From Rhodohalobacter halophilus (GTDB lineage: Bacteria > Bacteroidota > Rhodothermia > Balneolales > Balneolaceae), in the NCBI RefSeq assembly GCF_001715195.1, contig NZ_MDWE01000041.1, positions 1 through 47,732 on the forward strand: DNA of 47,732 nt, written 5' to 3'. Below, piece after piece: positions 1-47,732 of this stretch. Position 1 is the stretch's first letter, and the number at the start of each line of letters is the position of its first letter. Below the pieces are notes generated by a model. The model made no database searches. It worked only from the letters and a program-made list of their open reading frames with translations, and was not told the DNA's origin. The translations under genes were made by a program, and so were the position numbers.

Positions 1-38
1 CCCCGGATTGGTCATTTGACAAAGTTTGAAGTCTATCC

Positions 39-127
39 AAACCCGACAGGTCTTCGAGACCTGTCGGGTTTTTCACATCCGATCCCTCACTCAAAGACCC
101 GACAGGTTTTGAAAACCTGTCGGGTCT
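39..127. repeat. Pair of near-identical palindromic hairpins
   Basis: Two perfect inverted repeats lie side by side. The first (39-71) has 15-base arms around a 3-base centre (TCG). The second (95-127) has 16-base arms around a single central G. Both share the core ACCCGACAGGT...ACCTGTCGGGT and differ only near the loop. They lie immediately downstream of the stop codon of the minus-strand gene ending at 136, so the nearer one could end its transcription, although there is no long T-run. The shared core at two adjacent places suggests a dispersed palindromic repeat family rather than two independent terminators. Confidence 0.75.
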
Positions 128-135
128 GGTCTTGT

Positions 136-1281
136 TTAATTTATATCCCAGCGATAGGTTCTGTGAGTTTTATGATGAACACAGCCTAGTGCTTCAAGGC
201 TGCGCTGCATCAGCCAGTTTTTTTCACTCACCCACCCCCCTTCAAGATATTCGAGTGTTGGGGCCGCCTTGTGTGTCATCTGAATTCCCCGTACAAACAC
301 CAGTGCTTCCAATCCGAGCTTCCGGTATTTTGGGAGGGTTCCAAAAACCATGGTTCGCAGATGTTTTACACGTTTTTTAAACCGTAACAGTTTGGGTAGA
401 TGCCACCATCGCAGCTTCCCGCCCGTTTCGGCCGAAATTTCATTCAAATCCGGAATGGATACTGAGAAAGAGGCCGGCTCCCCGTTCACAAATGCCAGCT
501 GAATACTTTCGGGAATCATAATCTTTTTTAAATCCTGAACCATCTGGCGGGTGGCCTCCCGGGTCAGTTCCGTAAACTCATCTTCCCGTTCAGATATATC
601 CTGATGCTGCCAGGCCTGATTATAGATCGAGCGGATATACTCTGCATCTCTCTCCAGATTCTGCATATCAATCGGGCGGGTGGTTACATCAGCCCGACTC
701 TCAATCCTGTCAGTAATTCGCACCATACGATCAGGAATTGGTTCTGTAAAACTTCGTTTATAGCTCCAGTGATCATCCAGCTTTACCGCACCGGTGTTTT
801 CGATCAGCTTTTGGTAATACGGCGGGTGGTAAAACATTCCGTAGATGGGCGGTTCATCAAAATTTTCTACCAACAGCCCCCAGTAGTTCATGTTCTGGCC
901 AAAATTTATCGGTCCGCGAAACGCCTCGTACCCATGCTCTTGATGCCACTCTTTGGCAAACTGTATCATCTCATCTGCTACTGATTGATCGTCGATCATC
1001 TCTACAAAACCGAGTCCTCCCATCCTGGGGCTAAGTTTGGAATCCTTTTCGGGATGGTTCATCAGGGCAAACCTGGCAACGACCGCATCATCCGAACAGA
1101 TCAGATAGCGCTCACACACACCGCCATCAAAAAACGTGTTCTTTTCCGGGTTGAACACATTCTCAACTTCAAAACGGAGAGGCGGAATCCAGTTGGGGTG
1201 ATTCTTGTAAATGGAGAATGGAAAATCATGAAACAGATCGATCTCTTTTTGAGACTCAATCTTTTTAATTCGGTATGCCAT
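136..1281 (-). CDS. GNAT-like acyltransferase family protein (function unknown)
   Basis: A 381-residue soluble protein without signal peptide or membrane segments. It resembles large GNAT-fold proteins of about 370-390 residues often annotated as N-acetyltransferase or hypothetical in Bacteroidota-like genomes. The C-terminal part has an acetyl-CoA-fold look: a segment around residues 255-275 (IQLAFVNGEPASFSVSIPD) followed by a GTLPKYRKLGLEALV segment around 310-325 resembling the pyrophosphate-binding loop region. The N-terminal half contains RGPINFGQNMNYWGLLVE, a conserved-looking motif of unknown role. The ATG at 1279-1281 is the only sensible start. It is divergent from the small anchored protein at 1386. 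The substrate cannot be inferred. The fold assignment is from family resemblance and is moderate. Confidence 0.6.
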   Translation of the reverse strand: MAYRIKKIESQKEIDLFHDFPFSIYKNHPNWIPPLRFEVENVFNPEKNTFFDGGVCERYLICSDDAVVARFALMNHPEKDSKLSPRMGGLGFVEMIDDQSVADEMIQFAKEWHQEHGYEAFRGPINFGQNMNYWGLLVENFDEPPIYGMFYHPPYYQKLIENTGAVKLDDHWSYKRSFTEPIPDRMVRITDRIESRADVTTRPIDMQNLERDAEYIRSIYNQAWQHQDISEREDEFTELTREATRQMVQDLKKIMIPESIQLAFVNGEPASFSVSIPDLNEISAETGGKLRWWHLPKLLRFKKRVKHLRTMVFGTLPKYRKLGLEALVFVRGIQMTHKAAPTLEYLEGGWVSEKNWLMQRSLEALGCVHHKTHRTYRWDIN

Positions 1282-1385
1282 CAGTCAAAATCAATGCTTA
1301 CATTAGGTGATGAGGTTCCCGATGAATGTAAAAGGCCTCGGGCTCTGTTCAAAATCACATAAAGAATCAGAAAGGACGTTATTCC

Positions 1386-1856
1386 ATGGAATCCGGGAGA
1401 CAGCGCAAATTCATCGCTCTTTTATTGGCACTATCTTGCCTCACCGCTATCTACCTGTTGCTGAACAGCTCTCCGCTCGAATCAAAAAAGCTGACACACT
1501 CCTCTCAGATCGACTCGCTGATTACCGAATCGCTCAGGGATTTTAATATCCCCCCGAGTCAGGTTCGAAAGCGAACGGTTGAAATTGACTCGACCTTCAG
1601 CCGAAGTGTCTACACGGTTCGCGTTGCACCAAATTTTTCTAAAACTACTCTGCACTATACGCTGCATAAGAGTCTGTGGCCTTTCAATGTAAGAACAGCC
1701 GGACGGGTTCATTTTCCGGAGAGGGATTTAAATGTTCACTTTCTATATAACGACCGCGTGGTGAGAACGCTCATTGTCCGGCACGATCCCGACCTCAGGC
1801 TTCAACAACATCAACCAGAAATATTACCGGGACAGGACTCTCATGAAGTGGATTGA
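1386..1856 (+). CDS. Small membrane-anchored protein of unknown function
   Basis: A 156-residue protein I do not recognise. Residues 8-27 (KFIALLLALSCLTAIYLLLN) form one hydrophobic segment, most likely an uncleaved anchor, leaving about 125 residues outside the cytoplasm. The exposed part is rich in beta-type alternation (SVYTVRVAPNFSKTTLHYTL; LNVHFLYNDRVVRTLIV). Its 3' end overlaps the likely ATG of the lipase at 1843 by 14 bases, so the two are probably co-translated. A role as an anchor or helper for the lipase is possible from context only. The C-terminal tail (about 15 residues) lies in the overlap and looks unconstrained. Confidence 0.55.
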   Translation: MESGRQRKFIALLLALSCLTAIYLLLNSSPLESKKLTHSSQIDSLITESLRDFNIPPSQVRKRTVEIDSTFSRSVYTVRVAPNFSKTTLHYTLHKSLWPFNVRTAGRVHFPERDLNVHFLYNDRVVRTLIVRHDPDLRLQQHQPEILPGQDSHEVD

Positions 1857-2700
1857 ACCGAAAAAGTATCTCAACAAGCTGAAACTGGATGAATTTCCAC
1901 AACCGGAGATCATTGATCTGAACTACCCGGTTTTACTTTGCCACGGCTACGGGAGTATGTCGATGTTGATGAAGCCGTCGCCCATGCACGACTCCTGCAT
2001 GCGTCTTCGCGGTTTTGGCATTCACGCCTTTGCACCCAACATTGTGCCGTATGCTGCTATTGAGATACGAGCAGGGCAGTGGGAGGACCGGATCAAAAAG
2101 CTGCAGAAAAAATATGGGTATGATAAATTCAACGTGATTGCCCACAGTATGGGCGGGCTCGATATGCGCTATGCCATACACCACAGCAACCTCAGTGAAA
2201 AAGTGGCCTCATTGACAACCATTGCCACCCCTCATTATGGAACCAGCCTGGCGGAAATTGTGCTGACCACCCCAGAATTGCTGAAGGAGAAGCTGAACGA
2301 AATGATGAACTGGTTCGGCGAGAATGTTTTCCCCAATGAGAAGAGCAATGCACGCGAAGCAGTGGAGCAGCTAACCCGGGATTATGTTCAGAGCACGTTC
2401 AACCCATCCACGCCCAATCATAAAAATGTAAAGTACTTTTCAGTCAGCGCTGCGGTAGGGAAAGGAACGGACCACCCGCTAAACCCGATCTTGCGCCTGC
2501 AAAATCAGTTGATCTATCAAAAAGAGGGAACCAACGACTCGTTTGTAACGGCCGAAAGTGCCGTCTGGGGGGAACACATCGGGCAGTACCCCATCAGTCA
2601 CCTTGAGCAGATCGATATTCAGGTAAGCAGAGAGAGACGACCCCTTGTTGATTCCATGTGGATGGATATTGCCAATAACCTGAAGAAGAACGGACTATAG
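1843..2700 (+). CDS. Lipase-like alpha/beta hydrolase
   Basis: A 285-residue alpha/beta hydrolase of the bacterial triacylglycerol-lipase type. Visible landmarks are the oxyanion-hole strand LLCHGYG (about residue 31), the nucleophile elbow AHSMGG (about 99-104), TPHYGTSLAE (about 127-136), the acid region NDSFVTAESAVWG corresponding to the NDGLV segment of Pseudomonas-type lipases, and a late HLEQID segment giving the catalytic His. There is no signal peptide, which is unusual for a secreted lipase and suggests a cytoplasmic role or unrecognised export. An in-frame TTG at 1774 would add 23 residues but would overlap the upstream gene by 83 bases; the ATG at 1843 is preferred. The gene converges on surE with a 6-base overlap of coding ends. 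Confidence 0.8.
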   Translation: MKWIEPKKYLNKLKLDEFPQPEIIDLNYPVLLCHGYGSMSMLMKPSPMHDSCMRLRGFGIHAFAPNIVPYAAIEIRAGQWEDRIKKLQKKYGYDKFNVIAHSMGGLDMRYAIHHSNLSEKVASLTTIATPHYGTSLAEIVLTTPELLKEKLNEMMNWFGENVFPNEKSNAREAVEQLTRDYVQSTFNPSTPNHKNVKYFSVSAAVGKGTDHPLNPILRLQNQLIYQKEGTNDSFVTAESAVWGEHIGQYPISHLEQIDIQVSRERRPLVDSMWMDIANNLKKNGL

Positions 2701-3459
2701 TTCGATATCCCGAAGATCGTTCAGAAGCGAGTAGGCTGTCAAATCGTACTGTATAGGGGTGAGTGACGCGAACCCTTTTTCAAGAACGGAGATATCATTT
2801 TTCTCATCTTCATCCAGAAGCTGAAATTTACCGGTCATCCAGTAGTAGTTACGATTATGGGGATCTACCCTTCCCTCAAACTCCTCCACATAGCGGCTGT
2901 TTGCCTGACGTGCCCATTTAATTCCCTTGAGAGGTCCTGACGGTGCATTCAGGTTGAGCGTAACCCCGCGCGGCAACCCGTGATTGAGTACATATCCGAT
3001 CACTTTCCGGGCGGCATCCTGGCAGCCTGTAAGATCTGCATTCTCGTCAAAATCGGTACAGGATACGGCAATAGACGGATAACCAAGGATGGTTCCTTCC
3101 GTTGCCGCACTTACGGTTCCTGAGTAGAGAATATTAATACCGGCATTACTCCCGTGATTGATTCCGCTCACCACAAGGTCCGGTTTCCGGTCAAGTAGCT
3201 GGTTGTGTGCAAGCTTTACCGAATCGGCCGGTGTGCCCGACACAGCCTGACCGTCGAACCGTCCGTCAATCCGAAACGGGCGGGCTCTGAGCGGGGTTGA
3301 AACGGTAATGGCGTGCCCCACCGCGCTCTGCTGGCGATCCGGTGCGATGATTGCCACATCACCGAATTCATCGGCTACTTCAGCGAGTGCTTTTATCCCC
3401 TGGGAGAAAATACCATCATCGTTACATACTAAAATCAGGGGTTTACGAGGTTTTGACAT
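2695..3459 (-). CDS. surE: 5'/3'-nucleotidase SurE
   Basis: SurE is a metal-dependent nucleoside 5'-/3'-monophosphate phosphatase of the survival-protein family. The 254-residue product shows the family signature throughout: the metal-binding LVCNDDGIFSQGI at residues 10-22, APDRQQSAVGHAIT around 40-53, VSGTPADSVKLA around 73-84, and VVSGINHGSNAGINILYSGTVSAATEG around 96-122. Length is typical. It is the last gene of a minus-strand set with panB and fabZ; 41 bases separate it from panB. It carries no signal sequence, as expected for a cytoplasmic enzyme. Confidence 0.95.
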   Translation of the reverse strand: MSKPRKPLILVCNDDGIFSQGIKALAEVADEFGDVAIIAPDRQQSAVGHAITVSTPLRARPFRIDGRFDGQAVSGTPADSVKLAHNQLLDRKPDLVVSGINHGSNAGINILYSGTVSAATEGTILGYPSIAVSCTDFDENADLTGCQDAARKVIGYVLNHGLPRGVTLNLNAPSGPLKGIKWARQANSRYVEEFEGRVDPHNRNYYWMTGKFQLLDEDEKNDISVLEKGFASLTPIQYDLTAYSLLNDLRDIEL

Positions 3460-3500
3460 CTGATAAAATCTTAAAATTCAAATCTTTCAAACAGCTTAAT

Positions 3501-4328
3501 TTACTTGTACTGTTCGTTTTCGTTTGGGAAGTCACCGCTTTTCACATCATCAATGTAATGTTTTACGGCATTGTCCATTTCGGAATGCAGATCGACATAT
3601 CGGCGGAGAAAACGGGGAGAAAAGTCTTTATTTAATCCAAGCATATCGTGCAGTACCAGCACTTGACCGTCGCAGTGAGGACCGGCTCCGATCCCAATCG
3701 TTGGCACAGAAAGGGATTCAGTTACTTTTTTGGCAAGTGATGAGGGAATCTTTTCGAGAACAATAGAGAAGACGCCCGCCTCTTCAAGGATTTTGGCATC
3801 TTTCATCAGTTGTTCAGCTTCCTGCTCCTCTTTTGCCCGAACCTTATAGGTGCCAAATTTGTAAATGCTTTGGGGCGTCAGGCCAAGATGTCCCATTACC
3901 GGAATACCGGCTTCCACAATACGCTTCACTGTATTTGCAATCGGTTCGCCTCCCTCCACTTTTATAGCGTGTGCTCCGGCCTCTTTCATCATCCGGCCTG
4001 CACTTTTTAGCGCCTCTTTCGTGGTAACCTGGTAGCTCATAAAGGGCAGATCGGCAATTACCAGGGCGCGGTCTACTCCTCGAACCACGCACTGTGTGTG
4101 ATAGATCATCTGATCGAGCGTCATGGGAACGGTTGTCTCATGTCCCGCCATCACGTTGCTTGCAGAGTCGCCCACCAGAATTACATCCACTCCGGCACCA
4201 TCCACAATACCTGCCATGGTAAAATCGTAAGCCGTAAGCATACTGATTTTTTCGCCGTGGCGTTTCATATCCACAACGGTTTGAGTGGTTACTTTGTCTC
4301 GCTTTTGAGAAGGGAGTTCGGTACTCAT
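3501..4328 (-). CDS. panB: 3-methyl-2-oxobutanoate hydroxymethyltransferase
   Basis: PanB transfers a hydroxymethyl group from 5,10-methylene-tetrahydrofolate to 2-oxoisovalerate, the first committed step of pantothenate and hence CoA synthesis. The 275-residue protein has the expected TIM-barrel landmarks: [19 protein letters not shown] near residue 30, [20 protein letters not shown] around 50-70 (magnesium/ketoacid site), KVEGG near 125, [12 protein letters not shown] around 145 and IVLEKIP around 195. The start ATG overlaps the stop of fabZ by 4 bases (ATGA), so the two are translationally coupled. That puts CoA supply next to fatty-acid/lipid A synthesis. Confidence 0.95.
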
Positions 4329-4765
4329 GCGCTCTCCTTGGATACGATTGCAGCAGAAGCTTCCAGTTCGCAGACTACTTTGTCATCCACGGTTGCCTTC
4401 CCGATCATGGTAATAAAGTTTCGCCGCTGACTCTCCAGCCTGACTTCCATTCGAAGCTGATCTCCCGGCACTACACTTTTTCGAAACTTGGCATTTTTGA
4501 TACCGGTGAAAACCATCAAGGTATTTTCCGGATCATCCACCTGACTTTTCATAATCATCAATGCCCCGGACTGTGCCATCGCCTCTACCTGAAGTACACC
4601 CGGCATAATGGGGGCGCCGGGAAAGTGGCCGTTAAAAAAATCTTCGTTTACCGTTACATTTTTAAGCGTAACAATTCGATCCTCTTCGAGTTCAAGCACC
4701 CGATCTATCAGTAAAAAAGGGTATCGGTGAGGGATATAATTTTTAATCTCTTCAATTTTCATCAT
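4325..4765 (-). CDS. fabZ: 3-hydroxyacyl-ACP dehydratase FabZ
   Basis: FabZ removes water from 3-hydroxyacyl-ACP during fatty-acid elongation. The 146-residue hotdog-fold protein shows [16 protein letters not shown] at the N-terminus, the catalytic His in [16 protein letters not shown] (about residue 50) and the catalytic Glu in [10 protein letters not shown] (about 63). Length matches stand-alone FabZ, so it is not the LpxC-FabZ fusion found in some Bacteroidota. First gene of the set fabZ-panB, with a 4-base overlap, then surE. The 120 bases upstream to the menG stop hold no obvious gene. Confidence 0.95.
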
Positions 4766-4885
4766 AACTAATCTTTAGGGATTGAAATAGAATTCCTGAA
4801 AAACAATCGTTTCTTGTCTGTTTCATCCGGCCGGTATCACTTTTAATTCCGCCGGTTCAGCTTACAATTTGTGAATATACTAAAA

Positions 4886-5575
4886 CTATGCCACGGTGCC
4901 CACATAGACGTAAGCAATTCCACCTGTAAGCTTTATAGCCTTCCGGCTTGCGAACGATTCGGTCTGATCCATCAATTCCAGAAACTTCCCACCGGCAGGA
5001 AATTTTGCACTCGTTTCCGGCAGGTAGGTGTAAGCATCACGGTTCCCGCTAATCCACCCGCCAACCGTTGGCATCACATGTTTGCTGTAGAATTTATATG
5101 GATACTGTATGATCCCTTCCGGCTGGCCAAACTCCAGGACAACCACCCTGCCGCCGGGGCGTACCACGCGGGCCATCTCTTTCAAGGCCACAACAGGGTC
5201 ATCCACATTGCGAATTCCAAATGCAATACTGGTAATATCAAAAGCGTCATCCTCGTAAGGCAGATCCATCGCATCGGCCACTTCAAAGTCCACAACCAGA
5301 CTTTCATCCTTCGCCTTATCGGGAGCATGTTCAATCATCTCCTTACAGAAATCCGTACCCATCACGTAGCCTTCATGTCCCACCGCTCTTTTAAATTCAA
5401 GAGCCAGGTCGCCGGTTCCGGTGGCGCAGTCCAGCACACGGTGTCCCGGTTTCGCTCCACTCTCCAACACGGTTCGCTTCCGCCAGATGTTGTGGATACC
5501 GAAAGATAAAATGCCGTTAATCCGATCGTAGTCATCGGCAATGTCGGCAAACATACTTCTTACTTTTTCACTCAT
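4886..5575 (-). CDS. menG: Demethylmenaquinone methyltransferase
   Basis: A class I SAM-dependent methyltransferase of the UbiE/MenG family that methylates demethylmenaquinone in the last step of menaquinone synthesis. It begins with the family's FADIADDYDRINGILSFG segment (residues 9-26), then the SAM-binding VLDCATGTGDLA (about 46-57) and GTDFCKEMIEHA (about 74-85), followed by ADAMDLPYEDDAFD and FGIRNVDDPVVALKEMARV. The length of 229 residues is typical. No ubiquinone-specific genes are nearby and the organism type suggests menaquinone only. The gene is 24 bases downstream of the phosphatase at 5600. Confidence 0.93.
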   Translation of the reverse strand: MSEKVRSMFADIADDYDRINGILSFGIHNIWRKRTVLESGAKPGHRVLDCATGTGDLALEFKRAVGHEGYVMGTDFCKEMIEHAPDKAKDESLVVDFEVADAMDLPYEDDAFDITSIAFGIRNVDDPVVALKEMARVVRPGGRVVVLEFGQPEGIIQYPYKFYSKHVMPTVGGWISGNRDAYTYLPETSAKFPAGGKFLELMDQTESFASRKAIKLTGGIAYVYVGTVA

Positions 5576-5599
5576 AATCCTATTTTGTTATTTAGCTGT

Positions 5600-6214
5600 T
5601 CATACAGCAAGATGTTCAATTTTATTCAGGTAAACGGCTTCAAATTCACCGTTATAAACAAGATGGTTTACCGCCCCGTTCTGATGACTGACCTGCTGCA
5701 TATTTTCAAGACCGTATCCGAGCCACTCCGACAGCAGAATCCGAATCAGACGCCCGTGAAGAATTAAAACGATGGTCTCTTCGCTGCTTTGATCCATGAT
5801 CTTCCGAACTGCACCGTTTGCTCTTTCAAACACCTGCAGCGGTGACTCCCCGCCCGGCACCGGTTCATCTATATTTCCGCTCTCCCAGATCTCTTTCAGA
5901 GCAACCAGATCGCCAACAGCTTCGGTATAGGGAACCCCCTCATAAATTCCGAAGTCCATTTCGTCCAGTCCTTCATCTTTTCGAATGTCAAGTCCTGTGC
6001 TGTCCCTAAAAGGTTCAGCTGTTTGCCAGGAGCGCTTCAGGGAGCTGCTCACAAGGTGGTCTGTCGGGTATTGCTGAAGATAGCCCGCCAGTTTACGGGC
6101 CTGATCCCATCCGGTTTCATTCAGGGGAGCATCAATACCTCTCCCCTGCAGTAGACCCTGTTTGTTGTAGTCCGTTTCTCCGTGGCGTGCAATGAATAGC
6201 TTTTTTACACTCAT
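5600..6214 (-). CDS. Histidine phosphatase family protein (phosphoglycerate-mutase superfamily)
   Basis: A 204-residue cytoplasmic member of the histidine phosphatase superfamily. The catalytic RHGETDYN motif is at residues 10-17 with the phospho-accepting His11; a second catalytic region reads LILHGRLIRILL near 150, and the acid is in DEMDFGIYEG. The substrate could be a phosphorylated sugar, alpha-ribazole phosphate or phosphoglycerate. No cobalamin genes are next to it, so a CobC role is not supported. Its start overlaps the stop of the upstream membrane protein by 4 bases, so they are probably co-transcribed. Confidence 0.85.
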   Translation of the reverse strand: MSVKKLFIARHGETDYNKQGLLQGRGIDAPLNETGWDQARKLAGYLQQYPTDHLVSSSLKRSWQTAEPFRDSTGLDIRKDEGLDEMDFGIYEGVPYTEAVGDLVALKEIWESGNIDEPVPGGESPLQVFERANGAVRKIMDQSSEETIVLILHGRLIRILLSEWLGYGLENMQQVSHQNGAVNHLVYNGEFEAVYLNKIEHLAV

Positions 6215-6849
6215 TTTTTCTTTTTGGTATTGTATTCAATCACTGCTTTGCGAATTTCATCATCCATCTTTTTAACATCCACCGGCGGCATATCCTCATA
6301 CACTGAATAACGAACCAGAACCATCTTCAATACACGGTCGTTGAGCGGCAATTTATCGCTCTTTTTATTTGAGTCGATTTTATCCCAAAGGCGCCTGAGC
6401 AAGCTCACCTTGAAGAGAAAAAAGTAGATGATTCCGATTGTAACCCCCAGGTACATGCCGGTAATCCCCATATAACTGAGTGCTACAGCAGCTACAACTA
6501 CCTGAAGGATCTCTGAATTGAGTATTCTCACGGTCGATTCAAACACAATATTTACAAAAGCACTCTTTTTATGATACCACCAGAAGTGGAACATCAGAGC
6601 AACTACGGCCGCTACCCAGGTTTCCGTAATAAGTGCGAGGATAAAATAGAGAAGCATGGCCAGGGAGTCGGCGCTGTCTATCCAAACGACCGCTTTCGAA
6701 ATTAAACTTTCGAACGAGTATTTCTTCATCAAGCCGGGCACATACTCTTCAATCGAATCACGGGTTGCATGAAACCAGTGTCCGCCTGAGGTAACCGTCG
6801 AAAATGGGGTTTCGAGAACGTTTATTGAGTGAGACTTCTTTGAAAACAT
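6211..6849 (-). CDS. Membrane protein of unknown function
   Basis: A 212-residue protein I do not recognise. A hydrophilic N-terminal half of about 60 residues is followed by three or four membrane segments: around 63-92 (LAMLLYFILALITETWVAAVVALMF split), around 110-135 (ILQVVVAAVALSYMGITGMYLG) and around 136-150 (IGIIYFFLFKVS). A basic cytoplasmic tail of about 60 residues ends in a lysine run. Its stop overlaps the phosphatase start, so the two are likely an operon. Nothing in the sequence indicates a substrate. Confidence 0.7.
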   Translation of the reverse strand: MFSKKSHSINVLETPFSTVTSGGHWFHATRDSIEEYVPGLMKKYSFESLISKAVVWIDSADSLAMLLYFILALITETWVAAVVALMFHFWWYHKKSAFVNIVFESTVRILNSEILQVVVAAVALSYMGITGMYLGVTIGIIYFFLFKVSLLRRLWDKIDSNKKSDKLPLNDRVLKMVLVRYSVYEDMPPVDVKKMDDEIRKAVIEYNTKKKK

Positions 6850-6913
6850 AATGGCTAAAGATAGCCTCTATTATGGAGAAAAAGAATTAAAACGGGTGAT
6901 TTCATGTAGCAGC

Positions 6914-7600
6914 TCAGGCCCGGGCTACGGTCACGATCATCGCCGGTTCAGAATATTCACTAAGAACCTGTGCCAGCTCAAATGTAGTGGCTCCTGTGGT
7001 AAAAACATCATCCACAATAATGGGAGTTCTATTGAATACTTTCTGGGGTTTTAGTATCTGAAACGCATTTTTCACATTTTCTATACGCTTTTCTGATGAG
7101 AGTCCGGTTTGTGTAGACGTCTTTTTGCCCCGAACCACCACACTCAACTCTACAATCTCCCAACCGCTCACCGCTCCAAATCCCTCTGCCAGTGCAGCTG
7201 CCTGATTATATCCCCTCTTACGAAACTTCGATTTGTGCAGTGGCACCGGAACAATGATGGGTGGAAACTGTTCAAACGTATCGGTGATATCATGTTCAAC
7301 TTTTTGTAAAAACGCCCCCGCTAATGTCTCCCCAAGTTCTACTCCGGCCTTTCGAAGGTAGTTATATTTCAACCCGTGGAGAAGTTGCTGCAGGTACCCC
7401 CCTTTATCGAATGACCACATGGAGTATTGAAACTGCACAACATCAGGAAGGATTTGATCCTCCTGCATCTCAATTCCTGAAAACCTCTGCTTTTTGCACC
7501 AGCTGCACAGATGGCGGGCCTCGTGTTTTATGGCTGCCCCACAGCAGGTACAAACCGGTGGGAAAAAGAGATCTATATATGGCCGGACAGCTTTCATCAT
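6914..7600 (-). CDS. ComF family phosphoribosyltransferase-like protein
   Basis: A 228-residue ComFC-type protein. The N-terminus has a four-cysteine zinc-binding pattern (CTCCGAAI...CSWCKKQ, about residues 16-38). The C-terminal half is a type I phosphoribosyltransferase fold with the PRPP motif PIIVDDVFTTGATTFE around 188-203 and KRGYNQAAALAEG around 124. In naturally transformable bacteria ComFC assists uptake of single-stranded DNA; elsewhere it is widespread without proven role. A longer reading frame to 7699 exists, but the ATG at 7598-7600 has an AAGGA-type ribosome site 9 bases upstream and begins where family similarity starts. Confidence 0.88.
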   Translation of the reverse strand: MMKAVRPYIDLFFPPVCTCCGAAIKHEARHLCSWCKKQRFSGIEMQEDQILPDVVQFQYSMWSFDKGGYLQQLLHGLKYNYLRKAGVELGETLAGAFLQKVEHDITDTFEQFPPIIVPVPLHKSKFRKRGYNQAAALAEGFGAVSGWEIVELSVVVRGKKTSTQTGLSSEKRIENVKNAFQILKPQKVFNRTPIIVDDVFTTGATTFELAQVLSEYSEPAMIVTVARA

Positions 7601-7747
7601 CAACGAATCCTTCTTGGGTTCAATCTGACTGTATGAACCGGAAATGAGACGATCCTTACAAAAATCGTCTCTTTTTGTACGGAGTCTTTTGGAAAGCACA
7701 ATAATTAATTAGATTTGGACACTGTAAAAAACTCAAAAACTCACTTT

Positions 7748-8848
7748 ATGCCTTCAATCGGGAAAGACTTAGCGACCATCAGAAAACACCTTGGGATGTC
7801 TATTGAGGACATACAGCATGCGACCAAAATTCCCCTTGATACCCTGAAGTCTATCGAAGACAACTCCATTTTTGAGAGTAAAGAGGAGATTCAAACATAC
7901 ATCAGGAGTTTTGTCCGCACATATGGGCGGAAACTGAAACTGGATGATGAACTGGTTGTAGAAGCACTCGATCGGCAGGAAGTGGGCGGTTACAGCCATC
8001 AATTGCTGCAGGGTTATCCTGAACTAGCACCCAAAGAGAGTCGGCCGGAGAAGACCCCGCCTCAAAAATTAGAAGAGGAACCCGAAGATGTGAAGAGTGC
8101 AGAACCGGTGAGTCAAGAAAGTGAAGAGCCGGATCAGCCCGAAAGTGAAGAGAACACACCTGAAAAAGCGGCGGCAGCTCCCAAAAAAGAGGCCGAGCCC
8201 GGCCAAGCGCCGAATGTTCACAACGTGAACTGGGCGGATATGGGGAAAAAATTCTCTAAACCAAAAAACGGCGCACCGGTTCAGCTGATTGGCATCGGTG
8301 TGATCGCCATCTTTATCATTGCCATCGTCTATTTTGTGTTTATCAGTGATGATACTGAGTCGGGTCAAACTGCACAGATGGAAACACCGCCGGTTCCCGA
8401 AGAGACGATCCGGGGCGGAGAGAGTAGCGGAATTCCGCTGGACCTGTCCGATGAACCGGAACAGAGCACTGAACCTACAACTCCTGCAGAGTTGGATGAT
8501 ACTCTCTACATCACCATCTATGCTGCGAATGACCGGCTCGACCCTATTCGGGTCTGGAGTGACCTCAAACCGCGTATTGATCCCTATTGGATTGAGCAGG
8601 GATTGGCACTCAACTTCGAATTTCAAGACACCCTCCGCTTCCGCGGGCAGTACAGCAGAATGCTTGTTTTTATGAATGGCCACCGGATTGACAACTTCCG
8701 CGAGCAGTATTTTAATGCCGGAGAGAATTCTGTGGAACTGACCCGCAGCATTTTTGAAGATGATCCAAAGTGGGCCACCCCCATTCCGTTTGAACTCCCG
8801 CCGAACGTAGATGAACCCGACTCTGTTGCAAACAGACCCTCATTTTAA
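7748..8848 (+). CDS. RodZ-like helix-turn-helix membrane protein
   Basis: A 366-residue protein with RodZ layout. The N-terminus (about residues 4-70) is a RodZ-type helix-turn-helix domain (IGKDLATIRKHLGMSIEDI and later SFVRTYGRKLKL). A long acidic Pro/Glu-rich linker (about 95-160) follows, then one transmembrane segment at about 178-199, and an extracytoplasmic domain that resembles the C-terminal DUF4115 region (IYAANDRLDPIRVWSDL ... LEFQDTLRFRG-like). RodZ links MreB filaments to the cell wall machinery. A TTG start 11 codons upstream (7715) is possible; the ATG is chosen because it begins just before the domain. Ends 23 bases before ligA. Confidence 0.8.
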   Translation: MPSIGKDLATIRKHLGMSIEDIQHATKIPLDTLKSIEDNSIFESKEEIQTYIRSFVRTYGRKLKLDDELVVEALDRQEVGGYSHQLLQGYPELAPKESRPEKTPPQKLEEEPEDVKSAEPVSQESEEPDQPESEENTPEKAAAAPKKEAEPGQAPNVHNVNWADMGKKFSKPKNGAPVQLIGIGVIAIFIIAIVYFVFISDDTESGQTAQMETPPVPEETIRGGESSGIPLDLSDEPEQSTEPTTPAELDDTLYITIYAANDRLDPIRVWSDLKPRIDPYWIEQGLALNFEFQDTLRFRGQYSRMLVFMNGHRIDNFREQYFNAGENSVELTRSIFEDDPKWATPIPFELPPNVDEPDSVANRPSF

Positions 8849-8862
8849 TTCAAACGTATTAG

Positions 8863-10869
<2,007 letters not shown>

Positions 10870-10915
10870 CTGGCAGCCTGTCCATAGAATCAAATTACAC
10901 AGACAAAAAAATCAA

Positions 10916-10948
10916 TTTTTGATATAACCTCACCTTCACTATACTTTG
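10916..10948 (+). promoter_or_regulatory. Probable Bacteroidota-type promoter for the 7TM-HD gene
   Basis: TTTTTG at 10916-10921 is followed, 18 bases later, by TATACTTTG at 10940-10948. This approximates the -33 TTTG / -7 TAnnTTTG promoter known for Bacteroides-group sigma factors; the -7 box has one extra base between TA and TTTG. It lies 51 bases before the ATG at 11000 in the only sizeable gap between ligA and that gene. Confidence 0.4.
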
Positions 10949-10999
10949 TTTTGGGTACTCGAAAAATTGTTGAGACTACCTTTTGACTAATAGATCATT

Positions 11000-13405
11000 A
11001 TGAGCATTCTTGAAAAGTTGGGACTGGGCCAGAAGAGTCGTGAAGGTTCACCCAATATTGGAAAAAAGAAAAAGAAAAAGCAGAAGGAAGCGGAAAAGAA
11101 GAAGATTAAATATCTTCGCATACTCATCTTTTCCGTATTTATCATCTCCATTCTGATTACCCTGCCGCAGACCACATTCCAGCCGGTAGCCAGCCATTCG
11201 ATAAACGAACCCTGGAGAGCAGATGACCTGACGGCCCCATTCACCTTTTCAATTAAGAAGAGTTCAGCCGAACTTGAAGAGGAGCGCCGGGAGATCCGTG
11301 AAGCCACACCGCCGGTTTATCACTCCGATCAAAATGCAGCCATGGCTGTAGAAGCACGAATCGATTCGGTTTACAGAAAGCTGCAGCCGGTTCTCGATAC
11401 CTATTTACAGTGGCAGCGGGCCAAAGAGAACAACGACAGTTCAGCTCAGAATGACAGTATCCGCTTTCTGCAGGAGAGAAATTTTCTGGACCTTGAAATA
11501 TCTGACTCAGCCTGGGAGATCATCCTGGCTGACTATGAAGACATTCAGAACACAACAACAAACCGGCAGCTGGTGATAGATGCTGTGCGGTCGAATGTTT
11601 CAAGTGTTACTGCTGACATCTTTGATCGAGGCCTGGTTGACCGCCCCAAAGATGACATCGTTCAAGATGAAATCATTATCCGCAACCTGATCGACCGAAC
11701 CGAGCGTACCGTTAATATTTCGCGAGTGTTCGATATGAATGAAGCTAAAGAGTTTGCCTCTGTTCAGTTTAATCGCGCTCTCAACAGCCGTTCCGCAGAA
11801 ATTGCTTTTGAACTTTTTTCCGGGGTTATTCAGCCCAACCTTCTATACAATGAGGAGGATACCGAAGCGATTTTAAATGAACGCCTCGAGAATATTTCTA
11901 CAACCAAAGGAACCGTAGACCAGGGCGAAATTATCATTCGAAAGGGAGATATCGTTACGGAAGAGCGAGCTATTAAGCTTGAGAGCCTTGCTGAGGCGAG
12001 AGCTGCGTCCGCATCCGACTACGAACGGTTCATGCGCGCTTTTGGAGAGTCGATCATCATCATTGCCGCGGCACTGGTCTTTCTGTTTTATCTCTACCTC
12101 TACAGGCTGAATATTTTCAACCAGCCGCCAATGTTTCTGCTTGTCTTTATTGTGATGGGTGTGATGATCCTGGCAACAGCGGCAACCTATCAGCTCGACG
12201 GTGTAAACGGTTATATTGTACCGATTGCTGTGGCGCCGATTATCCTGACCATTATTTTCGACTCCAGGGTTGGATTGATGGCTACCATCTCTATCGCCAT
12301 GATTACCGGCGTTATTAACGACAACAGTTTTGAGTTTGTCATTGCCACCATCGTAGCGTGTAGTCTGGGTGTTTTTTCCGTACGGGATATAAAAAACCGT
12401 TCACAATTCTTCTTTACCACTCCGGGCGTGGTCATGTTAAGCTACATTGTAATTCTGGCCGGATTTGGTCTGTCGCGGTTTGCCGGATGGGATACATTTA
12501 CATCCAACCTGGTGTTCGTAATCATCAACTCGGTCTTCATTCTGTTTACCTATCCGCTCATATTGCTGATCGAAAAACTTTTTAAAATCACCACAGATTT
12601 CACCCTTCTGGAGCTGGGCGATACAAATCTGCCCCTGATGAAAAAATTGATGAATGAAGCTCCGGGCACTTTTCACCACAGTTTACAGGTTGCCAACCTT
12701 GCAGAATCTGCCGCATCCGATATCGGGGCAAACGCCCTGCTCTGTCGTGTCGGTGCAATGTATCACGACATCGGTAAAATTGATAAGCCGGCCTACTTCA
12801 TTGAGAATCAGAGCAAGTCGAACGATCATGACAAACTGAAACCCAAAATGAGTGCCCTGGTTATTAAGAATCATGTCAGTGAAGGTGTAAAATTAGCCAA
12901 AGAGTATGGTTTGCCAAGTCTCATCATCGAATTCATCAAAACACATCACGGTACATCACTGATCAAATATTTCTACGGAAAGGCTCAAAATGAGAAGGAG
13001 TCCATTCCGGAAGAGGATTTCAGATATGACGGACCCACGCCCTACACCCGTGAACAGGGTATTTTGATGCTGGCCGATGGCGTGGAGGCGGCATCTCGCT
13101 CCATGAAAGATCCAAACTACAGCAAACTTGAAAACCTGATTAACCGCTTGGTTGACGATCATATCAACGACGGTCAATTAAGTAACTGCCCTCTTACGTT
13201 TAAGCAGATTCAGATCATTAAAAAATCGTTTCTGAACATTCTGGTTGGTGTTTATCACAGCCGGGTGGAATATCCGGAGGATAAAGATAAAAAAGATTCC
13301 GGCATGAGAAGCGGTCATCGCCAAACCGAAAAAGAGTCCAATGAACCTGCTGAACAGAAAAGTGATGAGAGCTCTGCTTCTGCCGAGACAAAATCTGAGG
13401 AGTAA
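11000..13405 (+). CDS. 7TM-HD phosphohydrolase (PgpH-like cyclic-di-AMP phosphodiesterase)
   Basis: An 801-residue integral membrane protein of the 7TM-7TMR-HD family, whose studied member PgpH of Listeria cleaves cyclic di-AMP. A lysine-rich cytoplasmic start (residues 21-37) leads to TM1 (about 39-57), an extracytoplasmic 7TMR-HDED domain of about 290 residues, a cluster of six further TM helices (about 345-530), and an HD domain beginning near 550. HD landmarks are PGTFHHSLQVANLAE, MYHDIGKIDKPAYF, and the later FIKTHHGTSLI and MLADGVEAASRSM. The C-terminal 35 residues are a charged Glu/Lys/Ser tail. No diadenylate cyclase gene lies in the window. It is separated from xerD by 2 bases, so they are co-transcribed. 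Confidence 0.88.
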   Translation: MSILEKLGLGQKSREGSPNIGKKKKKKQKEAEKKKIKYLRILIFSVFIISILITLPQTTFQPVASHSINEPWRADDLTAPFTFSIKKSSAELEEERREIREATPPVYHSDQNAAMAVEARIDSVYRKLQPVLDTYLQWQRAKENNDSSAQNDSIRFLQERNFLDLEISDSAWEIILADYEDIQNTTTNRQLVIDAVRSNVSSVTADIFDRGLVDRPKDDIVQDEIIIRNLIDRTERTVNISRVFDMNEAKEFASVQFNRALNSRSAEIAFELFSGVIQPNLLYNEEDTEAILNERLENISTTKGTVDQGEIIIRKGDIVTEERAIKLESLAEARAASASDYERFMRAFGESIIIIAAALVFLFYLYLYRLNIFNQPPMFLLVFIVMGVMILATAATYQLDGVNGYIVPIAVAPIILTIIFDSRVGLMATISIAMITGVINDNSFEFVIATIVACSLGVFSVRDIKNRSQFFFTTPGVVMLSYIVILAGFGLSRFAGWDTFTSNLVFVIINSVFILFTYPLILLIEKLFKITTDFTLLELGDTNLPLMKKLMNEAPGTFHHSLQVANLAESAASDIGANALLCRVGAMYHDIGKIDKPAYFIENQSKSNDHDKLKPKMSALVIKNHVSEGVKLAKEYGLPSLIIEFIKTHHGTSLIKYFYGKAQNEKESIPEEDFRYDGPTPYTREQGILMLADGVEAASRSMKDPNYSKLENLINRLVDDHINDGQLSNCPLTFKQIQIIKKSFLNILVGVYHSRVEYPEDKDKKDSGMRSGHRQTEKESNEPAEQKSDESSASAETKSEE

Positions 13406-13407
13406 AG

Positions 13408-14319
13408 ATGGCCGGATTCGAGTTTGAGCTGAAACAGTACCTGCAATTCATCAAACTTGAAAAAGGACTCTCCAAAAACTCCGCCCTATCCTATGAGAAT
13501 GATCTGAAACGCTACCTCCACTTTGTTTCACATACACTGAAAGTTTCGGGATTGGATGGAATCACCCTGCAACACATAGAGCAGTACCTGGAAGAGCTGA
13601 CAGAGATGGAACTTGCCGTCAGCTCCATCGCCCGGAACATCTCAAGCATTCGAAGTTTTCACGAGTTTGCGGTGGTTGAAAAGCTTGCGGAAGCCAACCC
13701 TGCGGAACTGATTGAGCTCCCCAAAAAAGCGAAAAACCTGCCTGAGGTGCTTACATCGCATGAGGTGGAGGCAATCATCGATGAGGCGGACAGAACCACA
13801 ATGGCCGGAATCCGCGATGCCGCCATCCTGGAAACACTCTATGCAAGCGGCATGAGGGTGAGTGAACTGACCGATTTGGAGATGGATCGTCTCTTTTTTG
13901 AAATCGGATTCATCAGGGTTGTGGGGAAGGGAAATAAAGAGCGTCTGGTTCCGGTTGGAGAAATCGCCCAGTTGGCACTTGAGCACTATATCGAGACTGC
14001 CCGGAAAGAGTTCATCAACCCGAAGAAACCCGGCAAGTCTGAGAACAAGTTATTTCTGAATCAGCGCGGCGGACCGCTAACCCGCATGAGCATCTGGAAT
14101 ATTGTAAATAAGTATGCTCAAAAAGCAGGAATCGAAAAGAATGTCTATCCGCACATATTCCGGCACTCCTTTGCCACACATCTTCTGGAAGGAGGAGCTG
14201 ACCTCCGGGCCGTCCAGGAGATGCTCGGACACACTTCCATTGTAACGACTGAAATTTATACCCATGTAGACCGTTCTCTGCTCCATCAGGTTCATAAAGA
14301 GTTTCATCCGCGGGCCTAA
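13408..14319 (+). CDS. xerD: Tyrosine recombinase XerD-like
   Basis: A 303-residue site-specific tyrosine recombinase of the XerC/XerD type that resolves chromosome dimers at dif near the terminus. The N-terminal SAM-like core-binding domain (EFELKQYLQFIKLEKGLSKN, residues 4-23) is followed by the catalytic domain: Arg in ASGMRVSELTDLEMDR (about 149), Lys in VGKGNKERLVPVG, the H-x-x-R pair in PHIFRHSFATHLLEGG (about 249-252), His in MLGHTSIVTTEIYTHV and the nucleophile Tyr of IYTHVD (about 284). Normal chromosomal length and no mobile-element context, so it is read as housekeeping Xer. XerC versus XerD is judged by similarity and is less certain. Confidence 0.88.
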   Translation: MAGFEFELKQYLQFIKLEKGLSKNSALSYENDLKRYLHFVSHTLKVSGLDGITLQHIEQYLEELTEMELAVSSIARNISSIRSFHEFAVVEKLAEANPAELIELPKKAKNLPEVLTSHEVEAIIDEADRTTMAGIRDAAILETLYASGMRVSELTDLEMDRLFFEIGFIRVVGKGNKERLVPVGEIAQLALEHYIETARKEFINPKKPGKSENKLFLNQRGGPLTRMSIWNIVNKYAQKAGIEKNVYPHIFRHSFATHLLEGGADLRAVQEMLGHTSIVTTEIYTHVDRSLLHQVHKEFHPRA

Positions 14320-14354
14320 TTACTATCCAACATTTGCAAACTTTGCTCAATCCT

Positions 14355-16061
14355 ATGTTTAAATCTCTATTTACATCCCTCTCACTTCTCCTGATTTTTC
14401 TTTTCCAACCGTTTCAGCAGATCATTGCTCAGGTATCCTACCCTTCGGTTTATGAAAACGGTGTGGTTACCTCTGCCGAAAAACACGCCTCTGAAGCGGG
14501 GCTAAAAATACTCCGAGAGGGCGGAAACGCCATTGATGCCGCCGTTGCGGTTCAGTTTGCACTGGCCGTTACCCTGCCCCGAGCCGGGAATATTGGAGGA
14601 GGAGGTTTTATGGTACTGCATACTGCTGATGGAGAGATCAACACACTCGATTTCCGGGAGAAAGCACCCTCCAGGGCAACCCGGGATATGTATCTGGATG
14701 AGGATGGTGAGTACATCAGCGAAATGAGCAAGATTGGGGGATTGGCATCTGGTGTGCCCGGAACGGTTGACGGAATGGTGACAGCTCTTGAACGATACGG
14801 CACGCTTGCGCTTGAAATAGTTCTCGAACCGGCAATACAGCTTGCGGAAAAAGGGTATCAACTCTCCCATTCACAAGCCCGTTCGCTGAACAGTGCCGCC
14901 AACCGGCTTCGTGAATTTGAGGGATCCCGTCAAGTGTTCATCAAACCTGACGGAACGGAGTGGCAAGCCGGAGATCTGTTTGTTCAAAAAGATCTGGCCG
15001 ATACGTTGAGAAGAATTGCATCCATGGGACGAAGAGGATTCTATTCAGGAGTTACCGCCCGAATGATTGTAGACGAAATGCAGCGAACCGGGGGGATTAT
15101 ATCCCTGAGAGACCTCCGGGATTATAAGAGCGTGTGGCGTGATCCGGTTAAAGCCAACTTCAAAGAGTTTGAACTCTATATGATGCCTCCTCCAAGCAGC
15201 GGAGGGGTGGTTATTAAACAGGTACTCGCCATGCTTGATGAGTTGGAAATTGATCAGTTTAAGTTCAACTCTGCAGACTACATCCACCGAATGGCAGAAG
15301 CTTTACGCAGATCGTTTGCAGACAGAAACTACTGGCTCGGCGATCCCGATTTTGCCGGCATCCCGATGGAAAGACTGACAAGTGAGGAGTATCTGTTTCA
15401 GAGAATTTCGAACTTTGACCCGGAACAGGCCACACCAAGCATCGATGTTTCGCAGGGAGAGTTTCATGCATTTCAGGAAAGCGACCAAACCACGCACTTT
15501 AATGTTGCCGACCGCTTCGGGAATGTTGTGGCAGTAAACACCACACTAAACGGATCTTTCGGCAGTTTTGTCACGGTTTCCGGTGCCGGATTTTTACTGA
15601 ACAACGAAATGGATGACTTTTCCGCAAAACCGGGTGAACCCAATATGTTTGGGCTGATCGGAGCCGAGGCCAACGCCATCGAACCGGGTAAACGAATGCT
15701 CAGCAGTATGAGTCCCACCATTGCTCTCAAAAACGGTGAGCCGTTCTTTGCGGGAGGCGGAGCCGGTGGCCCCAGGATTATCACCGCAACGCTGCAGAAT
15801 TTTTTAAATGCAGCCCTTTTCGGTATGAATGCAAATCAAGCAATAACCGCACCGCGAATTCATCACCAGTGGCTGCCCGATAAACTCTATGTGGAACGAC
15901 TCTACTTCTCATCAGACACCCTTCAAAAACTGGAGGGTTTTGGGCATGATGTGGATCAAATTGGAAATATCGCCCTCACTCATTTTATTCTGTTTGAACC
16001 GGAGAACAGAATGCAGGGAGCCGCCGACAGCCGTGGAGATGGACATGTTGCCGGCTACTGA
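14355..16061 (+). CDS. ggt: Gamma-glutamyltransferase / glutathione hydrolase
   Basis: A 568-residue exported gamma-glutamyltranspeptidase, which hydrolyses or transfers the gamma-glutamyl group of glutathione-like peptides. A clear signal peptide covers residues 1-26 (FKSLFTSLSLLLIFLF...IIAQ). The proenzyme is cleaved before the conserved threonine in QTTHFNVADRFGNVVAVN (about residue 380), which becomes the nucleophile. Downstream are LLNNEMDDFSAKPGEPN and the MLSSMSPTI segment carrying the two adjacent serines of the oxyanion region. A TTG start at 14334 would add seven residues in front of the signal peptide; the ATG is preferred. It is 35 bases from xerD. Confidence 0.93.
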   Translation: MFKSLFTSLSLLLIFLFQPFQQIIAQVSYPSVYENGVVTSAEKHASEAGLKILREGGNAIDAAVAVQFALAVTLPRAGNIGGGGFMVLHTADGEINTLDFREKAPSRATRDMYLDEDGEYISEMSKIGGLASGVPGTVDGMVTALERYGTLALEIVLEPAIQLAEKGYQLSHSQARSLNSAANRLREFEGSRQVFIKPDGTEWQAGDLFVQKDLADTLRRIASMGRRGFYSGVTARMIVDEMQRTGGIISLRDLRDYKSVWRDPVKANFKEFELYMMPPPSSGGVVIKQVLAMLDELEIDQFKFNSADYIHRMAEALRRSFADRNYWLGDPDFAGIPMERLTSEEYLFQRISNFDPEQATPSIDVSQGEFHAFQESDQTTHFNVADRFGNVVAVNTTLNGSFGSFVTVSGAGFLLNNEMDDFSAKPGEPNMFGLIGAEANAIEPGKRMLSSMSPTIALKNGEPFFAGGGAGGPRIITATLQNFLNAALFGMNANQAITAPRIHHQWLPDKLYVERLYFSSDTLQKLEGFGHDVDQIGNIALTHFILFEPENRMQGAADSRGDGHVAGY

Positions 16062-16077
16062 TCTGACAATATAGATC

Positions 16078-17733
16078 CTAAGCTTCGGTCTGAAGCTCGA
16101 TATTTTTCTGCTCTTCAGGCCGAATGGGGAAAAGAATCGCAATGGAGTTTTTCTCGTCATCAAGGATCATCTCTCCTTTAATCTGTTTGGTGAGTGAACT
16201 TACCAGGCGCATTCCCAGCTCCGATTTATTCTCCCAATGAAACAGGTGAGCAGGTAGCTGACCGTTCTCCCGAACCACAATATAGAACTGTTCATCATCG
16301 GCGTAGAGATCAATACTCACAACGCCCGCCACCTCCTCCGTATATAGACTTTCGTAGACGCGACTTAAAATCTCATTCACCACCATACAGACCGGCACGG
16401 CCCTTTCCAGGTCCATCAACAGGTCACCGGCGTAGAGTGAGATATCCGCCTTGGAGCTGTGGTGACGATAATCCTGTTCCAGACGGTTCGATAGTTTGAT
16501 TACATACGCTTTCAGATTCAATGAGCTATGATCCCCCGACTGTTGTAAAAGTTCATGGAGAAGAGAGATCGCACGAATTCTGGATTTTGAACCTCGCAGT
16601 GTTTCCACCATTGATTCATCACCCGTACGTTTAAGCTGAAGCTCAAACAGAGCGAGGATAATTCCCAGGTTATTCTGAACTCTGCCGTGAATCTCATTTA
16701 AAAGCAGATCCCGTTCACTCAACGCTTTTTCAAGTTCAGCTCCTTTCTTTATCAGCTTGGATGTCTTTTTGTCCACCTCCTCTTTAAGTGAGTTGTTCCA
16801 TGATGAAACAAGGTAGATTCCCGTTAAACCCACAGTCAGAATAATTCCAATCGAAATCCAAAAAATGAGCTGGTAGGATTCCGTTGCCTGAAAAACTCGT
16901 GAAATACTTAAAATTTCAGCCTCCATAACCGCTTCAGAAATCGCCTGATTTCCCATAATCCTGCCGCTCACCACAAACATCAAAACCACCACCACTACCG
17001 AAGAGATCGCACCGTAAATCCAGCCGAGCGTAACCGGGGGTCTGGACTCCGTACGAATCATCCTTTCCCGCTGATGTAAAACGGCCGGAGTGAACAGAGC
17101 AAGAAGCGGCCCGACAATCAGAATGGATTGAAAAAAAGCACCTGTCCACCAACCGTTCCATATTTTCACAGTCATGATGGCATTCAATCCCTGATCCAGA
17201 CTCCACACAAAAGACCCGAGCGAACTTGCCATCGCAGCTACAAGTGAAACAACCGTAAAGAAAGCCACGCTCTTGATACTTCTCAAATCCGTGGATATCG
17301 GCACACAGTAGTAGGCAAGTGCGTAAATACCCAACCCGAGAATGAATGAAAATGCAAATAGAAGCGACCATTGAATGGGCATTTCAGCCGAAAATGCGAT
17401 CACAAAAGAGGAGAGAAATACCGGAATAAAACCCCACTCAAATCCCATCCAGAAAAGCAGTAGCACACCGATAATAAGCGGCGGATAGATCAGAAAGAAA
17501 GTTGCTACATTGATCTGTTCAACCTGTACGGCTACCCAGCTGTCCGGTATCATCATCAATACTGAATAGATCGATAAACCAATCAACACAACCCACCCGA
17601 TGATGGCTGCTGTAACCTTTAACGGTTCGTTTTTTAATATCCCCAGAAGCTCATCCAACGCAACCGGATTCCAAATTCTGCCCGACCCCTCAAATCTTTC
17701 TTCACTCATCATCCCCTTTTGATTTAATTCCAT
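16078..17733 (-). CDS. MASE1-domain sensor histidine kinase, divergent kinase core
   Basis: A 551-residue membrane sensor kinase. Residues about 38-320 form a MASE1-like block of roughly eight hydrophobic helices, followed by a coiled-coil linker (KKTSKLIKKGAELEKALSERD) and a HisKA_2-type dimerisation helix with the phospho-acceptor in LLNEIHGRVQNNLGIILAL (about residue 345). The ATPase domain is recognisable but altered: the N-box reads VVNEILSRVYESLY rather than having the usual second Asn, and the G1 box is VRENGQLP instead of DNGxG. The G2 region SELGMRLVSSLTKQI is better kept. No response regulator is adjacent. It converges on the 3' end of ggt, 16 bases away. Confidence 0.82.
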   Translation of the reverse strand: MELNQKGMMSEERFEGSGRIWNPVALDELLGILKNEPLKVTAAIIGWVVLIGLSIYSVLMMIPDSWVAVQVEQINVATFFLIYPPLIIGVLLLFWMGFEWGFIPVFLSSFVIAFSAEMPIQWSLLFAFSFILGLGIYALAYYCVPISTDLRSIKSVAFFTVVSLVAAMASSLGSFVWSLDQGLNAIMTVKIWNGWWTGAFFQSILIVGPLLALFTPAVLHQRERMIRTESRPPVTLGWIYGAISSVVVVVLMFVVSGRIMGNQAISEAVMEAEILSISRVFQATESYQLIFWISIGIILTVGLTGIYLVSSWNNSLKEEVDKKTSKLIKKGAELEKALSERDLLLNEIHGRVQNNLGIILALFELQLKRTGDESMVETLRGSKSRIRAISLLHELLQQSGDHSSLNLKAYVIKLSNRLEQDYRHHSSKADISLYAGDLLMDLERAVPVCMVVNEILSRVYESLYTEEVAGVVSIDLYADDEQFYIVVRENGQLPAHLFHWENKSELGMRLVSSLTKQIKGEMILDDEKNSIAILFPIRPEEQKNIELQTEA

Positions 17734-17824
17734 GAATGTTAGAATAATCTAATATAAAAAGAACTTTCCGATACCGGATCAGGCGGTCTGAAATTCTAAT
17801 TTTTAGAAAATGAATTTCGCTGAT

Positions 17825-18631
17825 TTACAGCAGTTTCCAGATCATGGAGAAGGCAATTGCGATAACCAAAATGGAAAACCCGAGCTGAACTCTGCTTGCA
17901 GATGCTCTTTTATTCAGCTTTACTCCGTAAAAACCACCGATAAATGCCCCTATCACAAGCGGAAGACTTGTCCCAAAATCCACAAAACCCAGCGTAAATT
18001 CTGTTATGCCTGCCGGAGCATTCTGTACCAATGCAAACTGCAGCCAGCCGGACAGAGAGATCAGAACAATGGCCATCGAGGAAATACTCACCGCTTTCGC
18101 AATGGAGAGTCGGTAGGCCAGATTAAGCATGGGCACAAGCACTACGCCTCCGCCTACCCCTGCCAGGGATGATACCAGCCCGCCAAACCCGCCCGCGATG
18201 AACTGTTTAGAAAGTCCGGGCATTTCAGCTTTCACCTGAAGAGTGACGTTCGACTTACTGCGCCGATAGAAAAGAAGTGCTACAAACAGGAGCAGAATTA
18301 CAAAAAAGGAGACAAATACATCTTCCGTGTAATACTCGCTCGTAACAATGGTCTTCCCCACATACACGCCTAAAGAACCGAGCAATCCGATTACAATCCC
18401 TTCACGCCAAAATGAATTTTTGTGATTTTTTTGCTGTATGGAACTGCTCAGCGAAGCCGTAAAGGTACAGAATAGAGATGAGGCAATCGTCCAGGAGACG
18501 GCTGACTCTACTCCCATCGATGTGAACAGAAAAAAAAGAATGGGAGTAAAAAGAAGTCCGCCACCCACTCCAAAAAAACCGGCCATCACGCCGGCTATCA
18601 ATCCAAGCAGTATGAGGAGAAAAAACATCAA
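17825..18631 (-). CDS. Sulfite exporter TauE/SafE family permease
   Basis: A 268-residue protein made of about eight membrane helices in two repeated halves, as in the TauE/SafE (DUF81) family of anion exporters. The glycine-rich signatures of each half are visible: GVMAGFFGVGGGLLFTPIL near residue 15 and GGLVSSLAGVGGGVVLVPML near 150. The transported anion (sulfite, sulfoacetate or another) cannot be told from sequence. Its start overlaps the stop of the PhzF-like gene by 4 bases, so the pair is an operon. The phzF partner offers no clear substrate clue. Confidence 0.88.
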   Translation of the reverse strand: MMFFLLILLGLIAGVMAGFFGVGGGLLFTPILFFLFTSMGVESAVSWTIASSLFCTFTASLSSSIQQKNHKNSFWREGIVIGLLGSLGVYVGKTIVTSEYYTEDVFVSFFVILLLFVALLFYRRSKSNVTLQVKAEMPGLSKQFIAGGFGGLVSSLAGVGGGVVLVPMLNLAYRLSIAKAVSISSMAIVLISLSGWLQFALVQNAPAGITEFTLGFVDFGTSLPLVIGAFIGGFYGVKLNKRASASRVQLGFSILVIAIAFSMIWKLL

Positions 18632-19404
18632 ATCCCGAGAGTTCCGGTCATATAGGTGACGGCAGAGCCACCGATCTCTACCCTTTCGTTAAGATTTTTA
18701 CAGTGAATAACCCCTCCCCGTTTAGAGAGCTGCCGTGCAGTCAGTTGATCCTTACCGAGTTTTTTTGCCCAAAAAGGCGTCAATACGGTATGGGCAGAAC
18801 CGGTTACAGGATCCTCCGGAACCCCCACTTTCGGAGCAAAAAACCGGCTTACAAAATCTTCATTATTTCCACGTGCTGTTATAATCACACCGCGAGCTTC
18901 CATTCTCTCAAGGAGCTGTAAGTCGGGTTTCATCCCTGCAACCGTCTCTTCATCGCTCACTAAAACCATCAGATCCACATTCATCCCTGTATAAATGGGT
19001 ATTGTACCGATCGCATCCGGAATTAATTTTGGAACCGGAATCTGGTCGGGTGGCTGCGCCGGGAAATTCATCCAATAGAGATCATCCCTTTTTTCAACCG
19101 TCAGTTCTCCGCTGTTTGATTGAAACCGAATGGTCTTTTCCCCAAACTTTTTATGAGAAAATAGTACATGGGCAGTGGCAAGCGTTGCGTGCCCGCATAA
19201 GTCCACTTCTGTTGTAGGTGTAAACCATCGAATTCGAAATGAGCCATCTTTTTGGGGAACGTAAAAAGCTGTTTCAGAAAGGTTGTTCTCCGATGCAATC
19301 ATCTGCAGGATATCCTCAGACGGCCACTCATTCATGGGTACAACCGCTGCGGGATTTCCGGAAAAGATATGTTGAGTAAAAGCGTCTACCTGAAATATAT
19401 CCAT
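18628..19404 (-). CDS. PhzF family isomerase/epimerase
   Basis: A 258-residue member of the PhzF/DapF-fold family; PhzF itself isomerises a phenazine precursor, but most relatives are of unknown substrate. Motifs include QVDAFTQHIFSGNPAAVVP at the start, the catalytic Glu in NNLSETAFYVP (about residue 36), DLCGHATLATAHVLF around 67 and FFAPKVGVPEDPVTGSAH around 200, where the second half-site glycine-rich loop sits. An upstream ATG at 19429-19431 would add nine residues that families normally lack, so the ATG at 19402-19404 is chosen. There are no phenazine genes nearby. Co-transcribed with the TauE-like exporter. Confidence 0.88.
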   Translation of the reverse strand: MDIFQVDAFTQHIFSGNPAAVVPMNEWPSEDILQMIASENNLSETAFYVPQKDGSFRIRWFTPTTEVDLCGHATLATAHVLFSHKKFGEKTIRFQSNSGELTVEKRDDLYWMNFPAQPPDQIPVPKLIPDAIGTIPIYTGMNVDLMVLVSDEETVAGMKPDLQLLERMEARGVIITARGNNEDFVSRFFAPKVGVPEDPVTGSAHTVLTPFWAKKLGKDQLTARQLSKRGGVIHCKNLNERVEIGGSAVTYMTGTLGI

Positions 19405-19473
19405 CTGTAATCTTTTTCCCGAAATGTACAAAATAGAGAGGACTGATACACTTCACACCCTTTGGGTAGTCTG

Positions 19474-20640
19474 TTAACCCCGAATCTCTTTGAGCCTGTC
19501 CCTTGCGCGGCTCTTCGTTTCCCGAGATGAATCACTCTCTACAACACGTTGGTAGTAATCTGCAGCCTGTTCAGGTAAATTCATCCGTTCACTCGACCTT
19601 CCGGCATAGTAGGCAGAAAGTGAATATATCGGCCTTTTGGAGCTATTTGGAAGATTGATCCCGGTTTGATGTGCCGTTTGAAAAGCTTCAAGTGCCTCAT
19701 CAACTTCTCCCGATCTATAGTGTGCGATCCCTTTCTGATAATAGATCTCCTCTTTCAAAACAGGGTTTTGTTCCAGCTCGCCATCCTGTTCAAGTTGATC
19801 CGAAAAGACAATTACATCTCTGTACCGGTTTAACTGAGACAGAGTACGAATGTAGAGCCTCTTGTAGTAGCTGTTGGCCGGATAACGTTCAGTTAAAGAG
19901 AGAAAATAGCTGAGTGCCTCCTCATATCTCTTTTCGTAATTGAGCAGAATGTTTCCTAAAAAATAGGTCGACTCGGGACGAGCAAATACGCCCTTCTCTG
20001 ATGCTGACTTTAACATCTCAAGTCCATGCTGCTTATCGCCGTCCGGCAGAAACCATGAAACAGCCCGTACCGCCGCGTAACTCTCGGGGATGTATGCCGC
20101 GTAGTAGCTTTTCATTCCTTCGGCAAAATCATTATCCGGAAGATTGGGAACCACCTCCATCAGCCTTGAGTAAGCCTGATAGGCTCTCCGGCCGATATTT
20201 GCAGCCGTCAGCCACTCTTCGCGGTTGGAGTGATGACGTGCGGTATAGCCGGTAGCAATTGCCCTGATGATGAGTGCATCGGGATGATCGGGGTGTTGTT
20301 TCAAAAGCTGGCCGGCCTCGTAATCTGCTCTTTTCATCACATTGAAGAAGTGTTCATCATACTCGGTGTTGTGCAGGTCGTTAAGTATGTTCCACCAAAG
20401 CTCCATCCCATCCCATAAAATCCAAAGCGGGTGCTCGGGGTACTGCTCAATCCACCCTGATAACAGATCACGGGCCGCGTCCGGATTACGGTTATAAAGA
20501 GAGTCTATCGCCTGTTTGGCATCTTCTTCAAACGTCTCATCCTGGATCAGAACGGGAATCTGTGCGGCTGCAGGGTCGATCCCCAAAAAGAGAACCGAAC
20601 CGATGAAGAGAAGAAGAATTTTTATCGAACATTTTGGCAT
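19474..20640 (-). CDS. Exported TPR-repeat protein
   Basis: A 388-residue protein with a signal peptide (residues 1-26, ending PAAAQ) and then helical repeat sequence of tetratricopeptide type. Clearer repeats are near 255-290 (KRYEEALSYFLSLTERYPANSYYKR) and near 305-335 (EIYYQKGIAHYRSGEVDEALEAFQTA), with a final one near 350-380. The first 200 residues look like degenerate repeats. TPR proteins scaffold other proteins, so no enzyme activity is expected. It lies 6 bases after the hydrolase gene and probably forms an operon with it and the pseudouridine synthase. Confidence 0.78.
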   Translation of the reverse strand: MPKCSIKILLLFIGSVLFLGIDPAAAQIPVLIQDETFEEDAKQAIDSLYNRNPDAARDLLSGWIEQYPEHPLWILWDGMELWWNILNDLHNTEYDEHFFNVMKRADYEAGQLLKQHPDHPDALIIRAIATGYTARHHSNREEWLTAANIGRRAYQAYSRLMEVVPNLPDNDFAEGMKSYYAAYIPESYAAVRAVSWFLPDGDKQHGLEMLKSASEKGVFARPESTYFLGNILLNYEKRYEEALSYFLSLTERYPANSYYKRLYIRTLSQLNRYRDVIVFSDQLEQDGELEQNPVLKEEIYYQKGIAHYRSGEVDEALEAFQTAHQTGINLPNSSKRPIYSLSAYYAGRSSERMNLPEQAADYYQRVVESDSSRETKSRARDRLKEIRG

Positions 20641-20646
20641 AAAATA

Positions 20647-21522
20647 CTATTTCAATGTCTCAATCAGCCAGCCTTCGGTGTGGTCCAGTACCTCTTCAAA
20701 CACCGGCGGGAATTTCTCCTCTTCAAACGGGTGAGAAACATTAAACGTATGCCCTGCTCCTTCAATAATCCGAACCTCTTTCTCATCGGCCGGGCAAGCC
20801 CGATACAGTTTTTCTGAATCGCTATAGGGAACAGCCTCATCCTCTTTCCCGGCAAGAAACAGAGAAGGAATGTGCAGTTCACGCACTCGCTGAATCGCCA
20901 TCAATCGATCTGCATTCGCGAGTGCGTCATCATATACAACCTTTCCAATCTTCATAGTTTGATGGGTTCGGGAGTTTAAGATCTCAGTAAACCCCTTCTC
21001 TTCCCAATCCTGCTTCATCTGTTCGCTCCACCTGGCATTATAATCGGCAACGGCACTCCAAGTAATCAGGCTCATGATTTCGCTATACTCTGCTGCTGCC
21101 GCTACGGCGGTGTGTCCGCCCCGGGAATGACCAATAATTCCAATACGATCGGAGTCAAGAAGCACCCTGTCCGAAGCGATCTCCTTCTGCTTAATCGCTT
21201 CTATCACCTTTCCCACATCGTCCAGATCCTGGCTCAGCGTCTCCCGTTCAAACAGCTCAAGCTGATCAAACTCTGTCATATTTTTCCCAATTCCATTCAG
21301 CGAAAAGTTGAATGCGACCACCGCAAAACCGGCCCGAGCCAATTCTTCACAAGCATCGGGGAAAGCTCCCCAATCCTTAAAACCTTTGAAGCCGTGCAAA
21401 AAAAGGACAACCGGCACCACTGTTGACGGTGCTGCCGACGGCGAGTAGAGATCGTAATAGATCGGCAGATCCTCATTCGACCTGATCACTCCGCTCTCTT
21501 TATTTACACTGTTTGATTTCAT
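20647..21522 (-). CDS. Alpha/beta hydrolase (dienelactone-hydrolase-like)
   Basis: A 291-residue cytoplasmic serine hydrolase. The triad is visible: Ser in IIGHSRGGHTAVAAA (about residue 151), Asp in LAGKEDEAVPYSD (about 231) and His in IEGAGHTFNVSHP (about 263). The oxyanion strand is VVLFLHGFKGFKDWG near 43. The fold and motif order match the large dienelactone hydrolase / acyl-peptidase-like group; the substrate is unknown. Its start overlaps the stop of the pseudouridine synthase gene by 4 bases (ATGA), an arrangement that suggests co-translation rather than shared function. Confidence 0.83.
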   Translation of the reverse strand: MKSNSVNKESGVIRSNEDLPIYYDLYSPSAAPSTVVPVVLFLHGFKGFKDWGAFPDACEELARAGFAVVAFNFSLNGIGKNMTEFDQLELFERETLSQDLDDVGKVIEAIKQKEIASDRVLLDSDRIGIIGHSRGGHTAVAAAAEYSEIMSLITWSAVADYNARWSEQMKQDWEEKGFTEILNSRTHQTMKIGKVVYDDALANADRLMAIQRVRELHIPSLFLAGKEDEAVPYSDSEKLYRACPADEKEVRIIEGAGHTFNVSHPFEEEKFPPVFEEVLDHTEGWLIETLK

Positions 21523-22514
21523 GCCCCTTCCTTATTAAAGTCGAGTGTATCCAGTTTCACGAGTTTTCTCAGATCATTGATCTCTTTCTGCTTCAAATAT
21601 CTCCACCGGCCAACCCGCATATCTTTATCATTCAAACCGGCATACCGAATGCGCTTGAGGCGTTTCACATCTGCACCAAAATAAGCGATCATTCTGCGAA
21701 TAAGATGGTTCCGGCCCTCAAAAACTGTGATAATAACAATATTTGGTTTATAACCGCTGCGGCTAATTTTGGTCGGCTGAATGGGGCCGTCTTCCAGCGT
21801 TATTCCCTGAACCATTTCTGATAACTCCTCATCCGTTAAAATCCGGTCAGTCTCCACCTCATAGGTTTTTTTCACCTTGTAGCTGGGATGCATCAACCTG
21901 TGAGCCAGGTCTCCGTCATTGGTAAGCAAAAGCAGCCCCATCGTATTTCTGTCGAGTCGCCCAACCGGGTAAACCCGATAGCCGGTGGCATCTTCGATGG
22001 CATCCATCACGGTATTTCTATCCTTCTCATCATCCGTTGTGCTAATGGTATCTTTCCCTTTATTGAGCAGAATGTAAACAAACGGCTCCAGTGAAACCCG
22101 CTGCCCGTCAACTTCTACCTTGTCATCCGTGGTCACTTTAGTCCCCAGCTCAGTTACAACTTCACCGTTAATCTTCACCTTACCCGCCTCAATATACTCA
22201 TCCGCATCCCGACGTGAACAGAATCCGGCATGGGCAATAAATTTATTCAGCCGAATTTCTTCGCGAAGGTATTTCTCCTGTTTTGCCCGATTGGAGAAGT
22301 TCGGCCCCTTTCTGGCTCGCTTCGCCTTTCGGGGCTTACTGCTGCTTTTCTTTTGGCTGAATGGTTTGTCTGAGTTTCTTTTTCTGTCGGGTCGTTGTCG
22401 TCGTTCTGAGCTTTGTGGGCGTTCTGAGCGTTGTTGCCGCTCTGAGTTTTGGGAGCGTTCTGAGCGTTGTTGTCGTTCTGAGCTCTGGGAGCGTTCCGGG
22501 CGTTTTTTCTTCAT
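21519..22514 (-). CDS. RluB/RsuA-type rRNA pseudouridine synthase with repeat-rich N-terminal tail
   Basis: Converts a uridine of ribosomal RNA to pseudouridine. The 331-residue protein has an N-terminal basic, low-complexity tail of about 85 residues, an S4 RNA-binding domain (RLNKFIAHAGFCSRRDADEYI, about 93-113) and the catalytic domain with the active Asp in YPVGRLDRNTMGLLLLTNDG (about residue 192) and VKKTYEVETDR. RNLIRRM-like sequence near 270 (GRNHLIRRMIAYFG) is typical of the RsuA/RluB branch. The tail contains three 12-residue repeats related to ERSQSSERQQRS. RluB versus RluE/RsuA cannot be settled from sequence alone. Confidence 0.9.
   Translation of the reverse strand: MKKKRPERSQSSERQQRSERSQNSERQQRSERPQSSERRQRPDRKRNSDKPFSQKKSSSKPRKAKRARKGPNFSNRAKQEKYLREEIRLNKFIAHAGFCSRRDADEYIEAGKVKINGEVVTELGTKVTTDDKVEVDGQRVSLEPFVYILLNKGKDTISTTDDEKDRNTVMDAIEDATGYRVYPVGRLDRNTMGLLLLTNDGDLAHRLMHPSYKVKKTYEVETDRILTDEELSEMVQGITLEDGPIQPTKISRSGYKPNIVIITVFEGRNHLIRRMIAYFGADVKRLKRIRYAGLNDKDMRVGRWRYLKQKEINDLRKLVKLDTLDFNKEGA
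22389..22496 (-). repeat. Three in-frame 36-bp tandem repeats inside the pseudouridine synthase gene
   Basis: Codons 7-42 consist of three 36-base units that translate as ERSQSSERQQRS, ERSQNSERQQRS and ERPQSSERRQRP. The units stay in frame, so copy-number change would lengthen or shorten the basic RNA-binding-like tail without breaking the gene. Confidence 0.8.
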
Positions 22515-22635
22515 TTTAATAAACTAAAAAGTTAAATCTATTTTTTCCATGTTGCTGAATCTGCATAAAGATAACAATCATATTGCACCTGATTAACAAT
22601 TCCAATAGTGTGCTAAAACCCGAAACGTTTTAAGG

Positions 22636-22938
22636 CTAAATGTATTTATCTCCCCTTACTACTTTTACAGGGTTTGCATATACTATAACTGCATAATTTT
22701 CGAAGTAATGTTCAGCAACTTCATCGATTATGTTATTTCCTACTTCTCGACTTACCACAGCCTCAATTTTGACATTTTTGCCTTCAAAATCACTTACCCT
22801 TGTCCCTCTTGACCCCTCCCCTTCAACATCGGTAATTGTATGCCCTTTACCACCATTTTTCTTGATCAGATCTACCAAATCATCCCTTAAAATTCTCTCA
22901 GATATAATGGTTACCAAAAACAGTTCTGTTAACTTCAT
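22636..22938 (-). CDS. sbtB: SbtB-like PII-family signalling protein
   Basis: A 100-residue PII-like protein of the SbtB group, the trimeric regulator that binds adenine nucleotides (AMP, ADP, cAMP) and docks on SbtA to control bicarbonate uptake in cyanobacteria. Similarity covers the core: KKNGGKGHTITDVEGEGSRG (residues about 28-47; nucleotide-binding/T-loop base) and IDEVAEHYFENYAVIVYANP (about 70-89). The C-terminal CGPxGC redox loop of many cyanobacterial SbtB proteins is absent; the chain stops at RGDKYI. The ATG at 22936-22938 is one base after the sbtA stop and is preceded by GGAGGT located inside the last sbtA codons, an unusually strong ribosome site for this window. A start 8 codons earlier is therefore rejected. 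Confidence 0.88.
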   Translation of the reverse strand: MKLTELFLVTIISERILRDDLVDLIKKNGGKGHTITDVEGEGSRGTRVSDFEGKNVKIEAVVSREVGNNIIDEVAEHYFENYAVIVYANPVKVVRGDKYI

Positions 22939-22939
22939 A

Positions 22940-23896
22940 CTAACCTCCAAACCAAGTTGCAATTAAGTAGTATAACGGAATACCCAACGTAATGTTAAAA
23001 GGAAAAGTTATTCCAAGTGATGCTGTAAGGTAAAGTGTAGGACTTGCTTTTGGTAATGCAATTCTAACTGCCGCAGGAGCAGCAATGTAACTCCCACTAG
23101 ACACCATTGCAGCAAACACAGAGCTGCCCGCTACACTTAGACCTGACCAGAGCCCTACTAAAACTGCCATAAACCCAAAGAGGATAGGTACAATTATTCC
23201 AAATCCCAATAAGAAAAAACCCGCTCTTTTTAAATCACCGAGTCTGCGTGCGGTAATCATTCCAAGTTCCAATAGAAAAAGCACTAATGCCCCCTGGAAA
23301 CCATTTACAAAAAATGGGGCTACCGGTTCAAAACTTTTAGGACCTGCCAAATATCCAATCATCAATCCTCCAAGCAACAAAATTATACTGCTGCCAGTTA
23401 CAACTTCGTGAAGTGCTTTTTTAACAGAACCTGATCCTGAATTGATAATTTGAGGTATCATCAAAGCAACAATAATTCCCGGCACCTCCAGCAGGGCAAC
23501 AAGGGCAGGAAGAAAACCCTCCGGAGAATCTCCCAAGCTTTCAGCATAGCTGATAGCAGCTATAAATGTTACTGCCGAAACAGAACCGTAATGCGCAGCA
23601 ATACCCGCAGCGTTTGACACATCAAACTTACCCATATACCTCAATACTGCATATGCAATGAGTGGGGTTAAAATACCTAAGGCAATTGTAGCTACAACCG
23701 GCCAAATGAAATCAGAAAATGCTGTTGTGCTTAGTTCAACACCTCCCTTTAATCCAATTGCCAACAGTAAATAAATGGACAAGGCTTTATAGATGGGTTG
23801 CGGAAATTCTAGATCGCTCTTTACAACTTTGGCAATAATTCCCAAGACAAATGCCATCACAATAGGTGATGTAAAATTTGATAGAAGAGATTCCAT
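22940..23896 (-). CDS. sbtA: Sodium-dependent bicarbonate transporter SbtA
   Basis: A 318-residue membrane protein of the SbtA (DUF897) family, high-affinity sodium/bicarbonate symporters first known from cyanobacterial CO2-concentrating mechanisms. About ten hydrophobic helices in two inverted halves are visible. Family-type segments include LLLAIGLKGGVELS (about 42-55), AAHYGSVSAVTFIAAISY (about 100-117), EVPGIIVALMIPQI near 138 and ASGSYIAAPAAVRIALP-like sequence near 268-283. It is followed by sbtB with one base between stop and start. The gene is 106 bases downstream of the LysR-type regulator on the same strand and reads as part of one inorganic-carbon locus. Confidence 0.92.
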   Translation of the reverse strand: MESLLSNFTSPIVMAFVLGIIAKVVKSDLEFPQPIYKALSIYLLLAIGLKGGVELSTTAFSDFIWPVVATIALGILTPLIAYAVLRYMGKFDVSNAAGIAAHYGSVSAVTFIAAISYAESLGDSPEGFLPALVALLEVPGIIVALMIPQIINSGSGSVKKALHEVVTGSSIILLLGGLMIGYLAGPKSFEPVAPFFVNGFQGALVLFLLELGMITARRLGDLKRAGFFLLGFGIIVPILFGFMAVLVGLWSGLSVAGSSVFAAMVSSGSYIAAPAAVRIALPKASPTLYLTASLGITFPFNITLGIPLYYLIATWFGG

Positions 23897-23962
23897 TTAC
23901 AATATTATGCTTTTTAGTTTAAACCCATCGAAACTAAATAAAAAAACAGGAAAATATAAGAG

Positions 23963-23982
23963 TGATATGTACTTATTCATCA
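23963..23982. promoter_or_regulatory. Possible LysR-type half-sites upstream of sbtA
   Basis: TGAT at 23963-23966 and ATCA at 23979-23982, 12 bases apart, lie 67-86 bases upstream of the sbtA ATG. The same half-sites occur with a 4-base spacer in the regulator/isocitrate dehydrogenase gap. The match is short and could be chance in A+T-rich DNA. Confidence 0.2.
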
Positions 23983-24002
23983 AAATGGCTGACGAATAAA
24001 CT

Positions 24003-24905
24003 TCAATTTATGATTGCGGGGATATTATTATTCTTTGCGAACTCAATAAAATTTCTTGCAACAGGGCTTAACTTTTTACCTTTCGGATAAACCAATTTCC
24101 AGTTATTCACATAGGGTAAGCCCTTGACATCCAACACAGAAATTTTGCCCATTTTTTCTTCGTTTAGTAAGCTGTATCGCGATACTAATGAGATTCCAAT
24201 GCCTGCCATAATTGCTTGTTTAACAGCTTCGTTTGTACTCAACTCCATTACAATTTCTGGATTTATCTTTTCCCGGCTTAACAAATTTTCCATCACGAGC
24301 CTGGTTCCTGATCCTGTCTCTCGAATCAAAAAGTCGAACTCTTCAAGATCTTTCCATTGGATATTCTTTTTACTGGCAAGGTCATGGTTGGGCGAAGCCG
24401 CCAATACCAATGGATTTGACAAAAATTCGATCTGCTCCAAAGCCATTCCTTCAGGAAGTTGGGAAAAAACAGCCAGGTCACATGCATTTTCTTTTAATAG
24501 AGATGTAACTTCAATTCGGTCGGTCACTTTTAAAGATATCTGTACCTGAGGCGACTCATTTCTGAATTTCCCCAGAATGTAAGGCATGAAATATTTTGCA
24601 GTCGACACCACCACAATACTTAGCTTGCCTTTCATCACCCCTTTTAATTCATCAAGAGCCATCTCTAATAACTTAAGTTCGCTCTTTATTTTCTTTTGTG
24701 AGTTATAGAGCTCAGCTCCTGCATCAGTCAAGTAAAGCTGTTTACCTATAACCTCAATAAGGTCAATATCGAAGTGCTCCTGTAATTTCTTAACCTGTAT
24801 TGAAACAGCAGGCTGGCTCATAAATAGCTCTTTTGCTGCCTTGGTAATGCTTTTGTTTTTGGCTACTGATGCAAAAACATCTAATTGATGTAGCGTATAA
24901 GACAT
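24003..24905 (-). CDS. LysR-type regulator of the CbbR/CmpR/RbcR group
   Basis: A 300-residue LysR-type transcription factor. The winged helix-turn-helix is at the N-terminus (LDVFASVAKNKSITKAAKEL and SQPAVSIQVKKLQEHF). The effector domain carries sequence typical of carbon-fixation regulators: GKLSIVVVSTAKYFMPYILG at about 93-112, SNPLVLAASPNHDLA near 160 and FLIRETGSGTRLVMENLLSRE near 185-205. CbbR/CmpR/CcmR regulators respond to metabolites such as 2-oxoglutarate, NADP(H), phosphoglycolate or RuBP, depending on species. It is divergent from the isocitrate dehydrogenase gene and upstream of sbtAB on its own strand, the usual LysR position for controlling neighbours. Confidence 0.9.
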   Translation of the reverse strand: MSYTLHQLDVFASVAKNKSITKAAKELFMSQPAVSIQVKKLQEHFDIDLIEVIGKQLYLTDAGAELYNSQKKIKSELKLLEMALDELKGVMKGKLSIVVVSTAKYFMPYILGKFRNESPQVQISLKVTDRIEVTSLLKENACDLAVFSQLPEGMALEQIEFLSNPLVLAASPNHDLASKKNIQWKDLEEFDFLIRETGSGTRLVMENLLSREKINPEIVMELSTNEAVKQAIMAGIGISLVSRYSLLNEEKMGKISVLDVKGLPYVNNWKLVYPKGKKLSPVARNFIEFAKNNNIPAIIN

Positions 24906-25004
24906 ATATAATTGTTTATGATTATGATCATTTATGTTAATTATTATTTATATAAAAAGCACCCTATTTTTTCGCCGCACATTTAACATTTAAACATATA
25001 GATA
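24906..25004. promoter_or_regulatory. Divergent regulatory gap with inverted repeat
   Basis: The 99-base A+T-rich gap between the regulator and the isocitrate dehydrogenase gene contains an inverted repeat ATGAT-N4-ATCAT at 24918-24931, overlapping a T-N11-A arrangement at 24915-24927. It lies 13 bases from the regulator ATG, as expected for autoregulation by a LysR protein. No clear -33/-7 pair could be picked out for either direction. Confidence 0.45.
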
Positions 25005-26465
25005 ATGAGCTCTACGAAAACAATTACTGTGGCGCACGGAGACGGAATTGGGCCTGAGATAATGGATTCTACCCTAAAAATTCTGGATGCGGCTAATTCT
25101 AATCTCTTATATGAGGAAATTGAAGTCGGTGAGAAAGTTTATAATAAAGGTATCAAAGCAGGGATCGAGGATAAAAACTGGGACATCATCTCAAAGAATA
25201 ATATCCTCCTCAAAGCTCCCATAACTACTCCTCAGGGAGGGGGTGTAAAAAGCTTAAATGTGACATTGCGAAAGACTCTTGGCCTTTTTGCTAATGTGAG
25301 ACCATGCAGGGCTTACTATCCGTTTGTCAAAACCAAGCATCCGGATATGGATGTAGTTGTAATCCGCGAAAATGAAGAAGATACCTATGGAGGTATCGAG
25401 CACAGGCAAACCTTTGAAGTATACCAATGCCTCAAGTTAATCACCCTTCCCGGTACTGAACGGATCGTTCGCTACGCTTTTGAGTATGCAAAATCGAATG
25501 GCCGCCGTAAAGTCACCTGTTTTACAAAAGACAACATAATGAAATTGACAGATGGCCTTTTTCACGATGTGTTTAAAACAGTCTCCAAAGAGTATCCTCA
25601 CATCGAATCAGAAAATTTAATCGTAGATATTGGAACAGCCAGACTTGCAGACACTCCTGAACGGTTTGATGTGGTAGTTATGCCAAATTTATATGGAGAT
25701 ATTGTTTCAGATATTACAGCTCAGATTTCAGGATCAGTGGGTATGGTGGGCTCAGCAAATATTGGATTAAAAACAGCTATGTTTGAAGCAATTCATGGAT
25801 CAGCTCCGGATATTGCCGGCCGTAACATTGCAAATCCTTCGGCTCTTATTCAGGCTTCTGTAATGATGCTAAGGCATCTTGGCCGATTTGCTCAAGCGGA
25901 TAATATTCAAAATGCCTGGCTTAAAACTCTTGAAGATGGAATTCACACTCCCGATATATTTAGTACTGATAGCAAAATCAAAGCTTCCACTCAAGATTTC
26001 ACCCGAGCTGTTATCGACAGATTAGGGCAGAAACCGGTAACACTTTCAAAAGTTTCAACATCGGGTGCCGTTAAAGTTCAGATCCCAGAATTAAAAATTA
26101 GCCGGTCAGAAAACAAACCTTCTGCAACTCAAAAAAGGAGACTTGCCGGAGTGGACCTATTTGTCTATTGGGAACCACAAAATGTAAATCTACTTGCTCA
26201 AAGACTTAACGACGTAGTCGGTGAGGAGTTTGAACTGACAATGATTACAAATCGAGGCACAAAAGTATGGCCAAATGGCAATTCAGAAACTTTTTGTACA
26301 GATCATTGGCGATGCAGATTTAAATCCATGAACGGAAAAACTACCCAGTTACAAGTAGTAGATCTTCAAAAAAGGTTAACCAAACATGCTTTAGATATCA
26401 TTAAAACAGAAAATCTTTATCTATTCGACAATGAACCCGCCTTTTCGTCCGGCCAAGGTGAATAA
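25005..26465 (+). CDS. icd: Isocitrate dehydrogenase, Thermus/Rickettsia type with C-terminal extension
   Basis: Oxidative decarboxylation of isocitrate to 2-oxoglutarate and CO2, reversible as reductive carboxylation. The 486-residue protein has an IDH/IMDH core of about 345 residues and an extra C-terminal domain of about 120 residues (from RRLAGVDLFVYWEP), as in the Thermus thermophilus and Rickettsia enzymes. Substrate residues are visible: Ser83, Asn85 and Arg89 in KSLNVTLRK, Arg99, Arg121 in VIRENEED, Lys175 and the metal acids in LYGDIVSD (about 230-236). In the cofactor loop HGSAPDIAGRN, Asp269-Ile270 occupy the place of the Lys-Tyr pair of NADP-specific E. coli enzyme, which points to NAD+ use. 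It is transcribed divergently from the CbbR-type regulator. Confidence 0.9.
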   Translation: MSSTKTITVAHGDGIGPEIMDSTLKILDAANSNLLYEEIEVGEKVYNKGIKAGIEDKNWDIISKNNILLKAPITTPQGGGVKSLNVTLRKTLGLFANVRPCRAYYPFVKTKHPDMDVVVIRENEEDTYGGIEHRQTFEVYQCLKLITLPGTERIVRYAFEYAKSNGRRKVTCFTKDNIMKLTDGLFHDVFKTVSKEYPHIESENLIVDIGTARLADTPERFDVVVMPNLYGDIVSDITAQISGSVGMVGSANIGLKTAMFEAIHGSAPDIAGRNIANPSALIQASVMMLRHLGRFAQADNIQNAWLKTLEDGIHTPDIFSTDSKIKASTQDFTRAVIDRLGQKPVTLSKVSTSGAVKVQIPELKISRSENKPSATQKRRLAGVDLFVYWEPQNVNLLAQRLNDVVGEEFELTMITNRGTKVWPNGNSETFCTDHWRCRFKSMNGKTTQLQVVDLQKRLTKHALDIIKTENLYLFDNEPAFSSGQGE

Positions 26466-26580
26466 AATCGATTTAAAAGTTAGACTATCATCTATTTATC
26501 AACAGGCTTGCTATTCAGTTCAATGAAACTGACCTAGCTTTTCTTTAAATTAAGATGCTTTTTCTAACTAATTAGTAAAG

Positions 26581-27255
26581 ATGATAGAAAACTATTTCCC
26601 AAGCGCATTACCCATTCCCAAACTCAAAGAATTTGTATCAGAAAAACTATCCGAAAAAAACCTAAACCAAAAAAATACACTATGGGCAACTTCGGTATGC
26701 AGTGATGAGGTTAATCAGAGCCTACATCAGTTAGATGAATATTTTGAAACATTTGGGCCTTTTATCCTAGGGGGTATTTCAGGAATTCCTTTCGCGGGTA
26801 AAACTGGTTTCAAGGCATTTGCCAGCCATATTCCGGATCATGGAGGTGCTTTTATTATCTATGGACCTCATGTTGGAATTACTCAAGAAGGTGAAATCGG
26901 AAAAGTACATAGGGCCGGGCAAAAACTTAACACTTCAAGTTGCGGTTCGGTTATAGGAGCACTCAATACTTTAAAGAGTGATGAGAATTCAGAAAAACCA
27001 ACGTATGATTATCAGCAGGAGGAGGTGAAAAATCTTCTGCGAAATAATTGGGCCAAACTTTCCAGTTCTGATGATCAAATCATCACTGCTACAGAAATTA
27101 CATATACAGAGATTAAACACGAAATCAGGGAAATTATCACGTCCTGTATTTCCTATTTAGAAGATAAGCCACTGTTGGCCGTTGGTGGAATATTGATCAA
27201 TACCCACCCCTCTGATGAAGATTTATTTGATATCAGAGATATTGACTGGTATTAG
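26581..27255 (+). CDS. LCIB/LCIC-family (limiting-CO2-inducible) carbonic anhydrase-like protein
   Basis: A 224-residue soluble protein resembling the LCIB/LCIC family of Chlamydomonas and diatoms, a variant beta-type carbonic anhydrase fold (also called theta class). The family core is clear: LGGISGIPFAGKTGFKAFAS at about 63-82, IPDHGGAFIIYGPHVGITQE around 84-103 and GKVHRAGQKLNTSSCGSVIGAL around 107-128. Likely zinc ligands are Cys40 (SVCSDE), His97 (GPHVG) and Cys121 (SSCG), with Asp42 as the catalytic acid. The Arg that follows Cys-x-Asp-x in classical beta enzymes is Val44 here, so activity is not assured. It lies 115 bases after icd on the same strand and completes the bicarbonate module. 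Confidence 0.83.
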   Translation: MIENYFPSALPIPKLKEFVSEKLSEKNLNQKNTLWATSVCSDEVNQSLHQLDEYFETFGPFILGGISGIPFAGKTGFKAFASHIPDHGGAFIIYGPHVGITQEGEIGKVHRAGQKLNTSSCGSVIGALNTLKSDENSEKPTYDYQQEEVKNLLRNNWAKLSSSDDQIITATEITYTEIKHEIREIITSCISYLEDKPLLAVGGILINTHPSDEDLFDIRDIDWY

Positions 27256-27318
27256 AATGCTTTTTATTGATTTTAAAATATAAACTGCGACAAAGCTACA
27301 TTTCTTAAAAGCGTTGGA

Positions 27319-27582
27319 TTATAAACTTTTGTCATGATCATTCTTTTTTTTCGGAACCGGATCATAACCGGATGTGCCCCAGGGGTGGCAGCGCAGAATG
27401 CGTTTTAATCCAAGCCACGATCCCTTCAATGCCCCCCACTCTCGAATGGCCTCAATCGTGTAGTTGGAGCAGGTGGGTACATGTCGGCAGCTCGGACCCA
27501 GAAATGGCGACAGTACATCCTGATAGACTTTTACCAAGCCGATCAAAATGGCCTGAAACCCTTTGCCAATCAGGTCAAGCAT
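27319..27582 (-). CDS. yidD: Membrane protein insertion efficiency factor YidD
   Basis: A small (87-residue) protein that assists YidC-dependent insertion of inner-membrane proteins. The full signature is present: [35 protein letters not shown] with its conserved cysteines, then [21 protein letters not shown]. The N-terminus is amphipathic. A start 11 codons upstream is possible, but the ATG at 27580-27582 begins at the family's usual point and overlaps the cysS stop by 8 bases, so the gene is read through from cysS. Confidence 0.93.
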
Positions 27583-29083
27583 CAATCTCGTAGGTTGTCT
27601 GCCCGCTTTTATCATCTTTCAGCCGGATTCCGATCTTCATCAGATCATCCCGGATTTTATCGGATGTTGCGAAATCCTTCCGTTCTCTTGCTTCCGCTCT
27701 GATTTCAATTAAGAGCTGAACCAGTTCATCCGTTTTGCCACTGTCCTTTTCTGACAAACTTTCAAGGCCCATGATATCGAAAACAAAGTCATTCACGGTT
27801 TTTGCCAATGTTGTAAATGCAGAAAGTGAGACGGAATCTTTGTCCAACTGCCCGTTATGAAGCGCATTGATTTTGCTGCTAAGATCAAACAGCGCCGCCA
27901 GAGAGAGAGCGGTATTAAAATCGTCATCCATTGCACCCCTGCAACGTTCACACGCCTCCACAATTTCATCGTCGGCATCGCCGCCTGTTCCGTTTATGGG
28001 CGGCTCCATCTTATTCAGTAGGTCCACAGCGTTCATCAAGCGATGGTACCCTTTTTCTGCAGCCAGAAGGGCTTCATTCGAAAAATCGATCTTACTGCGG
28101 TAGTGGCTCTGTAACATTAAAAAGCGAACCACCATGGGATCATACGCTTTATCCAGTTTCTCGTGATCACCTGAAAAGAGCTCCTCCAGGTTGATGAAAT
28201 TACCGGCACTCTTGCTCATCTTGGCACCGTCAATTGTCACCATATTGTTGTGCATCCAATAGTTGACCGGATCGTGGCCGTGAGCGCCCCGGCACTGCGC
28301 AATCTCTGCTTCGTGATGTGGAAACTGCAGATCAAGCCCTCCGCCGTGAATATCAAACTTCTCTCCCAGATATTTGGTACTCATGGTTGTACACTCCAGG
28401 TGCCACCCGGGAAAACCCACACTCCAGGGTGATCGCCACCGCATGATGTGTTCGGGGTTCGCTTTTTTCCAGAGCGCAAAATCGTGCGGACTCTTTTTTT
28501 CGTCCATTCCTTCCGTATCGCGGCTGCCTGACTGCAGATCTTCAAGCACTTTTCCGGAGAGTGTACCGTAGTCGTTGCTCTCCCGATATTTCATCAGATC
28601 AAAATAGACGCTGCCGTTTACCACGTAGGCAAAACCGTTTTCCAGTATCTTTTCAATCAGCTCAATCTGTTCAAGAATATGTCCGGAGGCTGTCGGTTCA
28701 ATACTCGGCCGAATGCAGTTCAGGGCATCCATTCCCTCATGATATTTAATCGTATAGGTCTGAACCACTTCCATCGGTTCAATCTCTTCCAAACGAGCTT
28801 TTTTGGCAATTTTATCCTCACCCTGCTCGGCCTCCTCATTTTCGAGATGCCCCACATCGGTGATGTTGCGAACATAGCGGACTTTATAACCCAGATATTT
28901 CAGATATCTGTACACAATATCAAACGTGATGGCCGCACGTGCATGGCCCAGATGCGGATCCCCGTAAACCGTTGGCCCGCAAACATACAAGCCCACAAAT
29001 GGAGGATTGATCGGTTCAAACAGTTCTTTCTTTCTGCTTAAACTGTTGTAAAGGTGAAGAGAAGATTTCTGCTTTTCAGCCAT
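27575..29083 (-). CDS. cysS: Cysteinyl-tRNA synthetase
   Basis: Class I aminoacyl-tRNA synthetase that charges tRNA-Cys. The 502-residue protein has the zinc/ATP-binding start [19 protein letters not shown], where HLGH is the HIGH motif (about residues 42-45), zinc ligands in [19 protein letters not shown] (about 225-240) and [10 protein letters not shown], and the KMSKS loop in [14 protein letters not shown] (about 283). The C-terminal anticodon-binding domain follows ([21 protein letters not shown]). Complete and of normal length. Followed by overlapping yidD. Confidence 0.97.
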
Positions 29084-29137
29084 CCTTATATGGGTAAATT
29101 TATTCGTAAATGTTCAACAATCCGACCTAACAGAGGT

Positions 29138-29842
29138 TTAAACCATATCGGTTTGAGCTTTGATATAGTCGATGAATCTCTGTTGCGTCAACTCATCCTT
29201 GAACTTGCCGCGGTACTCTGTCGTTACCGTACTGCTCTCGCGATCCTGAATTCCGCGTGTTGATACGCAAAAATGTTTACTCTCAATAAATACGGCTACA
29301 TCCTTCGATTCCAGTGCAGTTTCCAGCTCATCTGCAATCTGAAGCGTCAATCGCTCCTGAACCTGAGGGCGACGCGAGTAGTAATCTACAATCCGGTTAA
29401 TTTTAGACAGGCCGATCACTTTACCTGTGCTGTAGTAGGCAACGTGAGCTTTTCCAATAAACGGCAGGAAGTGGTGTTCGCAAAATGATGTCACATTGAT
29501 ATTCTTCACCACAACCATATCGCTGTAGTCGTACTTGTTGCCAAATTTTTTGGCATCAGGCTTATTCTTTGGGTTGAGCCCCTGAAATACCTCTTTTACA
29601 AACATTTTTGCAACTCGGTGTGGCGTTCCGCTCAAGCTCTCATCCGTCAGATCCAGCCCCAGCGTTTCCATAATTTTCGCAAAGTGCTTCTCAATCTCTT
29701 CAATTTTTTCGCCGTCAGAAAGCTCAAAAGCATCGTCTCTTAAGGGAGTTTTTACCGATGTAGAGATGTGATCGTCACCAATTTCTTCTGCATTTGTATG
29801 ATTCAGTTCAAGTGAATCAACTGCACTTTTTTCTTTACTCAT
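29138..29842 (-). CDS. folE: GTP cyclohydrolase I
   Basis: First enzyme of tetrahydrofolate synthesis: converts GTP to dihydroneopterin triphosphate. The 234-residue protein has an N-terminal extension of about 45 residues, then the conserved core LSGTPHRVAKMFVKEVFQGL (about 70-89), zinc/substrate motif FCEHHFLPFIGKAHVAY (about 122-138) with Cys-His ligands, INRIVDYYSRRPQVQERLT around 148 and ESKHFCVSTRGIQDRESSTVT (about 190-210) with the second Cys ligand. The folate product would feed PanB. Ends 54 bases before cysS on the same strand. Confidence 0.96.
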   Translation of the reverse strand: MSKEKSAVDSLELNHTNAEEIGDDHISTSVKTPLRDDAFELSDGEKIEEIEKHFAKIMETLGLDLTDESLSGTPHRVAKMFVKEVFQGLNPKNKPDAKKFGNKYDYSDMVVVKNINVTSFCEHHFLPFIGKAHVAYYSTGKVIGLSKINRIVDYYSRRPQVQERLTLQIADELETALESKDVAVFIESKHFCVSTRGIQDRESSTVTTEYRGKFKDELTQQRFIDYIKAQTDMV

Positions 29843-29963
29843 TGATTATAAATCTGTGTATAAATAGTAATTTTCAGAGCCTTAAAGTTACGGGTTCCTG
29901 CTTCAATATCATAATAGATGAATTGAGGGGAATCCATAGTTAAAAGTGATCTGAACCACATTT

Positions 29964-31955
29964 TTAAGAACTCTTCTCCTTCTTAAATGTGTTGATGACT
30001 CCGCCATCCAGCAGGGATTTCAACTGTCGCCCGCTCAAGGTATGACGCACTGTAAATTCAGCTCCTTTTGTTACGTTTTTTACAGTGATCTCATCCCCGG
30101 ATTTCAGCTGTCCGCGGATGTCATCAATTTTGATGCTATCGCCCTTGTCGATCGATTTATAATCTTCATCCTTTATAAATTCGAGCGGGGCGATACCGAA
30201 ATTAGCCAGATTCTGCCAACCGATTCTCGCATAGCTTTTTGCAATGACTGCGCGCTGTCCGAGAAACCTGGGGGCAATGGCTGCGTGCTCCCGGCTCGAA
30301 CCCTGTGCATAGTTCTCACCGGCGATCACAATATGGCCTCCGTGATTCTCTTTCGCCTCAACCGCTCGGTCATAAAAGCTCTCATCCACAACCATAAACG
30401 AAAATTTACTGATCTCCGGAATATTGCTGCGATACGGCAACACCTCTGCGCCCGCTTTCAGAATCTCATCCGTTGATATGTCGTCTCCCATTTTCAGCAG
30501 AACCGGAACTTCAAAGTCTGAGAGCTCATCAAAATCGGGCATTGTGGAGATATTTGGCCCTTTTTTGAGCTCTTTATCTTTCCCGTTCTTAGTAGGCGCA
30601 ATCAGCATCTCTTTATTGATTATGTAATCTTCCGGGTCGCTGTATTCCGGCCACTTCATATCAAAGAGTTCCTCCAGGCGTCGCGGGTCGGTAATCTCTC
30701 CCGTCAGAGCTGAGGCCGCTGCCGTTTCCGGGCTCACTAAAAAAACCGAATCCTCCTTGGTTCCTGACCGATCCGGGAAATTACGGGGCACGGTTCTCAG
30801 ACTGTTCTGTCCGCTTGCAGGTGCCTGCCCCATCCCAATGCAGCCATTACAACCCGCCTGATGGATTCGGGCACCGGACTGCACAAGGTGAAGCATCACA
30901 CCGGTTTTAACCATATTTTCGATAATTTGTCGCGAAGTTGGATTTACATCCAGGCTCACATCATCGTGTATTCGTCTGCCTTTCACAATCTCCGATGTGA
31001 TCCAGAAATCACGGTAACCGGGATTGGCAGACGAGCCCACATACGATTGATAAATCGGTTTTCCTTCCACTTCCGAAACAGGAACCACATTGCCCGGACT
31101 GCTTGGAAGGGCGATCATCGGTACAAGTTCATCCAGCACAACTTCTTCGTATTTATCGTACTTTGCACCATCATCCGCTTTCAGTTCAGTCCACTCATCT
31201 TCACGGTTATTCTGCTTCATAAACCGGCGAACCTCCTCATCTGATGGAAACACTGACGTAGTTGCCCCCATCTCTGTACCCATGTTGGCAATCACGTGGC
31301 GGTCCATTGTACTCAGCTCTTTCAAGCCCTCTCCAAAATATTCAATCACGTAGCCTCTGGCTCCTTTTACATCATATCTACGAAGCATTTCGAGTACCAG
31401 ATCTTTTGCACTGACCCAGTCGGGCATGTTTCCTTTTAGCTCAACACCCAGCACTTTTGGCATTTTCAAGTACATCGGTTCACCCGCTATGGCAAACGCC
31501 ACATCAAGTCCGCCTGCGCCGAGGGCAAACATACCCATGCATCCTGAGGCGGGTGTGTGGCTGTCTGAGCCGGCCAGTGTTTTGCCGGGTGTAGCGAAAT
31601 GCTCCGTATGAACCGGGTGACTCACACCATTGCCCGGACGTGAATACCAGATTCCAAACCGATCCGCTGCAGACTTTAAAAAGACGTGGTCATCCGGATT
31701 CTTATTATCGGTTTGAAGCAGATTGTGATCTACATACTGACAGGAGAGCTCCGTTTTGGCTTCATCAAGCCCCATTGCTTCCAGCTCCAGCATGACAAGT
31801 GTGCCGGTTGCGTCCTGGGTGAGAGTCTGATCAATTTTCAATCCGATTTCCGAACCGGGTTCCAGTTCTCCTTCTACGAGATGAGACTTAATGAGCTTTT
31901 GTGTAACATTCAGTGGTTCCGACATAGAAGCGTGCATTTTATTAAGCGTTTGCAT
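29964..31955 (-). CDS. Aconitate hydratase (about 660-residue single-chain type)
   Basis: Interconverts citrate and isocitrate with a [4Fe-4S] cluster. The 663-residue protein belongs to the shorter aconitase type found in many non-proteobacterial lineages. Landmarks: TLAGSDSHTPASGCMGMFALG (about 128-148) with one cluster cysteine, QAGCNGCIGMGQAPASG (about 367-383) with the Cys-x-x-Cys pair, a C-terminal swivelling domain with MGDDISTDEIL (about 495) and NYAQGSSREHAAIAPRFLG (about 560). Two further ATGs lie within the first 11 codons, so the exact start is open. With icd 3.5 kb away it supplies isocitrate, but it is in the ordinary-composition flank, not the inserted module. Confidence 0.93.
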   Translation of the reverse strand: MQTLNKMHASMSEPLNVTQKLIKSHLVEGELEPGSEIGLKIDQTLTQDATGTLVMLELEAMGLDEAKTELSCQYVDHNLLQTDNKNPDDHVFLKSAADRFGIWYSRPGNGVSHPVHTEHFATPGKTLAGSDSHTPASGCMGMFALGAGGLDVAFAIAGEPMYLKMPKVLGVELKGNMPDWVSAKDLVLEMLRRYDVKGARGYVIEYFGEGLKELSTMDRHVIANMGTEMGATTSVFPSDEEVRRFMKQNNREDEWTELKADDGAKYDKYEEVVLDELVPMIALPSSPGNVVPVSEVEGKPIYQSYVGSSANPGYRDFWITSEIVKGRRIHDDVSLDVNPTSRQIIENMVKTGVMLHLVQSGARIHQAGCNGCIGMGQAPASGQNSLRTVPRNFPDRSGTKEDSVFLVSPETAAASALTGEITDPRRLEELFDMKWPEYSDPEDYIINKEMLIAPTKNGKDKELKKGPNISTMPDFDELSDFEVPVLLKMGDDISTDEILKAGAEVLPYRSNIPEISKFSFMVVDESFYDRAVEAKENHGGHIVIAGENYAQGSSREHAAIAPRFLGQRAVIAKSYARIGWQNLANFGIAPLEFIKDEDYKSIDKGDSIKIDDIRGQLKSGDEITVKNVTKGAEFTVRHTLSGRQLKSLLDGGVINTFKKEKSS

Positions 31956-32104
31956 ACTATAAGGTTATCACAGAAAATTTCGTTCAATGCTCTATTCGGG
32001 ACTGCCTTCAAATGCTTTAGGGAGCTGATAATGCTCATTATGTGAGTTTGTTAGGAATTTTCGGCAATTTTTCCGTTTATTGAATAAACAGATCATCTAC
32101 AGGT

Positions 32105-32398
32105 ATGACTTATCGTGAACTCATAGATAAACTTGCCAAAGCTACAGGGCGGTCTAAAACCGAAACCAAAGAGCTTCTTGATGATACTGTCTCTACTCTT
32201 TCCGGTCAGCTTTCCCGCGGAAAGGGAGTTTCCATCCCCGAACTTGGAACCTTCAATACAAAGGTGAAAGAGGTTCAGAAAGTTTACAATCCGCACTATA
32301 AGAAGTATATGCTCGTACCACCCAAGCGTGTGGTGGAGTTTAGCCCGTCGTCGGTTCTTAAAGATGAACTAAAGTTCGCGGGAAAAGACGATGAGTGA
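32105..32398 (+). CDS. HU/IHF-family DNA-binding protein
   Basis: A 97-residue nucleoid protein of the HU/IHF fold that bends double-stranded DNA. It begins MTYRELIDKLAKATGRSKTE, the usual helical dimer core, followed by the beta arm region SIPELGTFNTKVKEVQKVYNPHYKKYMLVPPKRVVEFSPSS (split here in two segments, about 44-84). The arm region departs from classical HU, which has RNPxTG; here NPHYKKYMLV takes its place, so DNA binding may differ. It overlaps the next HU-like gene by 8 bases, so the two are co-translated and may form a heterodimer. Confidence 0.88.
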   Translation: MTYRELIDKLAKATGRSKTETKELLDDTVSTLSGQLSRGKGVSIPELGTFNTKVKEVQKVYNPHYKKYMLVPPKRVVEFSPSSVLKDELKFAGKDDE

Positions 32399-33647
32399 AA
32401 AAATCACCTTCCGGGAGTTGGTTGAACTGATTGCTAAACAGTCGGAACAGAGCCAATCTTCCACAAACAGTTTTATCGGAGAACTTGTCAAGATTATTGA
32501 ATCCGGCCTGAGGGATAGCGGATCGGTGAGTATTTCGGGATTTGGAAAGTTTGAACTTCGATGGATGAAGGAGCGTCCGGGTGTTAATCCCCAAACCGGG
32601 GAAGAGATTACCATTCCCGGCCAGAATAAAGTTGTGTTCAAACCTTTTAAGGCACTCCGCGAAGATGTAAATCGCCCATATGCTAAAATGGAGGCCCGGG
32701 TACTGGATGAGAAACCCGGAGATTCTGAAAATGATGCCAACAAAGGTAGTAAACATGATCTGACCGAAACAAACCCTCCACTTTCTAAAAGCGGGGTATC
32801 CGATTCCCGTGAAGATGACGGTGAAGACTTCCTGGTGGAGCGGCCCAACCCTGTTAAAAAAGAACCCGCCAAACCGGAAGAAAAAAAGAAGGAAAAACCG
32901 GTTACCGCACCTGCCTCCAAAAAAAGTGAGGTTGAGAAAATTTCCGGTGAACATCCTGCTAATGAAAAGCGGCCTGCTTTAACCCCCGAAAAAGAGACTG
33001 AACTGGTTGAAGAAGTTCAGAAGAGAAGCGGCATGAATTGGTCGTATGCAGCAGCCGCAGTTTTGGTTGCATTGGTCATATTTTTAATTTTTCTGATGAG
33101 TCGGCAGACCGACAACGGTTCTGAAAATGAACTGGCCTCGCAATCCGATCAATTAACAGAGCAGGTTGCTCCCAATCAATCAGGCCAAGAATTTGCCGAA
33201 AGTGAGCCTGATGTAGAGCCGGGCCCCGAACCGCCGCCCCAAGAACCTGATTCTCCTCCGGCGGGTGAAGAGAGTGACATTCCAACGAATGTGCATACGA
33301 TAGAACAGGGAGAATCTCTTTGGAGTATTGCAGAAAGCACGCTGGGGAATCCCTACTTGTGGCCGGCCATCTACAATTTGAATCAGAATGAGTTTGAAAA
33401 CCCAAATATGATACAGGCATCGGCTGAGCTGGATGTCCCTGTATTTTCAGATCCAGACAACCTGACGGAGCAGCAGCGGTATCAGGTTGCAGAAGGATAT
33501 CTCGCGGTCTATCAATGGACCCGTACCAACAACCCGGATGATGCAAAGCACTTTCTCTGGGCAGTTGGAGTCTTTTCTCCGGATCTGCTCGATCAAGCAG
33601 CTTCAAGCGTAGATCAGGCAGATCTCGCGTTTGCCAAAACGCGATAA
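32391..33647 (+). CDS. HU-like domain fused to a membrane anchor and LysM domain
   Basis: A 418-residue protein with an unusual domain order. Residues 1-92 are an HU/IHF fold with a classical arm (KERPGVNPQTGEEITIPGQN, 60-79). A charged, Pro/Lys/Glu-rich linker follows (about 95-212), then a single transmembrane helix (about 217-236, WSYAAAAVLVALVIFLIFLM), an acidic Pro-rich spacer and a LysM domain at about 301-352 (VHTIEQGESLWSIAESTLGNP), with about 65 more helical residues. By the positive-inside expectation, the HU part is cytoplasmic and LysM is in the periplasm, so the protein could tie DNA to the cell wall. The start overlaps the upstream HU gene by 8 bases. Confidence 0.85.
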   Translation: MSEKITFRELVELIAKQSEQSQSSTNSFIGELVKIIESGLRDSGSVSISGFGKFELRWMKERPGVNPQTGEEITIPGQNKVVFKPFKALREDVNRPYAKMEARVLDEKPGDSENDANKGSKHDLTETNPPLSKSGVSDSREDDGEDFLVERPNPVKKEPAKPEEKKKEKPVTAPASKKSEVEKISGEHPANEKRPALTPEKETELVEEVQKRSGMNWSYAAAAVLVALVIFLIFLMSRQTDNGSENELASQSDQLTEQVAPNQSGQEFAESEPDVEPGPEPPPQEPDSPPAGEESDIPTNVHTIEQGESLWSIAESTLGNPYLWPAIYNLNQNEFENPNMIQASAELDVPVFSDPDNLTEQQRYQVAEGYLAVYQWTRTNNPDDAKHFLWAVGVFSPDLLDQAASSVDQADLAFAKTR

Positions 33648-33680
33648 ACACCCAATTAACAATCCTAAATCAGAGGAAAT

Positions 33681-33992
33681 ATGATACGTCATATCGTAAT
33701 GTGGAAACTACAAGATGAAGCCGCAGGCGCTTCAAAACAGAAGAATGCTGAAAAAATGAAGTTGATCCTTGAGGGCCTTCGAACAAATATTGAGGAGATC
33801 AAGGATGTGGAGGTCGGAATTCAAATTACCGAGGACGATCCTGACGGACTGGATGTGGTTCTGATCTGTGATTTTGAGACCGATCTCGATTTCAAAATGT
33901 ACACGAGAAATCCGCATCACAAAAAGGCCGTTGATTTCATCAAAAAAGTTGCCGAGAAACGCTATTCTGTGGATTATAAAATGGATTTATAG
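33681..33992 (+). CDS. Dabb (stress-responsive A/B barrel) family protein
   Basis: A 103-residue protein of the dimeric alpha/beta-barrel (Dabb) fold. It opens with the family's IRHIVMWKL strand and includes IEEIKDVEVGIQITEDD and VVLICDFETDLDFKMYTRNPHHKKAVDFIKK (split into two segments). The family binds or turns over small molecules in a few cases, but most bacterial members have no known role. It follows the HU-LysM gene by 33 bases and is ended by a strong terminator at 34007-34049. Confidence 0.87.
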   Translation: MIRHIVMWKLQDEAAGASKQKNAEKMKLILEGLRTNIEEIKDVEVGIQITEDDPDGLDVVLICDFETDLDFKMYTRNPHHKKAVDFIKKVAEKRYSVDYKMDL

Positions 33993-34006
33993 AATCATGT
34001 AATATC

Positions 34007-34049
34007 ACTCGTGGCACGACTCAAAGTTGTGCCACGAGTATTTATTTTT
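34007..34049 (+). terminator. Rho-independent terminator after the Dabb gene
   Basis: An 11-base perfect stem (ACTCGTGGCAC at 34007-34017 with GTGCCACGAGT at 34029-34039), which can extend by three more pairs into the loop, is followed by ATTTATTTTT to 34049. It lies 15 bases after the Dabb stop codon and 10 bases before the next gene's ATG. Confidence 0.85.
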
Positions 34050-34058
34050 CTTCCCTGA

Positions 34059-34334
34059 ATGAATGAAGATGAACCCCATAAAATCCCCATCAATGGGGTG
34101 CTTGACCTCCACTATTTTGCCCCGGAGGATCTCTCCACGTTGATTGACGAGTATATTCACGCCTGCCTCGAAAAGGAGATCTATCAAGTACGGTTTATTC
34201 ACGGGAAAGGGATCGGGAATATCAGGCGAAGTGTACACGCCCTTCTTGAGCGGAATCCACATGTTACCGGCTATCAGCTTGCGGATGAATCGGGTGGGGG
34301 CTGGGGGGCCACCATTGCTAATCTGAGGCCTTAA
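34059..34334 (+). CDS. Stand-alone Smr-domain protein
   Basis: A 91-residue protein consisting only of a Small MutS-Related (Smr) domain. The two hallmark motifs are present: LDLH (residues about 13-16) and RFIHGKGIGNIRRSVHALL (about 44-62), with the C-terminal strand GGWGATIANLRP. Smr domains are nucleases or ribosome-quality-control factors. The paralogous Smr domain is at the C-terminus of MutS2 in this window (from about 41140), so a short and a long Smr protein coexist within 7 kb. A short open frame, but a full domain. Confidence 0.88.
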   Translation: MNEDEPHKIPINGVLDLHYFAPEDLSTLIDEYIHACLEKEIYQVRFIHGKGIGNIRRSVHALLERNPHVTGYQLADESGGGWGATIANLRP

Positions 34335-34390
34335 TTTTCAGCAATCCTCTGCATGGGTGTCGTCCCTGCGGAACTTACAGAGCTTTTCTT

Positions 34391-34412
34391 TTCCATTTTT
34401 CTACCCCTTTGA
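34391..34412 (+). repeat. Partial copy of hairpin repeat unit
   Basis: TTCCATTTTTCTACCCC here matches the start of the unit at 34631 (TTCCATTTTTCTCCCCATC) but is not followed by the palindrome. Just before it, at 34360-34373, TCGTCCCTGCGGAAC resembles a decayed palindrome of the same family. Confidence 0.5.
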
Positions 34413-34493
34413 TTTGTCTCATCCGGTGCAAATCGCGCAGGAATTTATTGACACATTGCGTACCTACGGCACGCGGATATTTTCATTTCGATT

Positions 34494-34531
34494 GATTCTA
34501 CCCATATGACGTCTCTGACGAGACGTTGGAT
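34494..34531 (+). repeat. Hairpin repeat unit, copy A
   Basis: ATTCTACCCATATG followed by the palindrome ACGTCTC-TGAC-GAGACGT (34509-34526) and TGGAT. Shares the layout TTCTACCCAT..., palindrome with TGAC loop, TGGAT with the copy at 34637, and is matched in inverted orientation at 34883-34920. Confidence 0.7.
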
Positions 34532-34636
34532 ATGATGGATAAATCGGTACAGTGGTCTCTTTTTATTTAAACAGGATGAATCGTGTAGCTTCTGTTGCAT
34601 TATAGCCATTTCTGGAGATTACATTCCCGGTTCCAT

Positions 34637-34674
34637 TTTTCTCCCCATCTGTTGTCCCTGACGGGACAATGGAT
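34637..34674 (+). repeat. Hairpin repeat unit, copy B
   Basis: TTTTCTCCCCATCTG followed by the palindrome TTGTCCC-TGAC-GGGACAA (34652-34669) and TGGAT. The palindrome arms differ from copy A at several places, but substitutions are compensated on both arms, so pairing is kept. Confidence 0.7.
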
Positions 34675-34720
34675 TGCAATACCAATGAACGTTCGGTATC
34701 AGAATTTTGAGTCGGAGATT

Positions 34721-34741
34721 CCCCTCCTTCGCAAGGAGGGG
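34721..34741. repeat. G/C-rich palindrome
   Basis: CCCCTCCTT-CGC-AAGGAGGGG, a perfect 9-base stem with a 3-base loop, followed by GCGGGGGTGG. It could fold strongly in RNA or DNA, but no gene ends here and there is no T-run. Confidence 0.6.
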
Positions 34742-34882
34742 GCGGGGGTGGTTCAACACATTCATGTATGTTCAGGGCTTGGATATGAATTGCCAATCTG
34801 ATTTTAATCGGCAATTAATCCCTCATCTAACAAAGCCGAACTCCACTGTTTTTTTAGGATGATTATTATGCCAAAACCCAAG

Positions 34883-34920
34883 ATTCAACGTCCCCCTGGA
34901 GACGTAACATGGGTAGAAAA
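34883..34920 (-). repeat. Hairpin repeat unit, inverted copy C
   Basis: Read on the minus strand this is TTCTACCCATGTTACGTC..GACGTTGAAT, matching copy A in order and spacing but with a disturbed palindrome centre (CTCCAGGGG). Confidence 0.6.
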
Positions 34921-34993
34921 GAAAAGCCCCCCACCCCTTCAGTGCCGTAAGGCACGACACACCCTGCCGGATGTAATTAATTACACAAAACAA

Positions 34994-35019
34994 AAAAAGA
35001 GGCCCGAAGGCCTCTTTTT
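34994..35019 (-). terminator. Rho-independent terminator of the TonB-dependent receptor gene
   Basis: AAAAAGAGGCC-CGAA-GGCCTCTTTTT, an 11-base perfect stem with a tetraloop, flanked by an A-run on the left that reads as a T-run on the minus strand. It lies 27 bases after the receptor stop codon (35046-35048). The symmetry would let it act in both directions. Confidence 0.88.
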
Positions 35020-35045
35020 AAAAATCAGATATTTGCCCTAAACAG

Positions 35046-38006
35046 TTAGTTCAGGAATTGGTCGAATGTCAGTGAGATATAGTAGATCGCACCCAGATTC
35101 GGTCCGCCATAGTTGAGGAAGTGACGGTTGTTAAAGATATTCGATCCGCCCGCCTTAACGACCGTCTTCATATCAGGAATTCTGTAGGAAACCTGAGCAT
35201 CAAATGTACTCACGTCCGGCACACGTCCGCTGGCAAATGATGATGTCCAGTCAAACGCTTCCTGCCATCTGTAGGTCAGGTTAAAGCCCAGCTGCTCTGT
35301 GAGGCGACGATTACCGAATGATACATTCACCTTATGTTCCGGTGTGTTATAATCGAAAATGTACTGATCTTCACGCTCGGTGATCAACTCATTCCAGTTG
35401 TAGTTGGCGCTGATCAGGAACCCTCTCGGCAGGTTATAATCAACTCCAAGAACTGCACCCTGAGATTTTACTGTTTCATCTACGTTGGTGTAGAGCTGGA
35501 ATGTATTGCTGGCATCACCTGAAAGTAGTGAAGGAGCATAAATCTGATTATCCGGATTCATCGGATTTTGCAGATCGATCGGTCCTGCAGCTCTTCTTAC
35601 TCGGAACTGAGCAATAAAATCATCATAAACATTGTAGTAATAGGCTACGTCAATCAGGAGTCTGTTTCCAATCAAACCTTTATATCCAATCTCATAAGCC
35701 TGGATCTGTTCCGGTTTTACAGGATTGAATGTAGTAAACGGCTCTAATTCCAGAAGCGCAGCCTGGTTACCGGACAGAAGTCCTTCGGTAAATCTTTCAA
35801 CCGACTCAAGCGTGAATGCATTTTCCGTCACATTGTACTTATCAGCCAGGTATGGAAGTCCTCCAAGCAATCGGGCGGTCAGTACATTCAAATCAATATA
35901 CTGTCCCTGTGTGGTTGGGTTTCGGAAACCAGTCTGGTAGGAAGCACGCACATTGTGGCCGTCTGCCACTTTAATAACGGAAGAGATACGAGGGTTAAAC
36001 TGTCCGTCGAAGTTCTCATTCTTGTCATAACGCACGGATCCGGTCAATCTCACGCGATCATCCAGAATGGATTTTGCCGCCTGAAGATATCCGCCATACT
36101 CATTGATATTCACCCCGCCGTCGCCATCATCAAAGATGGTTCCGTTTGATCGGAGCTGATACTGGCGGAAACTCAATCCAACCTGAAGGTCCACAAAGTC
36201 GATCTCATTTTTGAAGTCATACTGTCCTTCGGTATGGAGGAACCGGGATTTGTCATTGAAGCGTGCACCGTTCGGCACAGTACCTTCAAGAGCTGCGTCG
36301 CGTGCTGCGTTGAAAGCAGATGTTCCCGGCTGGAATCTATTGGCATCTGATGAAGCACGAGCCGCATTGTGTAAGTTTGAAACCGTGCCTGGATTCGACA
36401 ACAGTGCTTGAACTATCGCAGGATCGTAATTTGTATTCCCCTGAGTTGCAAAGTATGCTTGGGCTAATCCGCCGACAAATGTTCCGCCATAATTCGCATA
36501 CCAATCGGTTGTACCCAGATATGCATCATTCACGGCAAACCCTACAAAATCAGCAATGTAGGAGTCGCCGGAATCTTCAAAAGTTCCGTATGCGCGAACC
36601 ATAAAGTTATCTCCTTCGAGCTGGAGCTTATGTTGCTGGATACTAAAGTTCTTCAAACTGTAACGCTGTGCACCACTATAGATCGATGTCCCGAAACCGT
36701 AGTTCATGGCATAGCTCGCCTCCACATTGTCTGTAAGCCGGTAGTGCAGCGAAGTATTAAATTTGAGGTTTTTCGCATTGTGGTCTACCAGATACTCTTC
36801 ACGATATCCTGTCCTGGCAACCGGCTGAGAAGGCAAACTCTGCGCAAATTGAATAGCATCTTGCTGACTAATCGGAAGCTGAGATGCAACCAGTTGAGCT
36901 GCAACACCCTGTACAAAGTCCGGATTAAGACTCAGTAATCCCATGTTGAACGTTCCATCATCTCCATAAAGATGGACTCCGTCAAAAGCAGGGTTTTGTC
37001 CGGGGTTGTTTGCAAAATCCAACCCTGAGTTCTTATCGGAGTAGTTAATTCCTCTCCAATCATCGGCCTGGCTGTAGGAGAAGTTCAGCTTATAGGCAAA
37101 ACGATCGCCCACGGTATCTGCCCAACGGATGGACGATTCAAACATATGGCGCGGATTGTTCGGCTCACCGATATCTCCGTCACTGTCTATATGGTTTACA
37201 CCATTTCTTATAAACACACTCAAGCCCGGATACCGGAACGGACTCTTGCTATTCACCAGAAGAATTCCGTTAAACGCATTTGGCCCGTAGAGTGCTGAAG
37301 ATGCGCCGGGAATAAATTCCAGGTTCTCCACATCCAGTTCGGAAGGACCGTTCAGGTTACCGATCGGGAAGTTCAGCGCCGGAGCCTGCGTATCCATACC
37401 GTCTGTAAGCTGAACCATTCGGGTGTTACCGGTAGAGTTAAAACCCCTTGCGTTAATAATCTGAAAGTTGATACTGCTGGTGGTTACGTCAACTCCTTTC
37501 AGGTTTCCAATCCCTTTATAGTAATTATCAGAAGCTGTCTGATTTATCGCCAGAATATCCATTCGTTCAATGGATACCGGAGCCTCCATAATACTCTCCT
37601 CCACTCGGGAAGCAGAAACTACAACGTCGGAACCAAGAAAGGTCTGTTCTTCCAGCTCAATCCGAAGTCCGGATACGTTCGACTCAGTAATTTGAATCTC
37701 CCGAGTTTGGTATCCAACAATAGAAACAACAAGTGTAATGGGCGGGTTCTCATTCACACGGAGCGTAAATTCACCGTTAGGATCTGTAGCAACACCAACG
37801 ACCCGGCCTCTTACGGCTATGTTCACACCTGCCAGCTCTTCGCCGGTGCGGGCATCCACAACCTGACCGGAAACTGTAATTTGTTGTTGTGATTCTATTT
37901 CAGTGTCTGAAATGTTTGATGCATTTGAATGCTCAACAGTGGCCAATCCGGCGAACAGCAAAAGAGAGAGCAGTTGAAATGCACAATTCCGTATCCAATC
38001 TTTCAT
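35046..38006 (-). CDS. TonB-dependent outer membrane receptor with carboxypeptidase-like N-terminal domain
   Basis: A 986-residue outer-membrane active transporter. It has a signal peptide (about 1-30), a carboxypeptidase-regulatory-like domain (ITVSGQVVDARTGEELAGVN at about 43-62 through VVSIVGYQTREIQI), then a plug domain (VVVSASRVEESIMEAPVSIE, GASSALYGPNAFNGILLV) and a beta barrel ending in an aromatic-rich strand (YYISLTFDQFLN). There is no SusD partner next to it, so it is not a classical SusCD pair. The substrate is unknown. A perfect TGNAANCGNTTNCA operator lies about 110 bases upstream, hinting at control by a LacI-family regulator and so at carbohydrate use. Confidence 0.92.
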   Translation of the reverse strand: MKDWIRNCAFQLLSLLLFAGLATVEHSNASNISDTEIESQQQITVSGQVVDARTGEELAGVNIAVRGRVVGVATDPNGEFTLRVNENPPITLVVSIVGYQTREIQITESNVSGLRIELEEQTFLGSDVVVSASRVEESIMEAPVSIERMDILAINQTASDNYYKGIGNLKGVDVTTSSINFQIINARGFNSTGNTRMVQLTDGMDTQAPALNFPIGNLNGPSELDVENLEFIPGASSALYGPNAFNGILLVNSKSPFRYPGLSVFIRNGVNHIDSDGDIGEPNNPRHMFESSIRWADTVGDRFAYKLNFSYSQADDWRGINYSDKNSGLDFANNPGQNPAFDGVHLYGDDGTFNMGLLSLNPDFVQGVAAQLVASQLPISQQDAIQFAQSLPSQPVARTGYREEYLVDHNAKNLKFNTSLHYRLTDNVEASYAMNYGFGTSIYSGAQRYSLKNFSIQQHKLQLEGDNFMVRAYGTFEDSGDSYIADFVGFAVNDAYLGTTDWYANYGGTFVGGLAQAYFATQGNTNYDPAIVQALLSNPGTVSNLHNAARASSDANRFQPGTSAFNAARDAALEGTVPNGARFNDKSRFLHTEGQYDFKNEIDFVDLQVGLSFRQYQLRSNGTIFDDGDGGVNINEYGGYLQAAKSILDDRVRLTGSVRYDKNENFDGQFNPRISSVIKVADGHNVRASYQTGFRNPTTQGQYIDLNVLTARLLGGLPYLADKYNVTENAFTLESVERFTEGLLSGNQAALLELEPFTTFNPVKPEQIQAYEIGYKGLIGNRLLIDVAYYYNVYDDFIAQFRVRRAAGPIDLQNPMNPDNQIYAPSLLSGDASNTFQLYTNVDETVKSQGAVLGVDYNLPRGFLISANYNWNELITEREDQYIFDYNTPEHKVNVSFGNRRLTEQLGFNLTYRWQEAFDWTSSFASGRVPDVSTFDAQVSYRIPDMKTVVKAGGSNIFNNRHFLNYGGPNLGAIYYISLTFDQFLN

Positions 38007-38113
38007 AAATAGCAGATTAAGTTAATGATTAAGGGGTTGCAAAATGCGTGCATCGAAGGTAAACCGTTTCCCGATGTTTTGTCAACTATAAATAAAACTC
38101 AATTTTTGGCATT

Positions 38114-38127
38114 TGCAAGCGCTTCCA
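38114..38127. promoter_or_regulatory. LacI/CcpA-family operator (cre-like palindrome)
   Basis: TGCAAGCGCTTCCA at this position matches TGNAANCGNTTNCA at all defined positions and on both strands. It sits in the 222-base gap between the receptor start (38006, minus strand) and the SIMPL lipoprotein start (38229, plus strand), about 110 bases from either, so it could serve either gene. The receptor is favoured because LacI-type regulators commonly control sugar-uptake receptors. Confidence 0.55.
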
Positions 38128-38228
38128 CAATAATTTTTATCTATCGGATTTCGTATATACATCACTGAGCTTTAATTAGTTATACATCGTCCTAAAAATT
38201 GTTCAACTTAAAATTAAACAAACTCATC

Positions 38229-38918
38229 ATGATGAACCGCCTTCTTACTATCACGATACCGGTAATCCTTCTGCTGCTTAGTGGCTGCAATTCAGCATCA
38301 ACTCTGACGGCACAGGATGCAAAAACCATTACCATAGACGCTTCAGGTGAAGTTTTAGCTCCAGCTGATGAGATTATTTTCAACATTGTTATTAACCGGT
38401 TTGATGCGGAAGCCTCAGTTGCATTTGCAAGCCACAAAGAACAAGAACGTTTCCTTACACAGTTGATTATCGACCAGCAGATTGACGAAGAATACATCAA
38501 TGCATACCCAATTAATATTTCTCCACGGCGCCATACCCAAAACCCCGGTTTTGAAACGCGTCAGAGTGTAACCCTGCGCCTTCAGGACCTGGATCAGTTC
38601 GAATCGATGCAGATCACACTTATTGAAAACGGTTTTGATAACTTTTCAGCAAATTTCTCTACATCTTCTGTTGAGGAGTATCGAAAAAAAGCCCTCGAAT
38701 CGGCTATTGAGGATGCCCGGGATAAAGCCGGTTTACTGGCAAACGCATCAGGTGCAGAGCTGGGGCAGGTACTCTCTATCGACTATACTTCCTCACAGCC
38801 TGTAGCACGACGAGAAATGGCGCTGATGAGTGCAGATTCATACGGCGGCTCCCTCATTGAAATGCAGCAGTCCATTCCGGTTCGGGAGAATGTGCGAATC
38901 AGATTTCTCATTCAATAA
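38229..38918 (+). CDS. SIMPL-domain (DUF541) lipoprotein
   Basis: A 229-residue predicted lipoprotein: after MMNRLLTITIPVILLL the lipobox LLSGC places the modified Cys near residue 20. The mature part is a SIMPL/DUF541 domain (AKTITIDASGEVLAPADEIIFNIVINRFD at the start, in two parts; EEYRKKALESAIEDARDKAGLLANASGAELGQVL near 160-190; REMALMS). The family includes Brucella BP26 and related periplasmic proteins of poorly known role. A start ten codons upstream exists, but it would put charged residues before the signal, so the ATG pair at 38229/38232 is chosen. Confidence 0.85.
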   Translation: MMNRLLTITIPVILLLLSGCNSASTLTAQDAKTITIDASGEVLAPADEIIFNIVINRFDAEASVAFASHKEQERFLTQLIIDQQIDEEYINAYPINISPRRHTQNPGFETRQSVTLRLQDLDQFESMQITLIENGFDNFSANFSTSSVEEYRKKALESAIEDARDKAGLLANASGAELGQVLSIDYTSSQPVARREMALMSADSYGGSLIEMQQSIPVRENVRIRFLIQ

Positions 38919-38942
38919 AATGAACTGATTTGATTCGATTTT

Positions 38943-38970
38943 AGGCGGAAAGATTCCGAACTTTCCGCCT
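38943..38970 (+). terminator. Hairpin between SIMPL gene and mutS2, possible terminator or leader structure
   Basis: AGGCGGAAAG (38943-38952), an 8-base loop, then CTTTCCGCCT (38961-38970): a perfect 10-base stem 24 bases after the SIMPL stop. It has no T-run after it and ends directly at an ATG (38971), the first possible start of mutS2. Confidence 0.5.
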
Positions 38971-38982
38971 ATGTCGAATCAC

Positions 38983-41376
38983 ATGCAACTTTTCCCAGAT
39001 AACAGCTCTCAAAAAATTGGTTTTGAGAGTATCCGATCAGCAACTCTCCGCAAAAGTTATACCCCTTACGGGCAGGAGGAGATTTTGCGCCTCACTCCCT
39101 CTTCCGCCAAAACCGTTGTTGAGAAGAGACTAGCCCGATCTGCCGAATGGATGAAAATCTTGCAGAGCGGAGCCGGCCAGCCGCTCACCGTGATCGACGA
39201 TATCCGAGATATTTTAAAAGACAGCCGCCTGAAGGGAACCATTCTCCCCTTGGATGATTTTCCGGTTATTTACCAAAATGCGCGCCTCTCGCGGTTACTG
39301 ATCAGTTTTTTTAAAAGGCTCGAATTTGACACCCCTGCCCTGGACGAGGTAACTGATCGCCTGGTGAACCTGAAACCGCTGGAAGAAGCCATACAGCGAG
39401 TAGTGACCGAACGCGGCGAGCTTCGGGATGATGCCAGCCGGGAGCTTCAAAGAGTTCGGGGTAAATTGAACCGGGAGCGCAGTAAACTTCGCAGCACGGT
39501 TCAGCAGGTCATGAAGCGTTTGGCAAAGGACGGAATGACCTCTGATGAAGGGGCAACCATCCGAAGCGGACGAATGGTAATTCCCGTCCAGGCTGAATAT
39601 AAACGCAAAGTGGATGGATTTATTCATGATGTCTCCTCCACCGGGCAAACCGTCTATATTGAACCGGTTCAGGCACTTCAGATCAACAACGAAATCCGAC
39701 AGCTTGAGGCTGAAGAGAAGCGGGAAATTGAACGGATTCTCCGCTCCCTCACAGACGAAGTGCGAAAATACAGTGAAGAGCTGGAGCTGAACTGTACCTA
39801 TATCGGAGAACTGGATGCGATCCACAGTATGGTGTCTTTGGGGCTGGACCTGGATGGAGCCATTCCCGAACTCTCCGACAATCGCCGCATCAACCTGATT
39901 CGTGGCAAAAACCCGAACCTGATGCTGAAAAACTTCTCGCTGAAAGAGCCGGAACCGGTAGTACCTCTGGATCTCACCCTTGAAGAAAATGAACTTGGCC
40001 TGGTCATTACCGGACCCAATGCAGGAGGTAAATCGGTAGCCATGAAAACGACCGGGCTTCTCTGCATGATGCTCCAGTCCGGCTTCCCGATTCCTGTTCA
40101 GCCCGATTCTCAGCTTCCGGTTCTGAGCGGGCTTTTCGTAGATATCGGGGATGATCAATCCATTGAAAATGATCTGAGTACATTTTCGTCCCGACTGAAC
40201 TGGATGAAAATAACCCTCAGCAGAATGGAAATAGGTTCACTGGTTCTGATTGATGAGGCGGGCGCCGGGACTGATCCTGAGGAAGGCGGAGCTCTCTTTC
40301 AGGCTTTTGTGGAAGAGGTGATTGAGCGCGGTTCACGCGTGATCGTTACAACGCATCACGGATCGCTGAAAGTTTTTGCCCACGAACATGATCAGGTGGT
40401 CAACGGTGCCATGGAGTTCAATCAGGAGAGCCTCTCTCCTACCTACCGTTTCAAGAAAGGCGTACCCGGAAGCAGTTATGCCTTTGAAATTGCCGACAGA
40501 ATGGACCTGCCGGTCAAATTGATGAAACGAGCACGCGCTCTGCTGGGTGAACAGAAAGATTCAATGGGTGATCTGCTGATCAATCTGGAAAGACAAACCC
40601 AGGAAGCAGAAGAGCTTCGTCTCAGCTATCTGAAAAATCAGCGGGAAGCGGAAAAACAGGAGCGGGTTTACAGGGAAAAGTCGGAACAGATTGACCGTAA
40701 GCGGAAGGGCATTATTGAGAAAGCGTACAAAGATGCCGAGGAGATTATGAAAGATGCCAACCGAAGGATTGAGGAGGCGGTTGAGAAAGTGGTGAGTGAA
40801 GGCCGGGACGATAAAGAGAAAATCCGTGAGGCTCGATCTGAGATCGAAAAAGCAAAAAAGGAGATTCGCACATTCAAAGATGAGTATGAACAAGAAACTG
40901 AAAAACCGGTCAAGCGTAATGAAAAGCCTGACATTGGAGATCACGTTCTGATTGGTGACGGAAACACCACGGGCGAACTGGTGGAACTCTCGGGAAAACA
41001 GGCCACTGTTTTAGTCAATGGGATGAAAATAAAATCGAAACTGAACAAGCTCACAAAAACCGAACCTCCTGCCAAGAAAAAACAGAAGAGCCGATCCCGA
41101 TCGTATGGCGGTTCCCAGGAGATAGATTTATCCGTTAAACCAAGGCTCGATTTACGCGGCAAACGGGGTGACGAGGCTATTAAAGAGCTCACTCTCTATC
41201 TCGATAAGGCCATTGCACGCAACTTGCAGCAGGTGGAAATTGTGCACGGTAAAGGAGAAGGTATTCTGCACAAACTCGTTCACGAATACCTCGAAAAACG
41301 TGATGGAGTAAAATCGTTCGACATCGCGCCGTGGGAGAGCGGCGGCAGCGGGTGCACGATTGTTGATTTAAAGTAG
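38983..41376 (+). CDS. mutS2: Endonuclease MutS2
   Basis: A 797-residue MutS homologue without the mismatch-recognition domain. MutS2 proteins suppress recombination and, in Bacillus, rescue collided ribosomes. Visible parts: core and clamp helices (about 1-310), Walker A GPNAGGKSV (about 343), Walker B SLVLIDEAGAGTDPEEGGAL (about 416), a long Lys/Glu coiled coil (about 535-640), and a C-terminal Smr domain with LDLRGKRGDEAI and VEIVHGKGEGILHKL (about 720-795). An ATG four codons upstream at 38971 abuts a stable hairpin. The ATG at 38983 begins MQLFPDNSSQKIGFESIRS, which fits the usual MutS2 start, so it is preferred. Confidence 0.93.
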   Translation: MQLFPDNSSQKIGFESIRSATLRKSYTPYGQEEILRLTPSSAKTVVEKRLARSAEWMKILQSGAGQPLTVIDDIRDILKDSRLKGTILPLDDFPVIYQNARLSRLLISFFKRLEFDTPALDEVTDRLVNLKPLEEAIQRVVTERGELRDDASRELQRVRGKLNRERSKLRSTVQQVMKRLAKDGMTSDEGATIRSGRMVIPVQAEYKRKVDGFIHDVSSTGQTVYIEPVQALQINNEIRQLEAEEKREIERILRSLTDEVRKYSEELELNCTYIGELDAIHSMVSLGLDLDGAIPELSDNRRINLIRGKNPNLMLKNFSLKEPEPVVPLDLTLEENELGLVITGPNAGGKSVAMKTTGLLCMMLQSGFPIPVQPDSQLPVLSGLFVDIGDDQSIENDLSTFSSRLNWMKITLSRMEIGSLVLIDEAGAGTDPEEGGALFQAFVEEVIERGSRVIVTTHHGSLKVFAHEHDQVVNGAMEFNQESLSPTYRFKKGVPGSSYAFEIADRMDLPVKLMKRARALLGEQKDSMGDLLINLERQTQEAEELRLSYLKNQREAEKQERVYREKSEQIDRKRKGIIEKAYKDAEEIMKDANRRIEEAVEKVVSEGRDDKEKIREARSEIEKAKKEIRTFKDEYEQETEKPVKRNEKPDIGDHVLIGDGNTTGELVELSGKQATVLVNGMKIKSKLNKLTKTEPPAKKKQKSRSRSYGGSQEIDLSVKPRLDLRGKRGDEAIKELTLYLDKAIARNLQQVEIVHGKGEGILHKLVHEYLEKRDGVKSFDIAPWESGGSGCTIVDLK

Positions 41377-41382
41377 AGAAAG

Positions 41383-41619
41383 TCAGTACGAACTTGTAAA
41401 ACGATCCACATTATCATTTCGCAGTTTCCGGTGTTTCGTTGACCTTCCGGACACCCGTTTTCTCCACATCTTAAAACTGGATGTCTTCAGTTCTTTTCTC
41501 ATCAATTCGATCACCTCTTTTTCACTGAGGCCAAATTGAAATTTTATGGCATCGAACGGGGTCCGGTCTTCCCACGCCATCTCAATAATTCTGCTGATTT
41601 TTTCTTCAGATAGATCCAT
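41383..41619 (-). CDS. TIGR03643 (DUF2805) family small protein
   Basis: A 78-residue protein that matches the short TIGR03643/DUF2805 type: DLSEEKISRIIEMAWEDRTPFDAI, then FQFGLSEKEVIELMRKELKTSSFKMWRKRV, then a basic tail (GRSTKHRK). The first two-thirds has a helix-turn-helix look, suggesting nucleic-acid binding, but no function is established. It converges on mutS2 with a 6-base gap and is 50 bases from the next gene on its strand. Confidence 0.85.
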   Translation of the reverse strand: MDLSEEKISRIIEMAWEDRTPFDAIKFQFGLSEKEVIELMRKELKTSSFKMWRKRVSGRSTKHRKLRNDNVDRFTSSY

Positions 41620-41669
41620 TTGTGCTGTTTCGGGAAAGAAATGCTTTTCCGGTGAAAAACATTCAAACC

Positions 41670-42182
41670 TTAGTACCGCAGATGAAGAAGTCTGCTCTCT
41701 CCCTCGTTATCAATGGTGATGATCAACAGATTTCCGTAGTCAGATTCGTCAAACTTGTCCTTAAAATGCTCTCTGCCCAACAGTTCATTTGCAAAGAACG
41801 GCGTTGTATTTGAATGGCCGCTAACAAGAACCGTTTTTCCTCTGTTTGATTGGAGCAGCCGTGCCACCTCCGCTTCGGGCTCATGAGGTTCATACAAAAG
41901 AATCTCCAGACTGTGCTGTTCGGCAATCGGACGGACCGTTTCCCGGGTTCGGATTCTGTCTGAGGAGTAAACCGCATCAAATGAAATACGCTCCAGCATC
42001 TCCGTCAGCCGTTCTGCCCGTTCATAGCCCGCCTCAGAGAGATCCGGATCAGCAGAGTCATCCACCTTTTCAGCGTGACGAACCAGAATAAATGTGGTGG
42101 TATCTGACTGGGCCTGAACCTCCAAGCTACCAAACAAGGCTGTAAATAAAACGATGAGCGGAAGAATTTTCTTTATGATCAT
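41670..42182 (-). CDS. Exported SixA-like histidine phosphatase
   Basis: A 170-residue protein with a signal peptide (residues 1-25, IIKKILPLIVLFTALFG...VQAQ) and a short histidine-phosphatase domain. The catalytic RHAEK is at about 34-38 (FILVRHAEKVDD), SSDRIRTRETVRPI follows near 83 and the second His is in VLVSGHSNTTPFFANELLG near 122. It resembles SixA in size, but SixA acts on cytoplasmic phosphohistidine while this one is predicted periplasmic, so its substrate is likely different. An ATG 13 codons upstream is possible, but the signal peptide begins at 42182. Confidence 0.82.
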   Translation of the reverse strand: MIIKKILPLIVLFTALFGSLEVQAQSDTTTFILVRHAEKVDDSADPDLSEAGYERAERLTEMLERISFDAVYSSDRIRTRETVRPIAEQHSLEILLYEPHEPEAEVARLLQSNRGKTVLVSGHSNTTPFFANELLGREHFKDKFDESDYGNLLIITIDNEGESRLLHLRY

Positions 42183-42266
42183 GATTTGTTGATTAATTGT
42201 AGATTCACGATATATTGACACTCCATTAACTTAACTTTCCGATGTTCAAGATAAACAGAAATTACC

Positions 42267-43163
42267 ATGCGTACCTTCTTTGCCACGCTAATTTTATTCA
42301 CCCTAATCTCCTGCACCATGGAACAGAGTGAACCTTTTGACCTGCAGGGACATCGCGGAGCCCGAGGCTTAATGCCAGAGAACACCATACCCGCCATGCT
42401 GAAAGGGGTTGAACTGGATGTGACAACCGTTGAATTTGATGTGGTTGTCACCAAAGACGAGCAGCTGCTTGTTTCTCATGAACCGTGGTTCAATCATCTA
42501 TTCAGCACAAAACCGGATGGCTCTCCCGTTACGGAAAGTGAGGAGAAAAGTTTGAATATATTTGAAATGACCTTTGAAGAGACACAGCAGTTTGATGTGG
42601 GACAGCGCCAAAATCCAAACTTCCCTGAACAGCAAACGATGGAAGTGACCAAACCGCTGATGGCCGATGCAATCCGGGCTGTGGAAGAGTATGCCGAGGA
42701 GAAAAACCTTCCGCCACTTCGCTACAATATTGAAACCAAAAGCAGGCCGGAGTGGTATGGGGAGTATGTACCCGGCCCCGAGAAGTTCGCCTCGCTTATG
42801 TACGATGTATTGAACGAACTGGGCGTTCTGGACCGCGTCATCATTCAATCATTTGATCCGTCAACACTGATTGCTATCCGTCAGATTGACTCATCTGTAC
42901 AACTGGCCATGCTCGTTCAGGAACGGGTTCCTGCAGATATGTACATTAATATCCTGGGCTTTACCCCCGATATCTGGAGCCCGAACTATGAGCTGCTTAC
43001 ACCGGAGAGTGTTTCAGAGCTCAAAGCGCGGGGAATGAAAGTGATTCCATGGACGGTCAACTCAACAGAAGAGATGAACCGGGTTTTTGAGATGGGAGTG
43101 GATGGCTTGATCACCGATTTTCCAAACCGGGCGCAAGAACTGAATTTCAACCAATCAAATTAA
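42267..43163 (+). CDS. Glycerophosphodiester phosphodiesterase lipoprotein
   Basis: A 298-residue GDPD, which splits glycerophosphodiesters from phospholipid turnover into glycerol-3-phosphate and an alcohol. The signal ends in a lipobox (LFTLISC, Cys at about residue 16), so it is likely membrane-anchored in the periplasm. Active-site residues are in place: His and Arg in GHRGARGLMPENTIPA (about 28-29), Glu-x-Asp in VEFDVVVTKD (about 56-58) and His in VSHEPWFNHLF (about 70). NIETKSRP and GMKVIPWTVNS complete the TIM barrel. It is divergent from the SixA-like gene. Confidence 0.9.
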   Translation: MRTFFATLILFTLISCTMEQSEPFDLQGHRGARGLMPENTIPAMLKGVELDVTTVEFDVVVTKDEQLLVSHEPWFNHLFSTKPDGSPVTESEEKSLNIFEMTFEETQQFDVGQRQNPNFPEQQTMEVTKPLMADAIRAVEEYAEEKNLPPLRYNIETKSRPEWYGEYVPGPEKFASLMYDVLNELGVLDRVIIQSFDPSTLIAIRQIDSSVQLAMLVQERVPADMYINILGFTPDIWSPNYELLTPESVSELKARGMKVIPWTVNSTEEMNRVFEMGVDGLITDFPNRAQELNFNQSN

Positions 43164-43166
43164 TCT

Positions 43167-43898
43167 TTACTCTATCTCACTCAGCACTTTTGCCATAGAA
43201 GCCCAGGACCCTTTGGCCAGGTAGTCCGGTTTGAGGCCGTCTTCTTCCAGCATTTCGGTAAGCCCGAGGCTTCCGGCAATCAACGTTGAATTGTTGAGAT
43301 CCAGTTCCGGGAATGCTGTCTTCACCCGGATGTAGGCCGACCGATTATGCAGAATCACCCCATCAATCTGATTTAACTTTAGCTCTTTTTGAAACGCTGA
43401 AAGCTCACTCTCATCAAGGGTAACCTCTTTGCAAACCGTAAATTCTGCAACCGGCATCTCAAGCTCTTTCAGCAGTCCGGGCATCTCTTCGGTTTTATTT
43501 TCGGTTGTTGGATAGAGCACATATCCCTCCTTTGATATGCGAAGCATAAACTCCAGTATGTCGATCGGTTTTGCCGGTTGACGCGGCTGAATAGCCGGAA
43601 TTCCGTGTGTCTCCAGATAAATGGCCGTAGGTTTATCCAGCACAATATTTACGCAGTTGATCACCTCACTCTGCAGATCGTTCTCCTTCACCCACTCTAC
43701 AAAAAACCGGGCATTCCGAAGGTTTCCGTGGATGATAAATGAAAACTCAGAAAGCCGATGTTTTAGCTCATCAGACTCTTCCCGGTTCGGGCTGTATGTA
43801 AACTTCTCGAGCGGAAGGTGTAAAAAATCTATGTTTTGAACCGACTCCATCTCCAAAAACGGGGCCGCAATATCTTTATCTGCTGTCAGTAAAATCAT
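43167..43898 (-). CDS. hemD: Uroporphyrinogen-III synthase-like protein
   Basis: A 243-residue protein resembling HemD, which closes and inverts the tetrapyrrole ring in haem synthesis. The two-lobed pattern is recognisable: an N-terminal lobe with FLHLPLEKFTYSP, and the second lobe with VLYPTTENKTEEMPGLLKELE, FTVCKEVTLDESEL, GVILHNRSAYIRVKTAFPEL and LIAGSLGLTEMLEEDGLKPDYLA. HemD is poorly conserved, so the symbol is provisional. No other haem gene is in the window. It converges on the GDPD gene. Confidence 0.72.
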   Translation of the reverse strand: MILLTADKDIAAPFLEMESVQNIDFLHLPLEKFTYSPNREESDELKHRLSEFSFIIHGNLRNARFFVEWVKENDLQSEVINCVNIVLDKPTAIYLETHGIPAIQPRQPAKPIDILEFMLRISKEGYVLYPTTENKTEEMPGLLKELEMPVAEFTVCKEVTLDESELSAFQKELKLNQIDGVILHNRSAYIRVKTAFPELDLNNSTLIAGSLGLTEMLEEDGLKPDYLAKGSWASMAKVLSEIE

Positions 43899-43942
43899 CG
43901 GAATTTCTACTTTACTTCTTTATTAAATAATCAATTCGGGTA

Positions 43943-45118
43943 TTAGAATATGTAACCTACACCGGCATAGATTCGGACAGCCTCAGAAGAGAACCCAAGA
44001 TCTCCCCTGACAATAAAATCCGGGTTAAAGAGTGAAATTGCCCCGCCCACACCCCATGAGTGCTTCCAGTTATCAAATAGTCCGTTGCTGTCAAATTCAG
44101 AAAATACTCGTCCGCTGTCCCAGAATAGTTGTCCGCCGAATTTAACTTCATCATCCAGAATAGAGAAGAGCCAGGTTCGGGCTTCCAGAACATGTAGTAT
44201 TGAACTCTTGCCCAGAAATCGGTCATAATGGTAGCCGCGAAGTCCGTACTTATCACCCAGTGAAGCCCGCTTCCAGAAGGGAGCCTCTCCCAGAATATGA
44301 ACTCCCGTGATTTTCTGTGCAATCACCACATCCGGAAGAATTTCAACATAGTGTCTTAACTCTGCATGAAGCCGGGTAAAATCAAATTCACTAAAGGTAA
44401 AAGAGCCGCTCGACTCCAGGCCAGCCTCATACCGGTACCCTTCCGTTGGGTTAAACTCGCTGTCCCGATCTTCAGTGATCACTCCAAAACCAAGCGTAAT
44501 AACCCTGTGATCCTGATCTCCCAGCGGATTATCCTGAGCGAACAGCGTATTTTGATCGCGCTCTGTGGCATCCATCAAAGAGAGGCCCATATCGGCGTAG
44601 AGGTCAAATGTACCCTCAAATCCAAAATCAGCAACCGTTTTTCTGGCGCGATATGAGAGATCGAGGATCTGCTTTTCATACATGAAATACTTCTCATCAT
44701 AAAGCTGATCCGAAAACTCTGTTTTGTTACCAATTCCAAAATAGTGAGCCTGCCGATACCACTCCCCGATGATTGAAATTTCACTTCGGATGTCCGTTCC
44801 AAAGGAGCGCGTTCGCTGGTAGTTAATTTCACTGAGAATATCTCCCTTGGTTGAAATAACTGCATCCATTTTCAGGTTGCTCAAAAATGGAGAGATACCG
44901 TCCCCGTAGTTAAAACGTTGCATCAGCCCGCCACCGATAAAACCGGAGTCCGAGCTGTACCCCAGTACCGGCACAATTGAGTAGTGGACTCCGCCTTCGC
45001 GATCTTCTTCATCGGGGATATTCAAAATCTGGGCGTTGGATCCTTCAGCGAATAGTAAAACAACCCAAATCGAGATAAAGAGCTTTAAATACAGTTTTAG
45101 GAAGGTTTGGTTTTTCAA
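43943..45118 (-). CDS. Omp85/BamA-TamA-like outer membrane beta-barrel protein
   Basis: A 391-residue exported protein: signal peptide about 1-29, then a short acidic stretch and 12-16 likely amphipathic strands to the C-terminus, ending in VRIYAGVGYIF with the terminal aromatic residue typical of barrels. GVHYSIVPVLGYSSDSGFIGGGL near 43-65 and FNPTEGYRYEAGLESSG near 215 and GLRGYHYDRFLGK near 295 match the surface-antigen (D15) type barrel. There is no POTRA repeat of the length seen in BamA, so it is not the essential BamA. Substrate or insertion role unknown. Confidence 0.78.
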   Translation of the reverse strand: MKNQTFLKLYLKLFISIWVVLLFAEGSNAQILNIPDEEDREGGVHYSIVPVLGYSSDSGFIGGGLMQRFNYGDGISPFLSNLKMDAVISTKGDILSEINYQRTRSFGTDIRSEISIIGEWYRQAHYFGIGNKTEFSDQLYDEKYFMYEKQILDLSYRARKTVADFGFEGTFDLYADMGLSLMDATERDQNTLFAQDNPLGDQDHRVITLGFGVITEDRDSEFNPTEGYRYEAGLESSGSFTFSEFDFTRLHAELRHYVEILPDVVIAQKITGVHILGEAPFWKRASLGDKYGLRGYHYDRFLGKSSILHVLEARTWLFSILDDEVKFGGQLFWDSGRVFSEFDSNGLFDNWKHSWGVGGAISLFNPDFIVRGDLGFSSEAVRIYAGVGYIF

Positions 45119-45249
45119 TGTTTTAAGTAGCTACTTCTGAATTATCTTACATGGGGTGCCTTCTATGGGAATGCCTTAGTTGTAAAGACATTCAAATATA
45201 AGCATCATTCTACTCTCAAAAGAATCGAAAAATCGAGTGGCGATTCAGG

Positions 45250-46011
45250 CTATTTCCAGCGGATGGGATCCAGCCGGTAAAACTTCTCGAGCAGTGTATA
45301 GAGCTTCTTATTTTCCTGAAGAAGCCTTTCGGGTCGCTCAAAAAACAACTCCGTAGCCACTGAAAAAAATTCAGCCGGATTCTCCGCTCCGTATCGGTCC
45401 AGAAAAGAGCTCTTCCGGGTGAACCTCAAATCCCGATATGCTTTTGCAATGATGTTTGTCCACTCATCATCTCTCAATGTTTTTCCGTCAAGATCGATCC
45501 CCGCGGTTAAACCGTATCTGTCGTCCAGAAAGTGCGAAAACTCATGAATGATCAGGTTCAGTCCGCTGCCCCGTTCTTCACCGAATAGCTGAGACTCAAT
45601 ATCCTGCCAGGAGAGCACAATCACTCCTGCCTGCCAATACTCTCCTTTTCGATTCTCAAACCCCTCCTCAATAAAACCGCCCTCGGTCTCCTGGTTAACC
45701 GGTGCAACGTAGTCATCGGGGTAGATCAAGATGGATTGAAGATCACCGTAATAGTCTGCGGTTTCTTCCAGAATCAACACAGAAGCGTAGGCCCCCACTA
45801 TCACTTTCATATCTTCGGTGAGCTGAAGTCCGCCACACCCTTCAAAATACTTTTCATGCAGCAGTATTTTGAGATGCTCCTGAAGCCGCTCTTTATAGTG
45901 ACCCGGCAGCTTGCGGAACAGAGGCACTTTCTGCTGAAGTATTCGTTGGCGTTCAGCTGAAAGCGGCTGACTCTTCACCCATTTCCTGATAAAATATCGA
46001 ATGACCGGCAT
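45250..46011 (-). CDS. MtfA-like zinc-dependent peptidase
   Basis: A 253-residue member of the MtfA (DUF980) family; E. coli MtfA binds the Mlc repressor and is a zinc aminopeptidase. The zinc motif HEFSHFLD (HExxH type) is at about residues 157-164, with a downstream Glu in AENPAEFFSVATELFFE (about 212) as third ligand. KVIVGAYASVLILE near 69 and IYPDDY near 97 are typical. Residues 1-30 are basic without signal peptide, so the enzyme is likely cytoplasmic. No Mlc-type regulator is in the window. Confidence 0.85.
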   Translation of the reverse strand: MPVIRYFIRKWVKSQPLSAERQRILQQKVPLFRKLPGHYKERLQEHLKILLHEKYFEGCGGLQLTEDMKVIVGAYASVLILEETADYYGDLQSILIYPDDYVAPVNQETEGGFIEEGFENRKGEYWQAGVIVLSWQDIESQLFGEERGSGLNLIIHEFSHFLDDRYGLTAGIDLDGKTLRDDEWTNIIAKAYRDLRFTRKSSFLDRYGAENPAEFFSVATELFFERPERLLQENKKLYTLLEKFYRLDPIRWK

Positions 46012-47696
<1,685 letters not shown>

Positions 47697-47716
47697 ACCG
47701 ATAGTTCTCTTGATCA

Positions 47717-47731
47717 AACCCTCCGAGGGTT
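47717..47731. repeat. Palindrome at window end
   Basis: AACCCT-CCG-AGGGTT, a 6-base stem, lies 20 bases after the lyase stop codon. It may be the beginning of a longer terminator or repeat cut by the window edge. Confidence 0.45.
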
Positions 47732-47732
47732 C

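Follow-up and report, generated by a model that had tools for sequence, protein, structure and literature searches.

A two-gene HU and HU–LysM system in Balneolaceae as a candidate tether between nucleoid and cell wall

Rhodohalobacter halophilus carries two overlapping genes, one for a free HU-family protein (HU1) and one for a longer, membrane-anchored protein (HU2) that leads from an HU domain through a single membrane helix to a LysM-type end. Both lie in the window, that is, the whole stretch of 47,732 nucleotides that was analysed. The gene pair itself, its domain order, the predicted folds, a topology signal and the joint conservation of the two genes are observed; from these we infer translational coupling, a heterodimer, binding to DNA and to the wall, and a role in the cell. 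Our preferred reading, held with modest confidence, is that HU1 and HU2 would be co-translated and form a heterodimer on the inner membrane, tethering DNA on the inside to the wall on the outside.

The gene pair and its distribution

The initial annotation had described an HU gene that overlaps a second gene by 8 bases, and its coordinates proved exact on re-reading. The order it gave to HU2 (HU domain, charged linker, one membrane helix, LysM) was upheld by Pfam, by profile search and by the structure model (Table 1). The helical bundle behind LysM, a further HU pair with a SPOR end in the genome and the broad distribution of the LysM pair are additions to that description. The host genome (3.12 Mb) has six HU-domain matches in all; these belong to the LysM pair, to another pair that lies on contig 18, and to free HUs encoded by contigs 45 and 67. 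Elsewhere in the window, a stand-alone Smr protein (34059-34331, by Pfam) lies near a putative MutS2 (38971-41376) with an Smr end of its own, seen by eye, and the gene at 7715-8848 looks RodZ-like by eye, with a helix-turn-helix, a membrane helix and a periplasmic part.

Table 1. Features of the HU1–HU2 pair, with positions in the window
Feature	Position	Strand	Description
HU1	32105-32398	+	Free HU-family protein, 97 aa, full beta-arm (VYNPHYKKYMLVPPKR); PF00216 70.3 bits
HU1/HU2 overlap	32391-32398	+	8 bases (ATGAGTGA); the end of HU1 is the start of HU2
HU2	32391-33647	+	418 aa; HU, linker, membrane helix, linker, LysM, helical bundle
HU2 HU domain	32391-32681	+	aa 1-97, canonical arm VNPQTGEEITIP; PF00216 83.5 bits; pLDDT about 92 at aa 11-80
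HU2 cytoplasmic linker (predicted)	32682-33038	+	Charged, mostly disordered; short helix at aa 199-212 ahead of the membrane
HU2 membrane helix, single	33039-33116	+	aa 217-242; hydropathy and model
HU2 periplasmic linker (predicted)	33117-33281	+	Acidic, proline-rich; low model confidence
HU2 LysM domain	33282-33443	+	aa 298-351; profile against solved structures, and model; Pfam score under cut-off
HU2 C-terminal helical bundle, after LysM	33468-33644	+	aa 360-418; model

We name the family Balneolaceae from its named relatives. Seventy loci, chosen for a match to HU2, were inspected; four are shorter copies (L011, L023, L025 and L035), which leaves 66 distinct loci, the window included. HU1 is followed by a whole HU2 in 61 of the 66, and each of these HU2 proteins has one membrane helix. 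The pair is cut short by a contig end at L022, L039 and L074, and L075 comes from a genome without the pair that was picked through a weak match. At L060, in genome G038, the HU and LysM parts of HU2 are in separate frames, through decay or an assembly error. The genes overlap in 57 of the 61 pairs (by 8 bases in 37, 4 in 15, 11 in 3 and 1 in 2) and are separated by a gap of 2-3 bases in 4. Because the pair recurs in this way, a chance or mis-called overlap is ruled out, and the overlap points to translational coupling of HU1 and HU2.

Of 92 family genomes searched with a LysM-end profile, 74 have a strong match (E <1e-26) and 18 have no such match. Some of the 18 are incomplete, and seven of them (G006, G008, G011, G012, G016, G017 and G039) are 97-99% complete, so the pair is dispensable in some lineages. 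When 45 family genomes were searched with both the HU1 and the LysM profiles, the two were present together in 39 and absent together from 6 (G006, G008, G012, G016, G039 and G079), the weak matches in G012 and G016 falling in other LysM proteins. No strong LysM-end match was found in 36 genomes from other families of the order, where the best (8.2e-10) falls in other LysM proteins; occurrence within the order is therefore patchy. In many loci the neighbours of the pair are aconitase and Dabb genes, which are absent from that place in Balneola and Gracilimonas loci. They are thus probably outside the system, and a function read from these neighbours was set aside.

Named relatives came from a scan of GTDB species genomes, of which we took the best 80 of 474 loci. 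A phylum-wide search with a full-length profile scored at most four candidates per genome, for which HU paralogues compete, and its absences were left unused. Among the best 80 of 474 loci, 70 have the HU domain inside a protein of more than 250 residues, the other 10 being short HUs. An HU gene lies directly upstream of the long HU protein in 69 of the 70, and the exception, L138, starts at a contig end. These 70 named loci share some genomes with the 66 distinct loci above, and the two counts should not be taken as independent. They comprise 38 of Balneolaceae type (among them L124, titled Chitinophagaceae, and L152, titled Rhodothermia), 30 titled Bacteroidales, its families or Bacteroidetes, one Neomarinimicrobiota MAG and one Chromatiales MAG. 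Tannerella, Segatella buccae, Massilibacteroides, Prevotellaceae and Paludibacteraceae are among the Bacteroidales-type carriers in this best-80 set.

The family LysM-end profile matches 52 of the 70 named loci at E <1e-4. The remaining 18 are of Bacteroidales type, with ends that are LysM-like by eye where inspected. Pfam found no LysM in L177 (profile-negative), nor in L169 or L182 (both profile-positive). A Bacteroidales profile, searched against 149 genomes from the same order as G398, matches 28 at E 1e-15 or better, some over the C-terminal part only, from which we take the system to be patchy in Bacteroidales. Pairs in Bacteroidales, in the Neomarinimicrobiota MAG and at other named loci rule out a peculiarity of a single lineage. 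Unfamiliar as the LysM version was to the initial annotation, it is not unique to the host genome, being common in the family and scattered in Bacteroidales.

Several of the named loci have features of their own. At L169, Pfam places genes for an SRP54-type GTPase (FtsY-like) and a radical-SAM protein (RimO-like) upstream of the pair, and MoxR-type and DUF58 genes downstream; L192 and L201, also from Bacteroidales, have the same gene order by eye. The pair at L182, in the MAG titled Chromatiales, has a LysM end of family type (5.6e-23) and adjoining PP2C and FHA genes, and may be there by transfer or by mis-binning. L170, L174 (Methylobacter) and L190 have tandem HU genes with no membrane helix found in the second; L174 is in broken frames, and L190 is at a contig end.

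Topology and the LysM end

A single stretch of HU2 (residues 218-236) exceeds 1.6 on the Kyte-Doolittle scale, within the modelled helix, and no second hydrophobic segment able to act as a signal was seen in the protein. In three sets of pairs, HU2 has exactly one membrane-like segment (61/61, 39/39 and 31/31 proteins), and HU1 of the same sets has none. In 58 of the 61 family proteins, lysine and arginine within 15 residues of the helix are more numerous on the HU side (2 ties, 1 opposite; mean 3.72 vs 0.95). This bias is weaker in the Bacteroidales group, with the HU side richer in 18 of 31, 9 ties and 4 opposite. An HU part in the cytoplasm and a LysM part in the periplasm, as the initial annotation had assumed, is likely, and the assumption is upheld by prediction from the family charge bias and the one helix in each protein. 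The spacing from HU domain to membrane ranges from 44 to 259 residues across the 61 proteins, and in the model of HU2 pLDDT is <50 over most of residues 114-194.

The Pfam LysM model (PF01476) gives HU2 17.2 bits, below its cut-off of 20.9, and in the family reaches E 0.1 or better in 17 of 60 proteins (best 8.4e-4); our LysM call is therefore based on a family profile and on the model. Searched against solved structures, a profile of 41 C-termini matches Kbp (5.9e-11), TsaP (1.4e-6) and SafA (2e-4). The last 120 residues of HU2, modelled alone, have a pLDDT of 96.9, and in the full model the LysM (about residues 299-350) is followed by four helices to the end of the chain, with a pLDDT of about 97. 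Foldseek first matches to the C-terminal model are Kbp, chains titled LysM domains and chains of phage or injection-system baseplates, at probability 1.00; their E-values start at 0.025, none being <0.001. HU2 thus has both the LysM fold (beta-alpha-alpha-beta) and profile kinship to solved LysM domains. The helical bundle behind it (33468-33644) is common to the family, in two length forms. By profile, the LysM is of the same type as in Kbp (YgaU) and TsaP, although neither of these has an HU domain; Kbp is a cytoplasmic protein with a BON domain.

LysM domains usually bind peptidoglycan or chitin. K+ or protein can be bound as well, and in baseplates the domain has a role in assembly. Two readings of the LysM end compete with a wall tether. 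In one, the pair would be a membrane sensor: LysM and extension would read a periplasmic ligand (a wall fragment, an ion or a protein) and change the binding of HU to DNA, the output being gene control and not anchoring. The best solved structure for the profile belongs to a potassium binder, Kbp, and the family-wide extension after LysM could offer a partner site. Yet the cytoplasmic linkers, which are long, mostly disordered and highly variable in length, suit a tether better than the transfer of a signal, and HU has little sequence preference; we consider a sensor unlikely.

We also give little credence to a second reading, in which DNA would be bound inside and LysM would dock onto a protein, such as an outer-membrane or division partner, in place of peptidoglycan. 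The match to the LysM of TsaP and the usual role of LysM domains in wall or chitin binding speak against it, while the baseplate chains among the first Foldseek matches and the helical extension common to the family are what it has in its favour.

HU domains and their SPOR relatives

Both HU domains exceed the PF00216 cut-off of 22.4 bits (Table 1), the match in HU2 covering residues 8-94. The HU-HIG model (PF18291, cut-off 26.2 bits) gives HU1 34.8, well under its PF00216 score, and HU2 24.9, which is below the cut-off; both proteins are far under the cut-offs of the NCBIfam models for HU and IHF subunits. By profile, the best solved structure for HU1 is 1b8z, which we take to be Thermotoga HU, and for HU2 a single-chain IHF followed by HUs. 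The HU part of HU2 is modelled, from an alignment of 37 sequences, as helices and strands from residue 7 to 97. The pair shares with the DNA-bending HU/IHF proteins (PF00216) an HU domain over cut-off, the arm and its proline. It differs from them in that HU2 carries a membrane anchor and about 320 residues beyond its HU domain, and in that the free HUs of the host genome are separate (contigs 45 and 67).

In the window, HU1 and HU2 both have a beta-arm with a proline at its tip. Among family HU1 proteins, 36 of the 61 were aligned, and the arm tip reads NP in 30, SP in 4, -P in 1 and otherwise in 1 (proline in 35/36); the arm proline is present in 59 of 60 family HU2 proteins. A pattern search of the 31 Bacteroidales-type loci (from the best 80 of 474) gave an arm with N-P or S-P for 28 HU1 and 4 HU2 proteins, and the HU pair may be lopsided there. 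Conservation of the arm in excess of the rest of the HU domain was not significant, since circular shifts reached the observed difference in 27 of 90 and in 20 of 95 cases. Family HU1 and HU2 domains have a mean net charge of about +0.6 and +0.5, and those of the Bacteroidales group one of +5.3 and +2.5; the window values are +6 for HU1 (residues 1-90) and +1 for HU2. The arms of both family HUs appear suited to DNA, which we presume the LysM pair to bind.

The initial annotation had likened HU2 to the HU-SPOR proteins of Bacteroidota, and the comparison is apt, as the host genome has one. It lies on contig 18 (L007:3989-7576), where a pair of HU' and HU-TM-SPOR genes is followed by MotA/ExbB, ExbD and TonB_C genes. 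HU' has 70 residues (PF00216 39.0 bits), and the HU-TM-SPOR protein has 471 (SPOR 44.7 bits, PF00216 23.1, HU-CCDC81_bac_2 20.9, cut-off 35). In 89 of the 92 family genomes, the SPOR protein has relatives at E 1e-8, many of which match over the SPOR end only.

The HU-CCDC81-SPOR proteins of Bacteroidota (PF18174, PF18175, a membrane helix and PF05036) likewise combine two HUs with a single membrane helix and, at the C-terminus, a wall-type domain. In a phylum sample of 148 genomes, 29 have PF18175 above cut-off. Viewed by eye, twelve PF18175 proteins have in one chain two HU-like parts, a membrane helix and then a SPOR-like end; bac_1, bac_2 and SPOR were all confirmed by Pfam in the two that were tested (L215 and L216). 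The series of two HUs, membrane helix and wall-type domain is thus a single chain in HU-CCDC81-SPOR and split over two genes in the LysM pair. This one-chain form is in keeping with two HU domains acting as a working unit. The LysM pair differs in having LysM in place of SPOR, its HUs on two genes, and both arms. Its two proteins are below the cut-offs of the HU-CCDC81 models (HU1 13.7 bits for bac_1, cut-off 26, and 19.5 for bac_2, cut-off 35; HU2 13.0 for bac_2), and Pfam finds no SPOR domain in HU2, where LysM stands instead. The split pair on contig 18 is of the same general type as HU-CCDC81-SPOR, although the CCDC81 models are under cut-off there too. Burroughs and colleagues are said to have proposed, in 2017, a role in chromosome partition for the HU-CCDC81-SPOR proteins.

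Alignment of one host-genome pair and one flavobacterial-type protein shows that, in the SPOR type, the second HU is without the arm and the first without N-P; the comparison is by alignment, a text-pattern count of arm lengths having been inconsistent and discarded. Given these losses in the SPOR type, the LysM pair is the better candidate for true DNA binding. The same losses bear on a further reading, in which the HU domains would be protein–protein modules and the pair an envelope scaffold without DNA contact. A protein–protein role has been proposed for CCDC81-type HUs, and the loss of one arm in the host SPOR pair indicates that HU domains in such a setting can dispense with it. Moreover, N-P or S-P was not found in the HU2 arm at 27 of the 31 Bacteroidales-type loci (from the best 80 of 474), the net charge of the family HUs is near zero, and their arm is without special conservation. 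Even so, a scaffold is improbable in our view, because both family HUs of the LysM pair have full-length arms with the tip proline, unlike the SPOR pair.

For a tree of 74 HU domains we took 16 family pairs (from the 61) and 16 named pairs, to which 10 single or free HUs were added. A branch supported at 100/99 separates all 32 HU2 domains from HU1 and the single HUs. The HU1 domains of the family, of Neomarinimicrobiota and of the Chromatiales MAG fall on one side of a branch with 95/88 support; among the Bacteroidales HU1 domains (n=14), 13 are in an unresolved zone, and L172, on a long branch, is among the single HUs. The tree supports HU1–HU2 as an old two-gene unit, short of proof, as it has 97 columns and its single HUs are mostly from the same search as the pairs. 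It is likewise supported that the two genes stay together across deep divergence.

A possible nucleoid–sacculus tether

If the pair is a tether, HU1 and HU2 would be produced together from their overlapping genes and would pair through their HU domains. HU2 would be an N-in, single-pass inner-membrane protein, which would put the HU pair at the cytoplasmic face. There it would clamp chromosomal DNA with its two arms, and on the other side the flexible periplasmic linker would bring LysM and the helical extension to the cell wall. The outcome would be a link between nucleoid and sacculus with little sequence preference, useful in nucleoid placement or segregation. Counting against a tether are the arm, which is not specially conserved, the near-zero charge of the family HUs, the HU2 arms and the weaker charge bias around the helix in Bacteroidales, Kbp as the top LysM match, and the 18 of 92 family genomes with no strong match to the LysM end.

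A wider and more tentative reading, possible though rather doubtful, is that of an ancient two-gene system of Bacteroidota and their neighbours. In it, a dedicated HU heterodimer would tie the chromosome, across the inner membrane, to peptidoglycan over the whole wall, beside a SPOR-based HU tether at the septal wall or division site.

To our knowledge, little is known of nucleoid positioning and envelope attachment in Bacteroidota. Searches of the open-licence literature brought up no paper on the HU-TM-LysM architecture, and Burroughs et al. 2017 may mention LysM forms. As a conserved combination of HU, membrane helix and wall-type module, this two-gene candidate makes the question of how nucleoid and envelope are connected directly testable, and the pair is found in cultured genera (Gracilimonas, Fodinibius, Tannerella and Segatella, among the best 80 of 474 loci). 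If the tether is real, HU, usually a free architectural protein, would act in a membrane-anchored device across distant orders.
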